A stretch of DNA of 60,529 nt from positions 1 to 60,529 of the forward strand of contig CACXMH010000022.1 in NCBI GenBank assembly GCA_902768715.1, read 5' to 3'. Under the pieces are notes generated by a model. The model made no database searches. It had not been told where the DNA came from and was given only the letters and a program-made list of their open reading frames with translations. How positions within the stretch are numbered: position 1 is the first letter of the stretch; every line of letters starts with the position of its first letter. Shown here piece after piece: positions 1 through 60,529 of the stretch. Both the position numbers and the translations under genes were made by a program. This stretch comes from Fibrobacter succinogenes. Lineage in GTDB: Bacteria > Fibrobacterota > Fibrobacteria > Fibrobacterales > Fibrobacteraceae.

Positions 1-62
1 CTATCGGCAAGAGCCAACACCGGCAATAAAAACAAAACGGGCAGAATGCGCAACAAATGCAT
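1..62 (-). CDS. Secreted protein, N-terminal fragment cut by window edge
   Basis: Only the first 20 codons lie in the window, reading leftward from an ATG at 60-62. The peptide starts MHLLRILPVLFLLPVLALAD. This is a short basic n-region, a Leu/Val-rich hydrophobic core and an Ala-x-Ala-like end, as in a Sec signal peptide. AAGGAG at 68-73 gives a good ribosome binding site about six bases before the ATG, which supports the start. The function cannot be told. It lies downstream of uvrA on the same strand, separated by about 110 bases. Confidence 0.6.
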   Translation of the reverse strand, partial: MHLLRILPVLFLLPVLALAD

Positions 63-171
63 AATCGCTCCTTAAATTCTCCTAGACGTCGCCTCTCGGC
101 GGCTATTTTCAGAAAAGATAATTACTTGGGACGATTTATGTAACCGAATTACCGTTCCAACAGCCGAAAAA

Positions 172-3100
172 TCAGTTATTTACGCCCATTTTCAGCAAAT
201 AACCGCCCTGGCTACCGCCGGTGGGGCCCAATTCCACCTTCCAGTCCGCCATGCGGATGATGTCGGGGTGATGCTCAATGACAATCAGGGTGTCGCCACG
301 GGCCGACAGACGGCGCAACAGGTTCCAGAGAATCTGGATATCCTTCAGGTGGAGCCCCGTGGTGGGTTCGTCCAGAAGATAGACCATCTCCCCCGCCGAT
401 TTCCGGGAAAGTTCCGCCGCAAGCTTCAGCCGCTGGGATTCGCCGCCCGAAAGGGTGGTGACCGGCTGGCCAAGCCTCAGGTAGCCGAGGCCCACGTCCC
501 GCAGGCATTCTAGCTTGGGCAAGATTTTCGGCTGGTCCTTGAAGAACTCGCAGGCTTCGTCGATACGCAGGTCCAGAACGTCGGCGATGTTCTTGCCCTT
601 GAAAGTAACCGTAAGGGTTTCCTGGTTGTAACGCTTGCCGCCGCAGACTTCGCAGGTTTCCCAGATGTCCGAAAGGAAATGCATTTCTACCGAGATGGCG
701 CCGCGACCTTCGCAGGCCTCGCAGCGGCCACGGGCCAAGTTGTAACTGAAACGGCCGTAGTCAAAGCCCTTCACCTTGGCCTGTGGCAGTTTGGCGAATA
801 GCTTGCGTATGTCGTCAAACACGCCCGTGTAGCTCGCGGGCGTGCTGCGAGGCGTTCCAGAGATTGGGCTCTGGTCCACCAGCAACACCTCGCCGCTCTG
901 CTTCTTGCGGCCACGGGCCTGGAACTTCTTTTTCAGGGCCGGGAAAATTTCATCTACCACCATAGAACTCTTGCCCGAGCCGGACACGCCACAGACCACG
1001 CTGATGGCGCCCTTCGGAAACTTGACGGACAAGTTCTTCAGGTTGTTTTTCTTGAGTCCCTTGAACTCGTAGAATTCCGAATCTTCGGTGACGGGGCGAA
1101 CCGCCATCTGGTTTGTCACGGGGATAGAACCCGTCAGGTACTTAACGGTCTCGCTCCGGGGGAACTGTTGCAGGGCATAGGGCTTGGAAAGCTGCTTTGG
1201 AGAGCCTTCCGCCACCACCTCGCCGCCAAATTCACCAGCTGCAGGGCCCATGTCGATGATGTGGTCCGCCGCCTGCATCATCTTCATGTCGTGTTCCACC
1301 ACCACCAGGGTGTTTCCCAAGTCCCTCAGACGGTACAGGGAATCCAGCAGCTTGGCGGTATCGCTTTCGTGGAGGCCTACCGTGGGTTCGTCCAGCACGT
1401 AAAGCACTCCTTCGAGGCCGCTACCGATCTGGCTTGCAAGGCGGATACGCTGGGACTCGCCACCGCTAAGGGTGTCGCCTGCGCGGTCAAGACCGATGTA
1501 GCCAAGACCTACACTTATCAGGAATTCCAGACGGCCGATGATTTCACGGAACAGGGGCTCCGCTACCGTCTTCTTGCTTTCGCCGTTCTTTTCGCCCTTG
1601 AAATTCACATGGGTGAACCAGTCCAGGGCCTCGGAAATACTCATGTGATGGACATCCATGATATTCTTGCCCGCGATACGCACGGCAAGGTATTCAGGCT
1701 TGAGCCTTTCCCCGTGGCAATCGGGGCAGACTTCGCCATCCTTGAAATGTCCGAGACCAAGGCAGGTATCACAGGCGCCCCAGTGGGTATTGAAACTGAA
1801 ATGCTTGGGATTGAGGGCAGAATCCATGTACCAGCCGCAATCGGGGCAACCCGGCTTTTCGGAACAAGCGAGGCGTCCGCCCTTTTCGTCTTCTACGTAC
1901 AGGATTCCGTTGCCGTCACGGTAGCCCCGTTCAAAGGCCTCCACCAGACGGGCACGGTTGGATTCCTTCACCACCACGGAATCTACGACAGCAAGCACCT
2001 GACGCTCCCGTGTGGGAACCTTCGGCAGAGGAAGTTCCACCAGCTTTTTACCCAAGTAAGCCTTATGGTAGCCCTTTTCTGTCAAAATTTTGGACAACTT
2101 AACTTCATCCTTGATTTCAAAAGGAGCAAGGATTGTCACCATCTTGTTCAGGTCACGGTCAAAGGCATACTGCATCAGGTCTCCCGCGGAGTACGAATCC
2201 ACGGGTTTTCCGCAATGCAAGCAATGCGGCGTGCCGACCCTCGCCCACAAAATGCGGAAATAGTCGTAAATCTCGGTGAGGGCCGCCACCGTACTCAGCG
2301 GACTCTTGCTGGCGCTCTTCTGGTCGATGGCGATAGCCGGGGCAAGTCCCGTGATGGAATCGATGCTCCCGTGGTCAGGGCGGCCGAGGAAGCGACGGGC
2401 GTAAGTACTGAGGGTCTCTACAAAACGGCGCTGGCCTTCGCTAAAGAGGGTATGGAAAGCGAGGCTGGACTTGCCGGATCCAGAAACTCCGGTGATTACC
2501 GTAAGCTTGTGCCGGGGAATGGTAACGTCGATGTTTTTCAGGTTGTGCTTGCGGGCGCCGTGCACCTCCATATCCAGGGAGTAGGCCTCCCCCGCCTTGA
2601 GGGACCTGTCGAACTGCTTGTTCTCCCCATGCTTTTTCGAAAGCACAGGCGCCAGGTATTTGCCGGTCTGGCTTTTCTTGTTCTTTGCAATCTGCTCCGG
2701 AGTGCCTACGGCCACGATGCGCCCGCCGCCCACACCCGCTTCGGGCCCGAGGTCGATAATCCAGTCGGCGCACTTGATTACATCCAGATTGTGCTCAATG
2801 ACCACCACGCTGTTTCCGAGACTCCGCAAGCGGTTCAGGCATTCCAAAAGCCTGCGGATATCTTCAAAGTGCAGCCCCGTAGTGGGTTCGTCCAACAGGT
2901 AAAGGGTCTTGCCCGTACCCGGGCGACGCAGTTCCGAAGCAATCTTGATGCGCTGGGCCTCGCCGCCGCTGAGGGTGGTAGAAGGCTGGCCAAGCGTCAG
3001 GTAACCCAGTCCAACTTCCACAAGCAGGTTCAAGGGTTCTGCAATTTTTGGCAGGTCCTTGAAAAATTCCGCCGCATCGGCAATGCTCATTTCCAGAATT

Positions 3101-5409
3101 TCGGAAATATTCTTGCCCTTGAAATAAATTTCCCGGGTAGCATCGTTAAAACGCTTGCCGTCGCACACATCGCAGGTCACCTGGACGCTGGGCAAAATGT
3201 GCATATCTACCACTTTTACGCCCGCCCCTTCGCAGGCGTCACAGCGACCGCCCTTCACGTTAAAACTGAAACGGCTCTTGGTGTAGCCACGGACCTTGCT
3301 TTCGGGCAGGCTACCGAACAGGTCGCGGATATCGTCCCAAATTTTCGTGTAGGTCGCCGGATTGCTCCGGGGCGTGCGACCGATAGGCGTCTGGTCGATT
3401 TCGATTACCTTGTCGATGTTCTCGAGACCTTCCAGGTGGTCGAACTTGCCCACCGGTTCTTCGGAATTGTAGAACACCCGGGCAAGTTCACGACGCAGAA
3501 TCTGGTTCACGAGAGTACTCTTGCCGGAGCCGGAAACGCCGGTAACTACGGTAAAGGCTCCGTCCAGCGGGATTTCCACGTCGATGTTCTTCAGGTTGTT
3601 TTCGGACGCGCCACAGATTTTCAGCTTTGGGGTATTCTTGTCTATCTTCTTGCGGTTTGCCGGAATCTCGATGGCCTTGCGGCCGCTTAGGTAGGCGCCC
3701 GTAAGCGAGGACTTGTTCTTTTCCAGCTCCTCCACCGTGCCCGCCGCTAAAATCCGGCCGCCCTCTACGCCAGCGCCGGGCCCTACGTCTATGACGCAGT
3801 CGGCGTGACGCATGGTGTCTTCGTCGTGCTCCACGATGACCAGGCTGTTGCCCTGGGCACGGAGGTGCTCCAGCATTTCCAGGAGCTTGTCGTTATCCCG
3901 CGGGTGGAGTCCGATACTGGGCTCGTCCAGAATGTAAAGCACCCCCTGGAGCCCTGCCCCTACGGCACTGGCCAGGCGGATTCGCTGGGCCTCGCCGCCA
4001 CTCAGGGTAGAAGCCTTGCGGCTGATGTTCAGGTAGCCAAGGCCAACAGTCTTCAAGAAATTCAGGCGGCCCCGGATTTCGCGGAAGATTTCCTTGCCTA
4101 TCCGCAGTTCCTTTTCGGAAAGTTTTAGGCCATTGAAAAAGTCGGCAGACTTATCGACGGACCAATCCGTCAATTCCGTGATGTTGTGGCCATGAAACTC
4201 CACAGCATTCGCCATGCGGTTGATGCGGGTACCCCCGCACTCGGGACAGACGCCGATTTTCATGAACTTGCGGAAATGGAAAATATGCCACATGTCCCAC
4301 AGTTCCTGCATCACGGAAACCACGCCGCTTTCGTTGCCGCTGGGAGGGCCGTACAAGAAGGCGTGACGCTGCTTTTCGGTCAGCTTTTTCCAGGGAGTAT
4401 CCAGGGAGCAGTGCATCTCGTTGGCGATGGTCCGCAAGTTCCGCCAGCCAAAATCAGAAAAGATAATCGTGCCCGTGTCCTTCTTTTGGCAGGCGAAACA
4501 GCCCTGCTTGATAGAAAGGTTCGGGTCGGGCACTACCAGGTTCAGGTCGAACTCGCAACTTTCCCCCATGCCCTTGCAGGCGGGGCAGCGACCTTTCGGG
4601 TCATTAAAGCTGAAGAATCGGGGTTCCAGTTCCGGAATGGAGATGCCGCACTTGGGGCAGGCAAGCTCCGTACCCTGCAGGCGGTATTCTTCATTCAATA
4701 AAAAACTCACCAGTTTTCCATCGGTCAGCTTCAGCGCCCCTTCCAGAGCCTCCCGTAAGCGGCTCATATTCTTGCGTTCCAGCGTCATGCGGTCGATGAC
4801 CGCCTCGATGGTGTGCTTCTCGTAACGCACCAGGGCGGGCACTTCCTCGATCCTGTAAATCACACCATCCACACGGGCGCGCACAAAGCCGTCTTCCTTG
4901 AGTTCGGCCAGTTCCTTGCGGTATTCGCCCTTGCGTTCCTGCACGATGGGGGCCATCACCGTAATCTGCTTGCCCTCATCGCCTACATACAAATTATCCA
5001 CAATCTGGTCCACGGTCTGGGCCTTAATGACCCGACCGCACTTGGGGCAGTGGGGCACGCCCAGTCGGGCAAAAAGCAGGCGGTAATGGTCCAGAATCTC
5101 CACCACCGTACCCACGGTACTGCGGGGGTTGCGGTTCACCGTCTTCTGGTCGATGGAAATCGTAGGCGAAATGCCCCGCACACTTTCTACCTCAGGGTGT
5201 TTCATGCGACCGATGAACTGGCGGGCATACGCAGACAGCGATTCAACAAAACGGCGCTGGCCCTCCTGAAACACCGTATCAAAAGCAAGGCTGGACTTGC
5301 CCGAACCCGAAACGCCGGTCACCACCACGATAGAATCGCGAGGAATTTTCAAATCCACATGTTGCAGGTTGTGTTCGTGGGCGTCGCGGATGTCGATAAA
5401 CTTGGTCAT
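172..5409 (-). CDS. uvrA: Double-length UvrA excinuclease subunit (tandem fusion)
   Basis: DNA damage-recognition ATPase of nucleotide excision repair, acting with UvrB in the cytoplasm. At 1745 residues it is nearly twice the usual 940. It contains two complete UvrA copies, about residues 1-960 and 975-1745. Each copy has two ABC modules, so four Walker A motifs (GVSGSGKS, the first at residues 32-39), four LSGGE(A/S)QR signatures and four LDEP Walker B motifs are intact. Each copy also keeps both zinc modules (CPxC...CxxC and CxACEG...CxVC). The start at 5409 (MTKFIDIRDAHEHNL) is preferred over an upstream in-frame codon at 5442 because UvrA homology begins there; no strong ribosome binding site is seen. 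Double UvrA proteins are known from Chlamydiae and some other phyla. The two halves probably do what a UvrA dimer does, which is inference. Confidence 0.95.
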   Translation of the reverse strand: MTKFIDIRDAHEHNLQHVDLKIPRDSIVVVTGVSGSGKSSLAFDTVFQEGQRRFVESLSAYARQFIGRMKHPEVESVRGISPTISIDQKTVNRNPRSTVGTVVEILDHYRLLFARLGVPHCPKCGRVIKAQTVDQIVDNLYVGDEGKQITVMAPIVQERKGEYRKELAELKEDGFVRARVDGVIYRIEEVPALVRYEKHTIEAVIDRMTLERKNMSRLREALEGALKLTDGKLVSFLLNEEYRLQGTELACPKCGISIPELEPRFFSFNDPKGRCPACKGMGESCEFDLNLVVPDPNLSIKQGCFACQKKDTGTIIFSDFGWRNLRTIANEMHCSLDTPWKKLTEKQRHAFLYGPPSGNESGVVSVMQELWDMWHIFHFRKFMKIGVCPECGGTRINRMANAVEFHGHNITELTDWSVDKSADFFNGLKLSEKELRIGKEIFREIRGRLNFLKTVGLGYLNISRKASTLSGGEAQRIRLASAVGAGLQGVLYILDEPSIGLHPRDNDKLLEMLEHLRAQGNSLVIVEHDEDTMRHADCVIDVGPGAGVEGGRILAAGTVEELEKNKSSLTGAYLSGRKAIEIPANRKKIDKNTPKLKICGASENNLKNIDVEIPLDGAFTVVTGVSGSGKSTLVNQILRRELARVFYNSEEPVGKFDHLEGLENIDKVIEIDQTPIGRTPRSNPATYTKIWDDIRDLFGSLPESKVRGYTKSRFSFNVKGGRCDACEGAGVKVVDMHILPSVQVTCDVCDGKRFNDATREIYFKGKNISEILEMSIADAAEFFKDLPKIAEPLNLLVEVGLGYLTLGQPSTTLSGGEAQRIKIASELRRPGTGKTLYLLDEPTTGLHFEDIRRLLECLNRLRSLGNSVVVIEHNLDVIKCADWIIDLGPEAGVGGGRIVAVGTPEQIAKNKKSQTGKYLAPVLSKKHGENKQFDRSLKAGEAYSLDMEVHGARKHNLKNIDVTIPRHKLTVITGVSGSGKSSLAFHTLFSEGQRRFVETLSTYARRFLGRPDHGSIDSITGLAPAIAIDQKSASKSPLSTVAALTEIYDYFRILWARVGTPHCLHCGKPVDSYSAGDLMQYAFDRDLNKMVTILAPFEIKDEVKLSKILTEKGYHKAYLGKKLVELPLPKVPTRERQVLAVVDSVVVKESNRARLVEAFERGYRDGNGILYVEDEKGGRLACSEKPGCPDCGWYMDSALNPKHFSFNTHWGACDTCLGLGHFKDGEVCPDCHGERLKPEYLAVRIAGKNIMDVHHMSISEALDWFTHVNFKGEKNGESKKTVAEPLFREIIGRLEFLISVGLGYIGLDRAGDTLSGGESQRIRLASQIGSGLEGVLYVLDEPTVGLHESDTAKLLDSLYRLRDLGNTLVVVEHDMKMMQAADHIIDMGPAAGEFGGEVVAEGSPKQLSKPYALQQFPRSETVKYLTGSIPVTNQMAVRPVTEDSEFYEFKGLKKNNLKNLSVKFPKGAISVVCGVSGSGKSSMVVDEIFPALKKKFQARGRKKQSGEVLLVDQSPISGTPRSTPASYTGVFDDIRKLFAKLPQAKVKGFDYGRFSYNLARGRCEACEGRGAISVEMHFLSDIWETCEVCGGKRYNQETLTVTFKGKNIADVLDLRIDEACEFFKDQPKILPKLECLRDVGLGYLRLGQPVTTLSGGESQRLKLAAELSRKSAGEMVYLLDEPTTGLHLKDIQILWNLLRRLSARGDTLIVIEHHPDIIRMADWKVELGPTGGSQGGYLLKMGVNN

Positions 5410-5487
5410 AGAAATAAAGATTGGAAATTTTTTCGACCACAAAGATAGTGAACATTTGGATATTATTCAAGTTCCATTTTGCTTACC

Positions 5488-5516
5488 TTGCCAAAAAAGG
5501 GCTTTTTAGCTATATT
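5488..5516 (+). promoter_or_regulatory. Sigma-70-type promoter of tRNA-Ala
   Basis: A -35-like TTGCCA at 5488-5493 and a -10-like TATATT at 5511-5516 are separated by exactly 17 bases. They end 15 bases before the mature tRNA 5' end. Spacing and sequence fit the housekeeping sigma factor consensus. Confidence 0.6.
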
Positions 5517-5531
5517 CGGCACTCACCTAAC

Positions 5532-5604
5532 GGGGATATAGCTCAGTTGGTAGAGCGACAGGTTCGCAATCTGTAGGTCATGGGTTCGACTCCCACTATC
5601 TCCA
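5532..5604 (+). tRNA. tRNA-Ala (anticodon CGC)
   Basis: A full cloverleaf can be folded. The acceptor stem GGGGATA pairs with TATCTCC and includes the G3:U70 pair that marks alanine tRNA. The D-arm is GCTCAGTTGGTAGAGC. The anticodon stem ACAGG/TCTGT holds the loop TTCGCAA with anticodon CGC, and the T-arm is GTTCGACTC. The discriminator base is A and the CCA end is not encoded. It reads GCG codons. A promoter lies just upstream and a strong terminator follows within 10 bases, so it is transcribed alone. Confidence 0.95.
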
Positions 5605-5610
5605 CTCAAA

Positions 5611-5640
5611 AGAGGCAGACAAAAGTCTGCCTCTTTTTTT
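5611..5640 (+). terminator. Intrinsic terminator of tRNA-Ala
   Basis: A perfect 10-bp stem AGAGGCAGAC/GTCTGCCTCT with an AAAA loop is followed by seven T residues, starting seven bases after the tRNA. Confidence 0.93.
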
Positions 5641-5700
5641 ACATAACAAGACCGTTCGCGCTAAATTTCGGTGCAAATTCTCCGGCCTGCGCTCACTCTC

Positions 5701-5772
5701 GCAACCACGCCTCGTTAATACGAGGCGTTTGTTGCTCACGATTGGTCGGCACTTTGCCGGCCTTTTGTTTTT
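5701..5772 (+). other. Hairpin followed by a second terminator-like hairpin
   Basis: GCAAC at 5701-5705 pairs with GTTGC at 5731-5735, enclosing CGCCTCG (5708-5714) and CGAGGCG (5721-5727) around a TTAATA loop. Then GGTCGGCA (5744-5751) pairs with TGCCGGCC (5755-5762) and is followed by TTTTGTTTTT. This could be a small RNA with its own terminator or only a repeat. No coding frame or clear promoter was found. Confidence 0.35.
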
Positions 5773-5799
5773 GAGTTTTGCCCGGTAATCAATCCCTGC

Positions 5800-6750
5800 C
5801 TAGGCAAAATAGACAAAACTGGTCTTCTTCAGTTCTTTCAGGGACGTCAGCACCACATGGTCAGGGCCGTTCAAGGCGGACACCGCCGAACCGATGCTTT
5901 GCTCCAGTTCGGCACCACTTCGTCCATGGAACATGGCGTAAAGGTTGTAAGGGAACCCTTCAAAAGGGGAGCGCACATAGCAATGGGAAACATGTGGATT
6001 TTCGGCAAGTAACATTCCCGCCCCTTCCGTGTCCGCAACGGTAAGGCACACCATGGCGTTTGCGTCAAAACCCGCCTGCTGGTGCCTGAGGACAGCCCCG
6101 AACCGACGCATAATTTTAAGGTCCAGGTCACCCCGAATTTCTTCGATGTCTATTCCCAAATCAGAGAAGGGCGTTTGGGTGTGAGGAATATCCTGGCACA
6201 AGAGGTTAATCCGATGGCGGTCCTTTGCATCAGGGACAAAAGACTCGACACCCTTCGAATCCATCTTATCAACAACCAGCTTATCCGTGACCTGAGCCGA
6301 TGCCGTAGCCTTCATCACCGTGTTTATCTTGAACATCCTGCTGGCCGAGAGCACATGGGCATCGTGCAGGCCCGTTTCCGCCTCCAGAACCCGAACCGTT
6401 TCCTGAATTTCAGCCTCCGAGCGGGCGATGACGGTAAACCACACGTTGTAGGCGTGACTCCGGACATAGTTGTGGGTAATGGAGGGAATCTTATCGGCAG
6501 CAGCCGCGAAACTTTCCAGCATACCTTCGTTCACCACTCCTGCACAGAGTCGGGAGATGTAGCCCAGCCTGCGGGAGTCATAGACGCCTCCCAGACGACG
6601 GATGACGCCGGACTCGCGGAGCCGTTCCACGCAACCGAAGGCCTCTTCTTCCGAAACGCCGAGAAGCCGCCCCAGCGCGGCGTAGGGACGCTCCTCCAGC
6701 GGGAAACCGTCCTGTATAATCTCCAGAATTTTCTGCTCTAGATTTTCCAC
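5800..6750 (-). CDS. Fused siroheme decarboxylase (AhbA-AhbB / NirD-like double protein)
   Basis: Two Lrp/AsnC-like siroheme decarboxylase halves in one 316-residue chain. The N-half (about 1-150) has a winged helix, then GVYDSRRLGYISRLCAGVV and HNYVRSHAYNVWFT. The C-half (about 170-316) has a shortened helix-turn-helix, then RRFGAVLRHQQAGFDANAM and CYVRSPFEGFPYNLYAMFHG. These pairs are typical of AhbA/AhbB and NirD/NirL. In the family, siroheme is decarboxylated to didecarboxysiroheme on the way to heme b (Ahb route) or heme d1. The start is GTG at 6750, within the last 13 bases of the upstream nucleotidyltransferase gene, with AGGGA upstream. Siroheme genes at 13.7-16.2 kb fit the role. AhbC and AhbD are not in the window, so the end product is uncertain. 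A plain Lrp-type regulator is less likely because of the paired catalytic motifs. Confidence 0.85.
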   Translation of the reverse strand: MENLEQKILEIIQDGFPLEERPYAALGRLLGVSEEEAFGCVERLRESGVIRRLGGVYDSRRLGYISRLCAGVVNEGMLESFAAAADKIPSITHNYVRSHAYNVWFTVIARSEAEIQETVRVLEAETGLHDAHVLSASRMFKINTVMKATASAQVTDKLVVDKMDSKGVESFVPDAKDRHRINLLCQDIPHTQTPFSDLGIDIEEIRGDLDLKIMRRFGAVLRHQQAGFDANAMVCLTVADTEGAGMLLAENPHVSHCYVRSPFEGFPYNLYAMFHGRSGAELEQSIGSAVSALNGPDHVVLTSLKELKKTSFVYFA

Positions 6751-7649
6751 GAGAATTCCCTACCCCGGATTTCGTCCTTCACGGTTTCGCCCGCCTGGAC
6801 GGCAGCTCCGGCGAACAAGATGGAATTCTCGACACGAGCGCCTTCGGGCAGTTCCACTCCATTCTGGACAACTGAACAGCCGACCTTCGAAACGCGATCC
6901 AGCACCGTCGAGTCCAAGCGGTCGCCAACCCAGCTGTTCAGCCCCAGCTCCTGCAGGCGGGCGTCGCAGGCGGCCTTCAGGCCCGCAGGGCTTCCCATGT
7001 CGATCCAGGTGGCATCCATCTGGCTGCAGTCCACATAAATCGGGTGGCCCGCAGCAAGTTCCTGTTTCCAGAATTCCCGGATGTCGAACTCACCGTCCTT
7101 GATGCGGGCAAGGGCCGCATCGCTGTACCAGGACACTCCCGAGAAGGTGGCGGGCTTGCCCTGTTCTGAACCGAAACGCCCTGCCACACCTGCCAGATGG
7201 CCATCACCATCTACACGGAAGGTATTTACCTGAGGGAACTCCACCGCCAAGAGCGCCACGTCGCAACCATCGCGGCGGGCGTTCTCCATAAATTTTTTCA
7301 AGTCAAAACGGCAGTAGGCGTCGCCGTTCATCACCAGGAGCCCGCCGCGATAACCTTCATTGTATATACGTTTCAGGGGGCCTGCGGTCCCGAGGATTTC
7401 CGGTTCTTCCCAGACCTTCTCGAACCCGAGACGGCTACCTTCGGCTATCACCTGTTCTGCAAGATAATGGGCGTTGGCATGGAGACGCACAGGCCCAAGC
7501 TCCCTGGCGCGAATCGCCTGGATTTCCAGGATGCTCTTGTCCACCACGGGCACCAACGGCTTGGGCATGTCTTCGGTCAAGGGCCGAAGCCTCGTGCCGA
7601 GGCCAGCCGCAAGAATCAAGACGTTGAGTTTTTCCGCTTTCTCAGGCAT
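6738..7649 (-). CDS. Sugar-1-phosphate nucleotidyltransferase
   Basis: 303-residue enzyme of the NTP-transferase family, which joins an NTP to a sugar phosphate. It has the N-terminal signature LILAAGLGTRLRPLTEDMPK with the downstream KPL(V) motif, VMNGDAYCRFD for metal and nucleotide binding, and a C-terminal tail (about 240-303) with short left-handed beta-helix-like repeats. It resembles mannose-1-phosphate guanylyltransferase or MurU-like uridylyltransferases; the substrate cannot be told from sequence. Its stop overlaps the start of the siroheme decarboxylase by 13 bases, so the two are probably co-transcribed, though no functional link is obvious. Confidence 0.82.
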   Translation of the reverse strand: MPEKAEKLNVLILAAGLGTRLRPLTEDMPKPLVPVVDKSILEIQAIRARELGPVRLHANAHYLAEQVIAEGSRLGFEKVWEEPEILGTAGPLKRIYNEGYRGGLLVMNGDAYCRFDLKKFMENARRDGCDVALLAVEFPQVNTFRVDGDGHLAGVAGRFGSEQGKPATFSGVSWYSDAALARIKDGEFDIREFWKQELAAGHPIYVDCSQMDATWIDMGSPAGLKAACDARLQELGLNSWVGDRLDSTVLDRVSKVGCSVVQNGVELPEGARVENSILFAGAAVQAGETVKDEIRGREFSWKI

Positions 7650-7660
7650 TTCGTTTTATA

Positions 7661-7687
7661 GGAGATCCCCGCCTGCGCGGGGATGAC
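7661..7687. repeat. REP-like palindrome
   Basis: ATCCCCGC (7665-7672) pairs with GCGGGGAT (7677-7684), flanked by GGAG and GAC. It is one of about a dozen copies of the same palindrome in the window and sits between guaB and the nucleotidyltransferase gene. Confidence 0.85.
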
Positions 7688-7701
7688 AGTCTAAAACGGG
7701 A

Positions 7702-9228
<1,527 letters not shown>

Positions 9229-9243
9229 AAACGTAAAAAAAGC

Positions 9244-10194
9244 CTACAGCGAAAAGACCCGCTTGATGTCGTCCACCCGTTCCGTTACCGTGAGGGCAAG
9301 CTTTAGCAGCACCGCCGCCTTCTGGGGCGCAAGTCTCCCTGCGCAAATACAGCCGGGGGCAAGAGTTTCGTTCAACGTCACCAGCCCGTGATGGGTGCGG
9401 CTCGCTATGACCACAGGAATGTCGATACGTTCCAGGACCTTGGCCCAGGCCAGGCTGAACTCGCCCGAGCCCGCCCCCGCAATCACAAGGCCGTCCGAAA
9501 CACAGGAGGCGTATTCCAGCACCTTCGGGTTTGCATCTACCGTAAAATAGACCACGTTCACCCGTGGCAGTTCCTGGAGCTTCGACACGTCGAAAAAGTT
9601 CTGCTCCTTGAGGGCGTTCCAGTTGGAACCTTCGCCGGGGCCGTCCACCCCCATGGCGTTTATGGCCGAGGCGCTGCACTTTTGCACGCTGCGGGCATCA
9701 AAGAGTTCCCCTGCAAAGAAAACCCACACCAGGTTTGCCGGAGGGTCGTCGTCGATGGCAAATCCCACCGCTGCACGGACTGCTCCCAAGAGGTTCGCCG
9801 GACCGTCGGGGTCCTTCGCCGTAGCGGGCTTCATAGAACCTGTCAACACCACGGCTTTTTCGCACTTGACCGTGAGGCTTATAAAATAGGCCGTCTCGTC
9901 CATGGTGTCGGTACCGTGGGTCACCACGATTCCATCGACGGTTTCGTCTTCTTGCAGTTCCCGAATACGGTTCGAAAGCTTAATCCATAGCTTGTCTGTA
10001 ATGTCGTCGGAATTCACATTGCAGATTTGCTCCGTCGTGATTTCGGCGTAGTCCGAAAGTTCGGGCACGGACTTTACCAAGTCTTCGGCAGAAATCTGAC
10101 CCGGAACATAGCCCGTGCTTTTGCTGGGTTCGCCTACGCCGGCAATGGTTCCGCCGGTGGCCAAAATTGCAATTCGCTTCTTTCCGCTTGCCAT
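9244..10194 (-). CDS. L-asparaginase (type II-like fold, cytosolic)
   Basis: Hydrolyses asparagine to aspartate and ammonia. Both active-site signatures are present: ILATGGTIAG near the N-terminus (residues 8-17) with the nucleophile Thr, and VVTHGTDTMDETAYF at about residues 88-102 with the Thr-Asp pair. GSMKPATAKDPDGPANL and the C-terminal LNPQKA-like LAPQKAAVLLKLAL also match. At 316 residues it is slightly short but complete. There is no signal peptide, so the enzyme should stay in the cytosol. The start ATG at 10194 has a GGGGGAGAG ribosome binding site that overlaps the stop region of the upstream DUF4416 gene, so the genes are coupled. Confidence 0.92.
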   Translation of the reverse strand: MASGKKRIAILATGGTIAGVGEPSKSTGYVPGQISAEDLVKSVPELSDYAEITTEQICNVNSDDITDKLWIKLSNRIRELQEDETVDGIVVTHGTDTMDETAYFISLTVKCEKAVVLTGSMKPATAKDPDGPANLLGAVRAAVGFAIDDDPPANLVWVFFAGELFDARSVQKCSASAINAMGVDGPGEGSNWNALKEQNFFDVSKLQELPRVNVVYFTVDANPKVLEYASCVSDGLVIAGAGSGEFSLAWAKVLERIDIPVVIASRTHHGLVTLNETLAPGCICAGRLAPQKAAVLLKLALTVTERVDDIKRVFSL

Positions 10195-10202
10195 CTCTCC
10201 CC

Positions 10203-10793
10203 CTACAAATCCCGCGAAGAAACGTTACCCGAGTTGGACTTCTCGTCACCTAGCTCGTGCTTTCCGCCACCCATCTTCTTGAACTTTTCGCGGATGAGCT
10301 GCAAGTCGTGCTGGTAGGGATTCCGCTTGAAATCTTCAAAGGCCCAGGCCGTATGGTGAAACTGTCCCTTGGCGTAAGTCAAGAGCATGTCCAGCCACAC
10401 GCCTCTGCCCGCATAAAGCTTGAAGGGTCCCCGCTTGTAACTGGGGAGCACCACCTTGTCCAGATCCATGTAGCCGATGTCGATATTCACCCGACGAGCA
10501 TCGGGATGTGCCGCCGACGCCATGGTCAGTTCCAAGGCGTTACTCCGTTCTTTTTCGAGAGCAATGGTCTCCGGCGGGATTTCCTTTTCAAATGATACAA
10601 CTCCGCGATACAGACCATCCCCCATCTCGGGCGTGTAATAGGGGGTCTGGTCGAAGGGAAACAACTTTCCCCTGTGGCGAATACTCCCCCAGGTGCGTTC
10701 CAGGGCGTCAATCACCTCCGGGAGCCATTCCGGTCCCGGCTGCAGCACAAAGGCCAGCAGTTGCGCATTCTCCGAAAATTGCGACGCTTTCAC
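10203..10793 (-). CDS. DUF4416 family protein
   Basis: 196-residue protein of unknown function. It shows the family features FDQTPYYTPEMG (about 45-56), a conserved KERSNALE segment, RRVNIDIGYMDLDKVVLPSYK and YAGRGVWLDMLLTYAKGQF. No catalytic function is established for the family. It starts with GTG at 10793, preceded by a G-rich GGGGGCAAG site, 10 bases after the stop of pth. It lies in a tight minus-strand run pth - DUF4416 - asparaginase. The last 20 residues are polar and look disordered. Confidence 0.75.
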   Translation of the reverse strand: MKASQFSENAQLLAFVLQPGPEWLPEVIDALERTWGSIRHRGKLFPFDQTPYYTPEMGDGLYRGVVSFEKEIPPETIALEKERSNALELTMASAAHPDARRVNIDIGYMDLDKVVLPSYKRGPFKLYAGRGVWLDMLLTYAKGQFHHTAWAFEDFKRNPYQHDLQLIREKFKKMGGGKHELGDEKSNSGNVSSRDL

Positions 10794-10803
10794 CTTGCCC
10801 CCA

Positions 10804-11358
10804 CTACTTGCCGTTGTAGCGTTCCATGCACTTTTCCATGCCGAGCTTGAAATAGCATTCCACCAGGGCGGGAACTTTCGCGATGGCCTCTTCGAAAACG
10901 GGCCGGTCCTCGGGCGAAAACTTCGCCAGCACCCAGTTACTCAGGTCGAACTTGGGCGGACACTTGCCCACGCCAAAACGGATTCGCGGAAACTTGTCAC
11001 CCACATGCTCGATGATGTTCCGGAGTCCGTTCTGCCCGCCATGACTACCATCCTTGCGGCAACGGATGCGCCCCACATCCAGATTGACATCGTCGCTGAA
11101 TACCAGCAGATGGTCCACCTTCACCTTGTACCAGGTCATCAGGGCCTGCACCGCCTCGCCAGACAAGTTCATGTAGGTCTGGGGCTTTACCAGCAGGCAT
11201 TCCTCCCCGGCGATGTTCACCTTCATGGTGAGCGCCTTGTGCTCGCTTTTCCAGTCCTTGTTCGGGTCGGCCAATTTCTCGACGGCCATAAAGCCCGCGT
11301 TGTGGTGAGTGTTGCTGTACTGGGTTCCTGGGTTTCCGAGTCCGACGATGAGATGCAT
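10804..11358 (-). CDS. pth: Peptidyl-tRNA hydrolase
   Basis: Releases tRNA from peptidyl-tRNA that has dropped off ribosomes. The N-terminal MHLIVGLGNPGTQYSNTHHN contains the catalytic His (TxHNAG), and KPQTYMNLSGEAV, FSDDVNLDVGRIRCRKDGS and GGQNGLRNI are the other Pth motifs. At 184 residues it is complete. It leads the operon with DUF4416 and asparaginase. Confidence 0.97.
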   Translation of the reverse strand: MHLIVGLGNPGTQYSNTHHNAGFMAVEKLADPNKDWKSEHKALTMKVNIAGEECLLVKPQTYMNLSGEAVQALMTWYKVKVDHLLVFSDDVNLDVGRIRCRKDGSHGGQNGLRNIIEHVGDKFPRIRFGVGKCPPKFDLSNWVLAKFSPEDRPVFEEAIAKVPALVECYFKLGMEKCMERYNGK

Positions 11359-11360
11359 GT

Positions 11361-11395
11361 GAGGAATTAGGGGTTAGGATCTAGGGGCTAGAGGT
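11361..11395. repeat. Period-7 array upstream of pth
   Basis: Five 7-base units in a row (GAGGAAT, TAGGGGT, TAGGATC, TAGGGGC, TAGAGGT) start two bases from the pth start codon. The TAG in each unit puts stop codons in all three frames. Confidence 0.8.
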
Positions 11396-11452
11396 AAGAA
11401 ATGTTTGGTACTGGAAATTTAATTTTTTATGGGTTGGGGGAAGTCTCCCGCA

Positions 11453-11547
11453 CCACCTAAAGGTGGCCATGTACACTAAGCGCTAAAGCGCTAAGTGTCC
11501 AAAGGTCGCTTCAGCGTCTCGTCATCCTCGCGAAAGCGAGGATCTCC
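11453..11547. repeat. Cluster of palindromes including a REP-like element
   Basis: Three hairpins follow one another: CCACCT/AGGTGG (11453-11466); ACACT-A-AGCGCT-AA-AGCGCT-A-AGTGT (11473-11498); and the REP-like GTCATCCTCGCGAAAGCGAG with its closing arm (11521-11547). The 366-base gap between pth and the next gene (11359-11724) holds these, the heptad array, and the promoter and leader of the lipoprotein gene. No gene was seen in it. Confidence 0.7.
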
Positions 11548-11724
11548 TTGCCGCTTCCACTACCCCCTCCATCGTGGTGAGCTTGTCGAACCATAGCGGG
11601 AACATTCCGTGAACACTTAATTACAGACGTAACAAAAAAGTTACTAAAACGACCGCGCATTTCCTCTTTTTTCACACCTTCATTTACTATATATCCGAGA
11701 CAAATTCACAAAAAAGGAGCATCA

Positions 11725-12108
11725 ATGCATTTCAAAAAAATTTTCCTCTCTGCCGCCATCGTATCTATGGCCGGTCTCGTGGCCTGCGGCGACGACAGCA
11801 GTTCAAATGCCGACAATTCCTCCGACAGCAAAGGCAACTGCATCGACAAGAGCCAGTGCGATGCCATGGTCAAGAGCGATATTTCCACCTGGCACTTTAC
11901 CCGTGCCGACGCCTTCGGTGAACCTTCCGTTTACATATATTCTGTCGCAGACAACGGAACAGACCTGATTATAAACATTGACGGCAAAGAAAAATCCTAT
12001 TCCATGTACAACATGTCCAAAGAAATTGGCGTAGAAATGGCTTTTAGCGCAGCCAAGGCTACCTGCAACGATGGCATGGAAATCGAAGGCGCCAACTACT
12101 GCGAATAA
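11725..12108 (+). CDS. Small lipoprotein, Asp/Ser-rich N-terminus
   Basis: 127-residue predicted outer-envelope lipoprotein of unknown function. The signal peptide MHFKKIFLSAAIVSMAGLVAC ends in a LVAC lipobox (Cys 21), followed by GDDSSSNADNSSDS, the linker style shared by the other lipoproteins here. The rest is a short acidic domain with four Cys that could form disulfides. The start has AAAAAGGAG a few bases upstream. A terminator follows at 12154-12180, so it is probably monocistronic. No family was recognised. Confidence 0.82.
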   Translation: MHFKKIFLSAAIVSMAGLVACGDDSSSNADNSSDSKGNCIDKSQCDAMVKSDISTWHFTRADAFGEPSVYIYSVADNGTDLIINIDGKEKSYSMYNMSKEIGVEMAFSAAKATCNDGMEIEGANYCE

Positions 12109-12153
12109 AGACTCGACACCGGTTGCGCAAAACATTCCGTTTTCCATACACAA

Positions 12154-12180
12154 AAAGGGTCCCGCTGGGGATCCTTTTTT
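12154..12180 (+). terminator. Intrinsic terminator after the 11.7-kb lipoprotein gene
   Basis: AAAGGGTCCC pairs with GGGATCCTTT (one G-U pair) around a GCTG loop and is followed by T residues. Confidence 0.85.
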
Positions 12181-12233
12181 ATATATTAAGGATGTTCAAA
12201 ACCCCTTCAAGGGCAACCTACTAAGGAGGAGAT

Positions 12234-13694
12234 ATGTCCTGTCACGCATCCAAGGTCAAGACGCTTTTGTTCACTGTGTGTTTTACACTTGCCGGATGCG
12301 GCAGCTCCGGAACCTCCCCTGATCAAAACGACAACGGAACAACATCGAGCAAGACATCCATCTTCGATGGCGAGGATTTTCTTTCGGATCTTGAAAATTC
12401 AAGAACGCTCCCCAAAAGCGTCAAAACAATAAGCGAACTTTTGGAGCTGGACTGCAACACCATTTACAAATGTGGCAAGGTCTTTGTCGAAGACAAAGAC
12501 ATATACGAGTACTTCCAGTGTGACGGAACAGAATGGCTACCCGCCAAAAACACCAAATTCAAAAAGCTCTGTTCCATCAAGAAAGAAGAAAGCAGTACAC
12601 ATCCCCAAAGCGTAAAGTCCTTTATGGATTTGGCCAGTGTCGAATGCAACGAAAACAACAAATGCGAACATATTTTCGTGGAGGATCTCAACGACACCTA
12701 TGAATGCGACGGTATCCAGTGGAGCATGTTGTTGAATGGTATTTCCTCTAATGCCTGCCCCACCGAAGCCGGTATAATTGGTCTGGACGACGCTTCTTAC
12801 GAAGCCGGGAAAATCGCCTGCGCAGTGTCATCTACAAACCCGTACGTTCAAGAAACGAGAATGAACGACCTCAGGACCAAGTCGACCGTGACTCTGAGCG
12901 CCGATGGAAAGCTCACCGAGGTTATCGAGTACAATCAGGTAATACCCAAGGACACCTGCGATCACTACAAGCTTGACCCAGCTTATGAATCGGTGGAATG
13001 CAACGACCAGACCATTACAACAGTAGGCAAGGAGGTCATGAAGAGCGCAGATTTTGGAGCCCTGATTGCACTCCTCAGCCAATTCTGCAAACAATCTAAT
13101 GGTGCAGACATTCCCGAAGCCGCAAAGGACGACGAGGGTGCAGAAAGCGAATCCCCAGAATCTTCAACAAGCACAGCAGCCTCTACCGACAGCAACACCG
13201 ACTCCGCCAACAGCGGTGAAGGTTCTGCTAATAGCGGATCTAAGGCAATGGTGTCCTGCAACGTTCCCGGCGTATTGGGCGAATGTTTGGAATATGAAGA
13301 AGGAACCGAAGACGCCTCACAGTTGCTGGCGGTGTGCACAAGCGTGCTCGAAGGAACCCTCGGCACAGGATGCACCGCCCAGCAGGAAGAAGACAAATCC
13401 TCTTCTAGCGGCGAACTCACCGGTCCCACGGGAGATGTGGTTTCCTGCCTCCAAGAGTACGAGGTTATGGGCACGAAAAGCAAAGCTTGCACTGAGGCCA
13501 CAGCAAATTCCGAAACCGCAACACAGCTTATGAACGTTTGCATGTCCATTGACGGATTCTTAATATCCACACTGGGTAACGGCTGCCCTGCAACGGGATT
13601 CGTCAAAAAATGTATTGTTAGCAACGAAGCTGCAACCTACTACTTTGACGATGACGCTGCCAACAAAAGTTGTGAAGAATTATCACAAAGCTAA
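12234..13694 (+). CDS. Cys-rich lipoprotein with two internal repeats
   Basis: 486-residue predicted lipoprotein of unknown function. The signal peptide ends at the lipobox LAGC and an Asn/Thr/Ser linker follows. Residues about 60-110 and 120-180 are two related units of the form VK(T/S)-x-LL-x-C-x5-KC-x-(K/H)-(V/I)-FVED-x-C-DG-x-W. The middle (about 180-290) begins IGLDDASYEAGKIAC and is clearly related to the lipoprotein at 50096 (IGIDDETYEAGKIAC, with shared MNDL, YNQ, PKDTC-HYKL). A Ser/Thr/Asn-rich spacer (about 295-340) and two more Cys-containing repeats follow. The ribosome binding site AAGGAGGAG is strong. The even Cys spacing suggests disulfides in the periplasm or on the surface. 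It may bind a ligand, but nothing shows which. Confidence 0.82.
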   Translation: MSCHASKVKTLLFTVCFTLAGCGSSGTSPDQNDNGTTSSKTSIFDGEDFLSDLENSRTLPKSVKTISELLELDCNTIYKCGKVFVEDKDIYEYFQCDGTEWLPAKNTKFKKLCSIKKEESSTHPQSVKSFMDLASVECNENNKCEHIFVEDLNDTYECDGIQWSMLLNGISSNACPTEAGIIGLDDASYEAGKIACAVSSTNPYVQETRMNDLRTKSTVTLSADGKLTEVIEYNQVIPKDTCDHYKLDPAYESVECNDQTITTVGKEVMKSADFGALIALLSQFCKQSNGADIPEAAKDDEGAESESPESSTSTAASTDSNTDSANSGEGSANSGSKAMVSCNVPGVLGECLEYEEGTEDASQLLAVCTSVLEGTLGTGCTAQQEEDKSSSSGELTGPTGDVVSCLQEYEVMGTKSKACTEATANSETATQLMNVCMSIDGFLISTLGNGCPATGFVKKCIVSNEAATYYFDDDAANKSCEELSQS

Positions 13695-13702
13695 TAACAC
13701 AT

Positions 13703-14608
13703 CTACTTCACAGACGCTTCCCGCTCTATCCGTGCAAGATCATCGCCCCATTCGGCCTGGATTTTCTGCTTGAGTTTCTTGGCCAAAGACGGGGCACATC
13801 CTTGAGTAGAGACAGTTACCGCTATATTTTCACCGAAGTCCATACGGGCCGGTACAATAAAGTCCCCATCCAAGTAGTCACAGGCGTTGTTCACCAGAAT
13901 GCGGCGGGCCCGGGCATCATTGCTCACCTGGGCGTTTACTGCCGGCTGGTCGGTACATATAAACACCATGAATATACCGCGAAGGTCCAGCGGTTCGTAA
14001 GGACGATTCTTTAGGATAACGACATTTTTATCCAGCGATTCAAATTCCGGATCAAACTGCGGGGCGACTACAGTAATGCGGGCACCTGTGGGCAAAAGCG
14101 TCTTCACCTTGCGCAGCGCAATACGGCCACCGCCCACCACAAGTACATTACGCCCTTCAAGGTTAAGTTCGATGGAAAAGAGATTCGCCTTAGACGAGAG
14201 TTTGTCATTGCGAGGAGAACTTTGTTCGACGAAGCAATCTCTCTGTGAGTTCACTTCTAATTGGGCATTTCGGACTCCCGCCACCACCATATCGGCAAAT
14301 TCCTTCCAGTCCCCAAGGCAAGGCAAAAGGGTTATGGGAATCTGCGGAAATTCCGCCTGCAATTTTGCAACCACACGGGGAACGTCATTCTTGGAATGCC
14401 GACCGTTCAATAGCAGGTACGGCAAAAGCATAACCGATTCCACATCTTCTCTAAGCAAGGTCCGCAAGTCATTTTCCAGATCTAGAAGGCTAGTACTCGC
14501 CACACGGGTACCGGGCAAGTCATGGTGCAACTTGTCCAGGATTTCCTCGAAGCCCTTGTAGGCTCCCGGTAAAATGCAATGATGGGCGATAATCAGGATA
14601 GCTTTCAC
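13703..14608 (-). CDS. CbiX-like chelatase fused to precorrin-2 dehydrogenase (SirC)
   Basis: Two-domain siroheme enzyme of 301 residues. The N-domain (1-118) resembles CbiX/SirB chelatases: an N-terminal IIAHH and LLLNGRHSKNDVP supply candidate metal-binding His residues. The C-domain (about 140-301) is a SirC/CysG-N dehydrogenase with the NAD motif VLVVGGGRIALRKVK and VNNACDYLDGDFIVPA. Together they would oxidise precorrin-2 to sirohydrochlorin and insert iron. The linker QRDCFVEQSSPRNDK (about 122-136) is the translation of an inserted palindromic repeat (14204-14243). The start overlaps the stop of cobA-hemD by four bases (ATGA type), so the two are translated together. Confidence 0.9.
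   Translation of the reverse strand: MKAILIIAHHCILPGAYKGFEEILDKLHHDLPGTRVASTSLLDLENDLRTLLREDVESVMLLPYLLLNGRHSKNDVPRVVAKLQAEFPQIPITLLPCLGDWKEFADMVVAGVRNAQLEVNSQRDCFVEQSSPRNDKLSSKANLFSIELNLEGRNVLVVGGGRIALRKVKTLLPTGARITVVAPQFDPEFESLDKNVVILKNRPYEPLDLRGIFMVFICTDQPAVNAQVSNDARARRILVNNACDYLDGDFIVPARMDFGENIAVTVSTQGCAPSLAKKLKQKIQAEWGDDLARIEREASVK
14204..14243. repeat. REP-like element inside the cbiX-sirC gene
   Basis: The sequence runs GTCATTGCGAGGAGAAC, TTTGTTCGACGAAG, CAATCTCTC. The ends are inverted (GTCATTGCGAGGAG against the CGAAGCAATCTCTC side), and it is translated as part of the linker between the two enzyme domains. Such palindromes are normally found between genes. Confidence 0.8.
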
Positions 14609-16182
14609 GAGTAATATTCCACAATTTTTTTCACGAGGGAGTCCATGGTGGTCTCGTCTGAGGTGACGGTTTCAAAGCCATGCTTACGGGCGGTAGCTTC
14701 GGTCAGTCGGCCGATGCAGAAAGAGGTTTGAGGTTTGAGGTTCGAGGCACGAGGTTCGGGGTGCGAGTCCGACCCTTCAATGCTTTGTGGCATGACTTTA
14801 ACAAAGTTTTCCACGGCGCTGGAGCTTGCAAAAACAACGGCATCAGCGGATTCGACAGCTTCCCGCTTCCATTCCGGGAGTTCAGAAACTGGAAGCGTCT
14901 CGTAAACCACCCAGCGGGTCGCCTGCGGCAAAAGTTTCTGCAAGGTGTCGTCGGCAAGATTGCCCTGCAAGAGGAGGATTTGAGGTATGGGGTTTGAGGT
15001 CGCACCTTCGGTGCTTTGAGGTACGAGCGTTGCCAAAAGCTTCCCGAGGCCCTCACCGGTATGATCCTCGGGCACGTAATCGCAGCGGATACCGTATTCC
15101 AGCAATTTCTTTTCGGTAATTTTCCCGACACTTGCGATTTTCTTGCCGGCAAGGACGCGCACATCGTAACCGGCGGCAAACAGCTGTCTGAAAAAACTTT
15201 CGACGCCGTTCACGCTGGTAAAAGCAAGAAGGTCGAAGTCTGCGAGGGAATCAAAAATGGCGGAGGAGATCCCCGCCTTCGCGGGGATGACACAAGGGCA
15301 TTCCAGAGTACGGGTTTCTATCATCGGGGTTTCGATAACTTCGGCCCCCAAGGCTGTAAGCCTTGCAGTAATCCCGCTTGCTTGCTTTGCGGCGCGGGTT
15401 ACTACAAGCCGCTTTCCCGAAAGGGGCAGGTTCTTTTTCCAGGCGAGACTCTTGCCAAGCTCGACGACGCCCCCCATGATGGTGATGGCAGGGGCCGTCA
15501 CCTTTTCGCGAACGATGGTCTCCCCCGCCGTCGCTAATGTAGCCATTACCGTCCGCTGGTACGGAGTCGTTCCTTTCTCGATAAAGGCAACCGGTGTTTT
15601 CGGGTCCTTACCGCATTCCACAAGGCGCTGTGCGATAAAGTCCATGTTGGCAATACCCATCAAAAAGATGAGGGTACCCTGGCACTTCGCGAGAGTCTCG
15701 AAGTCGAGGGAAAGTTCACCGTTGGATTCAGCCTTTTCATGGCCGGTGACAATGTGGAAACTGGTGGCAATCCCGCGGTGGCTTACGGGAATTCCCGCAT
15801 AGGCCGGCACAGAAATGGCAGAGGTAATGCCCGGAACAATCTCGAATTCCACACCGGCATTCACAAGTTCCAAAGCCTCTTCGCCGCCACGACCAAACAC
15901 GAAGGGGTCGCCGCCCTTGAGGCGGGCAATGGTCGCATCCGGCATTTCGCAGGCGAACTGCACCAGCAGCTTGTTGATTTCAGATTGTTTGACCTTGTGG
16001 TGCTGGGGCATCTTGCCCACGTCCACCATCTTCGCCTTCGGATTGCACATCCCGAGTATAGCGGGCGAAACCAGACGGTCGTAAACCACCACATCCGCCT
16101 TTTCGAGAATCTCCTTGCCGCGCAGGGTCAAGAGCCCCGGATCACCGGGACCAGCACCAATCAGATAAACCTTTCCAGACAT
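14605..16182 (-). CDS. Uroporphyrinogen-III C-methyltransferase fused to uroporphyrinogen-III synthase (CobA-HemD)
   Basis: The N-half (1-240) is a SUMT: VYLIGAGPGDPGLLTLRG, ARLKGGDPFVFGRGGEE and GITSAISVPAYAGIPVSHRG bind S-adenosylmethionine and substrate. The C-half (about 265-525) is HemD, which closes the uro'gen III ring. The fusion makes uro'gen III and converts it to precorrin-2 for the SirC-CbiX protein encoded next. The start at 16182 (MSGKVYLIG) is chosen because the family begins there; the frame is open 36 bases further. HemD carries three insertions made of genomic repeats: CVIPAKAGIS (15265-15292), PQSTEGATSNPIPQ (14975-15026) and PQSIEGSDSHPEPR (14721-14795). All fall where other HemD proteins have short loops, so the enzyme probably still folds. 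Confidence 0.93.
   Translation of the reverse strand: MSGKVYLIGAGPGDPGLLTLRGKEILEKADVVVYDRLVSPAILGMCNPKAKMVDVGKMPQHHKVKQSEINKLLVQFACEMPDATIARLKGGDPFVFGRGGEEALELVNAGVEFEIVPGITSAISVPAYAGIPVSHRGIATSFHIVTGHEKAESNGELSLDFETLAKCQGTLIFLMGIANMDFIAQRLVECGKDPKTPVAFIEKGTTPYQRTVMATLATAGETIVREKVTAPAITIMGGVVELGKSLAWKKNLPLSGKRLVVTRAAKQASGITARLTALGAEVIETPMIETRTLECPCVIPAKAGISSAIFDSLADFDLLAFTSVNGVESFFRQLFAAGYDVRVLAGKKIASVGKITEKKLLEYGIRCDYVPEDHTGEGLGKLLATLVPQSTEGATSNPIPQILLLQGNLADDTLQKLLPQATRWVVYETLPVSELPEWKREAVESADAVVFASSSAVENFVKVMPQSIEGSDSHPEPRASNLKPQTSFCIGRLTEATARKHGFETVTSDETTMDSLVKKIVEYYS
14721..14795. repeat. Heptad array plus hairpin module inside hemD
   Basis: Seven 7-base units on the + strand (such as AGAGGTT, TGAGGTT, CGAGGCA, CGGGGTG) are followed by a 15-base module of the hairpin type (GACCC-TTC-AATGC-TT) and TGTGGCA. 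The frame stays open through it. Confidence 0.75.
14975..15026. repeat. Heptad-hairpin-heptad module inside hemD
   Basis: TGAGGTA, TGGGGTT and TGAGGTC are followed by the hairpin GCACC-TTC-GGTGC-TT and then TGAGGTA. The intergenic copy at 33551-33628 has the same order with GGGGC-TTC-GCCCC-TT. Confidence 0.85.
15265..15292. repeat. REP-like palindrome inside hemD
   Basis: A perfect copy of the intergenic palindrome (ATCCCCGC-CTTC-GCGGGGAT core) is read in frame as CVIPAKAGIS. Confidence 0.9.
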
Positions 16183-16268
16183 CTGGTGTAAAAATAAAAA
16201 AAGAGCGCCTGTCCGCAAACCCGAACACGCACTCAGGAAGGTTTTCGCTAGCCCCTAAAACCTCCAGC

Positions 16269-16353
16269 GGATCCTCGCCTTCGCGAGGATGACGTTCCTC
16301 AAAGCAAAGCGACCTCAAACCCCTAGATCCTAGCCCCTAAACCCTAGCCCCTA
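16269..16353. repeat. Composite REP plus hairpin plus heptad array
   Basis: On the minus strand the order is five TAG heptads (16353-16319), TGAGGTC, a short GC-TTT-GC hairpin, TGAGGAA, then the REP-like palindrome (16293-16269). The heptads encode the last five residues (VGARV) and the TAG stop of the EAL gene. A partial heptad array lies further left, near 16240-16260, before cobA. Confidence 0.8.
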
Positions 16354-18307
16354 CATCATAATGCTCACGCATGTAGGCCAAAGCCTTTTCGGGAGCCAGC
16401 GGCTTGCTGAAGTAGTAACCCTGAATATAGCGGCAGCCTTCCCGTTTCAAGAACTGCAGCTGTTCTTCCGTTTCTACCCCTTCGGCAATCAGGTCCAGGT
16501 TCAATGTGTTGGCAATGCTAATCACCATCCGTGCAAAAGTGGCATCCTCTTCGTCGTCCGCAATGTGGTCAATAAAGGACTTGTCCATCTTGAGGGTATG
16601 CACCGGATAGCGCTTGAGGTAAGAAAGGGAACTGTAACCCGTACCGAAATCATCAATAGAAATCTGGAGTCCCATGTTGGAGAGAGCCCGCATAATGTCT
16701 ATGGCCTTTTCCACTTCGCACATGGCGGTGTATTCCGTAATTTCCAGTTTCAAATTCTTGGGGTTCAGCTGGGTTTCGGCAAGCACCCGCTTCACGTCGT
16801 CCACCATGTTGTCCAGGGTGAACTGCTTTGCGGAGAAGTTTACGGCCACGCGAATATCGGTAAAGCCCATATCCACCCATTTCTTGGTCTGCTCGCAAGC
16901 CATCCGCAGAATCTGGGCACCCATAGGCACAATCAGGCCGGTCTCTTCGGCCAGAGGGATAAATTCTGCAGGGGACACAACCCCGTGCTCAGAATTGTTC
17001 CAGCGGACAAGGGCCTCGAAACCGGACACCCTGTTCCCACGTTCGATATCTACGATGGGCTGGTACACCAGCACGAATTCCTGGGCCTGTATGGCTCTGC
17101 GGATTTCGTACTCCAACTTGTACAGCTTCATGGCCTTTTCGCGGATGCCACCGGCAAAGAACTGGATACCGCCATGATTTCCACCCTTCTTCAAGTCCCT
17201 GAGCACTGCCGTGGCGTTAGACAGCAAATCTTCTACGCAGTCCACGTCCTTGTTTACCACGACCGCCATAGACACGCTGATATAGAGTTCCCGACCGTCC
17301 AGCTGGATAGGCGTTTTCACCTTGTTGTGGAGGCGCTTTACCGTAGGCATCAGTTCATCATCGGAACCCCTGCCCTCAATATCGTGAAGCACCACCGCAA
17401 ACACATCGGGACCAATGCGGGCCACGCAGTCATTGTTCCTACAAGTGGAACGGATACGGTCAGAGACAATCTTCAGAACATTGTCGCCAAAGTTCATGGA
17501 ATAGGATTCATTAATAGCGCCAAAGCTATCGATATCCAGAAGCACCACCGCAAAGGTGTAATCCGGCTTCTGGGCCGCCATATCTACATCTACCTTCAGC
17601 TTTTCCAAGAAGAACTTGCGGTTATACACACCGGTAAGGGCATCACGATAGGCGTAGAACTGACGGTTGCTTTCTTCCTGTTCCTGAGCACTGGTAATGG
17701 ACCCGATAACGCGGATGGGCCTTCCTTCCTCGTTACATTGGGGGCGTCCCGAAATCATAATTTCAGAACTGCCGTCCTTGGGAACATTCAAGAGGCGCAG
17801 CTTCGCCGAAAATGGCGAGTTCTCCTCTAACGAAAAGGAGAATTTTTCCTTGAAGGTCGTCCAGTCACTTTCCAGGACGGCATTCTTGAGGGTATCAAAA
17901 GAATCGACAATGCTGGAAGGCTGAATGTTCAAGAATTTCGCCACCCTGTTAGACCAATATGCCTTTCCCGTAGGCACGTCGAAAGTCCAGAAACCGTCGG
18001 AGGACACGTCCACCAGCATCTGGAACAGTTCGTCTTTTTCGGAAAGGTCCTTCTGGTAATCACGGGAGGGAGCCTGTTCCACCTTCTCCGGAACTTCTAC
18101 ATCGTTACGAATCTTTTTTCGGTTGCCCTGAACAGGAAACCTGTAAAAAAGCGAAACATAGGCAAGGAAAATAATCGCAAAAAAATAGGGGATAAACCCC
18201 ATGGGTTTTTCAGACAAATGAACAATATCGGGAATAAATGCGGTAAAGAGGAAGCACGCAAACAAAAGCGCGAAACGCAGAACGACATGTTCGTCAAATA
18301 ATCTCAT
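16337..18307 (-). CDS. Membrane PAS-GGDEF-EAL protein, probable c-di-GMP phosphodiesterase
   Basis: 656 residues. Two membrane segments lie at about residues 8-32 and 35-58, so signalling is cytoplasmic from the inner membrane. A PAS-like domain follows (about 95-205), then a GGDEF domain (about 220-385) and an EAL domain (about 400-650). The GGDEF signature is degenerate (RIGPDVF in place of GGDEF), so cyclase activity is unlikely. The EAL domain keeps EALVRW, LEITEY, DDFGTGYSSL, KMDKSFI, AEGVET and QGYYFSKPL, so it should degrade c-di-GMP. The start at 18307 (MRLFDEHVV) has an AGGGAT site; an in-frame codon at 18364 is less likely. A tandem palindrome lies about 60-90 bases upstream and is shared with the EAL gene at 58106. 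The C-terminus is made by a genomic repeat. Confidence 0.9.
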   Translation of the reverse strand: MRLFDEHVVLRFALLFACFLFTAFIPDIVHLSEKPMGFIPYFFAIIFLAYVSLFYRFPVQGNRKKIRNDVEVPEKVEQAPSRDYQKDLSEKDELFQMLVDVSSDGFWTFDVPTGKAYWSNRVAKFLNIQPSSIVDSFDTLKNAVLESDWTTFKEKFSFSLEENSPFSAKLRLLNVPKDGSSEIMISGRPQCNEEGRPIRVIGSITSAQEQEESNRQFYAYRDALTGVYNRKFFLEKLKVDVDMAAQKPDYTFAVVLLDIDSFGAINESYSMNFGDNVLKIVSDRIRSTCRNNDCVARIGPDVFAVVLHDIEGRGSDDELMPTVKRLHNKVKTPIQLDGRELYISVSMAVVVNKDVDCVEDLLSNATAVLRDLKKGGNHGGIQFFAGGIREKAMKLYKLEYEIRRAIQAQEFVLVYQPIVDIERGNRVSGFEALVRWNNSEHGVVSPAEFIPLAEETGLIVPMGAQILRMACEQTKKWVDMGFTDIRVAVNFSAKQFTLDNMVDDVKRVLAETQLNPKNLKLEITEYTAMCEVEKAIDIMRALSNMGLQISIDDFGTGYSSLSYLKRYPVHTLKMDKSFIDHIADDEEDATFARMVISIANTLNLDLIAEGVETEEQLQFLKREGCRYIQGYYFSKPLAPEKALAYMREHYDVGARV

Positions 18308-18364
18308 ATAATCCCTAATGGAGTGAATATAACTTAAAACAGGGGATATTCGGGGTCTCCCCAC

Positions 18365-18395
18365 AGTCCAACTCGGACTATTCCAACTTGGAATA
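18365..18395. promoter_or_regulatory. Tandem palindromes upstream of the GGDEF-EAL gene
   Basis: AGTCCAACTCGGACT (18365-18379) is followed directly by ATTCCAACTTGGAAT with outer bases pairing (TATTCCA/TGGAATA, 18379-18395). Both share TCCAACTYGGA. They lie about 60-90 bases before the start codon at 18307 and 2 bases before the stop of the upstream gene. The downstream copy matches the site at 59772-59790. Confidence 0.55.
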
Positions 18396-18396
18396 T

Positions 18397-18723
18397 TTAC
18401 AGCTCTTCTAGCCTAGAATAAAGGCTGTAGAGCCTTTGGACTCCATTTTCAAGCCCATAATAGTGCTTGATGTAAGGAATAAGTAAGGTTAGGAACAGGA
18501 TATCCAAGGCCAAAACCAGGTACTCCGGCATAGCCACAAAAAAAAGAAAGCCGCCCACAGTAAGCAGAGCAAAAAGAATCATGACCAACTCGTGAACCAA
18601 CCTTTCGTGCTGGAAAAATCCGATATGGGTTCGAACCGAGAGCAACTCATCGCGCGAAAGGGGCGTACCCAGGGCAATACGCTGCTCCAGACTGCAGGCG
18701 TAATTTTCAAGATCCTTCAACAT
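18397..18723 (-). CDS. Small two-helix membrane protein
   Basis: About 108 residues (117 if an upstream TTG at 18750 is used). An N-terminal soluble helix (residues 1-45) is followed by two hydrophobic segments: LVHELVMILFALLTVGGFLF and YLVLALDILFLTLLIPYI. A short polar tail YSLYSRLEEL ends it. Neither start is well supported: the ATG at 18723 has AAGGA only one base away, and the TTG has no site. It lies directly upstream of the GGDEF-EAL gene, so it could be a partner, but the palindromes in between suggest separate control. No family was recognised. Confidence 0.6.
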   Translation of the reverse strand: MLKDLENYACSLEQRIALGTPLSRDELLSVRTHIGFFQHERLVHELVMILFALLTVGGFLFFVAMPEYLVLALDILFLTLLIPYIKHYYGLENGVQRLYSLYSRLEEL

Positions 18724-18793
18724 GTCCTTCAATATATAGATTTTTTTCAAAAAAAAATGAGCATTTCGATCATAAGAATATTATTTTCAGTAT

Positions 18794-20575
18794 ATGGAGT
18801 CCCTAAAATTCAATTCACTCCCCGAATTGTTCTTCGCCACCTGTCATCGAGAGGATTTTGGCGGCTGGTACCAGCGACAAAACGGGACATGGACTCTTTT
18901 TACAAGAGAAAACCTGGAACGAGACACCCAGGCGGTGGCTCTTGCACTCCATAACCGGGGTGTTAACGACGGAGAAAGCATCGGGATTATCGCCGGGAGT
19001 TCCCCCTACTGGTTTATGGCAGACATAGCCACCCAAATAAACCACGCCCGGGTAGTCCCCCTATTCCCCAACATTTCGTCGGAAAATTTCGTTTTCCAGT
19101 GCGAAGACTCCCTTGTCCGAATTCTGGTCATAAACAACTTGAACGACCTGGACGCGCCCCTGAGAGATGCCCTCTCTAAATTTACCACGATTATCTGCAT
19201 CGACTCCGCCTCGCCTCTCCCAGAAAACGGAATATACTGGGACGACCTATTGACCGAAGGCTACGGGCTGATGCAAGAAACGGACAACACAAACTGGCTG
19301 CAGCACCAAATTCAGAGCATACGGCCAGACGACCTTTTCAGCATCATCTACACCAGCGGCTCCACCGGCAGACCCAAAGGGGCAGAGCTCTCCCACCGGA
19401 ACATGCTCTCCCAAATCCAGAGCATCCTGGACCTCTATACCATAGATCCGGAAAAAGACCGTTGCCTTACCATGCTGCCCGTAGCCCATGTATTCGAGCG
19501 GATGGCTGTCTATTTTTACATTCTGAATGGCGCAACCGTCTATTTCGCCGACTCCCCCAAGAATGCCGCCAAAATCATGACAGAGGTAAAGCCCTCCGTA
19601 ATGATTGTGGTCCCCCGCATTCTTGAACGGCTTTACGAGAGCATGACCGCAGCGGCAGACAAGGCCAGAGGGCCTAAGCGGCTCATCATCAAGAACGCCA
19701 TCAAGCTTGCCAAGCTGAACGACCCCACCAAAAAACGCAGCCACGGCATGAGGTTTTTCGACAAGTTGGTCTATTCCAAGATGCGTGCTGCCATCGGAGG
19801 GAACTTCAGGATAATCGTTTCCGGTAGTTGCGCCCTGAACAAGAGCATCTTGCGTTTTTTGCTGAACATCGGGCTTCCGGTTTACGAGGGTTACGGCCTT
19901 ACAGAGTGTTCCCCCGTAGTCAGCGCCAACTGCGACCACGCCCTTGCCCTAGGCAGCGTGGGCAAGCCCCTAAAGCACCTGCAGGTAAAAATTGGCGAAA
20001 ACAACGAAGTCATGGTGAAGGGCGACAGCGTATTTGCAGGCTACCACAACATGCCGGAACTCAACGCCGAAATCTTTACCGAAGACGGATTTTTCAAGAC
20101 GGGAGACCAGGGAAGCATCGACGAAAACGGTTTCCTTTCCCTTACGGGCCGCATCAAGGAGCTCCTAAAGACCAGCACCGGCAAATACGTAAGCCCCAAC
20201 CCCATCGAACTGGAAATCAGCCGTCACCCCCTGGTGGAACAGGCACTGGTCATTGCCAACGACCGCAAGTTCGCCTCCGCACTTATCTGGGTCAACCCCG
20301 AAGGGGCTAGGCGCCTGCTTCGAATTTCCAAGGACGATTTTCGCATGGACCTTGCGCTGAAATCCCTTAGGGTCCGTGAATCCATCCTCCGGCACATCAC
20401 CCGCATCAACCGCAAGCTGAACCACTGGGAAAAAATCTGTAGGTGGAGCCTCATCGGGGACGAACTTACCATAGAATCCGGTCTGCTTACCCCCACCCTA
20501 AAAATCCGCCGAAAAATTGCCGAAGAACGCTACGCCGACAAGATTGAAGGGATGTATTCGACACCCATCTCCTAG
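18794..20575 (+). CDS. Long-chain fatty acid-CoA ligase (AMP-forming)
   Basis: 593-residue ANL-superfamily enzyme that activates a fatty acid through an acyl-AMP. The P-loop is IIYTSGSTGRPKGAELSHRN (about 190-209). YEGYGLTECSPVVS, TGDQGSID and the hinge GRIKELLKTSTGKYVSPNPIE are all present. The overall pattern, without an N-terminal extension, fits the FadD15/long-chain group. The start ATG lies in the 70-base gap from the divergent membrane protein. The stop TAG is the first unit of a period-7 array. The substrate chain length is inferred only. Confidence 0.9.
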   Translation: MESLKFNSLPELFFATCHREDFGGWYQRQNGTWTLFTRENLERDTQAVALALHNRGVNDGESIGIIAGSSPYWFMADIATQINHARVVPLFPNISSENFVFQCEDSLVRILVINNLNDLDAPLRDALSKFTTIICIDSASPLPENGIYWDDLLTEGYGLMQETDNTNWLQHQIQSIRPDDLFSIIYTSGSTGRPKGAELSHRNMLSQIQSILDLYTIDPEKDRCLTMLPVAHVFERMAVYFYILNGATVYFADSPKNAAKIMTEVKPSVMIVVPRILERLYESMTAAADKARGPKRLIIKNAIKLAKLNDPTKKRSHGMRFFDKLVYSKMRAAIGGNFRIIVSGSCALNKSILRFLLNIGLPVYEGYGLTECSPVVSANCDHALALGSVGKPLKHLQVKIGENNEVMVKGDSVFAGYHNMPELNAEIFTEDGFFKTGDQGSIDENGFLSLTGRIKELLKTSTGKYVSPNPIELEISRHPLVEQALVIANDRKFASALIWVNPEGARRLLRISKDDFRMDLALKSLRVRESILRHITRINRKLNHWEKICRWSLIGDELTIESGLLTPTLKIRRKIAEERYADKIEGMYSTPIS

Positions 20576-20600
20576 ATTCTACCCCCTATCCCCTATTTTT
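20573..20600. repeat. Period-7 array at the 3' end of the ligase gene
   Basis: Four units, TAGATTC, TACCCCC, TATCCCC and TATTTTT, start on the stop codon of the ligase gene. Confidence 0.6.
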
Positions 20601-20636
20601 ATTTATATTACAGTTATTCAAACAAAGAGGATTACC

Positions 20637-21137
20637 ATGAAAACAAAAATCTTTACACTCCTGGCCGCATCCACCTTGGCCTTCTTCACGGCCTGTAGCG
20701 ACGATAGCGGAAGCAAGTCCATCGCCGAAATTTGCGCCGACGGATTGTCCGAAGACTGCCTTATCGGCACATGGACGCTGAAGTCTATTAGTCAAAAAAG
20801 CGACAAGAGTGTTGTCATTACCGACTTTTCTTCAGCTCCTGGAAAAATGGAATTTCGTGAAGACGGAATCTACCGCTACACTCGATCTGCTATGGGAAGT
20901 TGCGGTGGCGCTGACGAAGGAGAATGGAGCATTTCCGAAGATGGCAAAAGCCTAACATTCTTCGAAAACAAGCAGGGTGACTGCATTGAATTCCAGAAGA
21001 AATATGTCGTAACACCTTCTATCGAGGTCGTCGGCGAAACCGTCACCTTGAGCCTCAACAAGGTCGTTTTCCAGCAAGACGAAAGCGAAGGCTTAGATGC
21101 CGGCAACGACGCCGAAGTGTTCGTGCGCACGGAATAA
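20637..21137 (+). CDS. Small lipoprotein
   Basis: 166 residues. The signal peptide MKTKIFTLLAASTLAFFTAC ends in a lipobox (Cys 20), followed by SDDSGSK. The mature part contains IGTWTLKSIS, then GKMEFREDGIYRYTRSAMGS and a DGKSLTFFE strand. This pattern (GTW..., F..DG.Y, G..L) resembles lipocalin-like or copper-resistance NlpE-like beta-barrel domains, but the match is weak. The start at 20637 has AAAGAGG upstream, and the frame is open further left through the repeat. A terminator follows. Confidence 0.8.
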   Translation: MKTKIFTLLAASTLAFFTACSDDSGSKSIAEICADGLSEDCLIGTWTLKSISQKSDKSVVITDFSSAPGKMEFREDGIYRYTRSAMGSCGGADEGEWSISEDGKSLTFFENKQGDCIEFQKKYVVTPSIEVVGETVTLSLNKVVFQQDESEGLDAGNDAEVFVRTE

Positions 21138-21159
21138 GCACTCTATTTTATGGATACAA

Positions 21160-21188
21160 GAGTCTCGCAGTCATGCGGGACTCTTTTT
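21160..21188 (+). terminator. Terminator after the 20.6-kb lipoprotein gene
   Basis: GAGTCTCGCA pairs with TGCGGGACTC around a GTCA loop (one T-G pair) and is followed by five T. It lies between convergent genes and ends just before the next stop codon. Confidence 0.85.
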
Positions 21189-21190
21189 GT

Positions 21191-23119
21191 TTACCGCCAG
21201 CGATGCTTTTCGTATTCGCGGAGGGACTTGACCGCGCCCAAGATCTCTCCGCTGCCCGTCACCTGCGGTTCGATGCGGGCAAGGAACGCCCCCACCGTCT
21301 CCCCCGGCATGCGGACAAAACCTTGACGTTTTAAGATTTTCTCTGCTCGATCAAGCAGGCGAATCCAATTCAATACTCGCTCATCCGGCTTTATCCGAAC
21401 CTTATGTCTATTTCTTTTAAGCAATCTTCGGACAAGGATTACCAGCAAAAGCAAAAGGGGCACTCCATAAACTAGAGGATTGTTCAAAAGTCCCTGGGTC
21501 ACACTCTGCCAGTCATCCACAATGCGACGCCACTCGCCTTCTTTCACTAAATGCAACAGGCGAGCCAAGCGTCCATTAAAACCTTCCCACCAAGACGACC
21601 AAACAGGGAGTTTTGAAAAAAGTCCTGGCTCCATGGGAGGTGTCGGGTCAAAAGAATACCAGTGTCCGTTCCAAAGGACTTCTACCCAAGCATGACTATG
21701 GTACCTGCGAAATACAACATAGTCACGATCATCGATACGTTCTGGATGTGCAAAGCCCGTCACATAGCGAGCCTGAATTCCTTGATGACGCAAGAGCAAA
21801 ACCGCAAGTGTCGTATAGTATTCACAAAATCCTTCTTTGGCTATCCAGAACGCTCGCAAGGGATCACCTTTGTTTTCACGAGCACCAGGAACAACCAGAG
21901 AATATCTAAAGTTTTGAACAAAATAATTTCTGATAGCCACCAAGATTGCCCGCTCATACGAGCCATCCGACAATGAATCTTGTACGGAATCCCTTTGGGG
22001 CAAGTTCATAGCAATAGCAACAGAATCTACAAAGGGTTTATGAGACTTACTTATCTGCAAGTAAGCAGAATCGCCATTATCATGAGGTAATTGCCAGACC
22101 GTACTACCAACAGAGCCATCCACAAAATAATACCAGTCTCCACGGGTCCCGTTCGCTCCAGCAAAAATTCCTGTTTTGTAGAAATCCAGGGAATCCGCAT
22201 TCTTGGCGGCCACTCCCACTGCATTAGACGGAGTAAAAAGAAAGCCGAAATTATCCATAGCCGACTGCACCCACACTGAACGCACATTTTCACGCCTGGT
22301 GGCAGAATCTACAAGTTCAAAGACCGGGTAATCAATGCGGTAATAGGCCGGGTAAAGCTTTTGTTTAGCTTTTGCAGGGAGTTTCCAGATATCACCTACA
22401 TATTTTTCATAGACAGCAGCTCGTAAATATTCAGGAGCATTTTTATCCCACACCCGCAAAACGACCTGACTATTGTATTTGGAGATGTAATTGCTGGAAA
22501 AAGAACCTAGAGAAACCGTCGGATCAAACCCCATCACGCGATTGCGTTCATAATAATCATCGCCCCAGCGGCCGTCGTAACTCCGGTGGTTTTTCCAGTA
22601 TTGCCAGCCTCCGAAAGAAGTAAACCCGAAGAAGGCAATCAGCAACAAGAACAGCCCGTACTTGTACCAGGCCGTCCTTGTGCGCCTGTAGGCAAGGATG
22701 GCAAACAGTATGCCCACCGCTCCCAAGATGCCTCCGGAACGCCCTGCCTGAAACATTCCCAAGAGCAAAGCCGCCACGCCATCAAAAATGACAAAGGCCT
22801 CGAACCCGCCCCGCCCAAGACTCCGTTTCTGGAGCCACGCCAGAGTCAACAAGTACCAGGCCGGAATAAACACCACGTAGGGCGAAATTCCGTTTTCCAC
22901 CTCGGGAGTCACCACCCACCACAGGGCATAGGGAACGATGGCCCCGTAGGCAAAACGCTTCTTGTACAGGGGCGTAGGCTTTTCCAGCCTCCAGTGAAGG
23001 TACAAGAATCCCAAGGCGAAAATAATTCCAAGCGGGAGCATCTCGCTGGAGATTCCCAGATTCACGGAAGCAAGCACCAGGAATAGCGTCTTGAATATTT
23101 CCCTCAGGGATTTTCTCAT
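21191..23119 (-). CDS. TgpA-like membrane transglutaminase
   Basis: 642 residues. Five or six membrane segments fill residues 1-180, a large outer domain follows, a transglutaminase core lies at about 420-500, one more membrane segment (PLLLLLVILVRRLL) at about 575, then a cytoplasmic tail. The catalytic triad is visible: GFCEYYTT (Cys), YHSHAWVEV (His) and YSFDPTPP (Asp). Family members are encoded with MoxR and DUF58 genes, as here, and TgpA is thought to act on periplasmic proteins. Its substrate is unknown. The start overlaps the DUF58 stop by four bases, showing translational coupling. Confidence 0.9.
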   Translation of the reverse strand: MRKSLREIFKTLFLVLASVNLGISSEMLPLGIIFALGFLYLHWRLEKPTPLYKKRFAYGAIVPYALWWVVTPEVENGISPYVVFIPAWYLLTLAWLQKRSLGRGGFEAFVIFDGVAALLLGMFQAGRSGGILGAVGILFAILAYRRTRTAWYKYGLFLLLIAFFGFTSFGGWQYWKNHRSYDGRWGDDYYERNRVMGFDPTVSLGSFSSNYISKYNSQVVLRVWDKNAPEYLRAAVYEKYVGDIWKLPAKAKQKLYPAYYRIDYPVFELVDSATRRENVRSVWVQSAMDNFGFLFTPSNAVGVAAKNADSLDFYKTGIFAGANGTRGDWYYFVDGSVGSTVWQLPHDNGDSAYLQISKSHKPFVDSVAIAMNLPQRDSVQDSLSDGSYERAILVAIRNYFVQNFRYSLVVPGARENKGDPLRAFWIAKEGFCEYYTTLAVLLLRHQGIQARYVTGFAHPERIDDRDYVVFRRYHSHAWVEVLWNGHWYSFDPTPPMEPGLFSKLPVWSSWWEGFNGRLARLLHLVKEGEWRRIVDDWQSVTQGLLNNPLVYGVPLLLLLVILVRRLLKRNRHKVRIKPDERVLNWIRLLDRAEKILKRQGFVRMPGETVGAFLARIEPQVTGSGEILGAVKSLREYEKHRWR

Positions 23120-24348
23120 GGGAGCAAATCCTCCTGCCGGGTCAAAGAGATTTTATCCTTCAAGAGGGAGCAGTGGACCATCAGGGTATCGTCACCCGCT
23201 GCCGTCAGGACTTTTCCGCCACAGACAAGGACCTGCTTGTGGACCAGCGGGTTTTCTTCCCGATGGAGCCCGAGACGCAGCACCGGCCCCATGGGCCTTG
23301 CCGCCGGAGACCAGGGGCCCTCTGCTGCAGGCCCGCTCTTTTTGAAGGGACTTGCCGCCGGAATCCGAGCGAGGGCGGCAAAAAGACTGTCGCTACCGTC
23401 ACCTGCGTTCAGGGATATTTCTTCGTCGTTTATGAAGAACCGTCCGAGAATTCCCCGTTCCATGAACCAAGCGCCCACTCCTGCCGCAAGGCGTATAAGG
23501 TCCTCTTGCAAGGAGCGCTCCTGCATAGTGTTTCCCCGCACATCCAGCACCATCACTATTCCGGCGCCCCGTTCCGCCTCGAATTCCTTGGTAAAGGGCC
23601 TCCCGTAGCGGGCAAAGGCCTTGTGGTGCAAATCCCGCAGGGCATCCCCTTCCTGGTATTCCCGCACCCCCGAAAAATCCAGCCCACGGGCAAAGCCGCT
23701 AGTCAGCAGGGGCGCAAAGACCATGCCGCTGCTGCCCCAGGTCAAAAAATCAAAGGCCGATATTTTCACGGGTTTCGGGTAAACTAAAATCTCTGCAGAG
23801 CCCGCCTTGGCGCTGTACCGCAACATGCCCATAATTTCGGGAATCAAGAGAGACACCTTCCCTACCGTATAGGCTCCACGCTTCTTGGTTCTGACCTTGC
23901 ACTGGAGCATTACCGATTCACCCTGATTCACAAGCACATAGGGCGATTCTTCGCTTGCAAGACTGGCATCCATGCGGAAACAGGAAAGGGATACCGCGTC
24001 AATCCGGTTTTTGGCCGTCACCTGCACCTGGACCGTTGCCGTTTCGCCTTCCATAACAGGAGAAACTTCTATAGTCCCCGCTTCAAAGCGGTTCTTCCGG
24101 CAGGTCATAAAAAGGGAGGGGAACAACGCCAGGAACAGCAAAAAATCCAGTCCGCAGAAAATCCAGGCGGCCCAGAATCCGGGCACGAGTCCCGCCACCA
24201 TAGAGAAAAACATCAGCGCAAAGGCGCTGTGACCGGCGGGCATAAAATACTCCTGCCAGATAAAGTAAAGCCGCATGAGAAGCCCCGTCCTCTTGGGAGT
24301 CCGGGGGTACGCCTCCAGCAGCCACCTTATGGAAGGAACCTTCGACAT
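23116..24348 (-). CDS. DUF58 protein with vWA-like fold
   Basis: 410 residues. Two membrane segments lie near residues 25-75 (FALMFFSMVAGLVPGFWAAW and a following stretch). The DUF58 signature DFSGVREYQEGDALRDLHHK is at about 225-245, followed by GIVMVLDVRGNTM, which resembles the start of a vWA domain although the metal motif is incomplete. DUF58 proteins are usual partners of MoxR ATPases, likely in assembling or modifying envelope complexes. The gene sits between moxR and the transglutaminase gene. Confidence 0.88.
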   Translation of the reverse strand: MSKVPSIRWLLEAYPRTPKRTGLLMRLYFIWQEYFMPAGHSAFALMFFSMVAGLVPGFWAAWIFCGLDFLLFLALFPSLFMTCRKNRFEAGTIEVSPVMEGETATVQVQVTAKNRIDAVSLSCFRMDASLASEESPYVLVNQGESVMLQCKVRTKKRGAYTVGKVSLLIPEIMGMLRYSAKAGSAEILVYPKPVKISAFDFLTWGSSGMVFAPLLTSGFARGLDFSGVREYQEGDALRDLHHKAFARYGRPFTKEFEAERGAGIVMVLDVRGNTMQERSLQEDLIRLAAGVGAWFMERGILGRFFINDEEISLNAGDGSDSLFAALARIPAASPFKKSGPAAEGPWSPAARPMGPVLRLGLHREENPLVHKQVLVCGGKVLTAAGDDTLMVHCSLLKDKISLTRQEDLLP

Positions 24349-24359
24349 GTTCCCCGCTT

Positions 24360-25268
24360 CTACTTAGGAATTTTCACCTGGGTGCGGATAGATTCCAGAA
24401 TGTTTTTCACCGTAGAGGCGTTTCCGTCTTTCGCAAAGACGCGGTGTTCCATCACCGCGGAATACACCCGCTGGATGTCGTCGGGATTCACAAAATCCCG
24501 GCCCTGGATGTAGGCAGACGCCTGGGCCATCTTCACGAGGTTGATTCCTGCGCGGGGGCTTGCGGCCAGGCGTACGGCTGGATTTTCACGGGTGGCCTGG
24601 ACCAGCAACACCACGTACCGTTCCAAGGATTCGTCCACGTGAACCTTGCGGACGGCATCCCTCGCCTTCAGGATTTCTTCGGGCGTGGTAACGGCGGTCA
24701 GCGTGTCCAGGGGTTTACCTTCCCGGTGGCTCCGCAAAATCTGCAGTTCCGTTTCCGTAGAGGGGTAGCCCAGCGAAAGCCTGATCAGGAACCGGTCCAT
24801 CTGAGCTTCGGGCAGGGGGAACACCCCGTGGAATTCCACCGGGTTTTCCGTGGCCAGCACCATGAACAGCTTAGGCAGCGCGTGCCGTTCCCCTTCCAGG
24901 GAAACCTGACGCTCTTCCATGGCCTCCAGCAGGGAACTCTGGGTGCGAGGCGAGGCGCGGTTAATTTCGTCGGCCAAGAGAATCTGGGTAAACACGGGCC
25001 CCTTCCGGATTTCAAAGTCCCCCGTGTTCATGCGGAACACCGCCCCGCCGGTCACATCGGCAGGCAACAGGTCCGGCGTGAACTGGATGCGGGCGAAATC
25101 CGCCCCGATGGCTACCGCCAAAGCCTTAGCCAGCGTTGTCTTGCCTGTTCCGGGCACATCTTCTACCAGCACATGACCGTCGGCCAGCAGGGCCATGACC
25201 AGCATTTCTACGGACTCCCGCTTGCCAAGCAACACGGAGTCCAGGGCGTTCAAAAGTTTTTCAATCAT
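24360..25268 (-). CDS. MoxR-type AAA+ ATPase
   Basis: About 302 residues. Walker A is GVPGTGKT-like (EDVPGTGKTTLAKAL), Walker B LADEINRASPRTQSSLLEAM, with the MoxR-typical EERQVSLEG, LATENPVEFHGVFPLPEAQM and a C-terminal lid with ASPRAGINLVK. It is a chaperone-like ATPase, expected to work with the DUF58 and transglutaminase proteins downstream. The ATG at 25268 is preferred over a GTG six bases upstream; no clear ribosome binding site. It is the first gene of the operon. No vWA gene of the larger MoxR clusters follows. Confidence 0.93.
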   Translation of the reverse strand: MIEKLLNALDSVLLGKRESVEMLVMALLADGHVLVEDVPGTGKTTLAKALAVAIGADFARIQFTPDLLPADVTGGAVFRMNTGDFEIRKGPVFTQILLADEINRASPRTQSSLLEAMEERQVSLEGERHALPKLFMVLATENPVEFHGVFPLPEAQMDRFLIRLSLGYPSTETELQILRSHREGKPLDTLTAVTTPEEILKARDAVRKVHVDESLERYVVLLVQATRENPAVRLAASPRAGINLVKMAQASAYIQGRDFVNPDDIQRVYSAVMEHRVFAKDGNASTVKNILESIRTQVKIPK

Positions 25269-25295
25269 GTTCACAATATAACAAGGTTTCGGACG

Positions 25296-26123
25296 TTAGC
25301 GACCCGATGCCCACCTTAATCTCGGATTCGGGCAATGGTCCTCGTGACCATCGGGCCAGACCCATACCTCGTCGGCAAAAGGGCACTCCGGAGATTTTCC
25401 GTCGCAATCCTTACCGGATACGGCACAGGAGCCGTCTCGATCTTCGAAATACAGGCTTCCTTCGCAACGAACTTTATCGGAGTGCAGCACCGTCCGTAAC
25501 CGTTCTACTGCTCCTTCGGGCAAGGCAAACCTTTCCCGCAATTCTCGTGACGCACAATCCAAAAACACCACCGGATTCCACTTGATCCGGTTAACGCCGA
25601 CTCGTTCCGCCCATCGCAAAAGTTCCGACGTAGAATCCACATTTTCCCGATGGAGTGTCACCTGCAGTGAAACAGTGGCCACAGCCCGCAAACTGTCGCC
25701 CTCCTGCAACCGTCTGCGAACGTCCAACAACTTTTTCACGTTGGCCTTCCACTCACTTTCGGGCAATCCACCCGTCTCGTAAGAAAGGGTACTCACCTTG
25801 ATGTCGCTACAGGCTAAGAGCAGGCTTTTCATTGCTTCGTCACTCCCCCACTTTTTAGGAAAACTCCCGTTGGTGGTCAGGTTCAAAGGAATCTCGCAAC
25901 TCCTGCACAATTCCAACAGTTCCTCGAAATGAGAATAAAGTAAAGGCTCTCCCATTGTGGAAGGAATCACCTCCCGCACACCTGAATATTTTTCAATGGC
26001 CCGCCGAGCCACTTCTATGGGCATCTCGCCAAGACCAGCCGGCACCCCCCGCTGGTTCAAAAAACACAGCGGGCAATTCAAGTTGCAAACGTCTGGATTG
26101 GTGAGCAGAGTTAGGCGGCGCAT
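25296..26123 (-). CDS. Radical SAM protein of unknown substrate
   Basis: 275 residues. The cluster motif CNLNCPLC (CxxxCxxC) is near residues 13-20, then the STMGEPLLY (GGEP-like) and NLTTNGSF elements. A C-terminal Cys group (CAVSGKDC, ECPFADE, CPNP) resembles a SPASM-type or twitch auxiliary cluster domain. It lacks the known features of AhbC/AhbD, so it is not assigned to heme synthesis. It lies between the TrxB-like gene and moxR on the same strand with short gaps. It might modify a peptide or protein, but no precursor gene was seen. Confidence 0.75.
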   Translation of the reverse strand: MRRLTLLTNPDVCNLNCPLCFLNQRGVPAGLGEMPIEVARRAIEKYSGVREVIPSTMGEPLLYSHFEELLELCRSCEIPLNLTTNGSFPKKWGSDEAMKSLLLACSDIKVSTLSYETGGLPESEWKANVKKLLDVRRRLQEGDSLRAVATVSLQVTLHRENVDSTSELLRWAERVGVNRIKWNPVVFLDCASRELRERFALPEGAVERLRTVLHSDKVRCEGSLYFEDRDGSCAVSGKDCDGKSPECPFADEVWVWPDGHEDHCPNPRLRWASGR

Positions 26124-26138
26124 AGGGCAACGCCAACG

Positions 26139-27014
26139 TCAGCGACTTTCTCGAAGGTACTTAATCGCCGCAAGAGCCGCCCTGGCGCCTTCGCCTACGG
26201 CTACAGACACCTGCAAGATACCGCCGGTGCAGTCCCCCGCCGCATAGAGTCCCGGAAGGGTGGTCTGCAAATCGCCGTCCAGCACAAGCTTTCCCTGGTC
26301 AAAGGCGGCCCCCGCCTTCAATGCCAAATCCGTAGCGTTGGCGCTACCTAGGGCCACAAACAGCCCGTCGAAGTTTTCTTCAGTACCGTCTTCGTATTGC
26401 ACGCCCTGGAAAGCTCCTTCGCCTACCAGCCCCTGCAAATGCCGCTTTTCGATGCGGACCTTGTCTGGGAATTTTGCAGAAACTTCTGCACCGTTGGTCA
26501 AAAGGGTTGCAGAACCCACCACCTGCAAAAGTTCTTCGGTTTCGTGAAGGGCATATTCGCCGTTTCCAAGCACGGCCACGTTCTTGCCCTTGTAAAAGAA
26601 GGAATCGCAGACAGCGCAATAACTAACCCCGTGGCCTTCCATCTCGGCCATTCCCGGCAGCGGGTGCTTTTTGCGAGCAGCGCCGGTAGCCATGATGCAA
26701 ACCTTACCATGATAAGATGCCGTAAGCCCCTTGGCCACAAACTGCGAACCGTCAAACATCAGGTCCATCACTTCGTCATCTACAATCTGCGCGCCAAGAT
26801 CCAAGGCCTGTTTCTTGCCCACCTGCAAAAGTTCTTCGCCGGTCAAGGGCTTTTCTAGGCCGTAATAATTCTGGATAGCATGGGCTTTAGAAAGCGCACC
26901 GCCATCTTTACCCACCAACAGCACATCGAGCCCCGCACGGAGTCCGTACAGCGCCGCAGAAACACCTGCAGGACCATATCCCAGAATCAAGATATCCGCT
27001 TCAAAGTTATCCAT
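26139..27014 (-). CDS. Thioredoxin reductase-like flavoprotein
   Basis: 291 residues. FAD-binding GYGPAG at the N-terminus, redox CAVC (YCAVCDSFFYKGK) at about 127-136, NADPH-binding VLGNGEYAL (normally GGGxxA; here GNGEYA) and the C-terminal TTLPGLYAAGDCTGG. The overall order is that of TrxB, but the motifs differ enough that the partner may not be thioredoxin. The start at 27014 (MDNFEADIL) avoids overlap with the kinase gene; the frame stays open to 27062. Confidence 0.82.
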   Translation of the reverse strand: MDNFEADILILGYGPAGVSAALYGLRAGLDVLLVGKDGGALSKAHAIQNYYGLEKPLTGEELLQVGKKQALDLGAQIVDDEVMDLMFDGSQFVAKGLTASYHGKVCIMATGAARKKHPLPGMAEMEGHGVSYCAVCDSFFYKGKNVAVLGNGEYALHETEELLQVVGSATLLTNGAEVSAKFPDKVRIEKRHLQGLVGEGAFQGVQYEDGTEENFDGLFVALGSANATDLALKAGAAFDQGKLVLDGDLQTTLPGLYAAGDCTGGILQVSVAVGEGARAALAAIKYLRESR

Positions 27015-27031
27015 CTCAGCCTCCAGAAAGA

Positions 27032-27994
27032 TTACGCCATCGTTTCCTTGATGCGGGCCCATCCGTCTTCGGGAATCTGGGCGCCCATCACCTGCACCAC
27101 TTCGTTAGAAACAATACTTCCCAGGTTGCCGGAGCGTTCCATGTCCCAGCCGTTCATGTAGCCGTACAAAAATCCCGAAGCCCACAGGTCGCCCGCACCG
27201 GTGGTATCAATGGCCTTTGCAGAACCGGCCTGCACGCGGGTCACCACTCCATCTTTGGCAATCAAAGCGCCACGCTTGCCTATTTTCACCACGGCCACCT
27301 TCGCCTTCTTGGCAAGCACATCCAGAGCTGCCTCTTCCTTGACTCCGGCGTAGGCAAAGGCCTCGTCTTCGTTGGCGATAATGATGTCGATCATCTTTTC
27401 TTCGAAAAGTTCGTCAAACAGTTTGCGGCAGGCATCCACCACACCGAAGCTGCTAAAGTCCAGAGCCGTTTCGACACCCAGACTGCGGGCAAGAGTAAAG
27501 GCCTTCTTGAAACACTCCCCATTGAAGGCGCGATAACCTTCGGCGTAAAGCAGGCCCACGTCGTCGTAGAGGGCGGGCACAAAGTCGGCGCTCCCTAGAA
27601 AGTCAGACGCTCCAAGGTAAGTCCACATGGAACGCTGGGCATCGGGAGTCACCGCCGAAAATACACAGCCCGTAGCCGCACCGGACAGTCCCAGCTTGGA
27701 TTCCACGCCGTTTCGTTCCAGGTGCTTCTGGAAGATTTTTCCCAAGTCGTCGTCACCGATTTTAGAAATGAAGGCGGACCTGCCCCCTAGGCGCGAAAGT
27801 CCCACCATGGTATTGCAGGTAGAGCCACCAGGCACACGCACGGGATTTTTCAGCGACAGCAGGAACTTTTCCATCTGGGGCCAATCCACCATGTTCATGC
27901 CACCCTTCTGCACTCCCTGGGATTCAATCCAGGAGTCATCCACATTGGCCAAGATATCCACCAGGGCAGCGCCCATTCCTAAAACCTTTTTCAT
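27032..27994 (-). CDS. PfkB-family sugar or nucleoside kinase
   Basis: 320 residues. It has the PfkB N-motif PGGSTCNTMVGLSRLGGRSAFISK and the C-motif DTTGAGDLWASGFLYG with the catalytic Asp. It is closest in style to adenosine/ribokinase-like members. The start ATG overlaps the rhomboid stop (TGATG), so translation is coupled. The substrate is unknown. Confidence 0.88.
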   Translation of the reverse strand: MKKVLGMGAALVDILANVDDSWIESQGVQKGGMNMVDWPQMEKFLLSLKNPVRVPGGSTCNTMVGLSRLGGRSAFISKIGDDDLGKIFQKHLERNGVESKLGLSGAATGCVFSAVTPDAQRSMWTYLGASDFLGSADFVPALYDDVGLLYAEGYRAFNGECFKKAFTLARSLGVETALDFSSFGVVDACRKLFDELFEEKMIDIIIANEDEAFAYAGVKEEAALDVLAKKAKVAVVKIGKRGALIAKDGVVTRVQAGSAKAIDTTGAGDLWASGFLYGYMNGWDMERSGNLGSIVSNEVVQVMGAQIPEDGWARIKETMA

Positions 27995-28926
27995 CAGTAA
28001 CCTCTCCTACGGCGCAGCCTTTCGCTGGCCTTCAACAAAAACTGTCGTTCAGATTCCGTCAACGACTGGATTCCTTCTGCATTGACTTTTTTCAGGATTT
28101 CATCCATCCGCTTCTGTTCGTCCATGTAAAAGACTTCACCTTCCAGAACTTCGGGTTCTTCGACACGAGTATCTGTCCTTTGCCCATCCCGGTTTTCGGT
28201 ATCAAAGGGATTGTTCCATTTTTTATAGCGGCCGGGGTGCTTGGAGAACAAACGGAAAAAACCGGACAAGGGCGAATTGTAAAGAATACTGGAGCTCTTG
28301 GTAAACACATTCTGGTACAAGGCCATGTAGATAAATCCCGCCACAACGCCACCCAAATGGGCGAAGTGGGCTATGGCATCGCCGGTATTTGCAAACATCA
28401 CATCAAAGGCAACCATCACCCACATGGCATGCTTGATTTTCATTGGGATAATGAAGAACATCAAGATGCGTCTTTCCGGAAAAAACTTGTAATAAGCAAC
28501 AAACACCCCCATCAAGGCACCAGAGGCTCCGATAATGGGATTATGGGTGAGTCCCAAAATACTCATGCCAACACTGAATATGGCCGCAAATATTCCACAG
28601 AAGAAATACATGAAGGCAAAATGCTTGGCCCCCATCCATTCCCCGACCTCTGCACCGAACATCCAGAGCATCAGCATATTGAAAAAGAAATGCATAAAAT
28701 CCACATGAATAAACATGTAGGTCACGTAACGCCAAGCCTCGAAGGGTGCGGTCGGCAAAAAGGCTCCAAAGTAGAGGATATACTCCTGAAGCGAACCATA
28801 TCCAACACCGGGCAGGTTCAAATGCAACCCTAGCATGCCACCCACAATGGCCGCAATCGCAAACACCACAGCGTTTGAAATCAGCAGGACTCGAATAACC
28901 TTGGGTAAGAATCGAAAGGGCGTCAT
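27994..28926 (-). CDS. Rhomboid-family membrane protease
   Basis: 310 residues with six membrane segments in the first 200. The catalytic Ser is in IIGASGALMGV and the His in AHFAHLGGVVAG, with a further conserved HxDFMHFFFNM in helix 2, so it should be an active intramembrane serine protease. A charged C-terminal tail of about 100 residues is disordered or regulatory. It lies two bases after the coaD stop and is coupled to the PfkB gene. Confidence 0.9.
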   Translation of the reverse strand: MTPFRFLPKVIRVLLISNAVVFAIAAIVGGMLGLHLNLPGVGYGSLQEYILYFGAFLPTAPFEAWRYVTYMFIHVDFMHFFFNMLMLWMFGAEVGEWMGAKHFAFMYFFCGIFAAIFSVGMSILGLTHNPIIGASGALMGVFVAYYKFFPERRILMFFIIPMKIKHAMWVMVAFDVMFANTGDAIAHFAHLGGVVAGFIYMALYQNVFTKSSSILYNSPLSGFFRLFSKHPGRYKKWNNPFDTENRDGQRTDTRVEEPEVLEGEVFYMDEQKRMDEILKKVNAEGIQSLTESERQFLLKASERLRRRRGY

Positions 28927-28928
28927 AA

Positions 28929-29432
28929 TTAGCGGCTAGTTTTCAACAACAAGGGAATGACTTCGACATGGACATAGTTCGAAAGCAATTCTCGACCATC
29001 TACCGTATCCGAAACGCCGGCCTTCAAGAGCTCGCGAACCACGGAACTGCTTAGCGATAGGTGTTCCGAGGCGCTGGAGAAAATAACCGTTTCGCATTCG
29101 GGATAAAGAGTCCGATTGTTCCAGGCGATGGACTGTTCATATTCAACATCCATAGCACCGCGCACGCCCCGGACCAGAAACTTCGAACCGACGCTTTTCA
29201 TAAAATCTACAGTCAGTCCATCATAAGAAGTCACTTTCACATTCGGGATTCCGGCAACGGACTTGTTTATGATGGTCAGGCGGTCCGATTCCGAAAACAT
29301 GTTCTTCTTGGAGGCGTTTACGGCAAGCACAACCCACAGCTCATCGAAAAGGGCGGCGGCCCTTTTGACAATGTCCAGGTGTCCCAAGGTAAACGGATCA
29401 AAAGACCCTGCAAATACAGCAATTCTTTCCAT
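28929..29432 (-). CDS. coaD: Phosphopantetheine adenylyltransferase
   Basis: Makes dephospho-CoA from phosphopantetheine and ATP, the fourth step of CoA synthesis. 167 residues with AGSFDPFTLGHLDIVKRA, VRGVRGAMDVEYEQSIAW and FSSASEHLSLSSSVVREL. All CoaD motifs are intact. It is preceded by a heptad array and rsmD on the same strand, a common pairing (rsmD-coaD). Confidence 0.97.
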   Translation of the reverse strand: MERIAVFAGSFDPFTLGHLDIVKRAAALFDELWVVLAVNASKKNMFSESDRLTIINKSVAGIPNVKVTSYDGLTVDFMKSVGSKFLVRGVRGAMDVEYEQSIAWNNRTLYPECETVIFSSASEHLSLSSSVVRELLKAGVSDTVDGRELLSNYVHVEVIPLLLKTSR

Positions 29433-29449
29433 GCTGTAAATATAGTCAA

Positions 29450-29506
29450 TAGGGGTTAGGTTTTAGGGATTAGGGGTTAGGATTTAGGGGGGGGCGTTGT
29501 GAGGAT
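29450..29506. repeat. Clean period-7 array with partial REP
   Basis: Six perfect 7-base registers from 29450 to 29491 (units TAGGGGT, TAGGTTT, TAGGGAT, TAGGGGT, TAGGATT, TAGGGGG) run into GAGGATGACGTTCC, a REP half. The array separates coaD from rsmD. Confidence 0.9.
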
Positions 29507-29513
29507 GACGTTC

Positions 29514-30062
29514 CTACGACCTATAAATCACCAACGAGGATTCCCCATAGCGACGGACCTGTACCGTTCCCGCATCGGAGGCCTCTTTGACCCATGCAGG
29601 CATATTTCGACTGGGAGCTTCGAACACGGCTACACCACCAGGATTCAGCCACTGCCAGAAAGAGCGCAAGTCCGGATAATCCATATCCTTGAAGGGCGGA
29701 TCCGCATATATCAAATCAAAGCCGCCTTCGGCACACAGTTCCTCTTTATCCAGAGTCAGCACGTTCTTTTCGTACAAAGTAAGATTCTTTTCCAGGGACA
29801 ACGCCTTGTACCCCTGCAACAAGAGATGCGCTTGGGAATGAACCATTTCCACAGCCACCACATGGGCTGCCCCGCGGCTCAAGGCCTCAATTCCCATAAT
29901 GCCCGAACCCGCAAACAGGTCCAGCATACGGAATCCATCTACGGATTGCAAAATATTGAACAAAGCCTCGCGGGTCCTTGAACCCGTGGGCCTGGTTTTC
30001 ATACTTGGAGGAGAAGGGACCATCCGTCCGCGAAGGTCCCCGCCCGTAATGCGTATCGGCAT
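29514..30062 (-). CDS. rsmD: 16S rRNA (guanine966-N2)-methyltransferase
   Basis: 182 residues. MPIRITGGDLRGRMVPSP, RPTGSRTREALFNIL, the SAM-binding MLDLFAGSGIMGIEALSRGA and the catalytic DLIYADPPF (DPPF) are all present. It modifies 16S rRNA in ribosome assembly. The start lies two bases after the frame-corrected stop of the pilN-like gene. Confidence 0.96.
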   Translation of the reverse strand: MPIRITGGDLRGRMVPSPPSMKTRPTGSRTREALFNILQSVDGFRMLDLFAGSGIMGIEALSRGAAHVVAVEMVHSQAHLLLQGYKALSLEKNLTLYEKNVLTLDKEELCAEGGFDLIYADPPFKDMDYPDLRSFWQWLNPGGVAVFEAPSRNMPAWVKEASDAGTVQVRRYGESSLVIYRS

Positions 30063-30137
30063 ATTAAGGAACGACGAACATCACGAGCTGCATAGAACTC
30101 TGGATGTCGCGCTTGGCAAAGGCCATTTCCATTTTCG

Positions 30138-31016
30138 TCACACCCACGCGGACCGGAGATTCCAGCAGGGCCGTTGCAAAGTTCTGCAATTCCGGGAAAT
30201 CCGAATTGGCAGACAACGTGTAGGAATAGCGCTTATAAACACCAAAGTCTTCAACAGAAGGCTTTTCAAGTCCCTTGACAGTAAGCTTGCAAAATTCGTA
30301 ACCGCAGCAAGATTCGGAGTCGAAACATTGAACAAGCCAAACGCGGTAATGTCCGTGGCCGGAGCATTTTCCGGAAGAGGCGGAGTTCTGAAATCGGCGC
30401 TCACCGCTTTCAGGCGTTCCAAGAAGCTCCGCTGAGAAGTAGGCTTGGCAGCCACACCTCGAACGTAGTAGTAGTTGGGCGTCTGGAAGATGCAGTCAGA
30501 AAAGCCCACATCATCAGGCGTAGCCGTAGAAAGGAACGTAAGGAACTGGGCACTTGCCGCTTTCTGGTAAGAAAGTTTTTCCAGAGGCAGGTAAGACTCA
30601 TAATTCGTTCTGCTGTTGTTGTACAGGGCCTTGGGATTAATTTCACCCACCACCTGCTTCACGGTCATGCCTTCGCGCATCTTGAGCACGGCCTTCTCGG
30701 CGGCAGCCTCCGCTTCCAAGAGTCCACCGGCAGTGGTGGTCTGTCCAGCACCCAAGGTCAAGGCCTGACTCGGGTCTTCGGCACCAATCAAGGACAAGTA
30801 TGCTTCGGGCAAAGCGCCCTGCAATGGAGCAGGCACACCGAACACGCTCAAGAAGCAGCTGAACGCCACCACCACAAAGGCGGCGGCAAGTCCGATCGTC
30901 AGCAACTTGGACTTAGAAGATTTCCTTGCCGCGCGGACATCGGTCACATGGACCGGATTCACGTTTTCCATCAAGGAAGAACGTTCGGCAGCTTCAATCA
31001 GGTTTAAATGAATCAT
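30138..31016 (-). CDS. PilN-like fimbrial assembly protein, frameshifted at the 3' end
   Basis: 292 residues as read. The start (MIHLNLIEAAERSS) and one membrane helix (about 38-60) fit PilN-like partners of PilM. Residues to about 255 look normal. The tail after LLSRDL is in the wrong frame: shifting by one base between about 30240 and 30330 gives VEDFGVYKRYSYTLSANSDF and so on, ending in QLVMFVVP with a stop at 30064-30066, two bases before rsmD. The intended gene is therefore 30064-31016. The start overlaps pilM by four bases. Function as a pilus inner-membrane protein is inferred from position and topology. Confidence 0.7.
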   Translation of the reverse strand: MIHLNLIEAAERSSLMENVNPVHVTDVRAARKSSKSKLLTIGLAAAFVVVAFSCFLSVFGVPAPLQGALPEAYLSLIGAEDPSQALTLGAGQTTTAGGLLEAEAAAEKAVLKMREGMTVKQVVGEINPKALYNNSRTNYESYLPLEKLSYQKAASAQFLTFLSTATPDDVGFSDCIFQTPNYYYVRGVAAKPTSQRSFLERLKAVSADFRTPPLPENAPATDITAFGLFNVSTPNLAAVTNFASLLSRDLKSLLLKTLVFISAIPTRCLPIRISRNCRTLQRPCWNLRSAWV

Positions 31017-31927
31017 ACTTCCTCCATCAGGTTCAGGGCAGCACCGATAGCACCGGCACAGCTGAGAACGGCGGCAGAATCAGCTTCTTCCACCGGAAGT
31101 CTAAGGCTAGAGAAAGAATCCATCAGGACAATCTGGTATTCAGGAAGCGCACCCTGCAGGTTTTTCATGAACAGGGGGTCTGTAGCCAGTTCGCCGCACA
31201 AATGGATTTGCTTTACATCAAAGGACACGTCATCTTCCTTGGCATAATCGATTTGCTCACGAATGCCGTTGGCCAAGAAACCGTACGCTTCTTCGGCGGA
31301 CTTGTCCACCAAGGAAAGGGTAGATACACAGCGCAGGTCCTGGAGCCTGTCCTTGGAAATCCACATCATGGTAACGCCCGCAAAATCGGCCTTGATAACG
31401 CATTCCAGCCCATCGATATGGTCTGCAGCATCCATCAGGTTCAGCAGCGAAAGCACATCCACTTCCATGGTCTTGGGCGCTAAGCCCTTGTTGCGGAAGC
31501 CTTTACGAACTCCATCCACCCATTCACGACGGACGGCAATCAAAAGCACGGTCTCACCGACGGTGGCGTCACCGCACAGGACCTGGTAGTCCATGATATA
31601 AGAGCCTTTTTCGGCGTTGGTAATCAGACCGAGATACCATTCCAGGTAGTCTTCACGGTTGGCGCAAGCCTCGGCGGGAATAAAAACCTGCCTCACGACG
31701 GAGCGGAAAGCCGGTATAGACAGGGACACCGCCTCTACGGATTCCTGCTGGATGGATTCCAACCAAGCCTGGAGGACCGTTTCAAAAGTGTAAACGTCAT
31801 CCAGGGGACTGGTCCCCGTCTGGAGGATAGCCGTGCGCAAGACCCGCTTTTCGGCGGAGTCCAACAGGGCCACTTTCAGGGATGCATCCCCGACCTCAAT
31901 ACCTAGATAAATCTTCGTATCACTCAT
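31013..31927 (-). CDS. PilM-like ATPase of a type IV pilus or secretion system
   Basis: 304 residues of the actin/FtsA-like PilM fold. YLGIEVGDASLKVALLD at the N-terminus is the first phosphate-binding motif and a C-terminal ALNLMEEV tail follows SCAGAIGAALNL. It likely sits under the inner membrane and binds the N-terminus of the PilN-like protein. The downstream gene overlaps by four bases. No pilO, pilP or pilQ follows, which is unusual for a full set. Confidence 0.75.
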   Translation of the reverse strand: MSDTKIYLGIEVGDASLKVALLDSAEKRVLRTAILQTGTSPLDDVYTFETVLQAWLESIQQESVEAVSLSIPAFRSVVRQVFIPAEACANREDYLEWYLGLITNAEKGSYIMDYQVLCGDATVGETVLLIAVRREWVDGVRKGFRNKGLAPKTMEVDVLSLLNLMDAADHIDGLECVIKADFAGVTMMWISKDRLQDLRCVSTLSLVDKSAEEAYGFLANGIREQIDYAKEDDVSFDVKQIHLCGELATDPLFMKNLQGALPEYQIVLMDSFSSLRLPVEEADSAAVLSCAGAIGAALNLMEEV

Positions 31928-31962
31928 ATACTCAACGACTTATGAAAATGTACACCCTAAAA

Positions 31963-32424
31963 CTAATCAAAAATCACCCCCTGTAGGAGGCCTTCCAGTT
32001 TTTTCTTGCCGATTCCGGGTACTTTTTGCAAATCCTGTGGGCCCGAAAAAGGGCCGTTTTGTGCACGAAACGCCAAAATTTTCTCGGCAAGCTTGGGTCC
32101 AACCCCTTTCAGGGCGCACAATTCCTCTACCCCTGCAGAATTGACATGTATGGGCAATTTTGGCTTTTTTTGTTTATTTTTCGCGTTTTTTGTTTTTTTT
32201 GCCTTTTGACCATCATCCACAGCGGATGTTACTTTGTCTGTAACCACGATAAAGTCAGGTCCGGACATTTTCGAGATATAATCTCTTTCGGCGATATATT
32301 CCAAATTGGAGTATTCTTCCACCTGCCCGATGGCGGGTACACCCCAGGGTAGATAGCGGAAAACCAGCCCAAGTACCAAAAAGACCAGGGCCATACGGAG
32401 GATTTGTTTTTCGGGAGCGTTCAT
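31963..32424 (-). CDS. ComEA-like membrane-anchored helix-hairpin-helix protein
   Basis: 153 residues. An N-terminal membrane anchor (MALVFLVLGLVFRYLPW) is followed by a Lys-rich spacer (about 75-95) and a C-terminal ComEA HhH pair: VNSAGVEELCALKGVGPKLA and FSGPQDLQKVPGIGKKKLE. Such proteins bind DNA at the periplasmic face in natural competence. The ATG at 32424 is preferred. It lies next to pilM/pilN-like genes, which supports a DNA-uptake role. Confidence 0.82.
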   Translation of the reverse strand: MNAPEKQILRMALVFLVLGLVFRYLPWGVPAIGQVEEYSNLEYIAERDYISKMSGPDFIVVTDKVTSAVDDGQKAKKTKNAKNKQKKPKLPIHVNSAGVEELCALKGVGPKLAEKILAFRAQNGPFSGPQDLQKVPGIGKKKLEGLLQGVIFD

Positions 32425-32433
32425 CAGGAGCAC

Positions 32434-33186
32434 CTACGGACTACGCAGGGGCTCCTTAAATCGTCCGTCCAGCAGCCCCTGCTTTTTTTGTTCATGTAGC
32501 AAGGCTTCGACGGCATTCGCGTCAGAAGGCACATCCACAGAGATGCTCTCATAGGGACTCTGGACCATACGAATAGGGCGCACACCCATAATCCGCATCT
32601 GCTCCAAGGAGCGCTCCAGTTCAAGCTTACTCTGGGACAAAGAAGTAAATTCATCGCGAGACTTGCGGGAATAGGCGTAGATTCCCTGGTGCTGGAACCA
32701 CCGGCCAGCTTCGCCTGCAGGGATTTCCCGGCGAAAGTCAACAGCAAAACCGTCCTTGACCAAGACCTTCACCACTGTCTTCAAGGGAACATCTTCCGGC
32801 TTAAGCGGGCAGGCCACCGTCACCCAGCAGTCCGGGTTTTCGGCAAGAGTTCGGGCGACATCGCACAAGACCGAAGGCTCTACCAGAGGTTCGTCTCCCT
32901 GCAGGTTCACCACCAGGTCAAGGTCCAAGGCACGGGCGGCCTCTGCCACCCGGTCAGAACCGGTAGCCGCCACCCCCGTCAACAAAAATTCGAATCCGGC
33001 ACGGGAAACTACCTCGGCAATCTCGTCGCTGTCGGTAGCACAGACGATACGGTCAAAGCATTCCGCAAGGGCTGCCCGCTCCAGGGTGCGGACAATCATC
33101 TCCTTACCGCACAACTTGAAAAGCGGCTTCCCCGGAAAGCGGGAAGACCCCATGCGGGCAGGAACAATACAGGAGACAGGAGACAT
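32434..33186 (-). CDS. kdsB: CMP-KDO synthetase
   Basis: 250 residues. Activates 3-deoxy-D-manno-octulosonate with CTP for lipid A/LPS core. IVPARMGSSRFPGKPL, VVNLQGDEPLVEP and FQHQGIYAYSR are the family motifs. It shows the organism has LPS. It is followed 9 bases later by the comEA-like gene. Confidence 0.95.
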   Translation of the reverse strand: MSPVSCIVPARMGSSRFPGKPLFKLCGKEMIVRTLERAALAECFDRIVCATDSDEIAEVVSRAGFEFLLTGVAATGSDRVAEAARALDLDLVVNLQGDEPLVEPSVLCDVARTLAENPDCWVTVACPLKPEDVPLKTVVKVLVKDGFAVDFRREIPAGEAGRWFQHQGIYAYSRKSRDEFTSLSQSKLELERSLEQMRIMGVRPIRMVQSPYESISVDVPSDANAVEALLHEQKKQGLLDGRFKEPLRSP

Positions 33187-33206
33187 AGTCCAGGCAAAGG
33201 AGGCTT

Positions 33207-33494
33207 CTAGCCGCCAATGACCTTGGGAATGGCGAAGTGGTCGTTTTCCACCGCCGGCGCATTTGCAAAAGCCTGCTCCAGGGTGAAACCCTGTACAGGT
33301 ACATCTTCGCGAAGAACCGTCTCGCCAGTTTCGACGGCGGTCATAGGTTCTACATTGGAAAGGTCCAGAGCCTTCAACGCTTCCAAATGATTGAGCATCT
33401 TGTCCAGGTGGCCCTTGACGGCAGGAATTTCCTCTTCGGAAATGCTCAGGCGGGACAACTTGGCCAATTTTAGGACTTCATCATTTTCAAGCAT
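33207..33494 (-). CDS. gatC: Aspartyl/glutamyl-tRNA amidotransferase subunit C
   Basis: 95 residues. LAKLSRLSISEEE is the GatC N-terminus, then LDLSNVEPMT and LREDVP. It stabilises GatAB, which makes Gln-tRNA(Gln) or Asn-tRNA(Asn). ATG at 33494 is selected because GGAG lies six bases before it. gatA and gatB are not in the window. Confidence 0.93.
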   Translation of the reverse strand: MLENDEVLKLAKLSRLSISEEEIPAVKGHLDKMLNHLEALKALDLSNVEPMTAVETGETVLREDVPVQGFTLEQAFANAPAVENDHFAIPKVIGG

Positions 33495-33550
33495 AGGACT
33501 CTCCAATCTTTACCAGCGGTAATATAGAAAATTTTGGAATGAAAGGCAAA

Positions 33551-33791
33551 TGAGGTTCTAGGTGTGAGGTCGGGGCTTCGCCCCTTTGAGGTATGGGGTA
33601 TGAGTTATGAGTTATGAGGTGTGAAATTAGTCCATTTTCGTCATGTTCGCGACCTGTGGTGAGCCATGTCGAACCAAAGCGAACATCTGCTTGCATCTCT
33701 CAAGCAGAACCTCGCCTTCGCGAGGATGACAACTCTTGAGACCTGCAGCCCTAATACCTAAAACCTACAACCTAACCCCTATCCCCTACCC
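33551..33791. repeat. Composite intergenic repeat: heptads, TTC-loop hairpin, REP palindromes, heptads
   Basis: TGAGGTT, CTAGGTG and TGAGGTC lead into the hairpin GGGGC-TTC-GCCCC-TT (33572-33586), then TGAGGTA, TGGGGTA, TGAGTTA twice, TGAGGTG and TGAAATT. REP-like elements (33640-33730) follow, then an inverse-orientation TAG heptad array (33749-33791) that ends inside uvrD and includes its TAG stop. This fills the whole 290-base gap between gatC and uvrD; no gene is present. Confidence 0.85.
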
Positions 33792-34649
33792 CACCACCTG
33801 CAGGGCGGCATATTTCAGGATAATGGTACGCAGGTTTCCATCGCCAAAACGCACATCTACGCGGGCGTTGTCCCCCTCTCCGTAGCAGCGGGTAACAGTC
33901 CCAACACCGTACTTGATGTGCCGCACCTTTGCTCCCGGATGGAAAGGATTCTCGCTGTACTCGTCATAGACAATGCGGGGGCCCGACGTATCCACAGAGC
34001 TGGTGGTCGGAGCTACCTTTATGGGATTGCGATAGACGATACGCCGGTCGTTCTTGCGGACCGAATCCGGAACGGAACTCCTGGAGCTGCCGAACCGAGA
34101 CCCGCCCGAAAATCCCGACGAGCCCGTGCTAGAAGCTCCGGAGCCAAAGCTCCGGTTGCGAACAAAAGACGGAGCACTGTTGTAACGGGGCTTTTCAGGA
34201 GCATCAGGCGTCCAGCCCGAAAAGGCGGGCCGTTCATCTATACAAGGCGTAAATTCTACAACAGAAGGGTCAAGTTCCTTCAAGAAACGGGAGGGCGCAA
34301 AAGGCCGGATAGTTCCCTGGAAAAAGCGTCGTTCCGCATGGTACAGGTAAAGCTTCTTTTCGGCACGGGTACAGCCCACGTAGAACAGGCGGCGTTCCTC
34401 TTCAAGCTGGTCGTTGGCCTCCTTGACGCTCAGCATGGAGCTTTCCCGAATCAACGGGAAAATACCGTCGTCACAGCCGGCAATGTGCACCGTATTGAAC
34501 TCCAGGCCCTTCGCCATGTGAATGGTCATGAGAGTTACATGACCCTTGGAATCGTCCACCTTCTTGTCGGCGTCGGTCAAGAGGGAAATATCCTGCAAAA
34601 AGGCATCCAGAGTTGCCCCCGGTCCGCAAGAATTCCTTGTAGGCAACAT
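33786..34649 (-). CDS. UvrD/PcrA helicase, C-terminal part (after break)
   Basis: Second part of a broken UvrD/PcrA helicase. The homologous part begins at TLDAFLQDISLLTD (about 34620) and includes TIHMAKGLEF (motif V), EERRLFYVGCTRAEKKLYL (motif VI) and a C-terminal Tudor-like tail GAKVRHIKYGVGTV. The first 12 residues are out-of-frame sequence. Compared with PcrA, about 28 residues are missing between this part and the N-terminal part, plus a frame change. The stop is supplied by a heptad repeat. Product status (assembly error or real loss) is open. Confidence 0.75.
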   Translation of the reverse strand: MLPTRNSCGPGATLDAFLQDISLLTDADKKVDDSKGHVTLMTIHMAKGLEFNTVHIAGCDDGIFPLIRESSMLSVKEANDQLEEERRLFYVGCTRAEKKLYLYHAERRFFQGTIRPFAPSRFLKELDPSVVEFTPCIDERPAFSGWTPDAPEKPRYNSAPSFVRNRSFGSGASSTGSSGFSGGSRFGSSRSSVPDSVRKNDRRIVYRNPIKVAPTTSSVDTSGPRIVYDEYSENPFHPGAKVRHIKYGVGTVTRCYGEGDNARVDVRFGDGNLRTIILKYAALQVVG

Positions 34650-36177
34650 CGTTTACAATTCGTTCTGCCAAAAGCGGAAGCGGAGTCTCTCCGGCGGCCA
34701 CCAGTTCTTTCCAGGACTGGACCAAATCTACAAAACCTTTCAGCTTGGGAGCGGAACGGGACACACCGCTAGCCTCGGCCACAAGCATCTGCCAGAAGGT
34801 TCCTTCGCCGTTTCGAACGCGGGCAAGGACATTTTCTACCGAAGTCTTGCCGATGGCGCGGGGCGGCGTGTTGATGACCCGCAGGTGGGCGGCATCATCC
34901 TTTTCATTTGAAAGAAGACGCAAATACGAAAGAATATCCCGGACTTCCTTGCGGTCCCAGAACCGCGTGCCGCCAAAAATCACTGATGGAATGCGGTTGT
35001 CGTTCAAGGCCTTTTCTATCACGCGGGACTGGGCATTGGTGCGGTAAAACACCGCCGTCTTGGAGTAATTCGCCTCGCCCGCTACGGCGATCAAATCTGC
35101 TATCTGCTGGGCTTCGCTTCGGTCGTCCATCGTGTGCCGCACACGAATGGGGTCGCCGGCCTCTTCCTTGGAATACACCACTTTTTGCATTTCCAGAGGG
35201 CGCACGTTGTGGGCAATTACGGAGCCCGCCCCCTTCACGATATTTGACGTAGAGCGGTAGTTCCGTTCCAATTTCACGATAGTCACCGGGGCAAAATCCC
35301 TATGGAAATTGCGGATAATCTTGATGTTCGCACCACGCCAGCCGTAAATGCTCTGGTCGTCGTCGCCAACCACCGTCACGTTCTTCCGCTCGTTAATGAG
35401 CAACTTCAAAAGCTCATACTGCACGTCGTTGGTATCTTGATATTCATCTACCACCACGTACTTGTAGCGTTCTGCCAGCTGGTCTGCCAAATGGGGCACT
35501 TTCTGGAGCATGAGCACCGTATTGAACAGCAGGTCGTCAAAATCCATGGCGTTGGATTCCTTGAGGCGCTTCTGGTATTCCCCGTAAAGTCTAGCCATTC
35601 TCTCCTGGTCGGCAAATTCCGCGCGCATCATGGCGATTTCCGGCGTCTGCAAAACAGCTTCGCCGTTGGTATATAGAATGGTGTTCTTGTATCGAGAAAT
35701 GGCTCCGTGAAGTTTTTTTACTTCGGACGCATCGTAATTTTCGCCCAGTTCTTCCTTGAGGATTTCTTTCAGAATCCGTTTCTGGTCATCGTCGTCATAG
35801 ATGGAGAAATTGTTGTCGTACCAGGAGCCGCCCATGGCGTGAATCACGAAATCCTTGGTTAGGCAAAGACGCAATAGCTTAAGGCACACCGAGTGGAACG
35901 TGCCCATCCAGTTGAAGGCCAGGCGGACCTGCAAAAGCTTCTGGATACGCTCCTTCATTTCGCGGGCCGCCTTGTTGGTAAACGTCACCGCCAAAATTCG
36001 GTCCGCCTCCACCTGATGGAATGACACCAGATGGGCAATCTTGTAGGTGATGGCACGCGTCTTGCCCGAACCCGCCCCGGCCAAAATCAGCATAGGGCCG
36101 TCAATCTTTTTGGCAGCCGCCGCCTGTTCCGGGTTCAGTTCACGATTCAAGACAACATCATCAACCACGTTCGCCAT
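34471..36177 (-). CDS. UvrD/PcrA helicase, N-terminal part (before break)
   Basis: 3'-5' helicase of excision and mismatch repair. Motifs present: MLILAGAGSGKTRAITYKI (Walker A), VTFTNKAAREM, VVDEYQDTNDVQ (II), VGDDDQSIYGWRGA (III) and LERNYRSTSNI (IV). Residues after YKEFLRTGG are out of frame from about 34640. The start at 36177 (MANVVDDVVLNREL) has AAGGAG eight bases before; the open frame to 36204 crosses the predicted LexA box and is not chosen. Confidence 0.85.
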   Translation of the reverse strand: MANVVDDVVLNRELNPEQAAAAKKIDGPMLILAGAGSGKTRAITYKIAHLVSFHQVEADRILAVTFTNKAAREMKERIQKLLQVRLAFNWMGTFHSVCLKLLRLCLTKDFVIHAMGGSWYDNNFSIYDDDDQKRILKEILKEELGENYDASEVKKLHGAISRYKNTILYTNGEAVLQTPEIAMMRAEFADQERMARLYGEYQKRLKESNAMDFDDLLFNTVLMLQKVPHLADQLAERYKYVVVDEYQDTNDVQYELLKLLINERKNVTVVGDDDQSIYGWRGANIKIIRNFHRDFAPVTIVKLERNYRSTSNIVKGAGSVIAHNVRPLEMQKVVYSKEEAGDPIRVRHTMDDRSEAQQIADLIAVAGEANYSKTAVFYRTNAQSRVIEKALNDNRIPSVIFGGTRFWDRKEVRDILSYLRLLSNEKDDAAHLRVINTPPRAIGKTSVENVLARVRNGEGTFWQMLVAEASGVSRSAPKLKGFVDLVQSWKELVAAGETPLPLLAERIVNDVAYKEFLRTGGNSGCLFAGYFPLDRRRQEGGRFQGSCNSHDHSHGEGPGVQYGAHCRL

Positions 36178-36189
36178 CAAAAAGCTCCT

Positions 36190-36203
36190 TGCACAAATGT
36201 ACA
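36190..36203. promoter_or_regulatory. LexA-like box upstream of uvrD
   Basis: On the minus strand the site reads TGTACATTTGTGCA, one base from TGCNCN4GTGCA. A TATATT -10-like element lies directly before it. It is 13 bases upstream of the start at 36177. The + strand TTGCACAAATGTACA resembles TTGCACAAACGAACA before recA. Confidence 0.55.
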
Positions 36204-36228
36204 ATATAGCAAAAAAGGCTGAGCAACA

Positions 36229-36253
36229 GAAAAAGCCCGGCTAAGCCGGGCTT
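36229..36253 (-). terminator. Terminator of the cadherin-protein gene
   Basis: AAGCCCGGC (36245-36253 side) pairs with GCCGGGCTT (36233-36241 side) around a three-base loop on the minus strand and is followed by TTTT. It lies 17 bases after the stop at 36271. Confidence 0.85.
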
Positions 36254-36270
36254 CTTAAGCATCAATCAAC

Positions 36271-38004
36271 TTACTTTGACTTGGGCCGCTTGTAACCGAA
36301 AGACTTCAGCAGGTCTTCGGTGACCTTCTTGCTCTGGTTCATCTTGTTCACGTTGGTGGCCTCATCAAAGGGCGGCAGGTCGCAACGCAAGGTGCTCTTC
36401 ATGGTGAACTCCGTCTTGTAAACGTAAGCACCGGTTGCGTACAGGCGGCCATTATCCGTATGCAGGTCGCCGTTCTCGTCGGGCTTCATTTCAAAGTACA
36501 GAGTCAGCACACCGGCATCGCTTGCGTAGCTCGGATCGTTCAGGTCCTGAGTAAAGCTGAAGTAATCCACGAACTGTCCAAGAGACGTGTAAATCCAAAT
36601 CTTGGCACTCATCTTGGTATCGTAAATGTTCGCCTTACTGATGTCGCTACCCAGATCGCTCTTGAAGTCGGCGGAGCAATGCTCTTCCACGAATTCTTCC
36701 ACGGTCACCTTCTTGCTACCCACGGCATCGACGGCATCCAAAAGAATCAAACCGTCACTGCCAACCAGGTCATCGAGAGTGGCTAGGCCGCCAACAGAAT
36801 TGATCACGGGAACCTTCGTCTCGATACCGAGAGTGGGGCCCAAGTGGTCGGTCAGGCCCGGATAGACTTCTTCGCCAGGCTTGGCGGCCTTGTTCTTGAA
36901 GCTTCCGCCAACCTGTGTCTCGATTTCCTTGTCAGCCTGGGGGTTGTAGATAGACACTGCGAAGGTCTGGCCCTCTTCGGGTTTCTTGCTGGCGTAGTAC
37001 TTGTCCACGTCTTCCTTGGTAATGTTCGTCACAGGCTTTTCTACAGTAATATCTACGTCCTTGGTGTTCTTGGCCATCACATATACCACCGCAGAAGCCT
37101 CGTTACCGGCCTTGTCGCGGTAGAAGCGGACAATCTCGTTGATTTCTCCGGGCTGCAGGCCTTCGACTGTCAGGCTATCCTGAATCTGGCAGCCGCGACC
37201 GTCGCCCAAATCCACGCACCACTGGACTTCGACCATGTTGGAATGCAGCACGGCCTGGTCTTCGGGAGAAAGGATCTTCACCGTAGGCGGAATCAGGTCA
37301 ACCACAATGTAAACGGACTGGGTAGAAGAGTTGCCCATCTCGTTTACATAGGTGTAGCTTACCTCGTAGCCAACGTTGCCATCCTTGTCCTTGGTCACCT
37401 TGCCCTTCTGGTCAACGGTATAGCTCACCTGGACTGTTGTTTCGCCAACACCCTTCGCCTTGGTGGCATAGTCGTAGGTCACCGAGAACAGGACTTCGCC
37501 TTCGGTCAGGGAGTAGGCATACACAGGAGCGGCATTGCCGATTTCAGAACCAGAACCGCCATTGGAACCGCTGTTCGTCCCGGCGTTAGAGCCACCGTTC
37601 GCACCACCGTTGGAACTACTATTCGTACCACCGTTGGAACCGCCATTAGAACTGCCAGGCTTTCCGCCGTTGGAGCCGCTGTTGGTGCCGGCATTGGAAC
37701 CGCTGTTAGATGTACCGGCGTTGGCCGTGCCCGTAGAGCCCGAATTAACCGTCGTGGTCTTGAGTGCCTGACCCGTGGCAGCATCGGCCATGTAAGACAC
37801 GTTCACCGTTTTGCCGCCTACGTTCACCTGGTAAGACACCGTGATGACTTCGATGGAATCAATCTTTCCATTGGCGCCAATCACCGGAATCTTTTCCACA
37901 TTGCCGTTCTTGTCGGTCACGTACGAAATCACCACATCTACGCCGGCAACCTTTTCTGTATAGGAAACCTTGACCTGGTCGCCATTGTACTGGGAGTAGG
38001 TCAC
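36271..38004 (-). CDS. Surface protein, C-terminal part (continues the cadherin protein)
   Basis: 577 residues with no ATG and no signal peptide. It begins with GTG overlapping the upstream stop by four bases (GTGA) and continues the same type of beta-rich sequence (VTYSQYNGDQVKVSY), so it most likely belongs to the upstream gene and is separated by a single-base frame change. A Gly/Ser/Asn-rich tract with repeated NGGSNGGTN-like units lies at about residues 85-150. A bacterial Ig-like segment (LIPPTVKILSPEDQAV) and a C-terminal domain of unknown fold follow. Translational coupling of two proteins is possible but the second would lack an export signal. Confidence 0.6.
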   Translation of the reverse strand: MTYSQYNGDQVKVSYTEKVAGVDVVISYVTDKNGNVEKIPVIGANGKIDSIEVITVSYQVNVGGKTVNVSYMADAATGQALKTTTVNSGSTGTANAGTSNSGSNAGTNSGSNGGKPGSSNGGSNGGTNSSSNGGANGGSNAGTNSGSNGGSGSEIGNAAPVYAYSLTEGEVLFSVTYDYATKAKGVGETTVQVSYTVDQKGKVTKDKDGNVGYEVSYTYVNEMGNSSTQSVYIVVDLIPPTVKILSPEDQAVLHSNMVEVQWCVDLGDGRGCQIQDSLTVEGLQPGEINEIVRFYRDKAGNEASAVVYVMAKNTKDVDITVEKPVTNITKEDVDKYYASKKPEEGQTFAVSIYNPQADKEIETQVGGSFKNKAAKPGEEVYPGLTDHLGPTLGIETKVPVINSVGGLATLDDLVGSDGLILLDAVDAVGSKKVTVEEFVEEHCSADFKSDLGSDISKANIYDTKMSAKIWIYTSLGQFVDYFSFTQDLNDPSYASDAGVLTLYFEMKPDENGDLHTDNGRLYATGAYVYKTEFTMKSTLRCDLPPFDEATNVNKMNQSKKVTEDLLKSFGYKRPKSK

Positions 38005-41000
38005 GGTTCCAGTTCAGCATTCACCGTAAAGGAACGGGTCTCGTAATTGCAGGTAGAATCCGTATAGGACTCGTCCAGCACGGGTTCCTTGACCGTAACC
38101 ACGATGTCGTTGTTCTTCTTGTTCACATACACCGAGGTATCTCCCTCTGCCGGGGTTTCGACCAGGGTAAAGATGTTGCCACTGTTGTCATGCTCGGCAG
38201 CCGTTGTCACCGTCACTTCGGGAGTACGGGTGCTGACAAAGATACCCACCGTTTCGGTAACCCCGCTGTTCTTGGTGGGGTCCTTGTAGGTAAGCGTCAC
38301 CACATTGAAACCTTCGTGGAGATTTTTATGCCAGCAGGAATCCAGCCGTTCGCCTTCGCACATGTCCTTGCCATCGGCAGTCCACTGGATAAGCATGCTG
38401 TTCTCGTTGGTGTACAGGGTCCCAGTCGGGTTTGTCCAGTTCTGCGATCCGCTGCCAGTCTCTGCATAGGTCACCACAATCTTCGACGTTTCCTTGACAT
38501 CGGAAATATTGATGGTAACAGTGGCCGTGTCGGCATTGCCATCGGGATCCTTTACCTGTACCACCAAGGTATATGTCTTCTGGGTTTCGTAGTCAAACAC
38601 GTCGTTGGTCTTGATGACACCTGTATTGGCATCGATGGTGAACTTGGTCTTGTCGCCACCGATAGCGGTAAAGGTGTTCTTGCGGAAATTCTCGTTCTGG
38701 TCGGGGTCGTACAATTCCAGAGTACCCACCGTAGTTCCCTTGGGCTGGTTTTCGGCCACCGTCATGGTGGCGTCATCGATTTCAGCGCCTTCGTTGATAT
38801 CCTTGATGGTGATTTTCACGAGGGTTTCGATACGATTGTGTCCATCGTTTACAAACACCTGGATTTCAAACGTCGTCTTGGTGAGAGCCTCGAAATCGAT
38901 TTGCCTTGCCACCTTGACCTTGCCAGTCTTGGCATCAATGCTAAAGGCCTTGCCGTTGTTTCCGCTACCAAAGGAGAACGTGAGGGTGTCGCCTTCGGGA
39001 TCGCTGCCCGTTACCGTACCCACAACGGAATCTACAGGAGCGTTTTCGCGGATAGTGACCGTAAACCCGCTAGCCGTGGGCAACTCGTTGCCGTCAATAA
39101 CGGTTATCGTTGAAGGAAGTTCAATGCAGCTGGGCGTATTGCCAGGTTTGCCGTTATCGCAAATGCGGATTGTCAGGACATAGGAGGAGTCCGTCTCGTA
39201 ATCGATGGCATAGTCCTTAGTCACCACGATATTTCCGTCAGGCGTAACGTTAAACAAGTTATCCGGGTTGCCGCCTACGATGCTATAGGTCAAAGCAGAA
39301 CCGGCATCTTCATCGAAACCTTCTACGCAACGGTAAAGAACATCGCCAACCACACAATCCACAGGAGTTCCAGCCGTGGCATTTTCTTGTATGGTTCCGT
39401 TACGGACCGTCGCCGTTGGAGGTTCGTTGACGTCGATGACGTTGACAAGAGCCCAAGCCCTCACTGTATGCACCCCATCGGAAACATCCACGCCCAGCAG
39501 GTAGAGCGAGCCATCCTCGTAGTTCGGAGCTCCCGTTACCGAAATCTCACCGGAGGAGGCATTGATTTCAAACAGGGAACTGGCGTTACCTTCGGCAATG
39601 GTATAGGTCATTGTCTTTTTCTCTGGATCGGTGGCAGTAATCTGGCATCCCTTGGTCCAGGTCGTAGTGTTCTCTTTTATTTCGCAGGTGTCATTCTGAA
39701 CCACCGGAGATTCGTTTTCATTGGTAACCCGCACAATGGCCGTAACGGTGGTGTCTTTGCCATCCTTGTCGGAGACCTTCACGCTTAAGGTGTACTTGTA
39801 ATCCTGTGACGCCAGCGCTTCGTAATCGATGTTCTCTTTCGTGTAAACCAGCGCAAAGGTATCGCCCTGAACAAACTCCTTCCTTATCTCAAAGACTCCA
39901 TTCGGATCGCCAGAGGTAATGGTGTATGTCAAGTATTTTCTTCCGTCTTCAGGGTCAATCGCCTTAATCTGGCCTATAAACTGACCGATACCGCCATTCT
40001 CCACGACTGTAGTATCAAAACCAGCGGCCACAGGTTTTTCGTTCACATTGTTAATGGTCACGTTTACATTTACAACCACTGAGTCCTTGCCATCAGAAAC
40101 CGACACTAGCAAAGGATACACGGGGTTAGCCAGGGCCTCGTAATCAAGGGTGCCATTGACCTGAATCTGACCGGTAGAGGTGTTTATCTTGAACACATTC
40201 CCTACGTTTCCGTAAATAATATGGTATATCAAGGCCCATTTTTCGTCAGGACTCTTCAATGTAGTCGAATCCACATCGTGACCTTCCACCTTGCAAACAT
40301 TTGTATTCTTGGCAACATTCTCATTGATAGTCTTGTTGCAGCCTTTTGCGGTGGGAGCGTCGTTCACAGGGGTTACGTTGATGGTCAAGGTATAATTGCC
40401 GGAAGCAGGTGCCGTCACACCTTCTGCCGGATCATTAATTTTGAACGAGATAGTCGTGTACGGAGAGCCGGACTGGTTAAGTGCAGGAACAAACGTCAGG
40501 TTCCCAAGATTACCGCTTGAAACAGACAAGCCTCCAGCCGGAAGCGACGTAACGTCCGAACCGTTCAGCTTGAGCGTTCCCTTACCCGGAAGACCCGTGA
40601 TAAGCACGTTATAGGCGGTTCCGGTTCCATCGGAACATTGCGCCGGGAAAAAACCGTTAAGGTTAAGGACAGCGTCTTCCGGGACGGTCACGCTGTTATT
40701 GGCACCAACAATATTGCAAGGAGTCGTATTGTCATTGTCGATAATCTGCATAGAAACTGGCCACTCACGGCTATTGTCGCTAAACACGCCCCCAGTCAAA
40801 TTAAAGATTTGCAGCGTAAAAAATTCGCGGTTTTCTGCAACGCCATCGTCGTTTATCCAGATCTTGATAGGAGTTTCCGTTTTCAGCGAGTCCTTAGGAA
40901 TACGGGCAGACGCCGTATCCGCGCCGCAAATAGGTAGGGAGATGTAACCTGTACATCCCGACTGGCCGCTGGTGGTACAAACGTCGTTAATGTTGGCGAG

Positions 41001-42287
41001 CGTGGACCCCGACGCCACGGTACCGTTAAATTCAAAACAGTACTTGAAGGTCACGTCAGTAGTAGGAGCTTTGGTGAGACTGATGTCCAGTGAGCTTCCG
41101 GTATATCCTCCAACGACATCGGCCTCAGACAATATCTGGTTCGCCGCCATGTTAAGTCCAATCTGAGGCGGGTTGAAGGGGACATACTTGAAGTCCTTTG
41201 CATCGAAATCGGCATTAATTCGAATGACTTTTCCAAGGAGCTGTCCGGCAAAATGAGTATGCTGCGAAATCGTAATCACGCCACTCGAGAGATATGAACC
41301 TTGCAATGTCTTATCCGCGGCTCCCATGCTAAGATCGTTGGGCGTGTAGAACAAAAGATTTCCCGCGTAATCGGAATTGGCGAGAGGAGTGTCCGAAAAG
41401 CCGACCCATGCGGAACCGTTCCAAGTAGCACCCTTGGCATACACCACAACGATTTCACCACTGGTAGAACCTATTCCAGTAATGCTCCCTTCTACATAAA
41501 TCTTAGTCAACCGACCATTGGGGGGCATCACCACATGAAGTTTCGCGTTATTCTGTAAATGAATTGAAGGGATTACAATGTTGTAGGCACTAGAGTCCCC
41601 ATCTGGATTGGCAGGAACATGGATATACACGGTTCCTCCATTTCCACTAATCGCATTTATTCGATGCATTAGTTCAGAGCTATAATCTGGGGTGGGTATA
41701 TCCAAGTCCGAATCCACCGCATAGACCTGTTTTGTATCGGTGCAGAAGCCTGCATTACTTGTAGAAATAGAGCCATGAGCATTGGAAACGCCAGTGCTTG
41801 TATATCCATTATAACTAGAGGCACAGTTCTTGCCTGCAAAATAGTTGTTCCCTGCTCCATTATTGCTCGCATTAAAGGTTCCATTGAAGCGGGTAGGTCC
41901 AGTCAAGATAGAGTCCGTTCCCGTTTCATTGCTAAAGGAGCCGCCAAACATCAAGGGGCCACCAATGGAGTGGTTAGAGTTTCCACCCATCTTGAAGTTA
42001 CCCGTCGCACTACCCACATAGCCCACACTGTCCGTTATATGGATATTTTGGCCCACGAAATTAATACCTTCGCTACTAACACCCGTAGCGAACAGCTTGT
42101 ATTTCATCAAGCGTTTCCACTTTTCTAACTGTTGGTCTTGCCAATCAGAATCCGTCTGTCCATTTGCCTTAGCATTGAACTTAAACGGCTTGACATCTAT
42201 CTCGTAGGTAGGTTCGCTCGCATACGAGGCGCAGACGGCCCCGACCACCAGGGCCAGTCCTAGTAAATTTTTCTTTAACACCCACAT
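38001..42287 (-). CDS. Giant secreted cadherin-repeat protein, N-terminal part
   Basis: About 1428 residues. The signal peptide MWVLKKNLLGLALVVGAVCA is followed by an N-terminal domain (to about 370) rich in Gly/Ser strands with repeated short units, a Calx-beta-like segment, then six cadherin-like repeats, each beginning with NE(x)P or NEG, containing ENx(6)VG...DPD or AxDPE and ending with DGxxxxxVT-type strands. Such repeats bind Ca2+ and form long rods in secreted adhesins. The start at 42287 has AGGAG seven bases upstream. It ends ELEP-stop where the frame moves into the downstream part (GTGA overlap). A role in adhesion to plant cell walls would suit a fibre degrader, but this is inference. 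Confidence 0.82.
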   Translation of the reverse strand: MWVLKKNLLGLALVVGAVCASYASEPTYEIDVKPFKFNAKANGQTDSDWQDQQLEKWKRLMKYKLFATGVSSEGINFVGQNIHITDSVGYVGSATGNFKMGGNSNHSIGGPLMFGGSFSNETGTDSILTGPTRFNGTFNASNNGAGNNYFAGKNCASSYNGYTSTGVSNAHGSISTSNAGFCTDTKQVYAVDSDLDIPTPDYSSELMHRINAISGNGGTVYIHVPANPDGDSSAYNIVIPSIHLQNNAKLHVVMPPNGRLTKIYVEGSITGIGSTSGEIVVVYAKGATWNGSAWVGFSDTPLANSDYAGNLLFYTPNDLSMGAADKTLQGSYLSSGVITISQHTHFAGQLLGKVIRINADFDAKDFKYVPFNPPQIGLNMAANQILSEADVVGGYTGSSLDISLTKAPTTDVTFKYCFEFNGTVASGSTLANINDVCTTSGQSGCTGYISLPICGADTASARIPKDSLKTETPIKIWINDDGVAENREFFTLQIFNLTGGVFSDNSREWPVSMQIIDNDNTTPCNIVGANNSVTVPEDAVLNLNGFFPAQCSDGTGTAYNVLITGLPGKGTLKLNGSDVTSLPAGGLSVSSGNLGNLTFVPALNQSGSPYTTISFKINDPAEGVTAPASGNYTLTINVTPVNDAPTAKGCNKTINENVAKNTNVCKVEGHDVDSTTLKSPDEKWALIYHIIYGNVGNVFKINTSTGQIQVNGTLDYEALANPVYPLLVSVSDGKDSVVVNVNVTINNVNEKPVAAGFDTTVVENGGIGQFIGQIKAIDPEDGRKYLTYTITSGDPNGVFEIRKEFVQGDTFALVYTKENIDYEALASQDYKYTLSVKVSDKDGKDTTVTAIVRVTNENESPVVQNDTCEIKENTTTWTKGCQITATDPEKKTMTYTIAEGNASSLFEINASSGEISVTGAPNYEDGSLYLLGVDVSDGVHTVRAWALVNVIDVNEPPTATVRNGTIQENATAGTPVDCVVGDVLYRCVEGFDEDAGSALTYSIVGGNPDNLFNVTPDGNIVVTKDYAIDYETDSSYVLTIRICDNGKPGNTPSCIELPSTITVIDGNELPTASGFTVTIRENAPVDSVVGTVTGSDPEGDTLTFSFGSGNNGKAFSIDAKTGKVKVARQIDFEALTKTTFEIQVFVNDGHNRIETLVKITIKDINEGAEIDDATMTVAENQPKGTTVGTLELYDPDQNENFRKNTFTAIGGDKTKFTIDANTGVIKTNDVFDYETQKTYTLVVQVKDPDGNADTATVTINISDVKETSKIVVTYAETGSGSQNWTNPTGTLYTNENSMLIQWTADGKDMCEGERLDSCWHKNLHEGFNVVTLTYKDPTKNSGVTETVGIFVSTRTPEVTVTTAAEHDNSGNIFTLVETPAEGDTSVYVNKKNNDIVVTVKEPVLDESYTDSTCNYETRSFTVNAELEP

Positions 42288-42443
42288 ACACAGTCTCCTG
42301 GGCAAGGCCCAAATCCGCAAGGTCCCCTCGACAATGCGGCACACACTATGTTAAATATACTTTATAATTCCCGTATTTCAAAATGGAATGTTTCGATTTG
42401 GATACATTTTAGTGATAAAAAAGACCTTTTTTTGCACTTTTTT

Positions 42444-42474
42444 ATAAAAAACGCCCCGGAAGCAGGGTCCGGGG
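42444..42474 (-). terminator. Terminator of the Rpn-nuclease gene
   Basis: CCCCGGA (42454-42460) pairs with TCCGGGG (42468-42474). On the minus strand it is followed by CGTTTTTTAT. It has the same stem as the terminator at 43559. Confidence 0.85.
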
Positions 42475-42507
42475 TCGTGAGAGGAGAGCCGTCCACCACA
42501 GGATTTG

Positions 42508-43464
42508 TCACTTCAGTTCGCAGGCCCTGGCTATGATTTCCGGGGACACCCCCTGGGACCGGAGAAATTCTATCACCTGGGCCCGCCCCTTTTCCATGCC
42601 TTTTTCCATGCCTTTTTCAAGGCCCATTTCCATGCCCTTTTCCATGCCCTTCTTCATGCCGGCCCTTCGACCGGAGCGTTCCGCAGCACGCCGGGCATCA
42701 CCGGCACTCACAAAACCCATCCTCTGTCCTATGCTCTTGAAAGCCATCTGCAGTTCCTCCAAGTCCTCTTCCCCAATGAACTCTCCTAAATATAAGTTTA
42801 TTTTTTCCAAAAAACAGTCTTTACCAAAATTTCCCAAAAGTTCCAGACGGCATCCGATAGCGGAAGCCATTTCCGACAACCCACACCTGTCAAAGGCGTA
42901 TTTCATCACCAGGGCCCCAACAGCGGCCTCCACGTTGACTTCCGAAAGACATCTCTCATCGTCGAGCTCGGACAAATTAACCAATGCAAATTCAAAGGGA
43001 AGATCCTTGCCTTGAAATTTCGCACGATTTTTCCTTCTGAAATCGGCCAAAGGGTCCCACCCTCTTGTCCCGTTGTATATGACGATGGCCTTTGTCGGAA
43101 ACCACCGAAAATCCGTATCATTCTTGTTCACCATTATATTGAAAGCGTACCGTCCTAGCTGATCCAGAATCCGTTTATCGGTATAGGACTTGTGTTCCAA
43201 CAGGATTCCGACAAAGAGATCGCCTCCTCCTGCAGATTTCGCCCTGAAGGCCAAATCCGACTCGCCCCTTTCCTGGACCTCGCTAAACAAGCCTGATAGC
43301 GGCGACAGGGTATCCAGATCTACACCGTCAAGTATGGAATCCAGCTCCCGGTTGGATTCGCGCGCAAGGGAGAGCAGGGTTTTGGCGTTGGCGGGTTTTG
43401 AATAGACGTAGCGAAAAAAACCATCATGTTTCTTATTTTTTACCCTTTTGTTTTCTTTTTTCAT
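42508..43464 (-). CDS. Rpn/YhgA-like PD-(D/E)XK nuclease (transposase_31 family)
   Basis: 318 residues. HDGFFRYVYS at the start, SDLAFRAK with the catalytic Asp and ILLEHKSY with ExK match recombination-promoting nucleases and the related 'Rpn family' proteins. QLGRYAF and TKAIVIYNG are further family features. The C-terminal EKGMEKGMEMG-type tandem repeats (about 270-295) are typical of the family. These proteins cut DNA and promote recombination; some behave as defence or phase-variable factors. It lies between two surface-protein genes. Confidence 0.85.
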   Translation of the reverse strand: MKKENKRVKNKKHDGFFRYVYSKPANAKTLLSLARESNRELDSILDGVDLDTLSPLSGLFSEVQERGESDLAFRAKSAGGGDLFVGILLEHKSYTDKRILDQLGRYAFNIMVNKNDTDFRWFPTKAIVIYNGTRGWDPLADFRRKNRAKFQGKDLPFEFALVNLSELDDERCLSEVNVEAAVGALVMKYAFDRCGLSEMASAIGCRLELLGNFGKDCFLEKINLYLGEFIGEEDLEELQMAFKSIGQRMGFVSAGDARRAAERSGRRAGMKKGMEKGMEMGLEKGMEKGMEKGRAQVIEFLRSQGVSPEIIARACELK

Positions 43465-43558
43465 ATTTACCCCGTTTTTGTGTGTACACCTATATAAACG
43501 GAGATGCCAGTCAAAAAAAGCCTGGAAAAATTTATTTTACAAGTTTGTGTGTATTCGC

Positions 43559-43592
43559 AAAAAAAACACCCCGGATTTATGGTCCGGGGCGT
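43559..43592 (-). terminator. Terminator of the Ser-rich lipoprotein gene
   Basis: CCCCGGA (43569-43575) pairs with TCCGGGG (43583-43589) around a seven-base loop, with A residues at 43559-43566 that read as T on the minus strand. The stem matches the terminator 1.1 kb away. Confidence 0.85.
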
Positions 43593-43611
43593 GTGAATAA
43601 GTTTTTTTAGA

Positions 43612-45534
43612 CTACCATCCTATTCCGCATTTTAATCCAGATGGCGGATTGGCGTATAGTATAAACACATACGAGCTATTTAGAGTCACAGGTACTTTAG
43701 TCCCTAGGTTACCCCAACTCCCTGATTGAATATTTTGCCCATTAAAGACTCCAATAATATCACTTGAAGCGTTTCCTGAAACGGTACAACCGAACCCATT
43801 TCTAACTTCAGAACCTCCTATAGTAACTCTATAGACTCCTTCGCCAAAAGATTTATAATTTGTTGAAACCGTATCAAGCGTCGGTTCCTTATACACCACA
43901 TTGAATGTACAACTACCACTCCCTATCTTGTTCTTTAGAGTTAGGGTGTAGTTCACTGTATCTGCAGAAGATTCCCCAGCAATGGACAACGAGCCTCCAC
44001 TATATCCACTGGAAGATGAGGCGATGTTGCTACCACCTGTTTTCTTCAGAGCATAACCGCACTTGTCGTTATCGTAATCGCAACCGGAAATGGACTTCGG
44101 ATTGACTGTAAGGGATGCGCCCGTAGCCCAAACCTTGCCGTCCACACTGCAAGTCGGTTTTGTTTCCGTAACATTGCGCACCGTGGCACTCGGGCAGGAA
44201 ACACTTTTCGGCGTCGTACTGCTTTCATCCACCACAGAAATCGATTCGCTATAGGTACCCGCCGATGAAAATCCCTTGGTAACTGTATAGACATCGCTTC
44301 CAGAAGCCGTTACAGAGCCGCTCCATGAGATAGAGGTCACATCATAACACCCACCCTTGGTCAATGTCCATGTGTAAGAAACAGGATTGTTCTTGGTAAG
44401 GTTATTACTTGCGCTGTTCAACTTTACCGTACAAGAGTAACTGTTCGACGTATTGCAATCCGCCTTAATGGTAACTGCATCGCATACAACATTTTTCCCG
44501 CCCATGGAGAATACCACCGATTTCTTATTACCCGCGGTAGAATATTTTATGTTATGAGTATATTGCGTCTGCGCAGAATTATAGGAGTACTTCTTATATG
44601 TCTGGTCGGCGCCATCACTTGGGCTATTGACAAACCACTCCACATTGTCGGGAGCTGAGCAGGTATTGTTCTTGTCCGGCTTAAACGTGTATGTAACCGT
44701 TTTATTTTTAATCTGCGGGTTCGGACTACCCGTACAAGATCCTGAAAGCGTCGTGTTCGCCGCGCACATCGTTCCCGAATCACCGCCGCCACCGCCGCCG
44801 CTATGCGAGGCTATGGAGCTACTGCTGGCCTGAACCACAGTCTGGGAACTGGAACTTCTGGATACAGAACTAGCCACAATGTTTATCTTTGAACTACTCG
44901 AACCAACGTCGATATTGATCGAGGTGGAACTTGCCACCTTGACACTCGAAGAACTGGCATTCAGAACGGATAAATCTATAGAACTGCTGTTTCCCGTATT
45001 CCTGGAACTGCTGCTGGTCGAGGCGTACTGCCTGGAACTTGTTCCTGACCCAGAACCATTGCTATTTCCGGTGTAGTCGTCAACAAAGTCATCATCGTAA
45101 CCAGCGCCGCTGGCGCTGCTACGCTTGCTGGAGCTGCCCGAAGTGGCGGTACTTCCGCTGGTGGTCACGTCTTCTTCGCCACCGCTTGCACTATTGGAAG
45201 AAAGCACGAAAACCGGCAGCTTCTTGCCATCCTTGTCGTAGATAAAGGCGGAATCGCCTTCCTGGTAGATGATGTTCCCCGAAGAATCCCTCAGGATGGT
45301 TGTGTAGTCGCCCTTGTAGATTTCCCCGGTCTTCTTCGCCTTCTCCCAGCATTCCTTGTCCTTTTCGCAGGCTTTCACGATGCTGTCGAGCATGTCGTAG
45401 TTGATAGTACTCGGGAAGCGGCTGATCATCATCATTTCGGTGTCGGTCAGCGAGTCCACGGAACCGTCACCACAAGACCAGGCGAAAAAGCCCGCAACTG
45501 CAAAAAACAAGCCTATAGCACCTTTTTTCAGCAT
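43612..45534 (-). CDS. Ser-rich surface lipoprotein with Ig-like C-terminal region
   Basis: 640 residues. The signal peptide ends in a lipobox near SCGDG (Cys 21). Residues 90-260 are a low-complexity Ser/Ala/Gly/Asp linker with runs of SSSS and a GGGGG stretch. Residues 270-640 hold repeated Cys-containing beta-domains, such as CAANTTLSGSC, CTVKLNSA and CTVSGNASS. The linker probably holds the C-terminal part away from the membrane. Carbohydrate-binding is possible but not shown. The N-terminal segment DTEMMMISRFPSTINYD-like is shared with no known domain. Confidence 0.8.
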   Translation of the reverse strand: MLKKGAIGLFFAVAGFFAWSCGDGSVDSLTDTEMMMISRFPSTINYDMLDSIVKACEKDKECWEKAKKTGEIYKGDYTTILRDSSGNIIYQEGDSAFIYDKDGKKLPVFVLSSNSASGGEEDVTTSGSTATSGSSSKRSSASGAGYDDDFVDDYTGNSNGSGSGTSSRQYASTSSSSRNTGNSSSIDLSVLNASSSSVKVASSTSINIDVGSSSSKINIVASSVSRSSSSQTVVQASSSSIASHSGGGGGGDSGTMCAANTTLSGSCTGSPNPQIKNKTVTYTFKPDKNNTCSAPDNVEWFVNSPSDGADQTYKKYSYNSAQTQYTHNIKYSTAGNKKSVVFSMGGKNVVCDAVTIKADCNTSNSYSCTVKLNSASNNLTKNNPVSYTWTLTKGGCYDVTSISWSGSVTASGSDVYTVTKGFSSAGTYSESISVVDESSTTPKSVSCPSATVRNVTETKPTCSVDGKVWATGASLTVNPKSISGCDYDNDKCGYALKKTGGSNIASSSSGYSGGSLSIAGESSADTVNYTLTLKNKIGSGSCTFNVVYKEPTLDTVSTNYKSFGEGVYRVTIGGSEVRNGFGCTVSGNASSDIIGVFNGQNIQSGSWGNLGTKVPVTLNSSYVFILYANPPSGLKCGIGW

Positions 45535-45657
45535 CAGTCCCTCCTATCCGCCGGTGGCGGTCGAAGCATAACATAAATATAACATTTTCGGGCTTATTCC
45601 GCAACGCAATGTAAAAAAAACTATGCAATTTATCACGGAATAATAGCAGACTACCCC

Positions 45658-45686
45658 TTGTCGTCCGACCAAAAACAAGCTAAATT
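45658..45686 (+). promoter_or_regulatory. Promoter of the SRP RNA
   Basis: TTGTCG (45658-45663) and TAAATT (45681-45686) are separated by 17 bases, and the RNA would begin about five bases after the -10 element. Confidence 0.6.
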
Positions 45687-45690
45687 GCGC

Positions 45691-45795
45691 AATCCCAGGC
45701 CCTGAACAATGATTATTTGCGGGCAATTCGCCAGGGCGAAAGCAGCAACGGACTTGCGAATCTTTATGTGTTCAGGTCGCCTGGGATTTTTTTTT
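45691..45795 (+). ncRNA. ffs: Signal recognition particle RNA (4.5S-type)
   Basis: The ends form one long stem: AATCCCAGGC (45691-45700) with GCCTGGGATT (45779-45788), then CCTGAACA (45701-45708) with TGTTCAGG (45769-45776). The tip holds the SRP signature: CCAGG-GC-GAAA-GC-AGCA, the asymmetric loop C-AGG opposite AGCA that binds Ffh, with a GAAA tetraloop instead of the common GGAA. Length, stem and T-run at 45787-45795 fit a small SRP RNA with its own terminator. A sigma-70-like promoter lies just upstream. Found by reading, not by a covariance search. Confidence 0.88.
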
Positions 45796-45817
45796 CAACC
45801 TGAAGGTTGCTTTTTTT
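45796..45817 (+). terminator. Second terminator hairpin after SRP RNA
   Basis: CAACCT (45796-45801) pairs with AGGTTG (45804-45809), followed by C and seven T. Confidence 0.7.
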
Positions 45818-45833
45818 CGTAAAAAAAACATTC

Positions 45834-45920
45834 GTCATGTTCGCGAAGGCGAACATCCGCTAAAAGGATGCACACAGATCCCCGCCTTCGCGGGGATGAC
45901 GATAGAATCGCGGGGATGAC
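45834..45920. repeat. Two REP-like palindromes plus a partial copy
   Basis: GTCATGTTCGCGAAGGCGAA with arms to 45858, GATCCCCGCCTTCGCGGGGA with arms at 45877-45900, and a partial unit ATCGCGGGGATGAC at 45907-45920 lie between the SRP RNA and the phosphatase gene. The last ends 10 bases before that start codon. Confidence 0.85.
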
Positions 45921-45929
45921 AACAAGAAT

Positions 45930-46544
45930 ATGATTCTCTGGACATTTCGACACACCAAGCCCTACAACCCGAACGACGTCTGTTACGGGCAGTTGGATTT
46001 TGACGTGTCTCCTACGTTTCCCGAAGAATCCTCAAGCGCCATCGGGGACTTTCTAAAGTCCGGCGCCAAGCCCACCAGGCTGTACAGCAGCCCCCTACTC
46101 CGTTGCCTCCGCCTGGCCGAAGAGGTTTCCAAGGCCACAGGGCTTGCCATCGAAAAGGTTGATCCCCTCAAGGAAATCAATTTCGGAACATGGGAAGGCC
46201 AAAAGCTCACCGCCGTGCCCAGAGCCGAAATGACAAGCTGGATGCAGGACCTGCGAGGGTTCCGGTTTCCGCAGGGAGAGAGCTTCTACGACGTGGACAA
46301 GCGGGTCGAGGCCTTTCTAGACACCCTCCCCGACAGCGGCGAATTTTTGTGGGTGACCCACGCGGGCGTCATCGCCGCCCTGCAGCACTTCGCCTGCGGA
46401 GTCCCCGACCAGGACTTTGTAGAGGGCAAGTTCAGCTACACCATGGTGAGCCGTTTCGAGTTTGCACGCAACGCCGAAGGCCACTACCGCGGAACGTTCA
46501 CCAAGATCCATGACGGCATCCAGATGCCACCGCTCCCCCTATAG
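45930..46544 (+). CDS. Histidine phosphatase (phosphoglycerate mutase-like, CobC-type)
   Basis: 204 residues. The catalytic motif is RHTKP (RHG-type with Thr), with LYSSPLLRCLRLAEEV (second Arg), NFGTWEGQ (Glu) and LWVTHAGVI (second His), so the active site is complete. The CYGQLDFDVS segment is close to alpha-ribazole phosphatase (CobC/PhpB) of cobalamin synthesis, but the specificity cannot be settled and no other late-cobalamin genes are here. There is no clear ribosome binding site; the start is ATG at 45930. Confidence 0.85.
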   Translation: MILWTFRHTKPYNPNDVCYGQLDFDVSPTFPEESSSAIGDFLKSGAKPTRLYSSPLLRCLRLAEEVSKATGLAIEKVDPLKEINFGTWEGQKLTAVPRAEMTSWMQDLRGFRFPQGESFYDVDKRVEAFLDTLPDSGEFLWVTHAGVIAALQHFACGVPDQDFVEGKFSYTMVSRFEFARNAEGHYRGTFTKIHDGIQMPPLPL

Positions 46545-46548
46545 CAAA

Positions 46549-46609
46549 TGTGAGATGTGTAATGTGAAATGTGAAATTGGTCATTACACATTACACATTG
46601 CACATTAGT
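46549..46609. repeat. Heptad palindrome between convergent genes
   Basis: Four units on the left (TGTGAGA, TGTGTAA, TGTGAAA, TGTGAAA) and four on the right (CATTACA, CATTACA, CATTGCA, CATTAGT) are inverted copies around TTGGT. The array fills the gap between the phosphatase stop and the membrane protein stop and can form a hairpin; it has no T-run. Confidence 0.8.
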
Positions 46610-47565
46610 TAAAAGTCCAGCGTCACCAGCGCCTGGGCGCCACCCGTAAGGTTCGGCAACAACGCCAAGTGTACCGGGTTGTCAAAGTCGCTCAAGAGCG
46701 CATCTACCGCCGCATCGCCAATGGAGTACAGATAAATTAATGCAATACCCCAGATGTACTGGTTCCTGTTCTTACGGTAATACGTGAGGCGTTCCGCCAC
46801 CCGCTCGTAATCCTCGGATTCCGGACTTTCCCGTTCCATTACGTGCTTGCGTTCCACATAGTAGTTGACCATCTTTTGCGATGTCCAGATGCTGGTACTT
46901 GCGCCGATGAGTCCCATGTACAGTAGCCCTGCCTTGCCGAACTCCCCGTTGTACATCTGCCCAAAGCCAGGAATCAAGCCCCAAAGAACGGCAGCCTTCA
47001 TACTGCGGAGTTCTACGCTCCTGTAGTTGTTGTTCCACCATATTCCAAAGGCGTCGAACATTCCGTATAGGTGAAGTCCCAAGAGCCAGGCGTTCTCCGC
47101 AATGCGCAAGTCCTCCTGTTCCTTTTTCTTGTCACTCTTTTCGCGGACTCGGTTCACGAACTCATTGCGTTTTTCCTGGTATGCAGGAATGCTGTCCCGC
47201 TCCGCAAAAGCCAACTTGCGAGTATAAACGGCCACGGAATCCTGAAAGGGCTTGGCCTGCTTCAACACACGGTCTTTCTGATAAGCCTTGTTATAATAGA
47301 CTTCGTAAAAGAGGAACGCCTCAAATGCGGTAATGAACCCGCCCCGTATGTAATGCTCGGTGTAATAATGCCCGCCACCGGGGAATATGCTGAAAAGCAT
47401 GGTCAGGGGGAGTGAATTGCGAGTAGTGGGAATATCCCATTCGTTCACTGTAAGTGTATCAATGGATTCAATGCCGGTCTTGCCCTTTTGGAGCGGGTCG
47501 CTCTGTGCACAGACCAGGGAGACACCCAGGCACAGAAGCAGGGCTATGTAGGCAAAGAATTTCAT
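46609..47565 (-). CDS. Membrane protein, DUF5683-like
   Basis: 318 residues. The signal peptide MKFFAYIALLLCLGVSLVCA is followed by a hydrophobic segment around SIFPGGGHYY (about 50-70). Two more segments hold WGLIPGFGQMYNGEFGKA and IWGIALIYLYSIGDA. The G-x-GQMYNG pattern and the repeated Pro-Gly-x-Gly motif are typical of DUF5683 proteins of Bacteroidetes and relatives. The charged middle (DKKKEQEDLR) is predicted coiled. Function is unknown. A repeat region lies upstream. Confidence 0.7.
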   Translation of the reverse strand: MKFFAYIALLLCLGVSLVCAQSDPLQKGKTGIESIDTLTVNEWDIPTTRNSLPLTMLFSIFPGGGHYYTEHYIRGGFITAFEAFLFYEVYYNKAYQKDRVLKQAKPFQDSVAVYTRKLAFAERDSIPAYQEKRNEFVNRVREKSDKKKEQEDLRIAENAWLLGLHLYGMFDAFGIWWNNNYRSVELRSMKAAVLWGLIPGFGQMYNGEFGKAGLLYMGLIGASTSIWTSQKMVNYYVERKHVMERESPESEDYERVAERLTYYRKNRNQYIWGIALIYLYSIGDAAVDALLSDFDNPVHLALLPNLTGGAQALVTLDF

Positions 47566-47584
47566 CGGGGGTAAATGTAGTAAA

Positions 47585-47661
47585 GAGGGATTAGGGGTTA
47601 GGATCTAGGGGTTAGTGGTTGGTGGTCTCAAGAGTCGTCATCCTCGCGGAGGCGAGGATCC
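47585..47661. repeat. Heptad array joined to a REP palindrome
   Basis: Heptads such as TAGGGGT, TAGGATC and TAGTGGT (47585-47626) are followed by GGTCTCAAGAGTCGTCATCC and a REP palindrome (47637-47661). The junction TCTCAAGAGT before GTCATCC recurs, on the other strand, at 33730-33745. Confidence 0.85.
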
Positions 47662-47708
47662 GCTTGAAGTGTCTGCAGTTAGTGGCCAGGATTTATATCT
47701 TTTGCGCT

Positions 47709-47726
47709 GTTGAAACAAAATTCAAC
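47709..47726. promoter_or_regulatory. Inverted repeat GTTGAA-N6-TTCAAC upstream of pncC
   Basis: A perfect 6-bp inverted repeat with a six-base spacer, 53 bases before the pncC start, in a short gap with AT-rich promoter-like sequence. It does not match the LexA box. Its role is unknown. Confidence 0.35.
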
Positions 47727-47778
47727 AAAATCAACTTATGTCATTTTTTGTCGTAAATAATTAGCTAGATTAAAGGAC

Positions 47779-48309
47779 ATGGAAGCAATGACTGCTACAC
47801 AAGAAAACATCCAACAGCTGGTCGCCGAAATCCAGAAGGTGCTGCTTGCCCGGGGCGAGATGCTCGCCACCGCGGAATCCTGCACCGGCGGGCTCATCGC
47901 CTCCGAAATCGTGAACGTGGCGGGCAGTTCCGCCGTGTTCGCCGGCGGCATCGTCGCCTACCAGAATTCCGTCAAGCACGAACTTTTGGGCGTGCCTGCC
48001 GAAATCCTCGAAAAGCACGGGGCCGTGAGCAAGGAGACGGTAGAGGCCATGGCCAAGGGGGCGCGGGAAAAGTTCCATGCCGACTGGGCGGTGGCCACCT
48101 CGGGCATCGCGGGGCCAGGGGGAGCCGAACCCGGCAAACCCGTGGGTACGGTGTGGATGAGTGTCAACAGTTGTTTGCAAAATGAAGCCTTTTGTAAAAT
48201 TTTCGCAGGAAATAGGCAAGAAATCCGCGAAAAAAGCGTCTATTACGTGTTGGGCAAGCTACTTTTTTTGCTAAATAACCAAAAAAGCACTTGCACAAAC
48301 GAACACTAA
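47779..48309 (+). CDS. pncC: Nicotinamide-nucleotide amidase (CinA C-terminal type)
   Basis: 176 residues, the CinA amidohydrolase domain alone. [32 protein letters not shown] and [21 protein letters not shown] hold the conserved residues. It recycles NMN to NaMN in NAD salvage. The start ATG at 47779 has AAAGGA two bases before; a second ATG at 47788 is possible. recA follows after 40 bases, a common arrangement (cinA-recA). Confidence 0.92.
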
Positions 48310-48319
48310 AATGTATATT
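48291..48319 (+). promoter_or_regulatory. Predicted recA promoter with an imperfect LexA-like site
   Basis: TTGCAC (48291-48296) and TATATT (48314-48319) are spaced by 17 bases. TGCACAAACGAACA (48292-48305) differs from TGCNCN4GTGCA at two positions in the right half-site. It lies at the end of pncC, 45 bases before the recA start. Confidence 0.45.
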
Positions 48320-48349
48320 AAACTAGAAAACAACAAAATGGAGTCAATC

Positions 48350-49450
<1,101 letters not shown>

Positions 49451-49517
49451 TCCCGGCAGTTCAGCAAGAACCGAAAGCCAATTAAAAGAAAGGCGGGACT
49501 CCCCCGCTTAAGAACAG

Positions 49518-49559
49518 AAGACCCGAACCTTTTTAGCCATTGTACGGTTCGGGTCTTTT
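49518..49559 (+). terminator. Terminator of recA
   Basis: AAGACCCGAACC (49518-49529) pairs with GGTTCGGGTCTT (49546-49557) around a 16-base loop, then TT. Confidence 0.85.
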
Positions 49560-49621
49560 CGTTTGTTTTCTGTTTTTTTATATTATGGTGCGATTGTAGA
49601 TTTTTCCAAAGGATTACGGTA

Positions 49622-50035
49622 ATGTTCAAGATTCTTGGCTTTGTCCTTTTCATCGTTGCTACATTCGGTATCATTGCCTGCGGCGACAGTTCATCGACCA
49701 GCGGTCCGGATTCCAACAACATATCGTGCAAGTCCGTAGTTCTGGAAGACACCGTCATTACCACCCAGAAGAGCTCCAGCGGAAAGACCATCAAGACCCT
49801 AGCCATTGTCGGCGACTCCATTACCGAGGTTTCGCAAATCTTCTATTACGACGACGATATCAAGAAAATCTTCATCGACAACTGCGAAGAAACTCCTCTC
49901 CAGAAATGCGGCAAGGACAACATTACCGTCTATTCTGCCGCCAAGCCCAGAGGCTCAAAAACGATAGATTCCCTTGCAATCGCAGAAAAAAAGGCCTGCA
50001 ACGACTACCTGTCCGCCAAAATGGCCAAAAACTAG
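49622..50035 (+). CDS. Small lipoprotein
   Basis: 137 residues. The signal peptide MFKILGFVLFIVATFGIIAC ends in the lipobox IIAC, then GDSSSTSGPDSNN. The mature domain has beta-type runs and four Cys residues. A possible RBS, AAAGGA, lies about ten bases upstream. It is followed by the 50.1-kb lipoprotein gene on the same strand, 60 bases away. No family was recognised. Confidence 0.78.
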   Translation: MFKILGFVLFIVATFGIIACGDSSSTSGPDSNNISCKSVVLEDTVITTQKSSSGKTIKTLAIVGDSITEVSQIFYYDDDIKKIFIDNCEETPLQKCGKDNITVYSAAKPRGSKTIDSLAIAEKKACNDYLSAKMAKN

Positions 50036-50095
50036 GTTGAACTGGGCCAATTTTTTGTCTATATTGTAGAAAAACACTCAATAAAGGAGATAATT

Positions 50096-50797
50096 ATGAA
50101 ACTTTGGAAATTCGGCATCGCCCTTTCCCTCACCGCAGTCTTCGGTCTTATGGCCTGCGATGACAGCTCCAGCGCCGACGAGAAAGATAAGATTGGCATC
50201 GACGACGAAACCTACGAAGCGGGAAAAATCGCCTGTGTGGTGACTTCCCAAAAGGATCCTTTCGTCACAAAAAAAAGAATGAATGACCTGAAGATCACGA
50301 CGACCGCCACCTTTGAAAAGGAAGCCATGGTCACGGTGATGGAATACAACCAGGAAATGCCGAAAGACACCTGCGAGCACTACAAGCTCCAGAGCAACGT
50401 CGATGTAACATGCGCCGAAGACGGCAAGTCCATCAAGGTTATCGACAAGAACATCAAGACCGCCGCCGGTTTCGAAGCAATGACGAGTCTCCTTGGCAGC
50501 GCTTGTGAACAGGTCAACGGGAACGATATTTCTGACGTAAAGAAAGACAACATCGACCTTTCCAAGATCAAGAAGTGCACCGAAGAAAACAAGAACGACG
50601 AATTCAACGTTGAAGGAACCGGCGTTTCCCTGGTCTGCGACGGAGAATTCTGGGTTCCCGCCAAGGTGGAATGCTCCGACGAAGACGAAGTGAAGGACTT
50701 CGGTACCATCGAACTTGTCTGCAAGGACAAGAAATGGAGCAATGAAGAAGAGCGAAACTCTGCTCGAGCTTGTAAAGGTTTCCGCCACCTGCGTTGA
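50096..50797 (+). CDS. Lipoprotein related to the 12.2-kb lipoprotein, 3' end frameshifted
   Basis: 233 residues as read. The signal peptide ends in the lipobox LMAC, then DDSSSADE. The domain starting IGIDDETYEAGKIAC is homologous to the middle of the 12.2-kb lipoprotein. A C-D-G-x-W type repeat follows (VCDGEFWVPAKVEC, then VCKDKKWSNEEE). After NEEERN the frame changes: one frame over, the sequence continues LLELVKVSATCVDGAWVIDL to a stop at 50853-50855, which restores the C-x-DG-x-W pattern. The intended gene is therefore 50096-50855. AAGGAG is seven bases upstream. The protein is extracytoplasmic; function is unknown. Confidence 0.78.
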   Translation: MKLWKFGIALSLTAVFGLMACDDSSSADEKDKIGIDDETYEAGKIACVVTSQKDPFVTKKRMNDLKITTTATFEKEAMVTVMEYNQEMPKDTCEHYKLQSNVDVTCAEDGKSIKVIDKNIKTAAGFEAMTSLLGSACEQVNGNDISDVKKDNIDLSKIKKCTEENKNDEFNVEGTGVSLVCDGEFWVPAKVECSDEDEVKDFGTIELVCKDKKWSNEEERNSARACKGFRHLR

Positions 50798-50882
50798 CGG
50801 CGCATGGGTCATCGACCTTCCCAAGGCCGAAGAAACAACCACCGCCGAAGAATAATCGGGTTACGACCTAGTTTATCTGCTA

Positions 50883-50913
50883 AAGTCCCGCGGAAATCCG
50901 CGGGACTTTTTTT
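50883..50913 (+). terminator. Terminator of the 50.1-kb lipoprotein gene
   Basis: AAGTCCCGCGG (50883-50893) pairs with CCGCGGGACTT (50898-50908) around AAAT, followed by T residues. Its position after 50855 supports the frame-corrected end. Confidence 0.92.
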
Positions 50914-50930
50914 AGCTTTATCGGCACATT

Positions 50931-51650
50931 TTAAAGGTCGGCGTAACGCGCAAGTTTCCGTCCACTGCCCAAGGCCGTCCGCAAGATATTGCGGACCTCC
51001 CCTTCCCTGGTCGGGAAATCCACCGGATGGAGGGCGATTCGCGGGAGACCAAAAGGAACTTTCAAAATAAGCTCGCCAAACTTAAAGGCTGGCTTTATCA
51101 GGAAATCCGGGATTCCCGCAAAACTGGTCACAAGAGATGCGTAGCGGTTCCCGCGCATTGTCGTAAGCGAAAAACGGTCCTCGAAAAGCATCCCCCGTTT
51201 ACGAACTTGCCTGCACAGGAAATTGTTGCTGTACCAGGTCGGCGGGATGAACGCCACGGGCTTTTCCGCCGGTTCGCCAAAAAGTTCGTTCCACGCCGCA
51301 AGCCCCGCCTGCAAAAGCCTGTTGGATTCATACTCGCTAAGACCTGCAAACTCCGCCTCACCATGGGTTAGGTTCATGCCGATAAGGCCCATATAACTGC
51401 GGCCCTGGCTGAATTCCGCCTTGTGCTTGTAACCGTGCAGGGCAAGCTCAAAGCCTTCCGAAGCCAACTGGGCCAGCGTTTCGCGAAAATCCTGAACCGC
51501 TTCGGCGGTCGCCTTCTCCGTGTCCGGAATTACCAGCACGCTAAACGGCGCGCCAACCAGATCCTTGAGTTCCTCGAGAACGGGAACAACCTTCTGGTAG
51601 TTCCAGACACTGAAATCGTGAAAGCAGAGAAGAAATTTTTTGCGCACCAT
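50931..51650 (-). CDS. DUF2334 (polysaccharide deacetylase-like) protein
   Basis: 239 residues, no signal peptide. CFHDFS near the N-terminus supplies the first metal-binding His/Asp, LALHGYKH the second, and AFIPPTWYSN is typical of DUF2334. These proteins belong to the NodB-like carbohydrate esterase superfamily; no substrate is known. It lies divergent from uppP across a 35-base gap. Confidence 0.85.
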   Translation of the reverse strand: MVRKKFLLCFHDFSVWNYQKVVPVLEELKDLVGAPFSVLVIPDTEKATAEAVQDFRETLAQLASEGFELALHGYKHKAEFSQGRSYMGLIGMNLTHGEAEFAGLSEYESNRLLQAGLAAWNELFGEPAEKPVAFIPPTWYSNNFLCRQVRKRGMLFEDRFSLTTMRGNRYASLVTSFAGIPDFLIKPAFKFGELILKVPFGLPRIALHPVDFPTREGEVRNILRTALGSGRKLARYADL

Positions 51651-51685
51651 ACTTGTGAAGATAGAAAAACTAAATTTAGCCTACT

Positions 51686-52534
51686 ATGTTTGAATCTATC
51701 ATTCTCGGCCTTTTGCAGGGCCTCGCCGAATTCCTCCCCATTTCCAGCTCCGGCCACCTTGTGCTCGGACACGAACTTTTAGGCATGAATGAAGCGGGCA
51801 TGTTCTTCGACATCATGCTCCACGCTGGCACATTACTGTCCATCTTCGTGGTTTTCCACAAGAAGATTACCGACATTATCGTGGGTTGCCTCCGCCGTGA
51901 CCGAGAGCAACTCAAGGAAGCGGGCTACATCATCTTGGCGAGCATCCCAACGGCAATGATTGGCCTCGGTTTCAAGGACCTGCTAGAAGGATTGTTCGAG
52001 AACCCCCGTGCCGTTTGTGTCGCGGAACTCTTCACCGGCCTGTTACTATTCACATCCCAATGGGGCCCCACCGGCGCCAAGCATCCTGAAAATGAAGGCG
52101 TCAAGATGAACTGGTGGCGCGCCCTGGTGACCGGCACCGTGCAAGGCATCGCCTGCATCCCGGGCATCAGCCGCAGCGGTTCTACCATCAGCGCCATGAT
52201 GTTCATGGGCGTGAACCGCAAGTACGCGGGCGAATTCAGTTTTCTCATGAGTATCCCCGCCGTGGGCGGCGCCGCACTCCTCGACGTCATCAAGTGGGCC
52301 AAGTGCCAGAGCGCCGAGAAGGTCGCCCAGATGGCTCTCGAAAACCCGGAAAAGGCAGCCCAGTGCGCCGACGCCGGCAGCTTCACTCCCGAACTTTTGG
52401 TAGGCATGCTGGTGTCCTTCATCTTCGGCATCATCGCCCTCAAGTGGCTCATGACCTTCTTGCAGAAGGGCAAGTTCCAACACTTCGCCTGGTACGTATG
52501 GGCGGTCGGCATCCTCGGACTGATTTTTATCTAA
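51686..52534 (+). CDS. uppP: Undecaprenyl-diphosphatase
   Basis: 282 residues with about eight membrane segments. MFESIILGLLQGLAEFLPIS (with SSSGH following) and PGISRSGSTISAMMF are the two active-site motifs. It regenerates undecaprenyl phosphate for peptidoglycan and LPS O-chain synthesis. It is also called BacA. The gene downstream follows six bases after the stop. Confidence 0.96.
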   Translation: MFESIILGLLQGLAEFLPISSSGHLVLGHELLGMNEAGMFFDIMLHAGTLLSIFVVFHKKITDIIVGCLRRDREQLKEAGYIILASIPTAMIGLGFKDLLEGLFENPRAVCVAELFTGLLLFTSQWGPTGAKHPENEGVKMNWWRALVTGTVQGIACIPGISRSGSTISAMMFMGVNRKYAGEFSFLMSIPAVGGAALLDVIKWAKCQSAEKVAQMALENPEKAAQCADAGSFTPELLVGMLVSFIFGIIALKWLMTFLQKGKFQHFAWYVWAVGILGLIFI

Positions 52535-52540
52535 GTCTAT

Positions 52541-53254
52541 ATGATTGTCTGTAAAAAATGCGGCGAGAAATACGAAGACGATATGCCGCGCTGCCTTTGG
52601 TGCGACGCTCCCAATCCGGAGCACCCGCTGAATAAAGCCAAAGTGGACGAGCAGGCCTCCCCCAACATCGTCGATAAGCCGGTCGCCGAGCCTGTCTCGC
52701 CAACTGCAGCCGAGCCAACCACATCGCAAGCGCCGACTGCAACCGAGTCCTCCCCCAACATTGCCGCCATAGAGTCCGAGCAGGACCAGGATACGGCCAT
52801 TGAGCAACAGTTTCGCCAGAAGGGGTTCCTGTGGAGCGTCGTCCTGGCCGGCGTCTTAGTCTCATGGCTATGCCACCACAAGTATCTGAAGAAGACTGAC
52901 AGGTTCAGCACAAAGTTTTTCTTGCCCTTATTCGGCATCCAGTGCGGATTCAGATATTTGGCCTATATGCTTTCAAAGATTGACTTCTCTGGAATTGGAT
53001 CGCCCGGCCTTTTTTTGCAAGGCATATTTATCGTTGTGGTTTGCCTGCTCTATTGGTTTTTCATCGGAAAGCTCGGTTTCGCTCTACTCAAGAAAGCTGT
53101 TCCCAACTATGACCCAGCAGCATTCAAAAAGCGGGAACGCGTCGGTATCGCCGTAGGCATTCCCATTTTCGCCTTAGATTTTATTGCCGGATACCTTCAT
53201 TACGGCACTACCGCAAAAATGCTGGGCACCTGGCTAGGCAGCGCTTTGCGGTAA
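52541..53254 (+). CDS. Zinc-ribbon membrane protein of unknown function
   Basis: 237 residues. CKKCGEKYEDDMPRCLWC is a four-Cys zinc ribbon at residues 4-21. A Pro/Ala/Ser-rich linker (35-75) follows, then three or four membrane segments (near GSVVLAGVLVSWL, FLPLFGIQCGF, FLQGIFIVVVCLLYW and IPIFALDF). It starts six bases after uppP, so the two are probably co-transcribed. Family not recognised. Confidence 0.72.
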   Translation: MIVCKKCGEKYEDDMPRCLWCDAPNPEHPLNKAKVDEQASPNIVDKPVAEPVSPTAAEPTTSQAPTATESSPNIAAIESEQDQDTAIEQQFRQKGFLWSVVLAGVLVSWLCHHKYLKKTDRFSTKFFLPLFGIQCGFRYLAYMLSKIDFSGIGSPGLFLQGIFIVVVCLLYWFFIGKLGFALLKKAVPNYDPAAFKKRERVGIAVGIPIFALDFIAGYLHYGTTAKMLGTWLGSALR

Positions 53255-53269
53255 CCGGCCAAACTGCTT

Positions 53270-54313
53270 TTATTTCAGCAGCAACGTATCCACAAAGATT
53301 GACGGAACTACCGCAATAACAGAGTCCATATAGTCTTCTGGACTAAACGGGAAAGCGTTATTGCGGCAACAATCCCTTCCAGTGGAATCTTCCACTGTTT
53401 TTTTACGGTCTGCAATATAGGGGACCCTCACACCATCATAAGCAAAGTCTCCCATGTGGGTATACCTGTTCGGATCCACCAGAAAAATCTTGTTCCCTAT
53501 TTCCTGACAATACATCTTGGAAGTTTTATCTTCCTGAACACCATCATCGTAAGTCTTATCATCAAAGACCGTTTGATCCCTTGTCACCAAACTTAACATG
53601 GAATCGTCCAACGGTACAATAACGGAACCACTTCCATCAAAGAAGAGTTCGTTGAACATCTCCTCTTTCAACCAATCACAAAAACGAGCATCCAGCACAT
53701 GCATTTCTACAGGCCTTTGCGCTTCCAAAAGAAGCTTTCCCTCCACTTTTTCCACAACTTTCCATGCCATTGGAGCAAGATGGCCATCCGAGTCCCATTT
53801 ACGCAACCCCAAGTTCAAAAAATCGCCCCTAGTCAAGCCATGCCTATTCTTAGAGCGCGCCTGCACCATCAATTCCCGACTGTCCTTATAATCAAATTCG
53901 CTCAAGACCATAAAGAAGCGGGACGCAAAGATATAGTTCTCGGAATCCATCGCTTCTTTAGCCGCCTGGTATATTTTTTCTTCTATGTCCTCTGGAGTGC
54001 CAAGCATCAATACAGCCAGCTTGTGTCCCATCGCCTGGAAAAAACTATCGAAGGGAAGCAAATGAGCCGTGATGACGTCGCCCCGGTGTACTACACCTGG
54101 GTACTTGTGCAACTCCCGAATAAAAAGAAGTTCCCCATTGTAATGCGTCCTTGTTGTCGGGGATTTTAAATACTCACTGATTTTTTTGCAATTGTCCCGA
54201 TAGTTCGAGAATCCTCGGTCAAAAATAGACACCCAGCCGATTATCCATAACAGCAACAAAAGGACAAAGGGCGCGGAGAGGCACCCGATTGCAATTTTTC
54301 CACCTGTTCTCAT
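53270..54313 (-). CDS. Membrane-anchored protein with DUF6273-like domain
   Basis: 347 residues. One N-terminal membrane helix (APFVLLLLLWIIGWVSIF), then a helical part with FDYKDSRELMV, which resembles the sel1/TPR-like sequence common before DUF6273. The C-terminal region GLRKWDSDGHLAPMAWKVVE with EGKLLLEAQRPVE, the FCDWLKEEMFNELFF segment and GNKIFLVDPNRY matches the family pattern. Function unknown. It is convergent with the zinc-ribbon gene. Confidence 0.65.
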   Translation of the reverse strand: MRTGGKIAIGCLSAPFVLLLLLWIIGWVSIFDRGFSNYRDNCKKISEYLKSPTTRTHYNGELLFIRELHKYPGVVHRGDVITAHLLPFDSFFQAMGHKLAVLMLGTPEDIEEKIYQAAKEAMDSENYIFASRFFMVLSEFDYKDSRELMVQARSKNRHGLTRGDFLNLGLRKWDSDGHLAPMAWKVVEKVEGKLLLEAQRPVEMHVLDARFCDWLKEEMFNELFFDGSGSVIVPLDDSMLSLVTRDQTVFDDKTYDDGVQEDKTSKMYCQEIGNKIFLVDPNRYTHMGDFAYDGVRVPYIADRKKTVEDSTGRDCCRNNAFPFSPEDYMDSVIAVVPSIFVDTLLLK

Positions 54314-54468
54314 TTTGACGCTCCCTCTTCAAGGTTCCCCTATAGTGAATATACTTCCATTTTGGCACGGTTATTGCGTCTACCATGTCGAAAACAGGGT
54401 TAGACTGTCATTTTGTTTCATTTTGAAACGTTTTGGCAGCCTAAACCGCTCGAAAATTAAACATCAAG

Positions 54469-54497
54469 GAGATTCCCGGTCAAGCCGGGAATGACAA
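54469..54497. repeat. REP-like palindrome upstream of htpG
   Basis: GGAGATTCCCGG and CCGGGAATGAC pair around TCAAG. It ends 11 bases before the htpG start codon, so it is in the leader. Confidence 0.8.
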
Positions 54498-54508
54498 AGG
54501 ACAGAAAA

Positions 54509-55453
54509 ATGGCAACAGAAAAGATGGAGTTCCAGACCGAAGTTCGCGACATGCTGAACTTGATGATCAATTCCCTTTACAGCAACAAGGAAATCTTCCT
54601 CCGCGAGCTCGTTTCCAACGCGGCGGACGCACTGGACAAGCGTCGTTTCCTTTCGCTTTCGAACGCCGACCTTCTGCCGCAGGGCACGCAGCTCCGCATC
54701 GACATCTCGGTGAACAAGGAAGGCAAGCGCATCGTTGTCGAGGACAACGGTATCGGCATGAACAAGGAAGACTTAATCAACTGTCTCGGCACCATCGCCC
54801 GTAGCGGCACCAAGAACTTCATCAAGAATCTCAAGGAAGGCGACAAGGGCAGCGTCGATCTCATCGGCCAGTTCGGCGTGGGTTTCTACTCCGTGTTCAT
54901 GGTCGCCAAAAAGGTCGAAGTCCTCACGCTCAAGGCAGGCGAAAAGCAGGGTTACCTGTGGGCCTCCGAAGGCACGGGCGATTTCGAGATTTCCGAAGCC
55001 CCGCGCGACAAGGTCGGTACCAAGATTACCTTGTACCTGAAGGACGACGAAGACGCGGGCGACTTTGCCAGCGATTGGAAGATCAAGGACATCGTCCAGA
55101 AGTACAGCGGCTTTGTGAGTTACGGCATCTACTTCCACCCGGAAGCCACCAAGAACGACAAGGGCGAACTCGAAGAAAAGCCCGAAGAACGCCTGAACGA
55201 AAAGCAGGCCTTGTGGCGCCAGAGCGAAAAGGAAGTCACCGAAGAACAGTACAAGGATTTCTACAACGTCATCAGCCACGAAGCCGACGAACCGGCCGCC
55301 TGGAGCCACAGCCACGCCGAAGGTTCCCAGGAATTCTGGAGCCTCGTACGCTTTGCATGGCCTGAAGCTCTACGTGAAGAAGGTCTTTATCATGGACGAC
55401 TGCAAGGACCTGCTGCCGCCTTGGCTCCGCTTTGTGCGCGGCGTGGTAGATAG
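54509..55453 (+). CDS. htpG: Hsp90 chaperone HtpG, N-terminal part (before break)
   Basis: The GHKL ATPase domain is complete: VSNAADALDKRRF, DNGIGM, IARSGTKNF and GQFGVGFYSVFMVAK. The middle domain is read to GSQEFWSLV, then the frame is lost (RFAWPEALRE). Compared with E. coli HtpG, about 14 residues of the segment YIPSQAP...HK are missing at the break. ATG at 54509 (MATEKMEF) is used; an upstream ATG lies in the REP. Confidence 0.85.
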   Translation: MATEKMEFQTEVRDMLNLMINSLYSNKEIFLRELVSNAADALDKRRFLSLSNADLLPQGTQLRIDISVNKEGKRIVVEDNGIGMNKEDLINCLGTIARSGTKNFIKNLKEGDKGSVDLIGQFGVGFYSVFMVAKKVEVLTLKAGEKQGYLWASEGTGDFEISEAPRDKVGTKITLYLKDDEDAGDFASDWKIKDIVQKYSGFVSYGIYFHPEATKNDKGELEEKPEERLNEKQALWRQSEKEVTEEQYKDFYNVISHEADEPAAWSHSHAEGSQEFWSLVRFAWPEALREEGLYHGRLQGPAAALAPLCARRGR

Positions 55454-56354
55454 CGAAGACTTGCCGCTGAACGTTTCCCGTGAAATCTTGCAGAACAATA
55501 AGATCATCACCAACATCCGTAAGCACGTGATCAAGAAGGTGCTCGACACCTTGCAGAACATGGCCGACAAGGATGCCGCGAAGTACAACGCCTGGTGGCG
55601 CGAACTCGGCATGGTCTTGAAGGAAGGCTTCTACATGAACTGGGAGCATCTTGACGAACTCAAGAAGTTGCTCCGCTTCGAAAGCACCAAGACGGAAGGC
55701 GACGCTCTCGTGGGCCTTGACGAATACGTGAAGCGCATGCCGGAAGGCCAGAAGGAAATTTATTACCTCATCGGCGACAAGAATGCCGTGAAGAGCAATC
55801 CGATGCTTGAAGCCTTCAAGGCGAAGGGCTACGAAGTGCTGCTCATGAGCGACGGCATCGACGAATTCATGATGTCTAGCCTCCAGGAATTCGGCGACAA
55901 GAAGTTCCACGACATCGCCCGCGGCGACGTGGATTTCGAAAAGACCGAAGACGAAAAGAAGGCCGAAGAAGCCAACAAGGGAATCTTCAAGGGCCTCTGC
56001 GAAAACCTGCAGAAGGTCTTGGACGAAGACATCAAGGAAGTCCGCGTGTCTAGCCGTCTGAAGGACAGCCCCTGCTGCCTCGTGACCAGCGAAGATGCAA
56101 TGAGCGCCCAGATGGAACGCATGATGAAGGCCATGGGCCAGAAGAACTTGCCGAAGAGCAAGCGCATTCTGGAAATCAACCCGACGCACCCGATTTGCGA
56201 AATGCTCAAGAAGAAAGCCGAAGCGGGTGATGATCTGGGCGACTGGCCGAAGGCCCTCTACGGTCAGGCTTTGCTTGCCGAAGGAAGCCCGCTGCCGAAC
56301 CCGGCGGAATATGTGTCTGCGATTACTAAACTGCTGACGGCAAGTGTGAAGTGA
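55353..56354 (+). CDS. htpG: Hsp90 chaperone HtpG, C-terminal part (after break)
   Basis: Resumes at HGLKLYVKKVFIMDDC with the middle-domain LPLNVSREILQ and continues through the C-terminal dimerisation domain to 56354. It has no start codon of its own; the TTG at 55353 is an artefact of the break. With the first part it would be about 620 residues. A terminator follows. If the deletion is real, the cell lacks a normal HtpG. Confidence 0.82.
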   Translation: MHGLKLYVKKVFIMDDCKDLLPPWLRFVRGVVDSEDLPLNVSREILQNNKIITNIRKHVIKKVLDTLQNMADKDAAKYNAWWRELGMVLKEGFYMNWEHLDELKKLLRFESTKTEGDALVGLDEYVKRMPEGQKEIYYLIGDKNAVKSNPMLEAFKAKGYEVLLMSDGIDEFMMSSLQEFGDKKFHDIARGDVDFEKTEDEKKAEEANKGIFKGLCENLQKVLDEDIKEVRVSSRLKDSPCCLVTSEDAMSAQMERMMKAMGQKNLPKSKRILEINPTHPICEMLKKKAEAGDDLGDWPKALYGQALLAEGSPLPNPAEYVSAITKLLTASVK

Positions 56355-56383
56355 CACAACGTGCGACCGCACCATTAAAAAGA

Positions 56384-56409
56384 CCGCGATTCAATCGCGG
56401 CCTTTTTTT
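56384..56409 (+). terminator. Terminator of htpG
   Basis: CCGCGAT (56384-56390) pairs with ATCGCGG (56394-56400) around TCA; T residues follow. Confidence 0.88.
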
Positions 56410-56440
56410 CAAATCTTCGCGCCAACTAGAGAAAAGTCAT

Positions 56441-56549
56441 CAAAAAGTCGTATAGACGAGTATAACGAGGCCGCAGACCCCGAAGCCGTACAACTGGTAC
56501 GGCGAGTTGGGTCGAGAACGAAGTTAGACGAAGTCTAGACGACTTTTTG
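56441..56549. other. Long-stem structured element after DUF1846
   Basis: CAAAAAGTCGT (56441-56451) pairs perfectly with ACGACTTTTTG (56539-56549), and after one mismatch TAGAC pairs with GTCTA. Inside, GCCGTAC/GTACGGC (56485-56491, 56497-56503) form a second hairpin. Units like TAGACGA repeat. It ends on the base before the DUF1846 stop and may act as a terminator for that gene or be a repeat. Confidence 0.45.
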
Positions 56550-58034
56550 TTACCCGTGGTACAGGTTGCCGGACTGATAGTTCGGTTCCGTGGTGAGGTT
56601 CACGCCCAAACGGCGGAACACGCCTACATCCACCTGGGAAAGGATCACGCTGGAATGCACTTCGCAGTGGCGGAGTTCCGGTAACTTCTCGAGAGCGATT
56701 TTCGCGTTGTAGTCTGTCAGGGCGCAAACAGAAAGCGCCACCAGGGCCTCGTCCATGTGCAGGCGCGGGTTCCTGTGACCAAGCTGCTTAGTCTTCAGAT
56801 TCTGGATAGGTTCAATCACCATGGGCGAAAGCAGGCGCACTTCGTCGGGAATATGGGCTAGATGTTTCAGCGCATCCAGAAGCATAGCCGAAGAAGCCCC
56901 CAGCAGGGACGACGTCTTCGCCGAGATGATGGCGCCGTCGTTCAGCTGGATAGCAACCGCAGGACCATCGGTCAATTCTGCCTTTTCTACAGCAGCCGCA
57001 ATCACCGGGCGGTCGGCAGTGCTAATCTGCGCCTGCTCCATGATCAGTTCCTGCTTGTAAATCTGGTCCTTGTCCGCATTGCCCTTGCGCACGTCGCAAA
57101 GGGTGTTGTAGTAACGGCGGATAATTTCCTGCTTGGCGGCCTCGCAAACGGCGGCATCGTCAACAATGCAGTTGCCCGCCATGTTCACGCCCATGTCCGT
57201 GGGACTCTTGTAGGGGGACTCGCCCAGAATGCGGGTAAACAGGGCGTTCAGCACCGGGAAGATTTCCACATCGCGGTTGTAATTGATGGTGGTCTTGCCG
57301 TAGGCTTCCAGGTGGAACGGGTCGATCATGTTCACGTCGTTCAGGTCGGCGGTGGCGGCCTCGTAGGCCAGGTTCACCGGGTGCTTCAGCGGGATATTCC
57401 AAATGGGGAACGTCTCGAACTTGGCATAGCCAGCCTTCACTCCACGCTTGTTCTCATGGTAAATCTGGGAAAGGCACACGGCCATCTTTCCACTCCCGGG
57501 ACCGGGAGCCGTCACCACCACCAGTTCGCGAGTGGTTTCTACAAATTCGTTCTTGCCGTAGCCGTCGTCGCTCACCACCAGCGGGATGTTGCTGGGATAA
57601 CCTGCGATAGGATAATGACGGTAAACCTTCAGGCCCAAATCTTCCAGCTTTTTCTGGTAGGCGATGGCGCTGGGCTGTTCTTGCCAGCGGGTCAGCACCA
57701 CAGAGCTCACGTACAGGCCGTAGCCGCGGAAGGCGTCAATCAGGCGGAGCACGTCCTGGTCGTAGGTAATGCCAAGGTCGCCGCGGACCTTGTTCTTCTC
57801 GATGTCGCCCGCGTTGATGGCGATAATGACTTCGGCCTTGTCCTTGATCTTTTCCAGCATGCGGATTTTGCTGTCGGGCGCAAAGCCAGGCAGCACGCGG
57901 GATGCGTGATAGTCGTCGAACAGTTTTCCGCCAAATTCCAGGTAAAGCTTTCCGCCAAACTTTGCAATGCGTTCCGCAATCTTTTCGGACTGGGTCTTCA
58001 GGTACGCTTCGTTATCAAAACCTACTTTGAACAT
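56550..58034 (-). CDS. DUF1846 family protein
   Basis: 494 residues, a standard length. KVGFDNEAYLKTQSEKI, YLEFGGKLFDDYHASRVLPG and VTAPGPGSGKMAVCLSQIYH with its P-loop-like GPGSGK are typical of DUF1846. No reaction is established for the family. Codon use is normal. The ATG at 58034 leads into MFKVGFDNE, the family's usual beginning. Confidence 0.9.
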   Translation of the reverse strand: MFKVGFDNEAYLKTQSEKIAERIAKFGGKLYLEFGGKLFDDYHASRVLPGFAPDSKIRMLEKIKDKAEVIIAINAGDIEKNKVRGDLGITYDQDVLRLIDAFRGYGLYVSSVVLTRWQEQPSAIAYQKKLEDLGLKVYRHYPIAGYPSNIPLVVSDDGYGKNEFVETTRELVVVTAPGPGSGKMAVCLSQIYHENKRGVKAGYAKFETFPIWNIPLKHPVNLAYEAATADLNDVNMIDPFHLEAYGKTTINYNRDVEIFPVLNALFTRILGESPYKSPTDMGVNMAGNCIVDDAAVCEAAKQEIIRRYYNTLCDVRKGNADKDQIYKQELIMEQAQISTADRPVIAAAVEKAELTDGPAVAIQLNDGAIISAKTSSLLGASSAMLLDALKHLAHIPDEVRLLSPMVIEPIQNLKTKQLGHRNPRLHMDEALVALSVCALTDYNAKIALEKLPELRHCEVHSSVILSQVDVGVFRRLGVNLTTEPNYQSGNLYHG

Positions 58035-58105
58035 TCTTGTCCCACTTGCTAAAAATATCGGGACAAAAATAAAAATTTTCGGTGGAATATTAAGCGCCCA
58101 ATTTG

Positions 58106-59707
58106 CTACTTATCCACCACCAAAGTGGCAGAACCATAGGCCTTCACCGGGCGACCATTCTCGTCAAATTCCGTCGTGTAGCGGACATGGAACGGTATCC
58201 TGTTGGGAGTCAAGGGAATAACACCTTCCACACTCTTGGCGCCGTTGTCAATCTGCCTATGCCAATCGCGGTACATGTCCGCATAGTCCGGCGGGAAAAT
58301 GCCTCTTTCAATGGCCGGCTCAGGATAGTTGCGGAGCAGTGGAGGCAAGCCCAAGTCCCGCTGGCAACGGAAACAGGGACGCATCTCCTTAGTAGCCACG
58401 GTATACTCCCAGAAGTAGATGTTGGCCTGCTCGCTGGCGGCCTTGAACCTGCGTTCCGTATCCAGCATTCCCTGGAACACGTTCTTCTCGTTGGTGATGT
58501 TCCGGATCATCACATAGTAAAGCTTACTGACCTTACTTTCGCCGATAAGTTGTATGGAGCTGCGTATACAGATGCGTTCCGTACCGCAACAGCCCGAGGT
58601 GATATTCCGCCAGGTTTCGCACTCCTGCTCTTCACGAGTGGCAGCCGCACGCTCCAGGGCGGCCTTGTAGACCTTCTGGGATTCAGCATCCAGCACATCG
58701 CAGGGGTTCAGGGCGATAATTTCCGTTTCGGACAAGTTCATTCCCAACTCACGGACGTACTTCTGGTTCACCCGCAAGATTTCCATAGAGCACTTTTCGC
58801 CGGTATGGACCTCTACAATGGCGGCCGCCCCCACAAAATTGCTGAAAATCAGGGTTTCCATAGAAATCGGGTTCCAGAACCGGCCTGCATCCACAAACTG
58901 GTCGATATTCATCTGGGGCACAATCATGCCCACCGTAGAGGCCCCCAAAAGCTTCTCGTATTCCTCTACCGGAAGGGGCTTAGAATACAGGTAGCCTTGC
59001 ACATAGTCACAGCCTACGCTCTTCAAGAAGTCGGCCTGCTCCACGGTCTCTACACCCTCTGCAATTACCGGGAGCTTGAGCCACTTGGCCATACGGATCA
59101 CAGAACTCAGGATAGTCCCGCCACGGTCACTACCGATAGCGCCATTGATGAACTGCAAATCCAGCTTCAGAACGTCGAATTCGATATCCTTCAGAACATT
59201 CAACGAAGAATACCCGCTGCCGAAATCATCCATCTCCACCGTATAGCCCAACTTGTGCAGCTTCTTGATGGAATCGACGACCACCTGAGTATCCGTGACG
59301 GCGGCTGTCTCCGTCAGTTCCACGTGGATAAGCCTGGTGGGAATGTCGAACTTCTGCCGTATGGCATCGAGACGCTCAATATATTCCGGGCTCAAGATGT
59401 CGTTACGAGACATATTCACGGAAACTCGTGCCAGGGCGCTATTGGAGTCGATACAGCCCCGGAGGAACTGACAAACATGCTCAAAGACGTACAGGTCCAG
59501 CGTGGGAATCAGGCTCATCTCCTCAAGAGCCGGGATAAAATCCGCCGGCGAGATAAAACCGTACTTCTGAGATTTCCAACGGACAAGGGCCTCGGCGCCA
59601 ATCAGCGCACCCGTCGAATGGTTGTACTGGGGCTGAAAATAGACCTGGAACTCGCCCTTCTCGATGGCGGGTTCAAACGACTCCGAAATCTGCCGAAACG
59701 ATACCAT
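58106..59707 (-). CDS. EAL-domain protein with C-terminal PAS-like region
   Basis: 533 residues, no membrane segment. The EAL domain comes first (about 1-260): GAEALVRW, HVELTET, MDDFGSGYSSL, LKLDLQF, AEGVET and QGYLYSKPL keep the catalytic residues, so a c-di-GMP phosphodiesterase is likely. The C-terminal half (about 270-533) has PAS-like segments but no known signature. No GGDEF domain. It shares an upstream palindrome with the 16.3-kb EAL gene. The start is ATG at 59707; no strong ribosome binding site. Confidence 0.87.
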   Translation of the reverse strand: MVSFRQISESFEPAIEKGEFQVYFQPQYNHSTGALIGAEALVRWKSQKYGFISPADFIPALEEMSLIPTLDLYVFEHVCQFLRGCIDSNSALARVSVNMSRNDILSPEYIERLDAIRQKFDIPTRLIHVELTETAAVTDTQVVVDSIKKLHKLGYTVEMDDFGSGYSSLNVLKDIEFDVLKLDLQFINGAIGSDRGGTILSSVIRMAKWLKLPVIAEGVETVEQADFLKSVGCDYVQGYLYSKPLPVEEYEKLLGASTVGMIVPQMNIDQFVDAGRFWNPISMETLIFSNFVGAAAIVEVHTGEKCSMEILRVNQKYVRELGMNLSETEIIALNPCDVLDAESQKVYKAALERAAATREEQECETWRNITSGCCGTERICIRSSIQLIGESKVSKLYYVMIRNITNEKNVFQGMLDTERRFKAASEQANIYFWEYTVATKEMRPCFRCQRDLGLPPLLRNYPEPAIERGIFPPDYADMYRDWHRQIDNGAKSVEGVIPLTPNRIPFHVRYTTEFDENGRPVKAYGSATLVVDK

Positions 59708-59771
59708 AATTTCCCTTGGTCCCTATCTTAACGAAACATATACTTTTTTTACGCATAAAGGAACACTAGGG

Positions 59772-59790
59772 CTATTCCAAGCTGGAATAG
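59772..59790. promoter_or_regulatory. Palindrome upstream of the second EAL gene
   Basis: CTATTCCA-AGC-TGGAATAG, an 8-bp inverted repeat, lies 65-83 bases upstream of the start codon. It matches 18379-18395. A weaker second copy may follow toward the gene, where the first gene has a tandem copy. Confidence 0.55.
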
Positions 59791-59834
59791 TTGTAACAGT
59801 AAACCACGAAAAAAAGCCCGCCGCTCTAACAACA

Positions 59835-59921
59835 AGGGAAGGCTTCGCCCTCCCTAAGACCTACCCTACACTCAATAAACCGCTTTACGTAGGTCGCAAG
59901 GCTTTGGAGAAGCGGTTTATT
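59835..59921. other. Candidate pseudoknotted structured element
   Basis: GACCTAC (59858-59864) pairs with GTAGGTC (59889-59895); AATAAACCGCTT (59874-59885) pairs with AAGCGGTTTATT (59910-59921). The two helices interleave as an H-type pseudoknot. A further hairpin AGGGA/TCCCT with GGC/GCC lies at 59835-59855. The 330-base gap 59708-60036 also holds the EAL promoter region, the ilvC terminator and a REP palindrome. No coding frame is convincing. Confidence 0.4.
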
Positions 59922-59942
59922 TTCGTGGGCACCTGGCGGTGC

Positions 59943-59978
59943 TAAAAAAAAGCCCATCGGGCATATACCCGACAGGCT
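59943..59978 (-). terminator. Terminator of ilvC
   Basis: AGCCCATCGGG (59951-59961) pairs with CCCGACAGGCT (59968-59978) with one mismatch and one G-T pair. On the minus strand it runs into eight T. Confidence 0.8.
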
Positions 59979-59993
59979 CTTGAAAATGTTCAT

Positions 59994-60020
59994 GGAGATC
60001 CCCGCCTTCGCGGGGATGAC
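59994..60020. repeat. REP-like palindrome between ilvC and its terminator
   Basis: GGAG then ATCCCCGC-CTTC-GCGGGGAT then GAC, the same core as the copies at 15265 and 45877. Confidence 0.9.
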
Positions 60021-60036
60021 GAACCAAAAGGTGCGA

Positions 60037-60529
60037 TTACACAACCTTGGTCATACCACTCATTCTTTCACGCAACCAAGCGCCAACTTCCTCGACAGGA
60101 TGCTGACGGATATTCTTGTTCACCTTGATGAGCTCTTCGTTATCCACAGCGGTGGTCTTGCCTTCGCCGTAGATAGCGCCGATGTCGTCCTTCTTCACCT
60201 CGTTCTTCATGAAGTCGGCGAGCAGAGGCACGCACTTATTGGCGAACAGGTAGCAACCGTATTCGGCGGTGTCGCTGATCACGCGGTTCATTTCGTACAA
60301 CTTCTTACGAGCGATGAGGTTGGCAATGAGCGGAGTCTCGTGGAGAGATTCGTAGTAGGCGCTCATCGGCTTGATACCCACGGAGCACATGGTTTCGAAA
60401 GCGAGTTCCACACCGGCCTTGATCATGGCAGTCATGAGAACGCCGCGGTCGAAGTATTCCTGTTCGGTGATGACCTTGTCGGTAGCTTCGACCTTTTCGA
60501 ATTCGAGCTCGCCCGTTTCGCCACGCCAC
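60037..60529 (-). CDS. ilvC: Ketol-acid reductoisomerase, C-terminal fragment
   Basis: The last 164 residues of IlvC, cut by the window edge. [60 protein letters not shown] and VGAWLRERM match the C-terminal domain of the long, class II (E. coli-type) enzyme. It converts acetolactate or acetohydroxybutyrate to the dihydroxy acids in branched-chain amino acid synthesis. A terminator follows at 59943-59978. Confidence 0.93.

Follow-up and report, generated by a model that had tools for sequence, protein, structure and literature searches.

Fibrobacter ranks among the main degraders of cellulose in the guts of herbivores. We know of no regulator for the rise in c-di-GMP that F. succinogenes S85 shows on cellulose. 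The level is given as ~2.5-fold higher on cellulose than on glucose in the accessible part of PMC6851124. A 60,529-nt stretch of a 2.84-Mb Fibrobacter draft genome (contig C22, analysed over its full length and hereafter the window) carries two genes for EAL-domain proteins, each preceded, according to a first-pass annotation, by the same palindrome. This raises the question of whether the palindrome is a genuine operator, which genes it would serve and which protein would bind it. Judged by titles and opening abstract lines, none of the open-access papers found in searches on Fibrobacter, with subscription journals mostly outside their scope, describes such a regulator, operator, regulon or small RNA; in the portions available, PMC2864571 names Fibrobacter in its reference list only, and PMC5442110 has c-di-GMP in its references only.

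A palindrome upstream of two EAL genes

The palindrome TATTCCA-N3-TGGAATA was found as an exact 17-mer before both genes. Operator 1 (18379–18395) is separated by 71 bp from the downstream ATG of EAL gene 1 (16337–18307, minus strand), at bases 72–88 counted from base 18307, just as annotated. For operator 2 (59773–59789) and the ATG of EAL gene 2 (58106–59707, minus strand), the gap is 65 bp and the site occupies bases 66–82 from base 59707, within the 65–83 originally given. The flanks are similar, as had been claimed: read along the gene strand, both sites share TTGGAATAG-YCC-nAGT. The first site is indeed tandem: a weaker palindrome, AGTCCAACTCGGACT (18366–18380), directly adjoins operator 1 and places a TTGGA half-site 15 bp gene-ward of operator 1's own. 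A third, imperfect palindrome with three mismatches lies further upstream of EAL gene 1 (18404–18420), and a counterpart, also with three mismatches, is equally placed in the close relatives L072–L080. None of these palindromes has an assigned strand.

The EAL domains were borne out by Pfam (5e-73 for gene 1, 3e-68 for gene 2). EAL gene 1 encodes a PAS-GGDEF-EAL protein and EAL gene 2 a predicted EAL phosphodiesterase, and both proteins retain the signature EALVR, N, E, DDFGxG, K and E, residues that signify phosphodiesterase activity. Because this signature is kept in both and the GGDEF motif is absent from the first, both proteins look like phosphodiesterases.

The annotation's statement that no other gene in the window has the palindrome stood for exact copies and needs qualification for imperfect ones, at 32297–32313 and 42374–42390. 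With up to three mismatches allowed, the window contains six matches against 1.87 expected, a number attained in 0 of 100 shuffles. The two-mismatch site at 42374–42390 (no strand assigned), ~30 bp upstream of the ORF of a large cadherin-repeat surface protein (38001–42344, minus strand; 1447 aa), is probably a weak operator, making this gene a possible target; at locus L228 of another species, G009, an exact copy lies 33 bp upstream of a homologue. The one-mismatch match at 32297–32313 sits within a coding ORF and was set aside as chance. An Rfam scan of the window yielded tRNA and SRP RNA alone, with no match on the palindromes, which therefore do not appear to be a catalogued RNA element.

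Genus-wide distribution and target genes

The source genome contains eight exact sites and none of the reversed pattern; with up to two mismatches, the counts are 45 and 1. Exact sites occur in all 37 Fibrobacter genomes examined (source genome included), at 3–20 copies each, and in none of the 23 genomes taken from elsewhere in the phylum, which represent other genera, families and classes. The reversed pattern matched once over all 60 genomes. A chance likeness of two promoters, which could appeal to the small number of sites in the window and to nothing further, is thus extremely improbable in view of eight exact sites against a control of zero and their conservation throughout the genus.

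We then compared orthologous promoters. The best relatives of the EAL-1 protein come from 48 Fibrobacter or Fibrobacteria-named loci (58–98% identity), on which the assignment of the source genome to this genus rests, and a site with at most two mismatches was present within 300 bp upstream in 33 of these 48 Fibrobacter loci (20 exact, 11 with one mismatch and 2 with two). The other 15 lacked a good site, two having one with three mismatches and 13 nothing, and the reversed-pattern control gave no match upstream of any of the 48. Among the closest loci, 71–72 bp separate the site from the start, and the spacer is free to vary. For EAL gene 2, 11 loci were fetched and one incomplete locus was excluded; nine of the ten with readable upstream DNA have a site with at most one mismatch (three exact, source genome included, and six with one), and one locus has none. 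Upstream of both sets of orthologues, the arms are conserved and the spacer and flanks drift.

The tandem arrangement is also conserved at EAL-1: of the 33 site-bearing loci, 31 have TTGGA (at least four of five bases) at +15. This extra half-site, 15 bp gene-ward, suggests that a second dimer may bind beside the first at the EAL-1 promoter. A general rule of a third half-site was rejected, the signal being strong at EAL-1 only; in a profile over all targets, from which 11 spurious-looking ORF clusters were omitted, it reached 15/99, the highest downstream offset, with 8/99 on the opposite side.

The palindrome thus recurs above chance and is conserved at orthologous promoters, the two features by which a transcription-factor operator is predicted. 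On this comparative evidence, it is almost certainly a genuine control site of a genus-wide Fibrobacter regulon. We also considered a dispersed repeat, a REP-like element or an RNA hairpin that has no common binder: a 7-bp stem could form in RNA, and a few copies lie within genes or at gene ends. However, each genome has just 3–20 copies, their flanks drift while the position at orthologous promoters is kept, and they lie on or beside the −10 element at padR and upstream of it at other genes, leaving this reading very unlikely. Genome counts, genus-wide conservation and orthologous positions led us to discard both the repeat and the chance reading. The palindrome would instead serve a single dimeric transcription factor as its operator, and the genus-wide regulon of this factor is rich in c-di-GMP turnover genes.

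To define this putative regulon, we surveyed the DNA around the source-genome sites and around every one of the 74 exact sites of five relatives, and clustered the neighbouring ORFs, sites with exactly one mismatch being taken from the source genome only. Of the 82 exact sites in the six genomes, 14 are followed within 2.6 kb by a correctly oriented GGDEF or EAL domain, compared with 1.68 expected (Poisson 3.5e-9, a value that is indicative because related genomes are not independent and EAL domains without GGDEF were counted in the source genome alone). Within 1.5 kb, the count was 12/82 against 0.97 expected. Random dispersal, or a repeat unrelated to such genes, is therefore not what the search for the 17-base motif returned: besides the eight exact sites in the source genome, it revealed enrichment before GGDEF/EAL genes across six genomes and positions conserved at orthologous promoters. 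In addition, a response regulator–HD-GYP gene follows an exact site in five of the six genomes and a one-mismatch site in the source genome.

A c-di-GMP link shared among the targets of the putative operator is strongly supported by these counts (14/82 vs 1.68). The suggestion of a common regulator of c-di-GMP breakdown genes was, however, too narrow in its "breakdown", since cyclases and genes outside c-di-GMP metabolism share the site, and the majority of sites are not beside c-di-GMP genes. Recurrent c-di-GMP targets, with domains confirmed by Pfam, are the response regulator–HD-GYP, FIST-GGDEF, membrane GGDEF, PAS-GGDEF and GGDEF-EAL proteins; in the source genome, the FIST-GGDEF gene is followed by a GGDEF-EAL gene. 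Other recurrent targets include a sugar transporter, a DUF2147 protein, large secreted proteins, lipoproteins and a PadR-family gene, along with what we take from their sequences to be an alanine racemase and a ribosome-hibernation factor. A GH5 cellulase, a RelA/SpoT enzyme and a presumed pilin-like protein are single cases.

Three individual loci are worth recording. In G009, an exact site precedes the RelA/SpoT gene (L246:3126–5279), which hints at a ppGpp link. The FIST-GGDEF target of G020 (L192:571–2994) carries a fused HD-GYP domain, giving a sensor with synthesis-type and breakdown-type domains. Elsewhere, one site is shared by divergent genes for a conserved protein of ~460 aa (L214:3187–4575) and a membrane-like protein of ~130 aa (L254:3183–3575), neither with a Pfam match.

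A PadR-family protein as candidate binder

Of 61 genus genomes, 53 were found to have the PadR-family gene (29 of the 30 good-quality ones), and its product is the single PadR-domain protein detected by Pfam in the source genome, G003 and G010. In the best-scoring 30 of the 53 genomes with a match, an exact palindrome lies 13–68 bp before its start in every locus (30/30; control 0). The candidate protein matches Pfam PadR above cut-off (5.2e-14), and 20 other aligned copies are 83–95% identical to that of the source genome, with an almost invariant C-terminal part. Its AlphaFold model (mean pLDDT 68) consists of a winged helix followed by C-terminal helices, and Foldseek matched it to 5x11 (B. 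subtilis PadR on operator DNA, the top match), 8ioi and 5z7b; with moderate confidence, we assign it a PadR fold with a C-terminal helical domain, s1-like. A search of viral contigs with the PadR protein found no relative.

The site is also placed differently at padR than at other targets. Taking hexamer matches as −10 calls, 28 of the 30 padR loci have a TATAWT that starts at −13 to +1 relative to the site, and none lies downstream of it. Among 56 other gene–target pairs, drawn from 13 chosen target groups rather than from all clusters, the former arrangement occurs in 1 and the latter in 29, with no downstream TATAWT found in the remaining 27; at padR, four of the six bases of TATATT come from the operator itself, and it is the two extra bases that separate the groups. 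An operator that covers or abuts the −10-like element of padR points to autorepression, and PadR would, judging by this position, repress its own gene. Furthermore, the centres of the outer half-sites ATTCC/GGAAT are 10 bp from one another. PMC5050560 cites this distance for the recognition helices of PadR, and the half-sites would thus fit PadR dimers. The binder of the palindrome is likely to be PadR, that is, the single PadR-family protein of Fibrobacter genomes.

Finding an exact site in front of padR is no proof in itself that PadR is the binder: the operator could be real and belong to another regulator, padR being merely one of its targets. In favour of this reading, exact sites are most numerous (20) in G020, where no PadR was detected at 96% completeness; an assembly gap could explain this case. 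Pfam PadR was absent from all eight genus genomes, G020 among them, that were chosen because the protein search had found none there. The operator also differs from published PadR sites, resembling neither the AphA site nor the ATGT/ACAT PadR operators. On the other hand, the PadR promoter is the only one with an exact site in every examined locus and the only one where the site regularly covers or abuts the −10, a classic mark of self-regulation, and no second transcription factor is recurrent among the targets of the six genomes. We therefore regard another regulator as rather unlikely and retain PadR as the candidate.

A structured small RNA and the direction of control

In several genomes, the site has no gene behind it. 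Alignment of these regions brought out conserved DNA that has a TATATT of its own and ends in a terminator-like sequence. A covariance model built from ten sequences (27 pairs) describes a structured RNA of ~90–115 nt, found once each in 49 of 61 genus genomes (loci L311–L322 and L323–L352); in the source genome (G000), the match is at C6:84176–84265 on the minus strand (L349:1501–1590). Covariation was analysed on 25 distinct rows from 27 of 30 fetched loci, in an alignment fitted to the model: 94.5% of cells were paired, and seven pairs had changed on both sides compared with 1.5 in shuffles, none of 500 shuffles reaching seven. The predicted structure is thus supported. Against Rfam, the RNA had no match at the gathering threshold, the hits to SNORD46, isrK and others being rejected as far below cut-off, and it is apparently undescribed.

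The palindrome lies upstream of the small RNA in all 30 loci fetched, some of them from closely related genomes (8 exact; 3, 17 and 2 with one, two and three mismatches, respectively), compared with four mismatches at best for the reversed control. The source-genome site had been among the two-mismatch matches before the RNA was recognised. From the end of the site to TATATT, the distance is 41 bp in 29 loci and 42 bp in the source genome. With the start placed ~12 bases past the first base of TATATT, the site centre falls ~62 bp upstream, the classic place of a class-I activator. An operator that ends at a fixed 41–42 bp before the small-RNA −10 and lies upstream of the −10 at many other targets suggests probable activation, and PadR may act as a class-I-like activator at the small RNA and many other targets.

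Alternatively, PadR could bind and repress every target, its upstream sites blocking another activator or forming a loop. Most members of the PadR family whose operator complexes have been solved are repressors, and the site of padR itself overlaps the −10. Simple repression, however, does not need the constant 41–42 bp between site and −10 that is kept over diverged small-RNA promoters, as contact with RNA polymerase would, and we hold it to be improbable, though worth bearing in mind.

Our favoured reading, to which we give a fairly good chance, is that one dimeric factor, most likely PadR, binds a genus-wide operator, represses itself and activates a regulon rich in c-di-GMP genes. Turnover of c-di-GMP, cell-surface and cellulose-related proteins and the small RNA would then be coordinated in response to a ligand of the PadR C-terminal domain. 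The putative regulon reaches beyond c-di-GMP breakdown, has a candidate regulator that can be named and includes an apparently undescribed small RNA. Now that a single protein has been put forward together with an operator and a target list, c-di-GMP control in this phylum becomes directly testable. A bolder proposal, which we put forward tentatively and consider less likely to be right than wrong, makes the PadR-family protein the master activator of c-di-GMP signalling across Fibrobacter: sensing a ligand linked to plant fibre, it would repress itself and drive c-di-GMP enzymes, cellulose-contact proteins and the new structured small RNA, which would extend the regulon post-transcriptionally, in parallel to and independently of the Vibrio AphA network.

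Among known systems, VpsT, FleQ and Clp are c-di-GMP-linked regulators of biofilm and c-di-GMP gene sets; the candidate belongs to an unrelated protein family, and the likeness lies in the control of c-di-GMP gene sets, here predicted. B. subtilis PadR and the VanR-type PadR repressors are ligand-responsive and local. They share the modelled fold, 5x11 being the top structural match, and differ, as far as the sources available describe them, in their operators and from the many-locus regulon with probable activation proposed here. The closest analogue of the candidate system is AphA, a PadR-family protein of Vibrio cholerae that, in the accessible part of PMC6855506, binds the palindrome ATGCAA-N4-TTGCAT and its own promoter, occupies two adjacent sites cooperatively and targets regulators and cell-envelope genes. 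As far as that text goes, the two systems have in common a PadR-type N-terminal winged helix, a palindrome and a site at the own promoter, binding in Fibrobacter being predicted; they differ in phylum, site sequence, partners and signals, and since the Fibrobacter site departs from the AphA operator, the candidate does not appear to be an AphA orthologue. Similarly, Clostridioides difficile cdPadR1, a short PadR-s2 protein with the site GTACTAT-N2-ATTATA-N-AGTA, binds its own promoter and has many more motif copies in its genome, according to the available part of PMC5050560. The candidate resembles it, on that account, in the site at its own promoter and the many genomic copies, and differs from it in PadR type and in site sequence.

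Follow-up and report, generated by a model that had tools for sequence, protein, structure and literature searches.

The gap between uvrD and gatC in a Fibrobacter genome (33551-33792) is occupied by heptad arrays, a hairpin and REP palindromes, and the question that it raises is whether these parts form a single element, and of what kind. The window analysed, 60,529 nt in all, is part of a Fibrobacter MAG of 2.84 Mb which is 95% complete. A first-pass annotation of this DNA had proposed a modular repeat family, in which many gaps combine period-7 arrays, TTC-loop hairpins and REP-like palindromes. Arrays were detected in the sequence display, with Tandem Repeats Finder (TRF), by de novo period scans and by pattern searches, and the features identified are listed in Table 1.

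A period scan of 460 kb of the genome identified 33 intergenic and 11 coding period-7 segments, compared with 0 in first-order Markov shuffles. Seven was the only short period to stand out; the others were near 0, apart from multiples of 7 and, inside genes, also of 3. For the whole genome, the TAGG-triplet pattern TAGGNNNTAGGNNNTAGG was matched 276 + 317 = 593 times (1 + 1 for the reversed pattern used as control), the REP core was present in 96 exact copies (0 for the control), and the TTC-hairpin module between GAGGTC and TTTGAGG was found 19 times (versus 0), its paired stems being of at least five kinds. As the counts of period-7 segments, TAGG triplets, REP cores and hairpin modules all far exceed those of the controls, the period is indeed seven and the modules do not occur independently at chance levels. 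The arrays are heptameric simple sequence repeats, that is, tandem 7-nt units, mostly intergenic and well above chance. An artefact of MAG assembly was rejected, as arrays are also present in two genomes of 9-10 contigs and about 100% completeness (G050 and G055), and the exact units differ among species.

The modules annotated previously were largely recovered. TRF found the arrays at 16320, 29450, 33587, 33750, 46546/46582 and 47586, and the shorter ones at 9201, 11361 and 20561 were retrieved by unit analysis. At 33551 heptad units are present, but as a few imperfect units ahead of the hairpin rather than as the array that had been annotated. The TTC-loop hairpin lies at 33572-33586, between TGAGGTC and TTTGAGG, and has its coding copy at 14980-15024. 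All of the REPs on the original list were found, together with two others, one at 33640-33687 (the partner of 33708-33730) and one at 15269-15291, inside a gene.

Table 1. Repeat modules located in the window (strand "." where the array is self-inverted).
Position	Strand	Feature	Basis
7665-7687	-	CGTC-type REP	core search
9201-9228	+	short heptad array, 4 units	unit analysis
11361-11395	+	short heptad array, 5 units	unit analysis
11521-11545	+	CGTC-type REP	REP analysis
14722-14793	-	heptad array in hemD coding sequence, read as MPQSIEGSDSHPEPRASNLKPQTS	hemD comparison
14980-15024	-	heptads and TTC hairpin in hemD, read as VPQSTEGATSNPIPQ	hemD comparison, module search
15262-15291	-	REP in hemD, read as VIPAKAGISS	hemD comparison, core search
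16271-16293	-	CGTC-type REP joined to heptad arm via TTTGAGGTCGCTTTGCTTTGAGGAAC	pattern search
16320-16353	-	heptad arm containing TAG stop codon of gene at 16337	TRF, unit analysis
20561-20595	-	short heptad array overlapping TAG stop of 18794-20575(+), abutting next promoter	unit analysis
29450-29490	+	six-unit heptad arm TAGGGGT TAGGTTT TAGGGAT TAGGGGT TAGGATT TAGGGGG	TRF, unit analysis
33551-33571	+	outer imperfect heptad units of left arm (TGAGGTTCTAGGTGTGAGGTC), beside gatC promoter region	sequence, orthologous gaps
33566-33591	+	TTC-loop hairpin module GAGGTC-GGGGC-TTC-GCCCC-TTTGAGG	sequence, module search
33587-33624	+	left heptad arm, TGAGGTA type	TRF
33640-33687	+	CGTC-type REP 1 of inverted REP doublet (GTCATGTTCGCG...CGAACATC)	sequence, gap self-comparison
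33708-33730	-	CGTC-type REP 2 (GTCATCCTCGCGAAGGCGAGGTT on minus strand)	sequence
33731-33741	-	linker CAAGAGTT / TCTCAAGAGT, joining heptads to REP	pattern search
33750-33792	-	right heptad arm TAGGGGA TAGGGGT TAGGTTG TAGGTTT TAGGTAT TAGGGCT; first unit holds uvrD stop codon TAG	TRF, unit analysis
45798-45929	-	132 nt with REP copies (about 45834 and 45878-45900), missing from L005	L005 comparison, core search
46546-46607	.	self-inverted ATGTGNA heptad array between convergent genes	TRF, folding
47586-47620	+	heptad arm (TAGGGGT TAGGATC TAGGGGT TAGTGGT), directly upstream of -10-like element of DUF5683 gene	TRF
47626-47635	+	linker TCTCAAGAGT	pattern search
47637-47659	+	CGTC-type REP; with linker and flank (74 nt) missing from L005	L005 comparison, core search
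54466-54498	-	single REP insertion, 33 nt, missing from L005	L005 comparison
59998-60020	-	CGTC-type REP	core search

The heptads of the source genome belong to several dialects (TAGGTNN, TAGGGGY/TAGGATY, TAGTGGT, TGAGGTN, CGAGGTT, ATGTGNA, AGACGAG and GAATTCG), to which other Fibrobacter species add ATCAATY, CTCACAA, TAGTTAC, AATTCAT, TTGGTCA and TAGGAAG/TAGGCGG, always with a step of seven. The number of TAGG array matches per genome ranged from 0 to 593, with none in several complete genomes of the genus, and AGACGAG triplets were present in 50 of 101 family members. Strong period-7 arrays of the TAGGGTA/TGGGGTA type were also observed outside Fibrobacter proper, in another genus of the family (G005; L117 and L118). 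Among 34 TAGG arrays (195 units), the TAGG anchor was kept at 91-99% per position, and positions 5-7 varied within a limited vocabulary. Identical neighbouring units accounted for 5.0%, the same as after shuffling within arrays (5.0%), and slippage as the sole source of the TAGG unit variety was rejected, as neighbours resemble one another no more than they do after shuffling. A writer enzyme, RNA-templated or otherwise, that adds dialect-specific heptads at both termini of an intermediate form of the element would suit the constant period with changing letters, the limited vocabulary and the lack of an excess of identical neighbours. However, no RVT_1 reverse transcriptase was found in the source genome, on which ground reverse-transcriptase-templated heptads were rejected, and changes in copy number by exact units and local runs (TAGTGGT x6) need no writer; this is the least probable of the explanations considered here.

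The REP ends carry yGTCATCC, which corresponds to a terminal CGTC or TGTC tag, and the palindromes have the form GTC-ATCCTCGC-GAAG-GCGAGGAT-CC, with variants. This is the stem of 8-9 bp beginning with AT, loop of 4-5 nt and short unpaired tail of CGTC-REPs, and the REPs fit this known family, which has no known dedicated transposase (Di Nocera et al. 2013, PMC3733652). Fibrobacter REPs share with CGTC-REPs the CGTC/TGTC tag, the 8-9 bp stem beginning with AT, the short loop, the CC-like tail, inverted doublets, intragenic copies and the lack of a known dedicated transposase, but the reported phyla do not include Fibrobacterota, and the Fibrobacter REPs are tied by a fixed linker to heptad arms (PMC3733652). 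Pairs of inverted REPs with a short spacer were found, as in REPINs, and so were REPs of alternating orientation combined with other recurring modules, as in BIMEs. The likeness to BIMEs and REPINs extends to conserved spacers, a mosaic with short modules, high copy number and intergenic position, whereas in Fibrobacter the outer modules are heptad arrays, the REPs are of the CGTC and not the GTAG type, RAYT is lacking, and several members have no REP (PMC3116915, PMC2817692). At three other places (L079:6864, L082:1448 and L087:4006) a REP was nested in the loop of another REP, GTCATCCCCGCT-[GTCATTCTGGAG...GATAGAATCA]-CGGGGATCT, which suggests that hairpin loops are targets.

The earlier claim that heptads and REP are joined by a shared linker was borne out. 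TCTCAAGAGT is present exactly at 33732-33741 (minus strand) and at 47626-47635 (plus strand), 2 occurrences for 0.10 expected, and at both sites it links G-rich heptads with the REP, on the GTCATCC side of the latter. The order on one strand is G-rich heptads, a recurring linker (GGGCTGCAGGTCTCAAGAGTT or TTTGAGGTCGCTTCGCTTTGAGGAAC) and the tagged REP end. The linker CAAGARNTGTCATCC was found in 20 copies in the source genome and in 10-19 copies in six close relatives (G032, G080, G081, G090, G092 and G096), with at most 1 copy in any other sampled genome, and is otherwise confined to one clade of seven species. In a self-comparison of 406 gaps, composites were repeated at distant places with their modules in the same order, and the dispersed copies agree with the modular family first proposed. 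One type consists of a TGAGG arm, a REP, the spacer CCGCTTACTGCAATCCAGCGGATCC, a second REP and a CCTA arm, and 33551-33792 belongs to this type; another lacks REPs and has two small hairpins between a TAGGTNN arm and a CCTANNN arm. The heptad-linker-REP composite described previously does recur, but it is only one of several architectures, several of which are REP-less.

Array geometry was examined in a sample of 860 kb out of the 2.84-Mb genome. Regardless of how the genes are transcribed, 97 of 111 arrays had their G-rich strand running inward from the flanking genes (97 to 14; binomial p about 2e-16). The plus strand was G-rich for arrays on the left side of the gap (49 to 8) and C-rich for those on the right side (48 to 6), each side being half of the gap. 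Convergent, divergent and tandem gaps all obeyed this rule, as did gaps with a single array; orientation therefore tracks the gap rather than transcription, which is what an element with inverted arms would show. Other species followed the rule less strictly (29 to 12, p 0.012). All three frames of at least one strand are stopped by 84 of 109 arrays, as opposed to 17% of intergenic pieces taken at random. The idea that the arrays serve to provide such stops was rejected, as the orientation at gene starts shows that stops are not the organising principle. The inverted heptad arms are terminal inverted repeats of the kind that defines MITEs, alike in type and not identical. Pairing of the arms was predicted at -18.2 kcal/mol, compared with -9.2 kcal/mol when one arm was flipped. 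The dialect match between the two arms of a gap was not significant (-18.3 versus -16.6 +/- 1.5 kcal/mol for swapped arms), and with so small an excess, sequence-matched pairing between the arms was rejected. The self-inverted array at 46546-46607 is predicted to form a near-perfect hairpin (-29.6 kcal/mol, z -5.8).

Present and absent sites were compared at orthologous positions. Over about 13 kb, the source genome and the close relative L005 (about 94% identity) differ by five element-sized segments (33, 74, 132, 145 and 182 nt) and by a single 7-nt step, and no clear target-site duplication was observed at the five insertion differences. The convergent gap beside the DUF5683 gene is an empty site in several species; at the DUF5683 locus, L005 has the array and lacks the REP of the window. 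When the uvrD-gatC gap was compared across 30 genomes, the stop codon was followed immediately by the -10 element in some species and a canonical terminator was present in others, and in still others heptad elements, representing at least six dialects, had been inserted between stop codon and -10 element. Differences among the arrays of the close clade amount to whole units, with TAGTGGT x6 versus x1. The presence and absence of copies is again in line with the proposed family.

These comparisons bear on the alternative that there is no composite, and that microsatellite-like heptads born in place by slippage share free space with independently inserting REPs. Arrays with no nearby REP are common, the DUF5683 locus of L005 has the array and not the REP, the exact 7-nt steps fit slippage, and polymerase slippage has been given as the cause of the over-representation of heptamers in bacteria (PMC4692102). 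However, at 20 places, and in one clade only, heptads are connected with the same REP side by a fixed linker, longer composites recur at distant loci, the arms are inverted about the gap, and slippage predicts like neighbours, which the TAGG units are not. Separate origins are considered unlikely; this is the alternative to be taken most seriously.

Three genes of the window showed differences of other kinds. The uvrD gene (33786-36204, minus strand) is divided into two overlapping reading frames (overlap 34471-34649), and in nearly all genus-mates it is one frame of about 810-875 aa; the split is either a sequencing or assembly indel or a real frameshift. As htpG (HSP90-like, 54491-56354, plus strand) also appears as two overlapping frames (54491-55453 and 55353-56354), two housekeeping genes in the window look frameshifted. 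The gene for a Transposase_31/YhgA-like protein (42508-43464, minus strand) has a 12-nt tandem repeat close to its C-terminus, and is 36 nt (three 12-nt units) shorter in L005.

Elements were also found within genes. The hemD/siroheme synthase gene (14605-16182) carries REP, heptad and TTC-hairpin insertions, all of which are read in frame, and in hemD of relatives VSRLSSLVSRLS is read from AGACGAG heptads. Four HemD loops carry insertions of REPs, heptads or REP doublets, and in other species these loops hold a different element or no element. Rickettsia palindromic elements are short palindromes inserted in frame in conserved proteins, and in this they are alike; unlike them, Fibrobacter also inserts heptad arrays and TTC hairpins, and does so at the same loops in different species. 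Arrays of AGACGAG and GAATTCG lie within long predicted genes at L075:12627, L086:5639, L087:15590, L080:5588 and L158:11825, and are probably further in-frame insertions like those of hemD.

Y1_Tnp, RVT_1 and Rpn/PDDEXK were the families examined as candidate mobilisers. A RAYT-type transposase had been expected from the first-pass annotation, but no Y1_Tnp protein was found in the source genome (95% complete), and the presence of Y1_Tnp in 23 of 71 sampled genus members was unrelated to heptad counts; RAYT was rejected as mobiliser on both grounds. Rpn/PDDEXK nucleases were rejected as the cause because they are nearly universal among genomes, with arrays or without. A system of ordinary REPINs that a RAYT transposase mobilises, heptads being mere passengers, is already disfavoured by these results. 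It would explain the resemblance of the inverted REP doublets, with their tags outward, to REPINs, and Y1_Tnp does exist in the genus. However, none is listed for the heptad-rich relatives G080, G081, G090, G094 and G096, the REPs are of a type with no known dedicated transposase (PMC3733652), and several architectures are REP-less, which makes this explanation very improbable.

At gene ends, canonical intrinsic terminators were found in 12 of 85 cases with arrays and in 108 of 303 without (odds ratio 0.30, p 1e-4; odds ratio 0.26, p 6e-5 for gaps of 60-400 nt), a deficit which is a correlation and might only mean that elements survive in places that had, or needed, no terminator. The arrays are not themselves intrinsic terminators with a GC-rich hairpin and U-run; the folded array at 46540-46612 has no U-run. 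Taken with the hairpin folding, the lower frequency of terminators in array gaps suggests a capacity of the arms to act as ends of transcripts. The arrays might be chiefly selected cis elements, such as terminators, insulators or sites for RNA- or DNA-binding proteins, and not mobile DNA. Their position exactly between stop codon and -10, the orientation rule, the terminator deficit and the constant four-letter anchor with three variable positions would be explained, but not the presence or absence of arrays among close relatives, the total lack of TAGG arrays in several complete genus-mates, the independence of orientation from transcription, or the copies within hemD. This explanation is judged rather unlikely.

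We lean, with modest confidence, towards non-autonomous mosaics resembling MITEs, BIMEs and REPINs, with slippage-prone heptad arms that act in part as hairpins at RNA 3' ends. Each element would consist of a hairpin core (a CGTC-type REP doublet, a pair of small hairpins, or a short loop alone) between two inverted heptad arms, and would be copied to new sites, presumably by transposition. The arms would lengthen and shorten by exactly 7 nt at a time, most simply through replication slippage or unequal exchange, of which we infer slippage. Selection would retain elements where they are harmless, downstream of a stop codon and short of the core promoter that follows, or in protein loops where they are in frame. 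In 3' gaps, the transcribed arms would fold into long hairpins, probably replacing ordinary intrinsic terminators or 3'-end stabilisers. Several observations count against such mosaics: there was no candidate transposase among the examined families and no clean target-site duplication at the best insertion sites, TAGG neighbours are no more alike than shuffled units where simple slippage alone predicts otherwise, arm dialects match no better, to a significant degree, than those of swapped arms, the orientation rule is weaker in other species and the link to terminators is correlational. A new kind of mobile element, in which heptad arrays are terminal inverted repeats generated during movement with an intrinsic 7-nt step and a dialect for each lineage on the same architecture, is improbable.

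Heptameric repeats and REPs are known kinds of sequence, and REP mosaics and intragenic REPs have been documented in several phyla (PMC3116915, PMC2817692, PMC3733652). The initial view that heptads are known from filamentous cyanobacteria was too narrow, as they are also reported from Xanthomonas, Beggiatoaceae and Bacteroidetes (PMC4692102, PMC4679880). The GGGNATC heptamers of Xanthomonas and Nostoc are likewise degenerate, with fixed and variable positions, are mostly non-coding, have been noted in inverted pairs, and vary in length and sequence between related genomes; there, however, the study considered one heptad type per organism, whereas Fibrobacter has many dialects per genome within hairpin/REP composites (Rehm et al. 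2015, PMC4692102). The TAACTGA heptamers of Beggiatoaceae, Cyanobacteria and Bacteroidetes and the cyanobacterial STRRs are also intergenic tandem heptads, sporadic among species, with 7-nt indels between strains and mixtures of different heptads (MacGregor 2015, PMC4679880). Those of the Orange Guaymas Beggiatoaceae (BOGUAY) are mostly in one orientation upstream of start codons, in contrast to the inverted arms at both gap sides, independent of transcription, in Fibrobacter.

In agreement with the statement that none had been described in this phylum, no Fibrobacter report was found in a literature search that mostly covered sources other than subscription journals. As far as could be found, three features are undescribed: the union of inverted heptad arms with a REP or hairpin core, the shift of dialect while architecture and period stay fixed, and the rule of placement. 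To our knowledge, heptad repeats have been noticed in scattered bacteria for decades without an explanation for the unit of seven. Fibrobacter offers genomes with no TAGG arrays and genomes with hundreds, in many words and always of seven letters, as well as gain, loss and unit-by-unit change at orthologous sites. This variety and site history make the origin of the heptads, their link to REPs and hairpins, and their link to the ends of transcription testable by comparison and experiment. The genomes of these rumen and gut bacteria hold hundreds of short mosaic elements in the gaps between genes, and sometimes in frame within genes, where, as in hemD, they yield new protein loops; the words of the repeat change from species to species and its length stays at seven.
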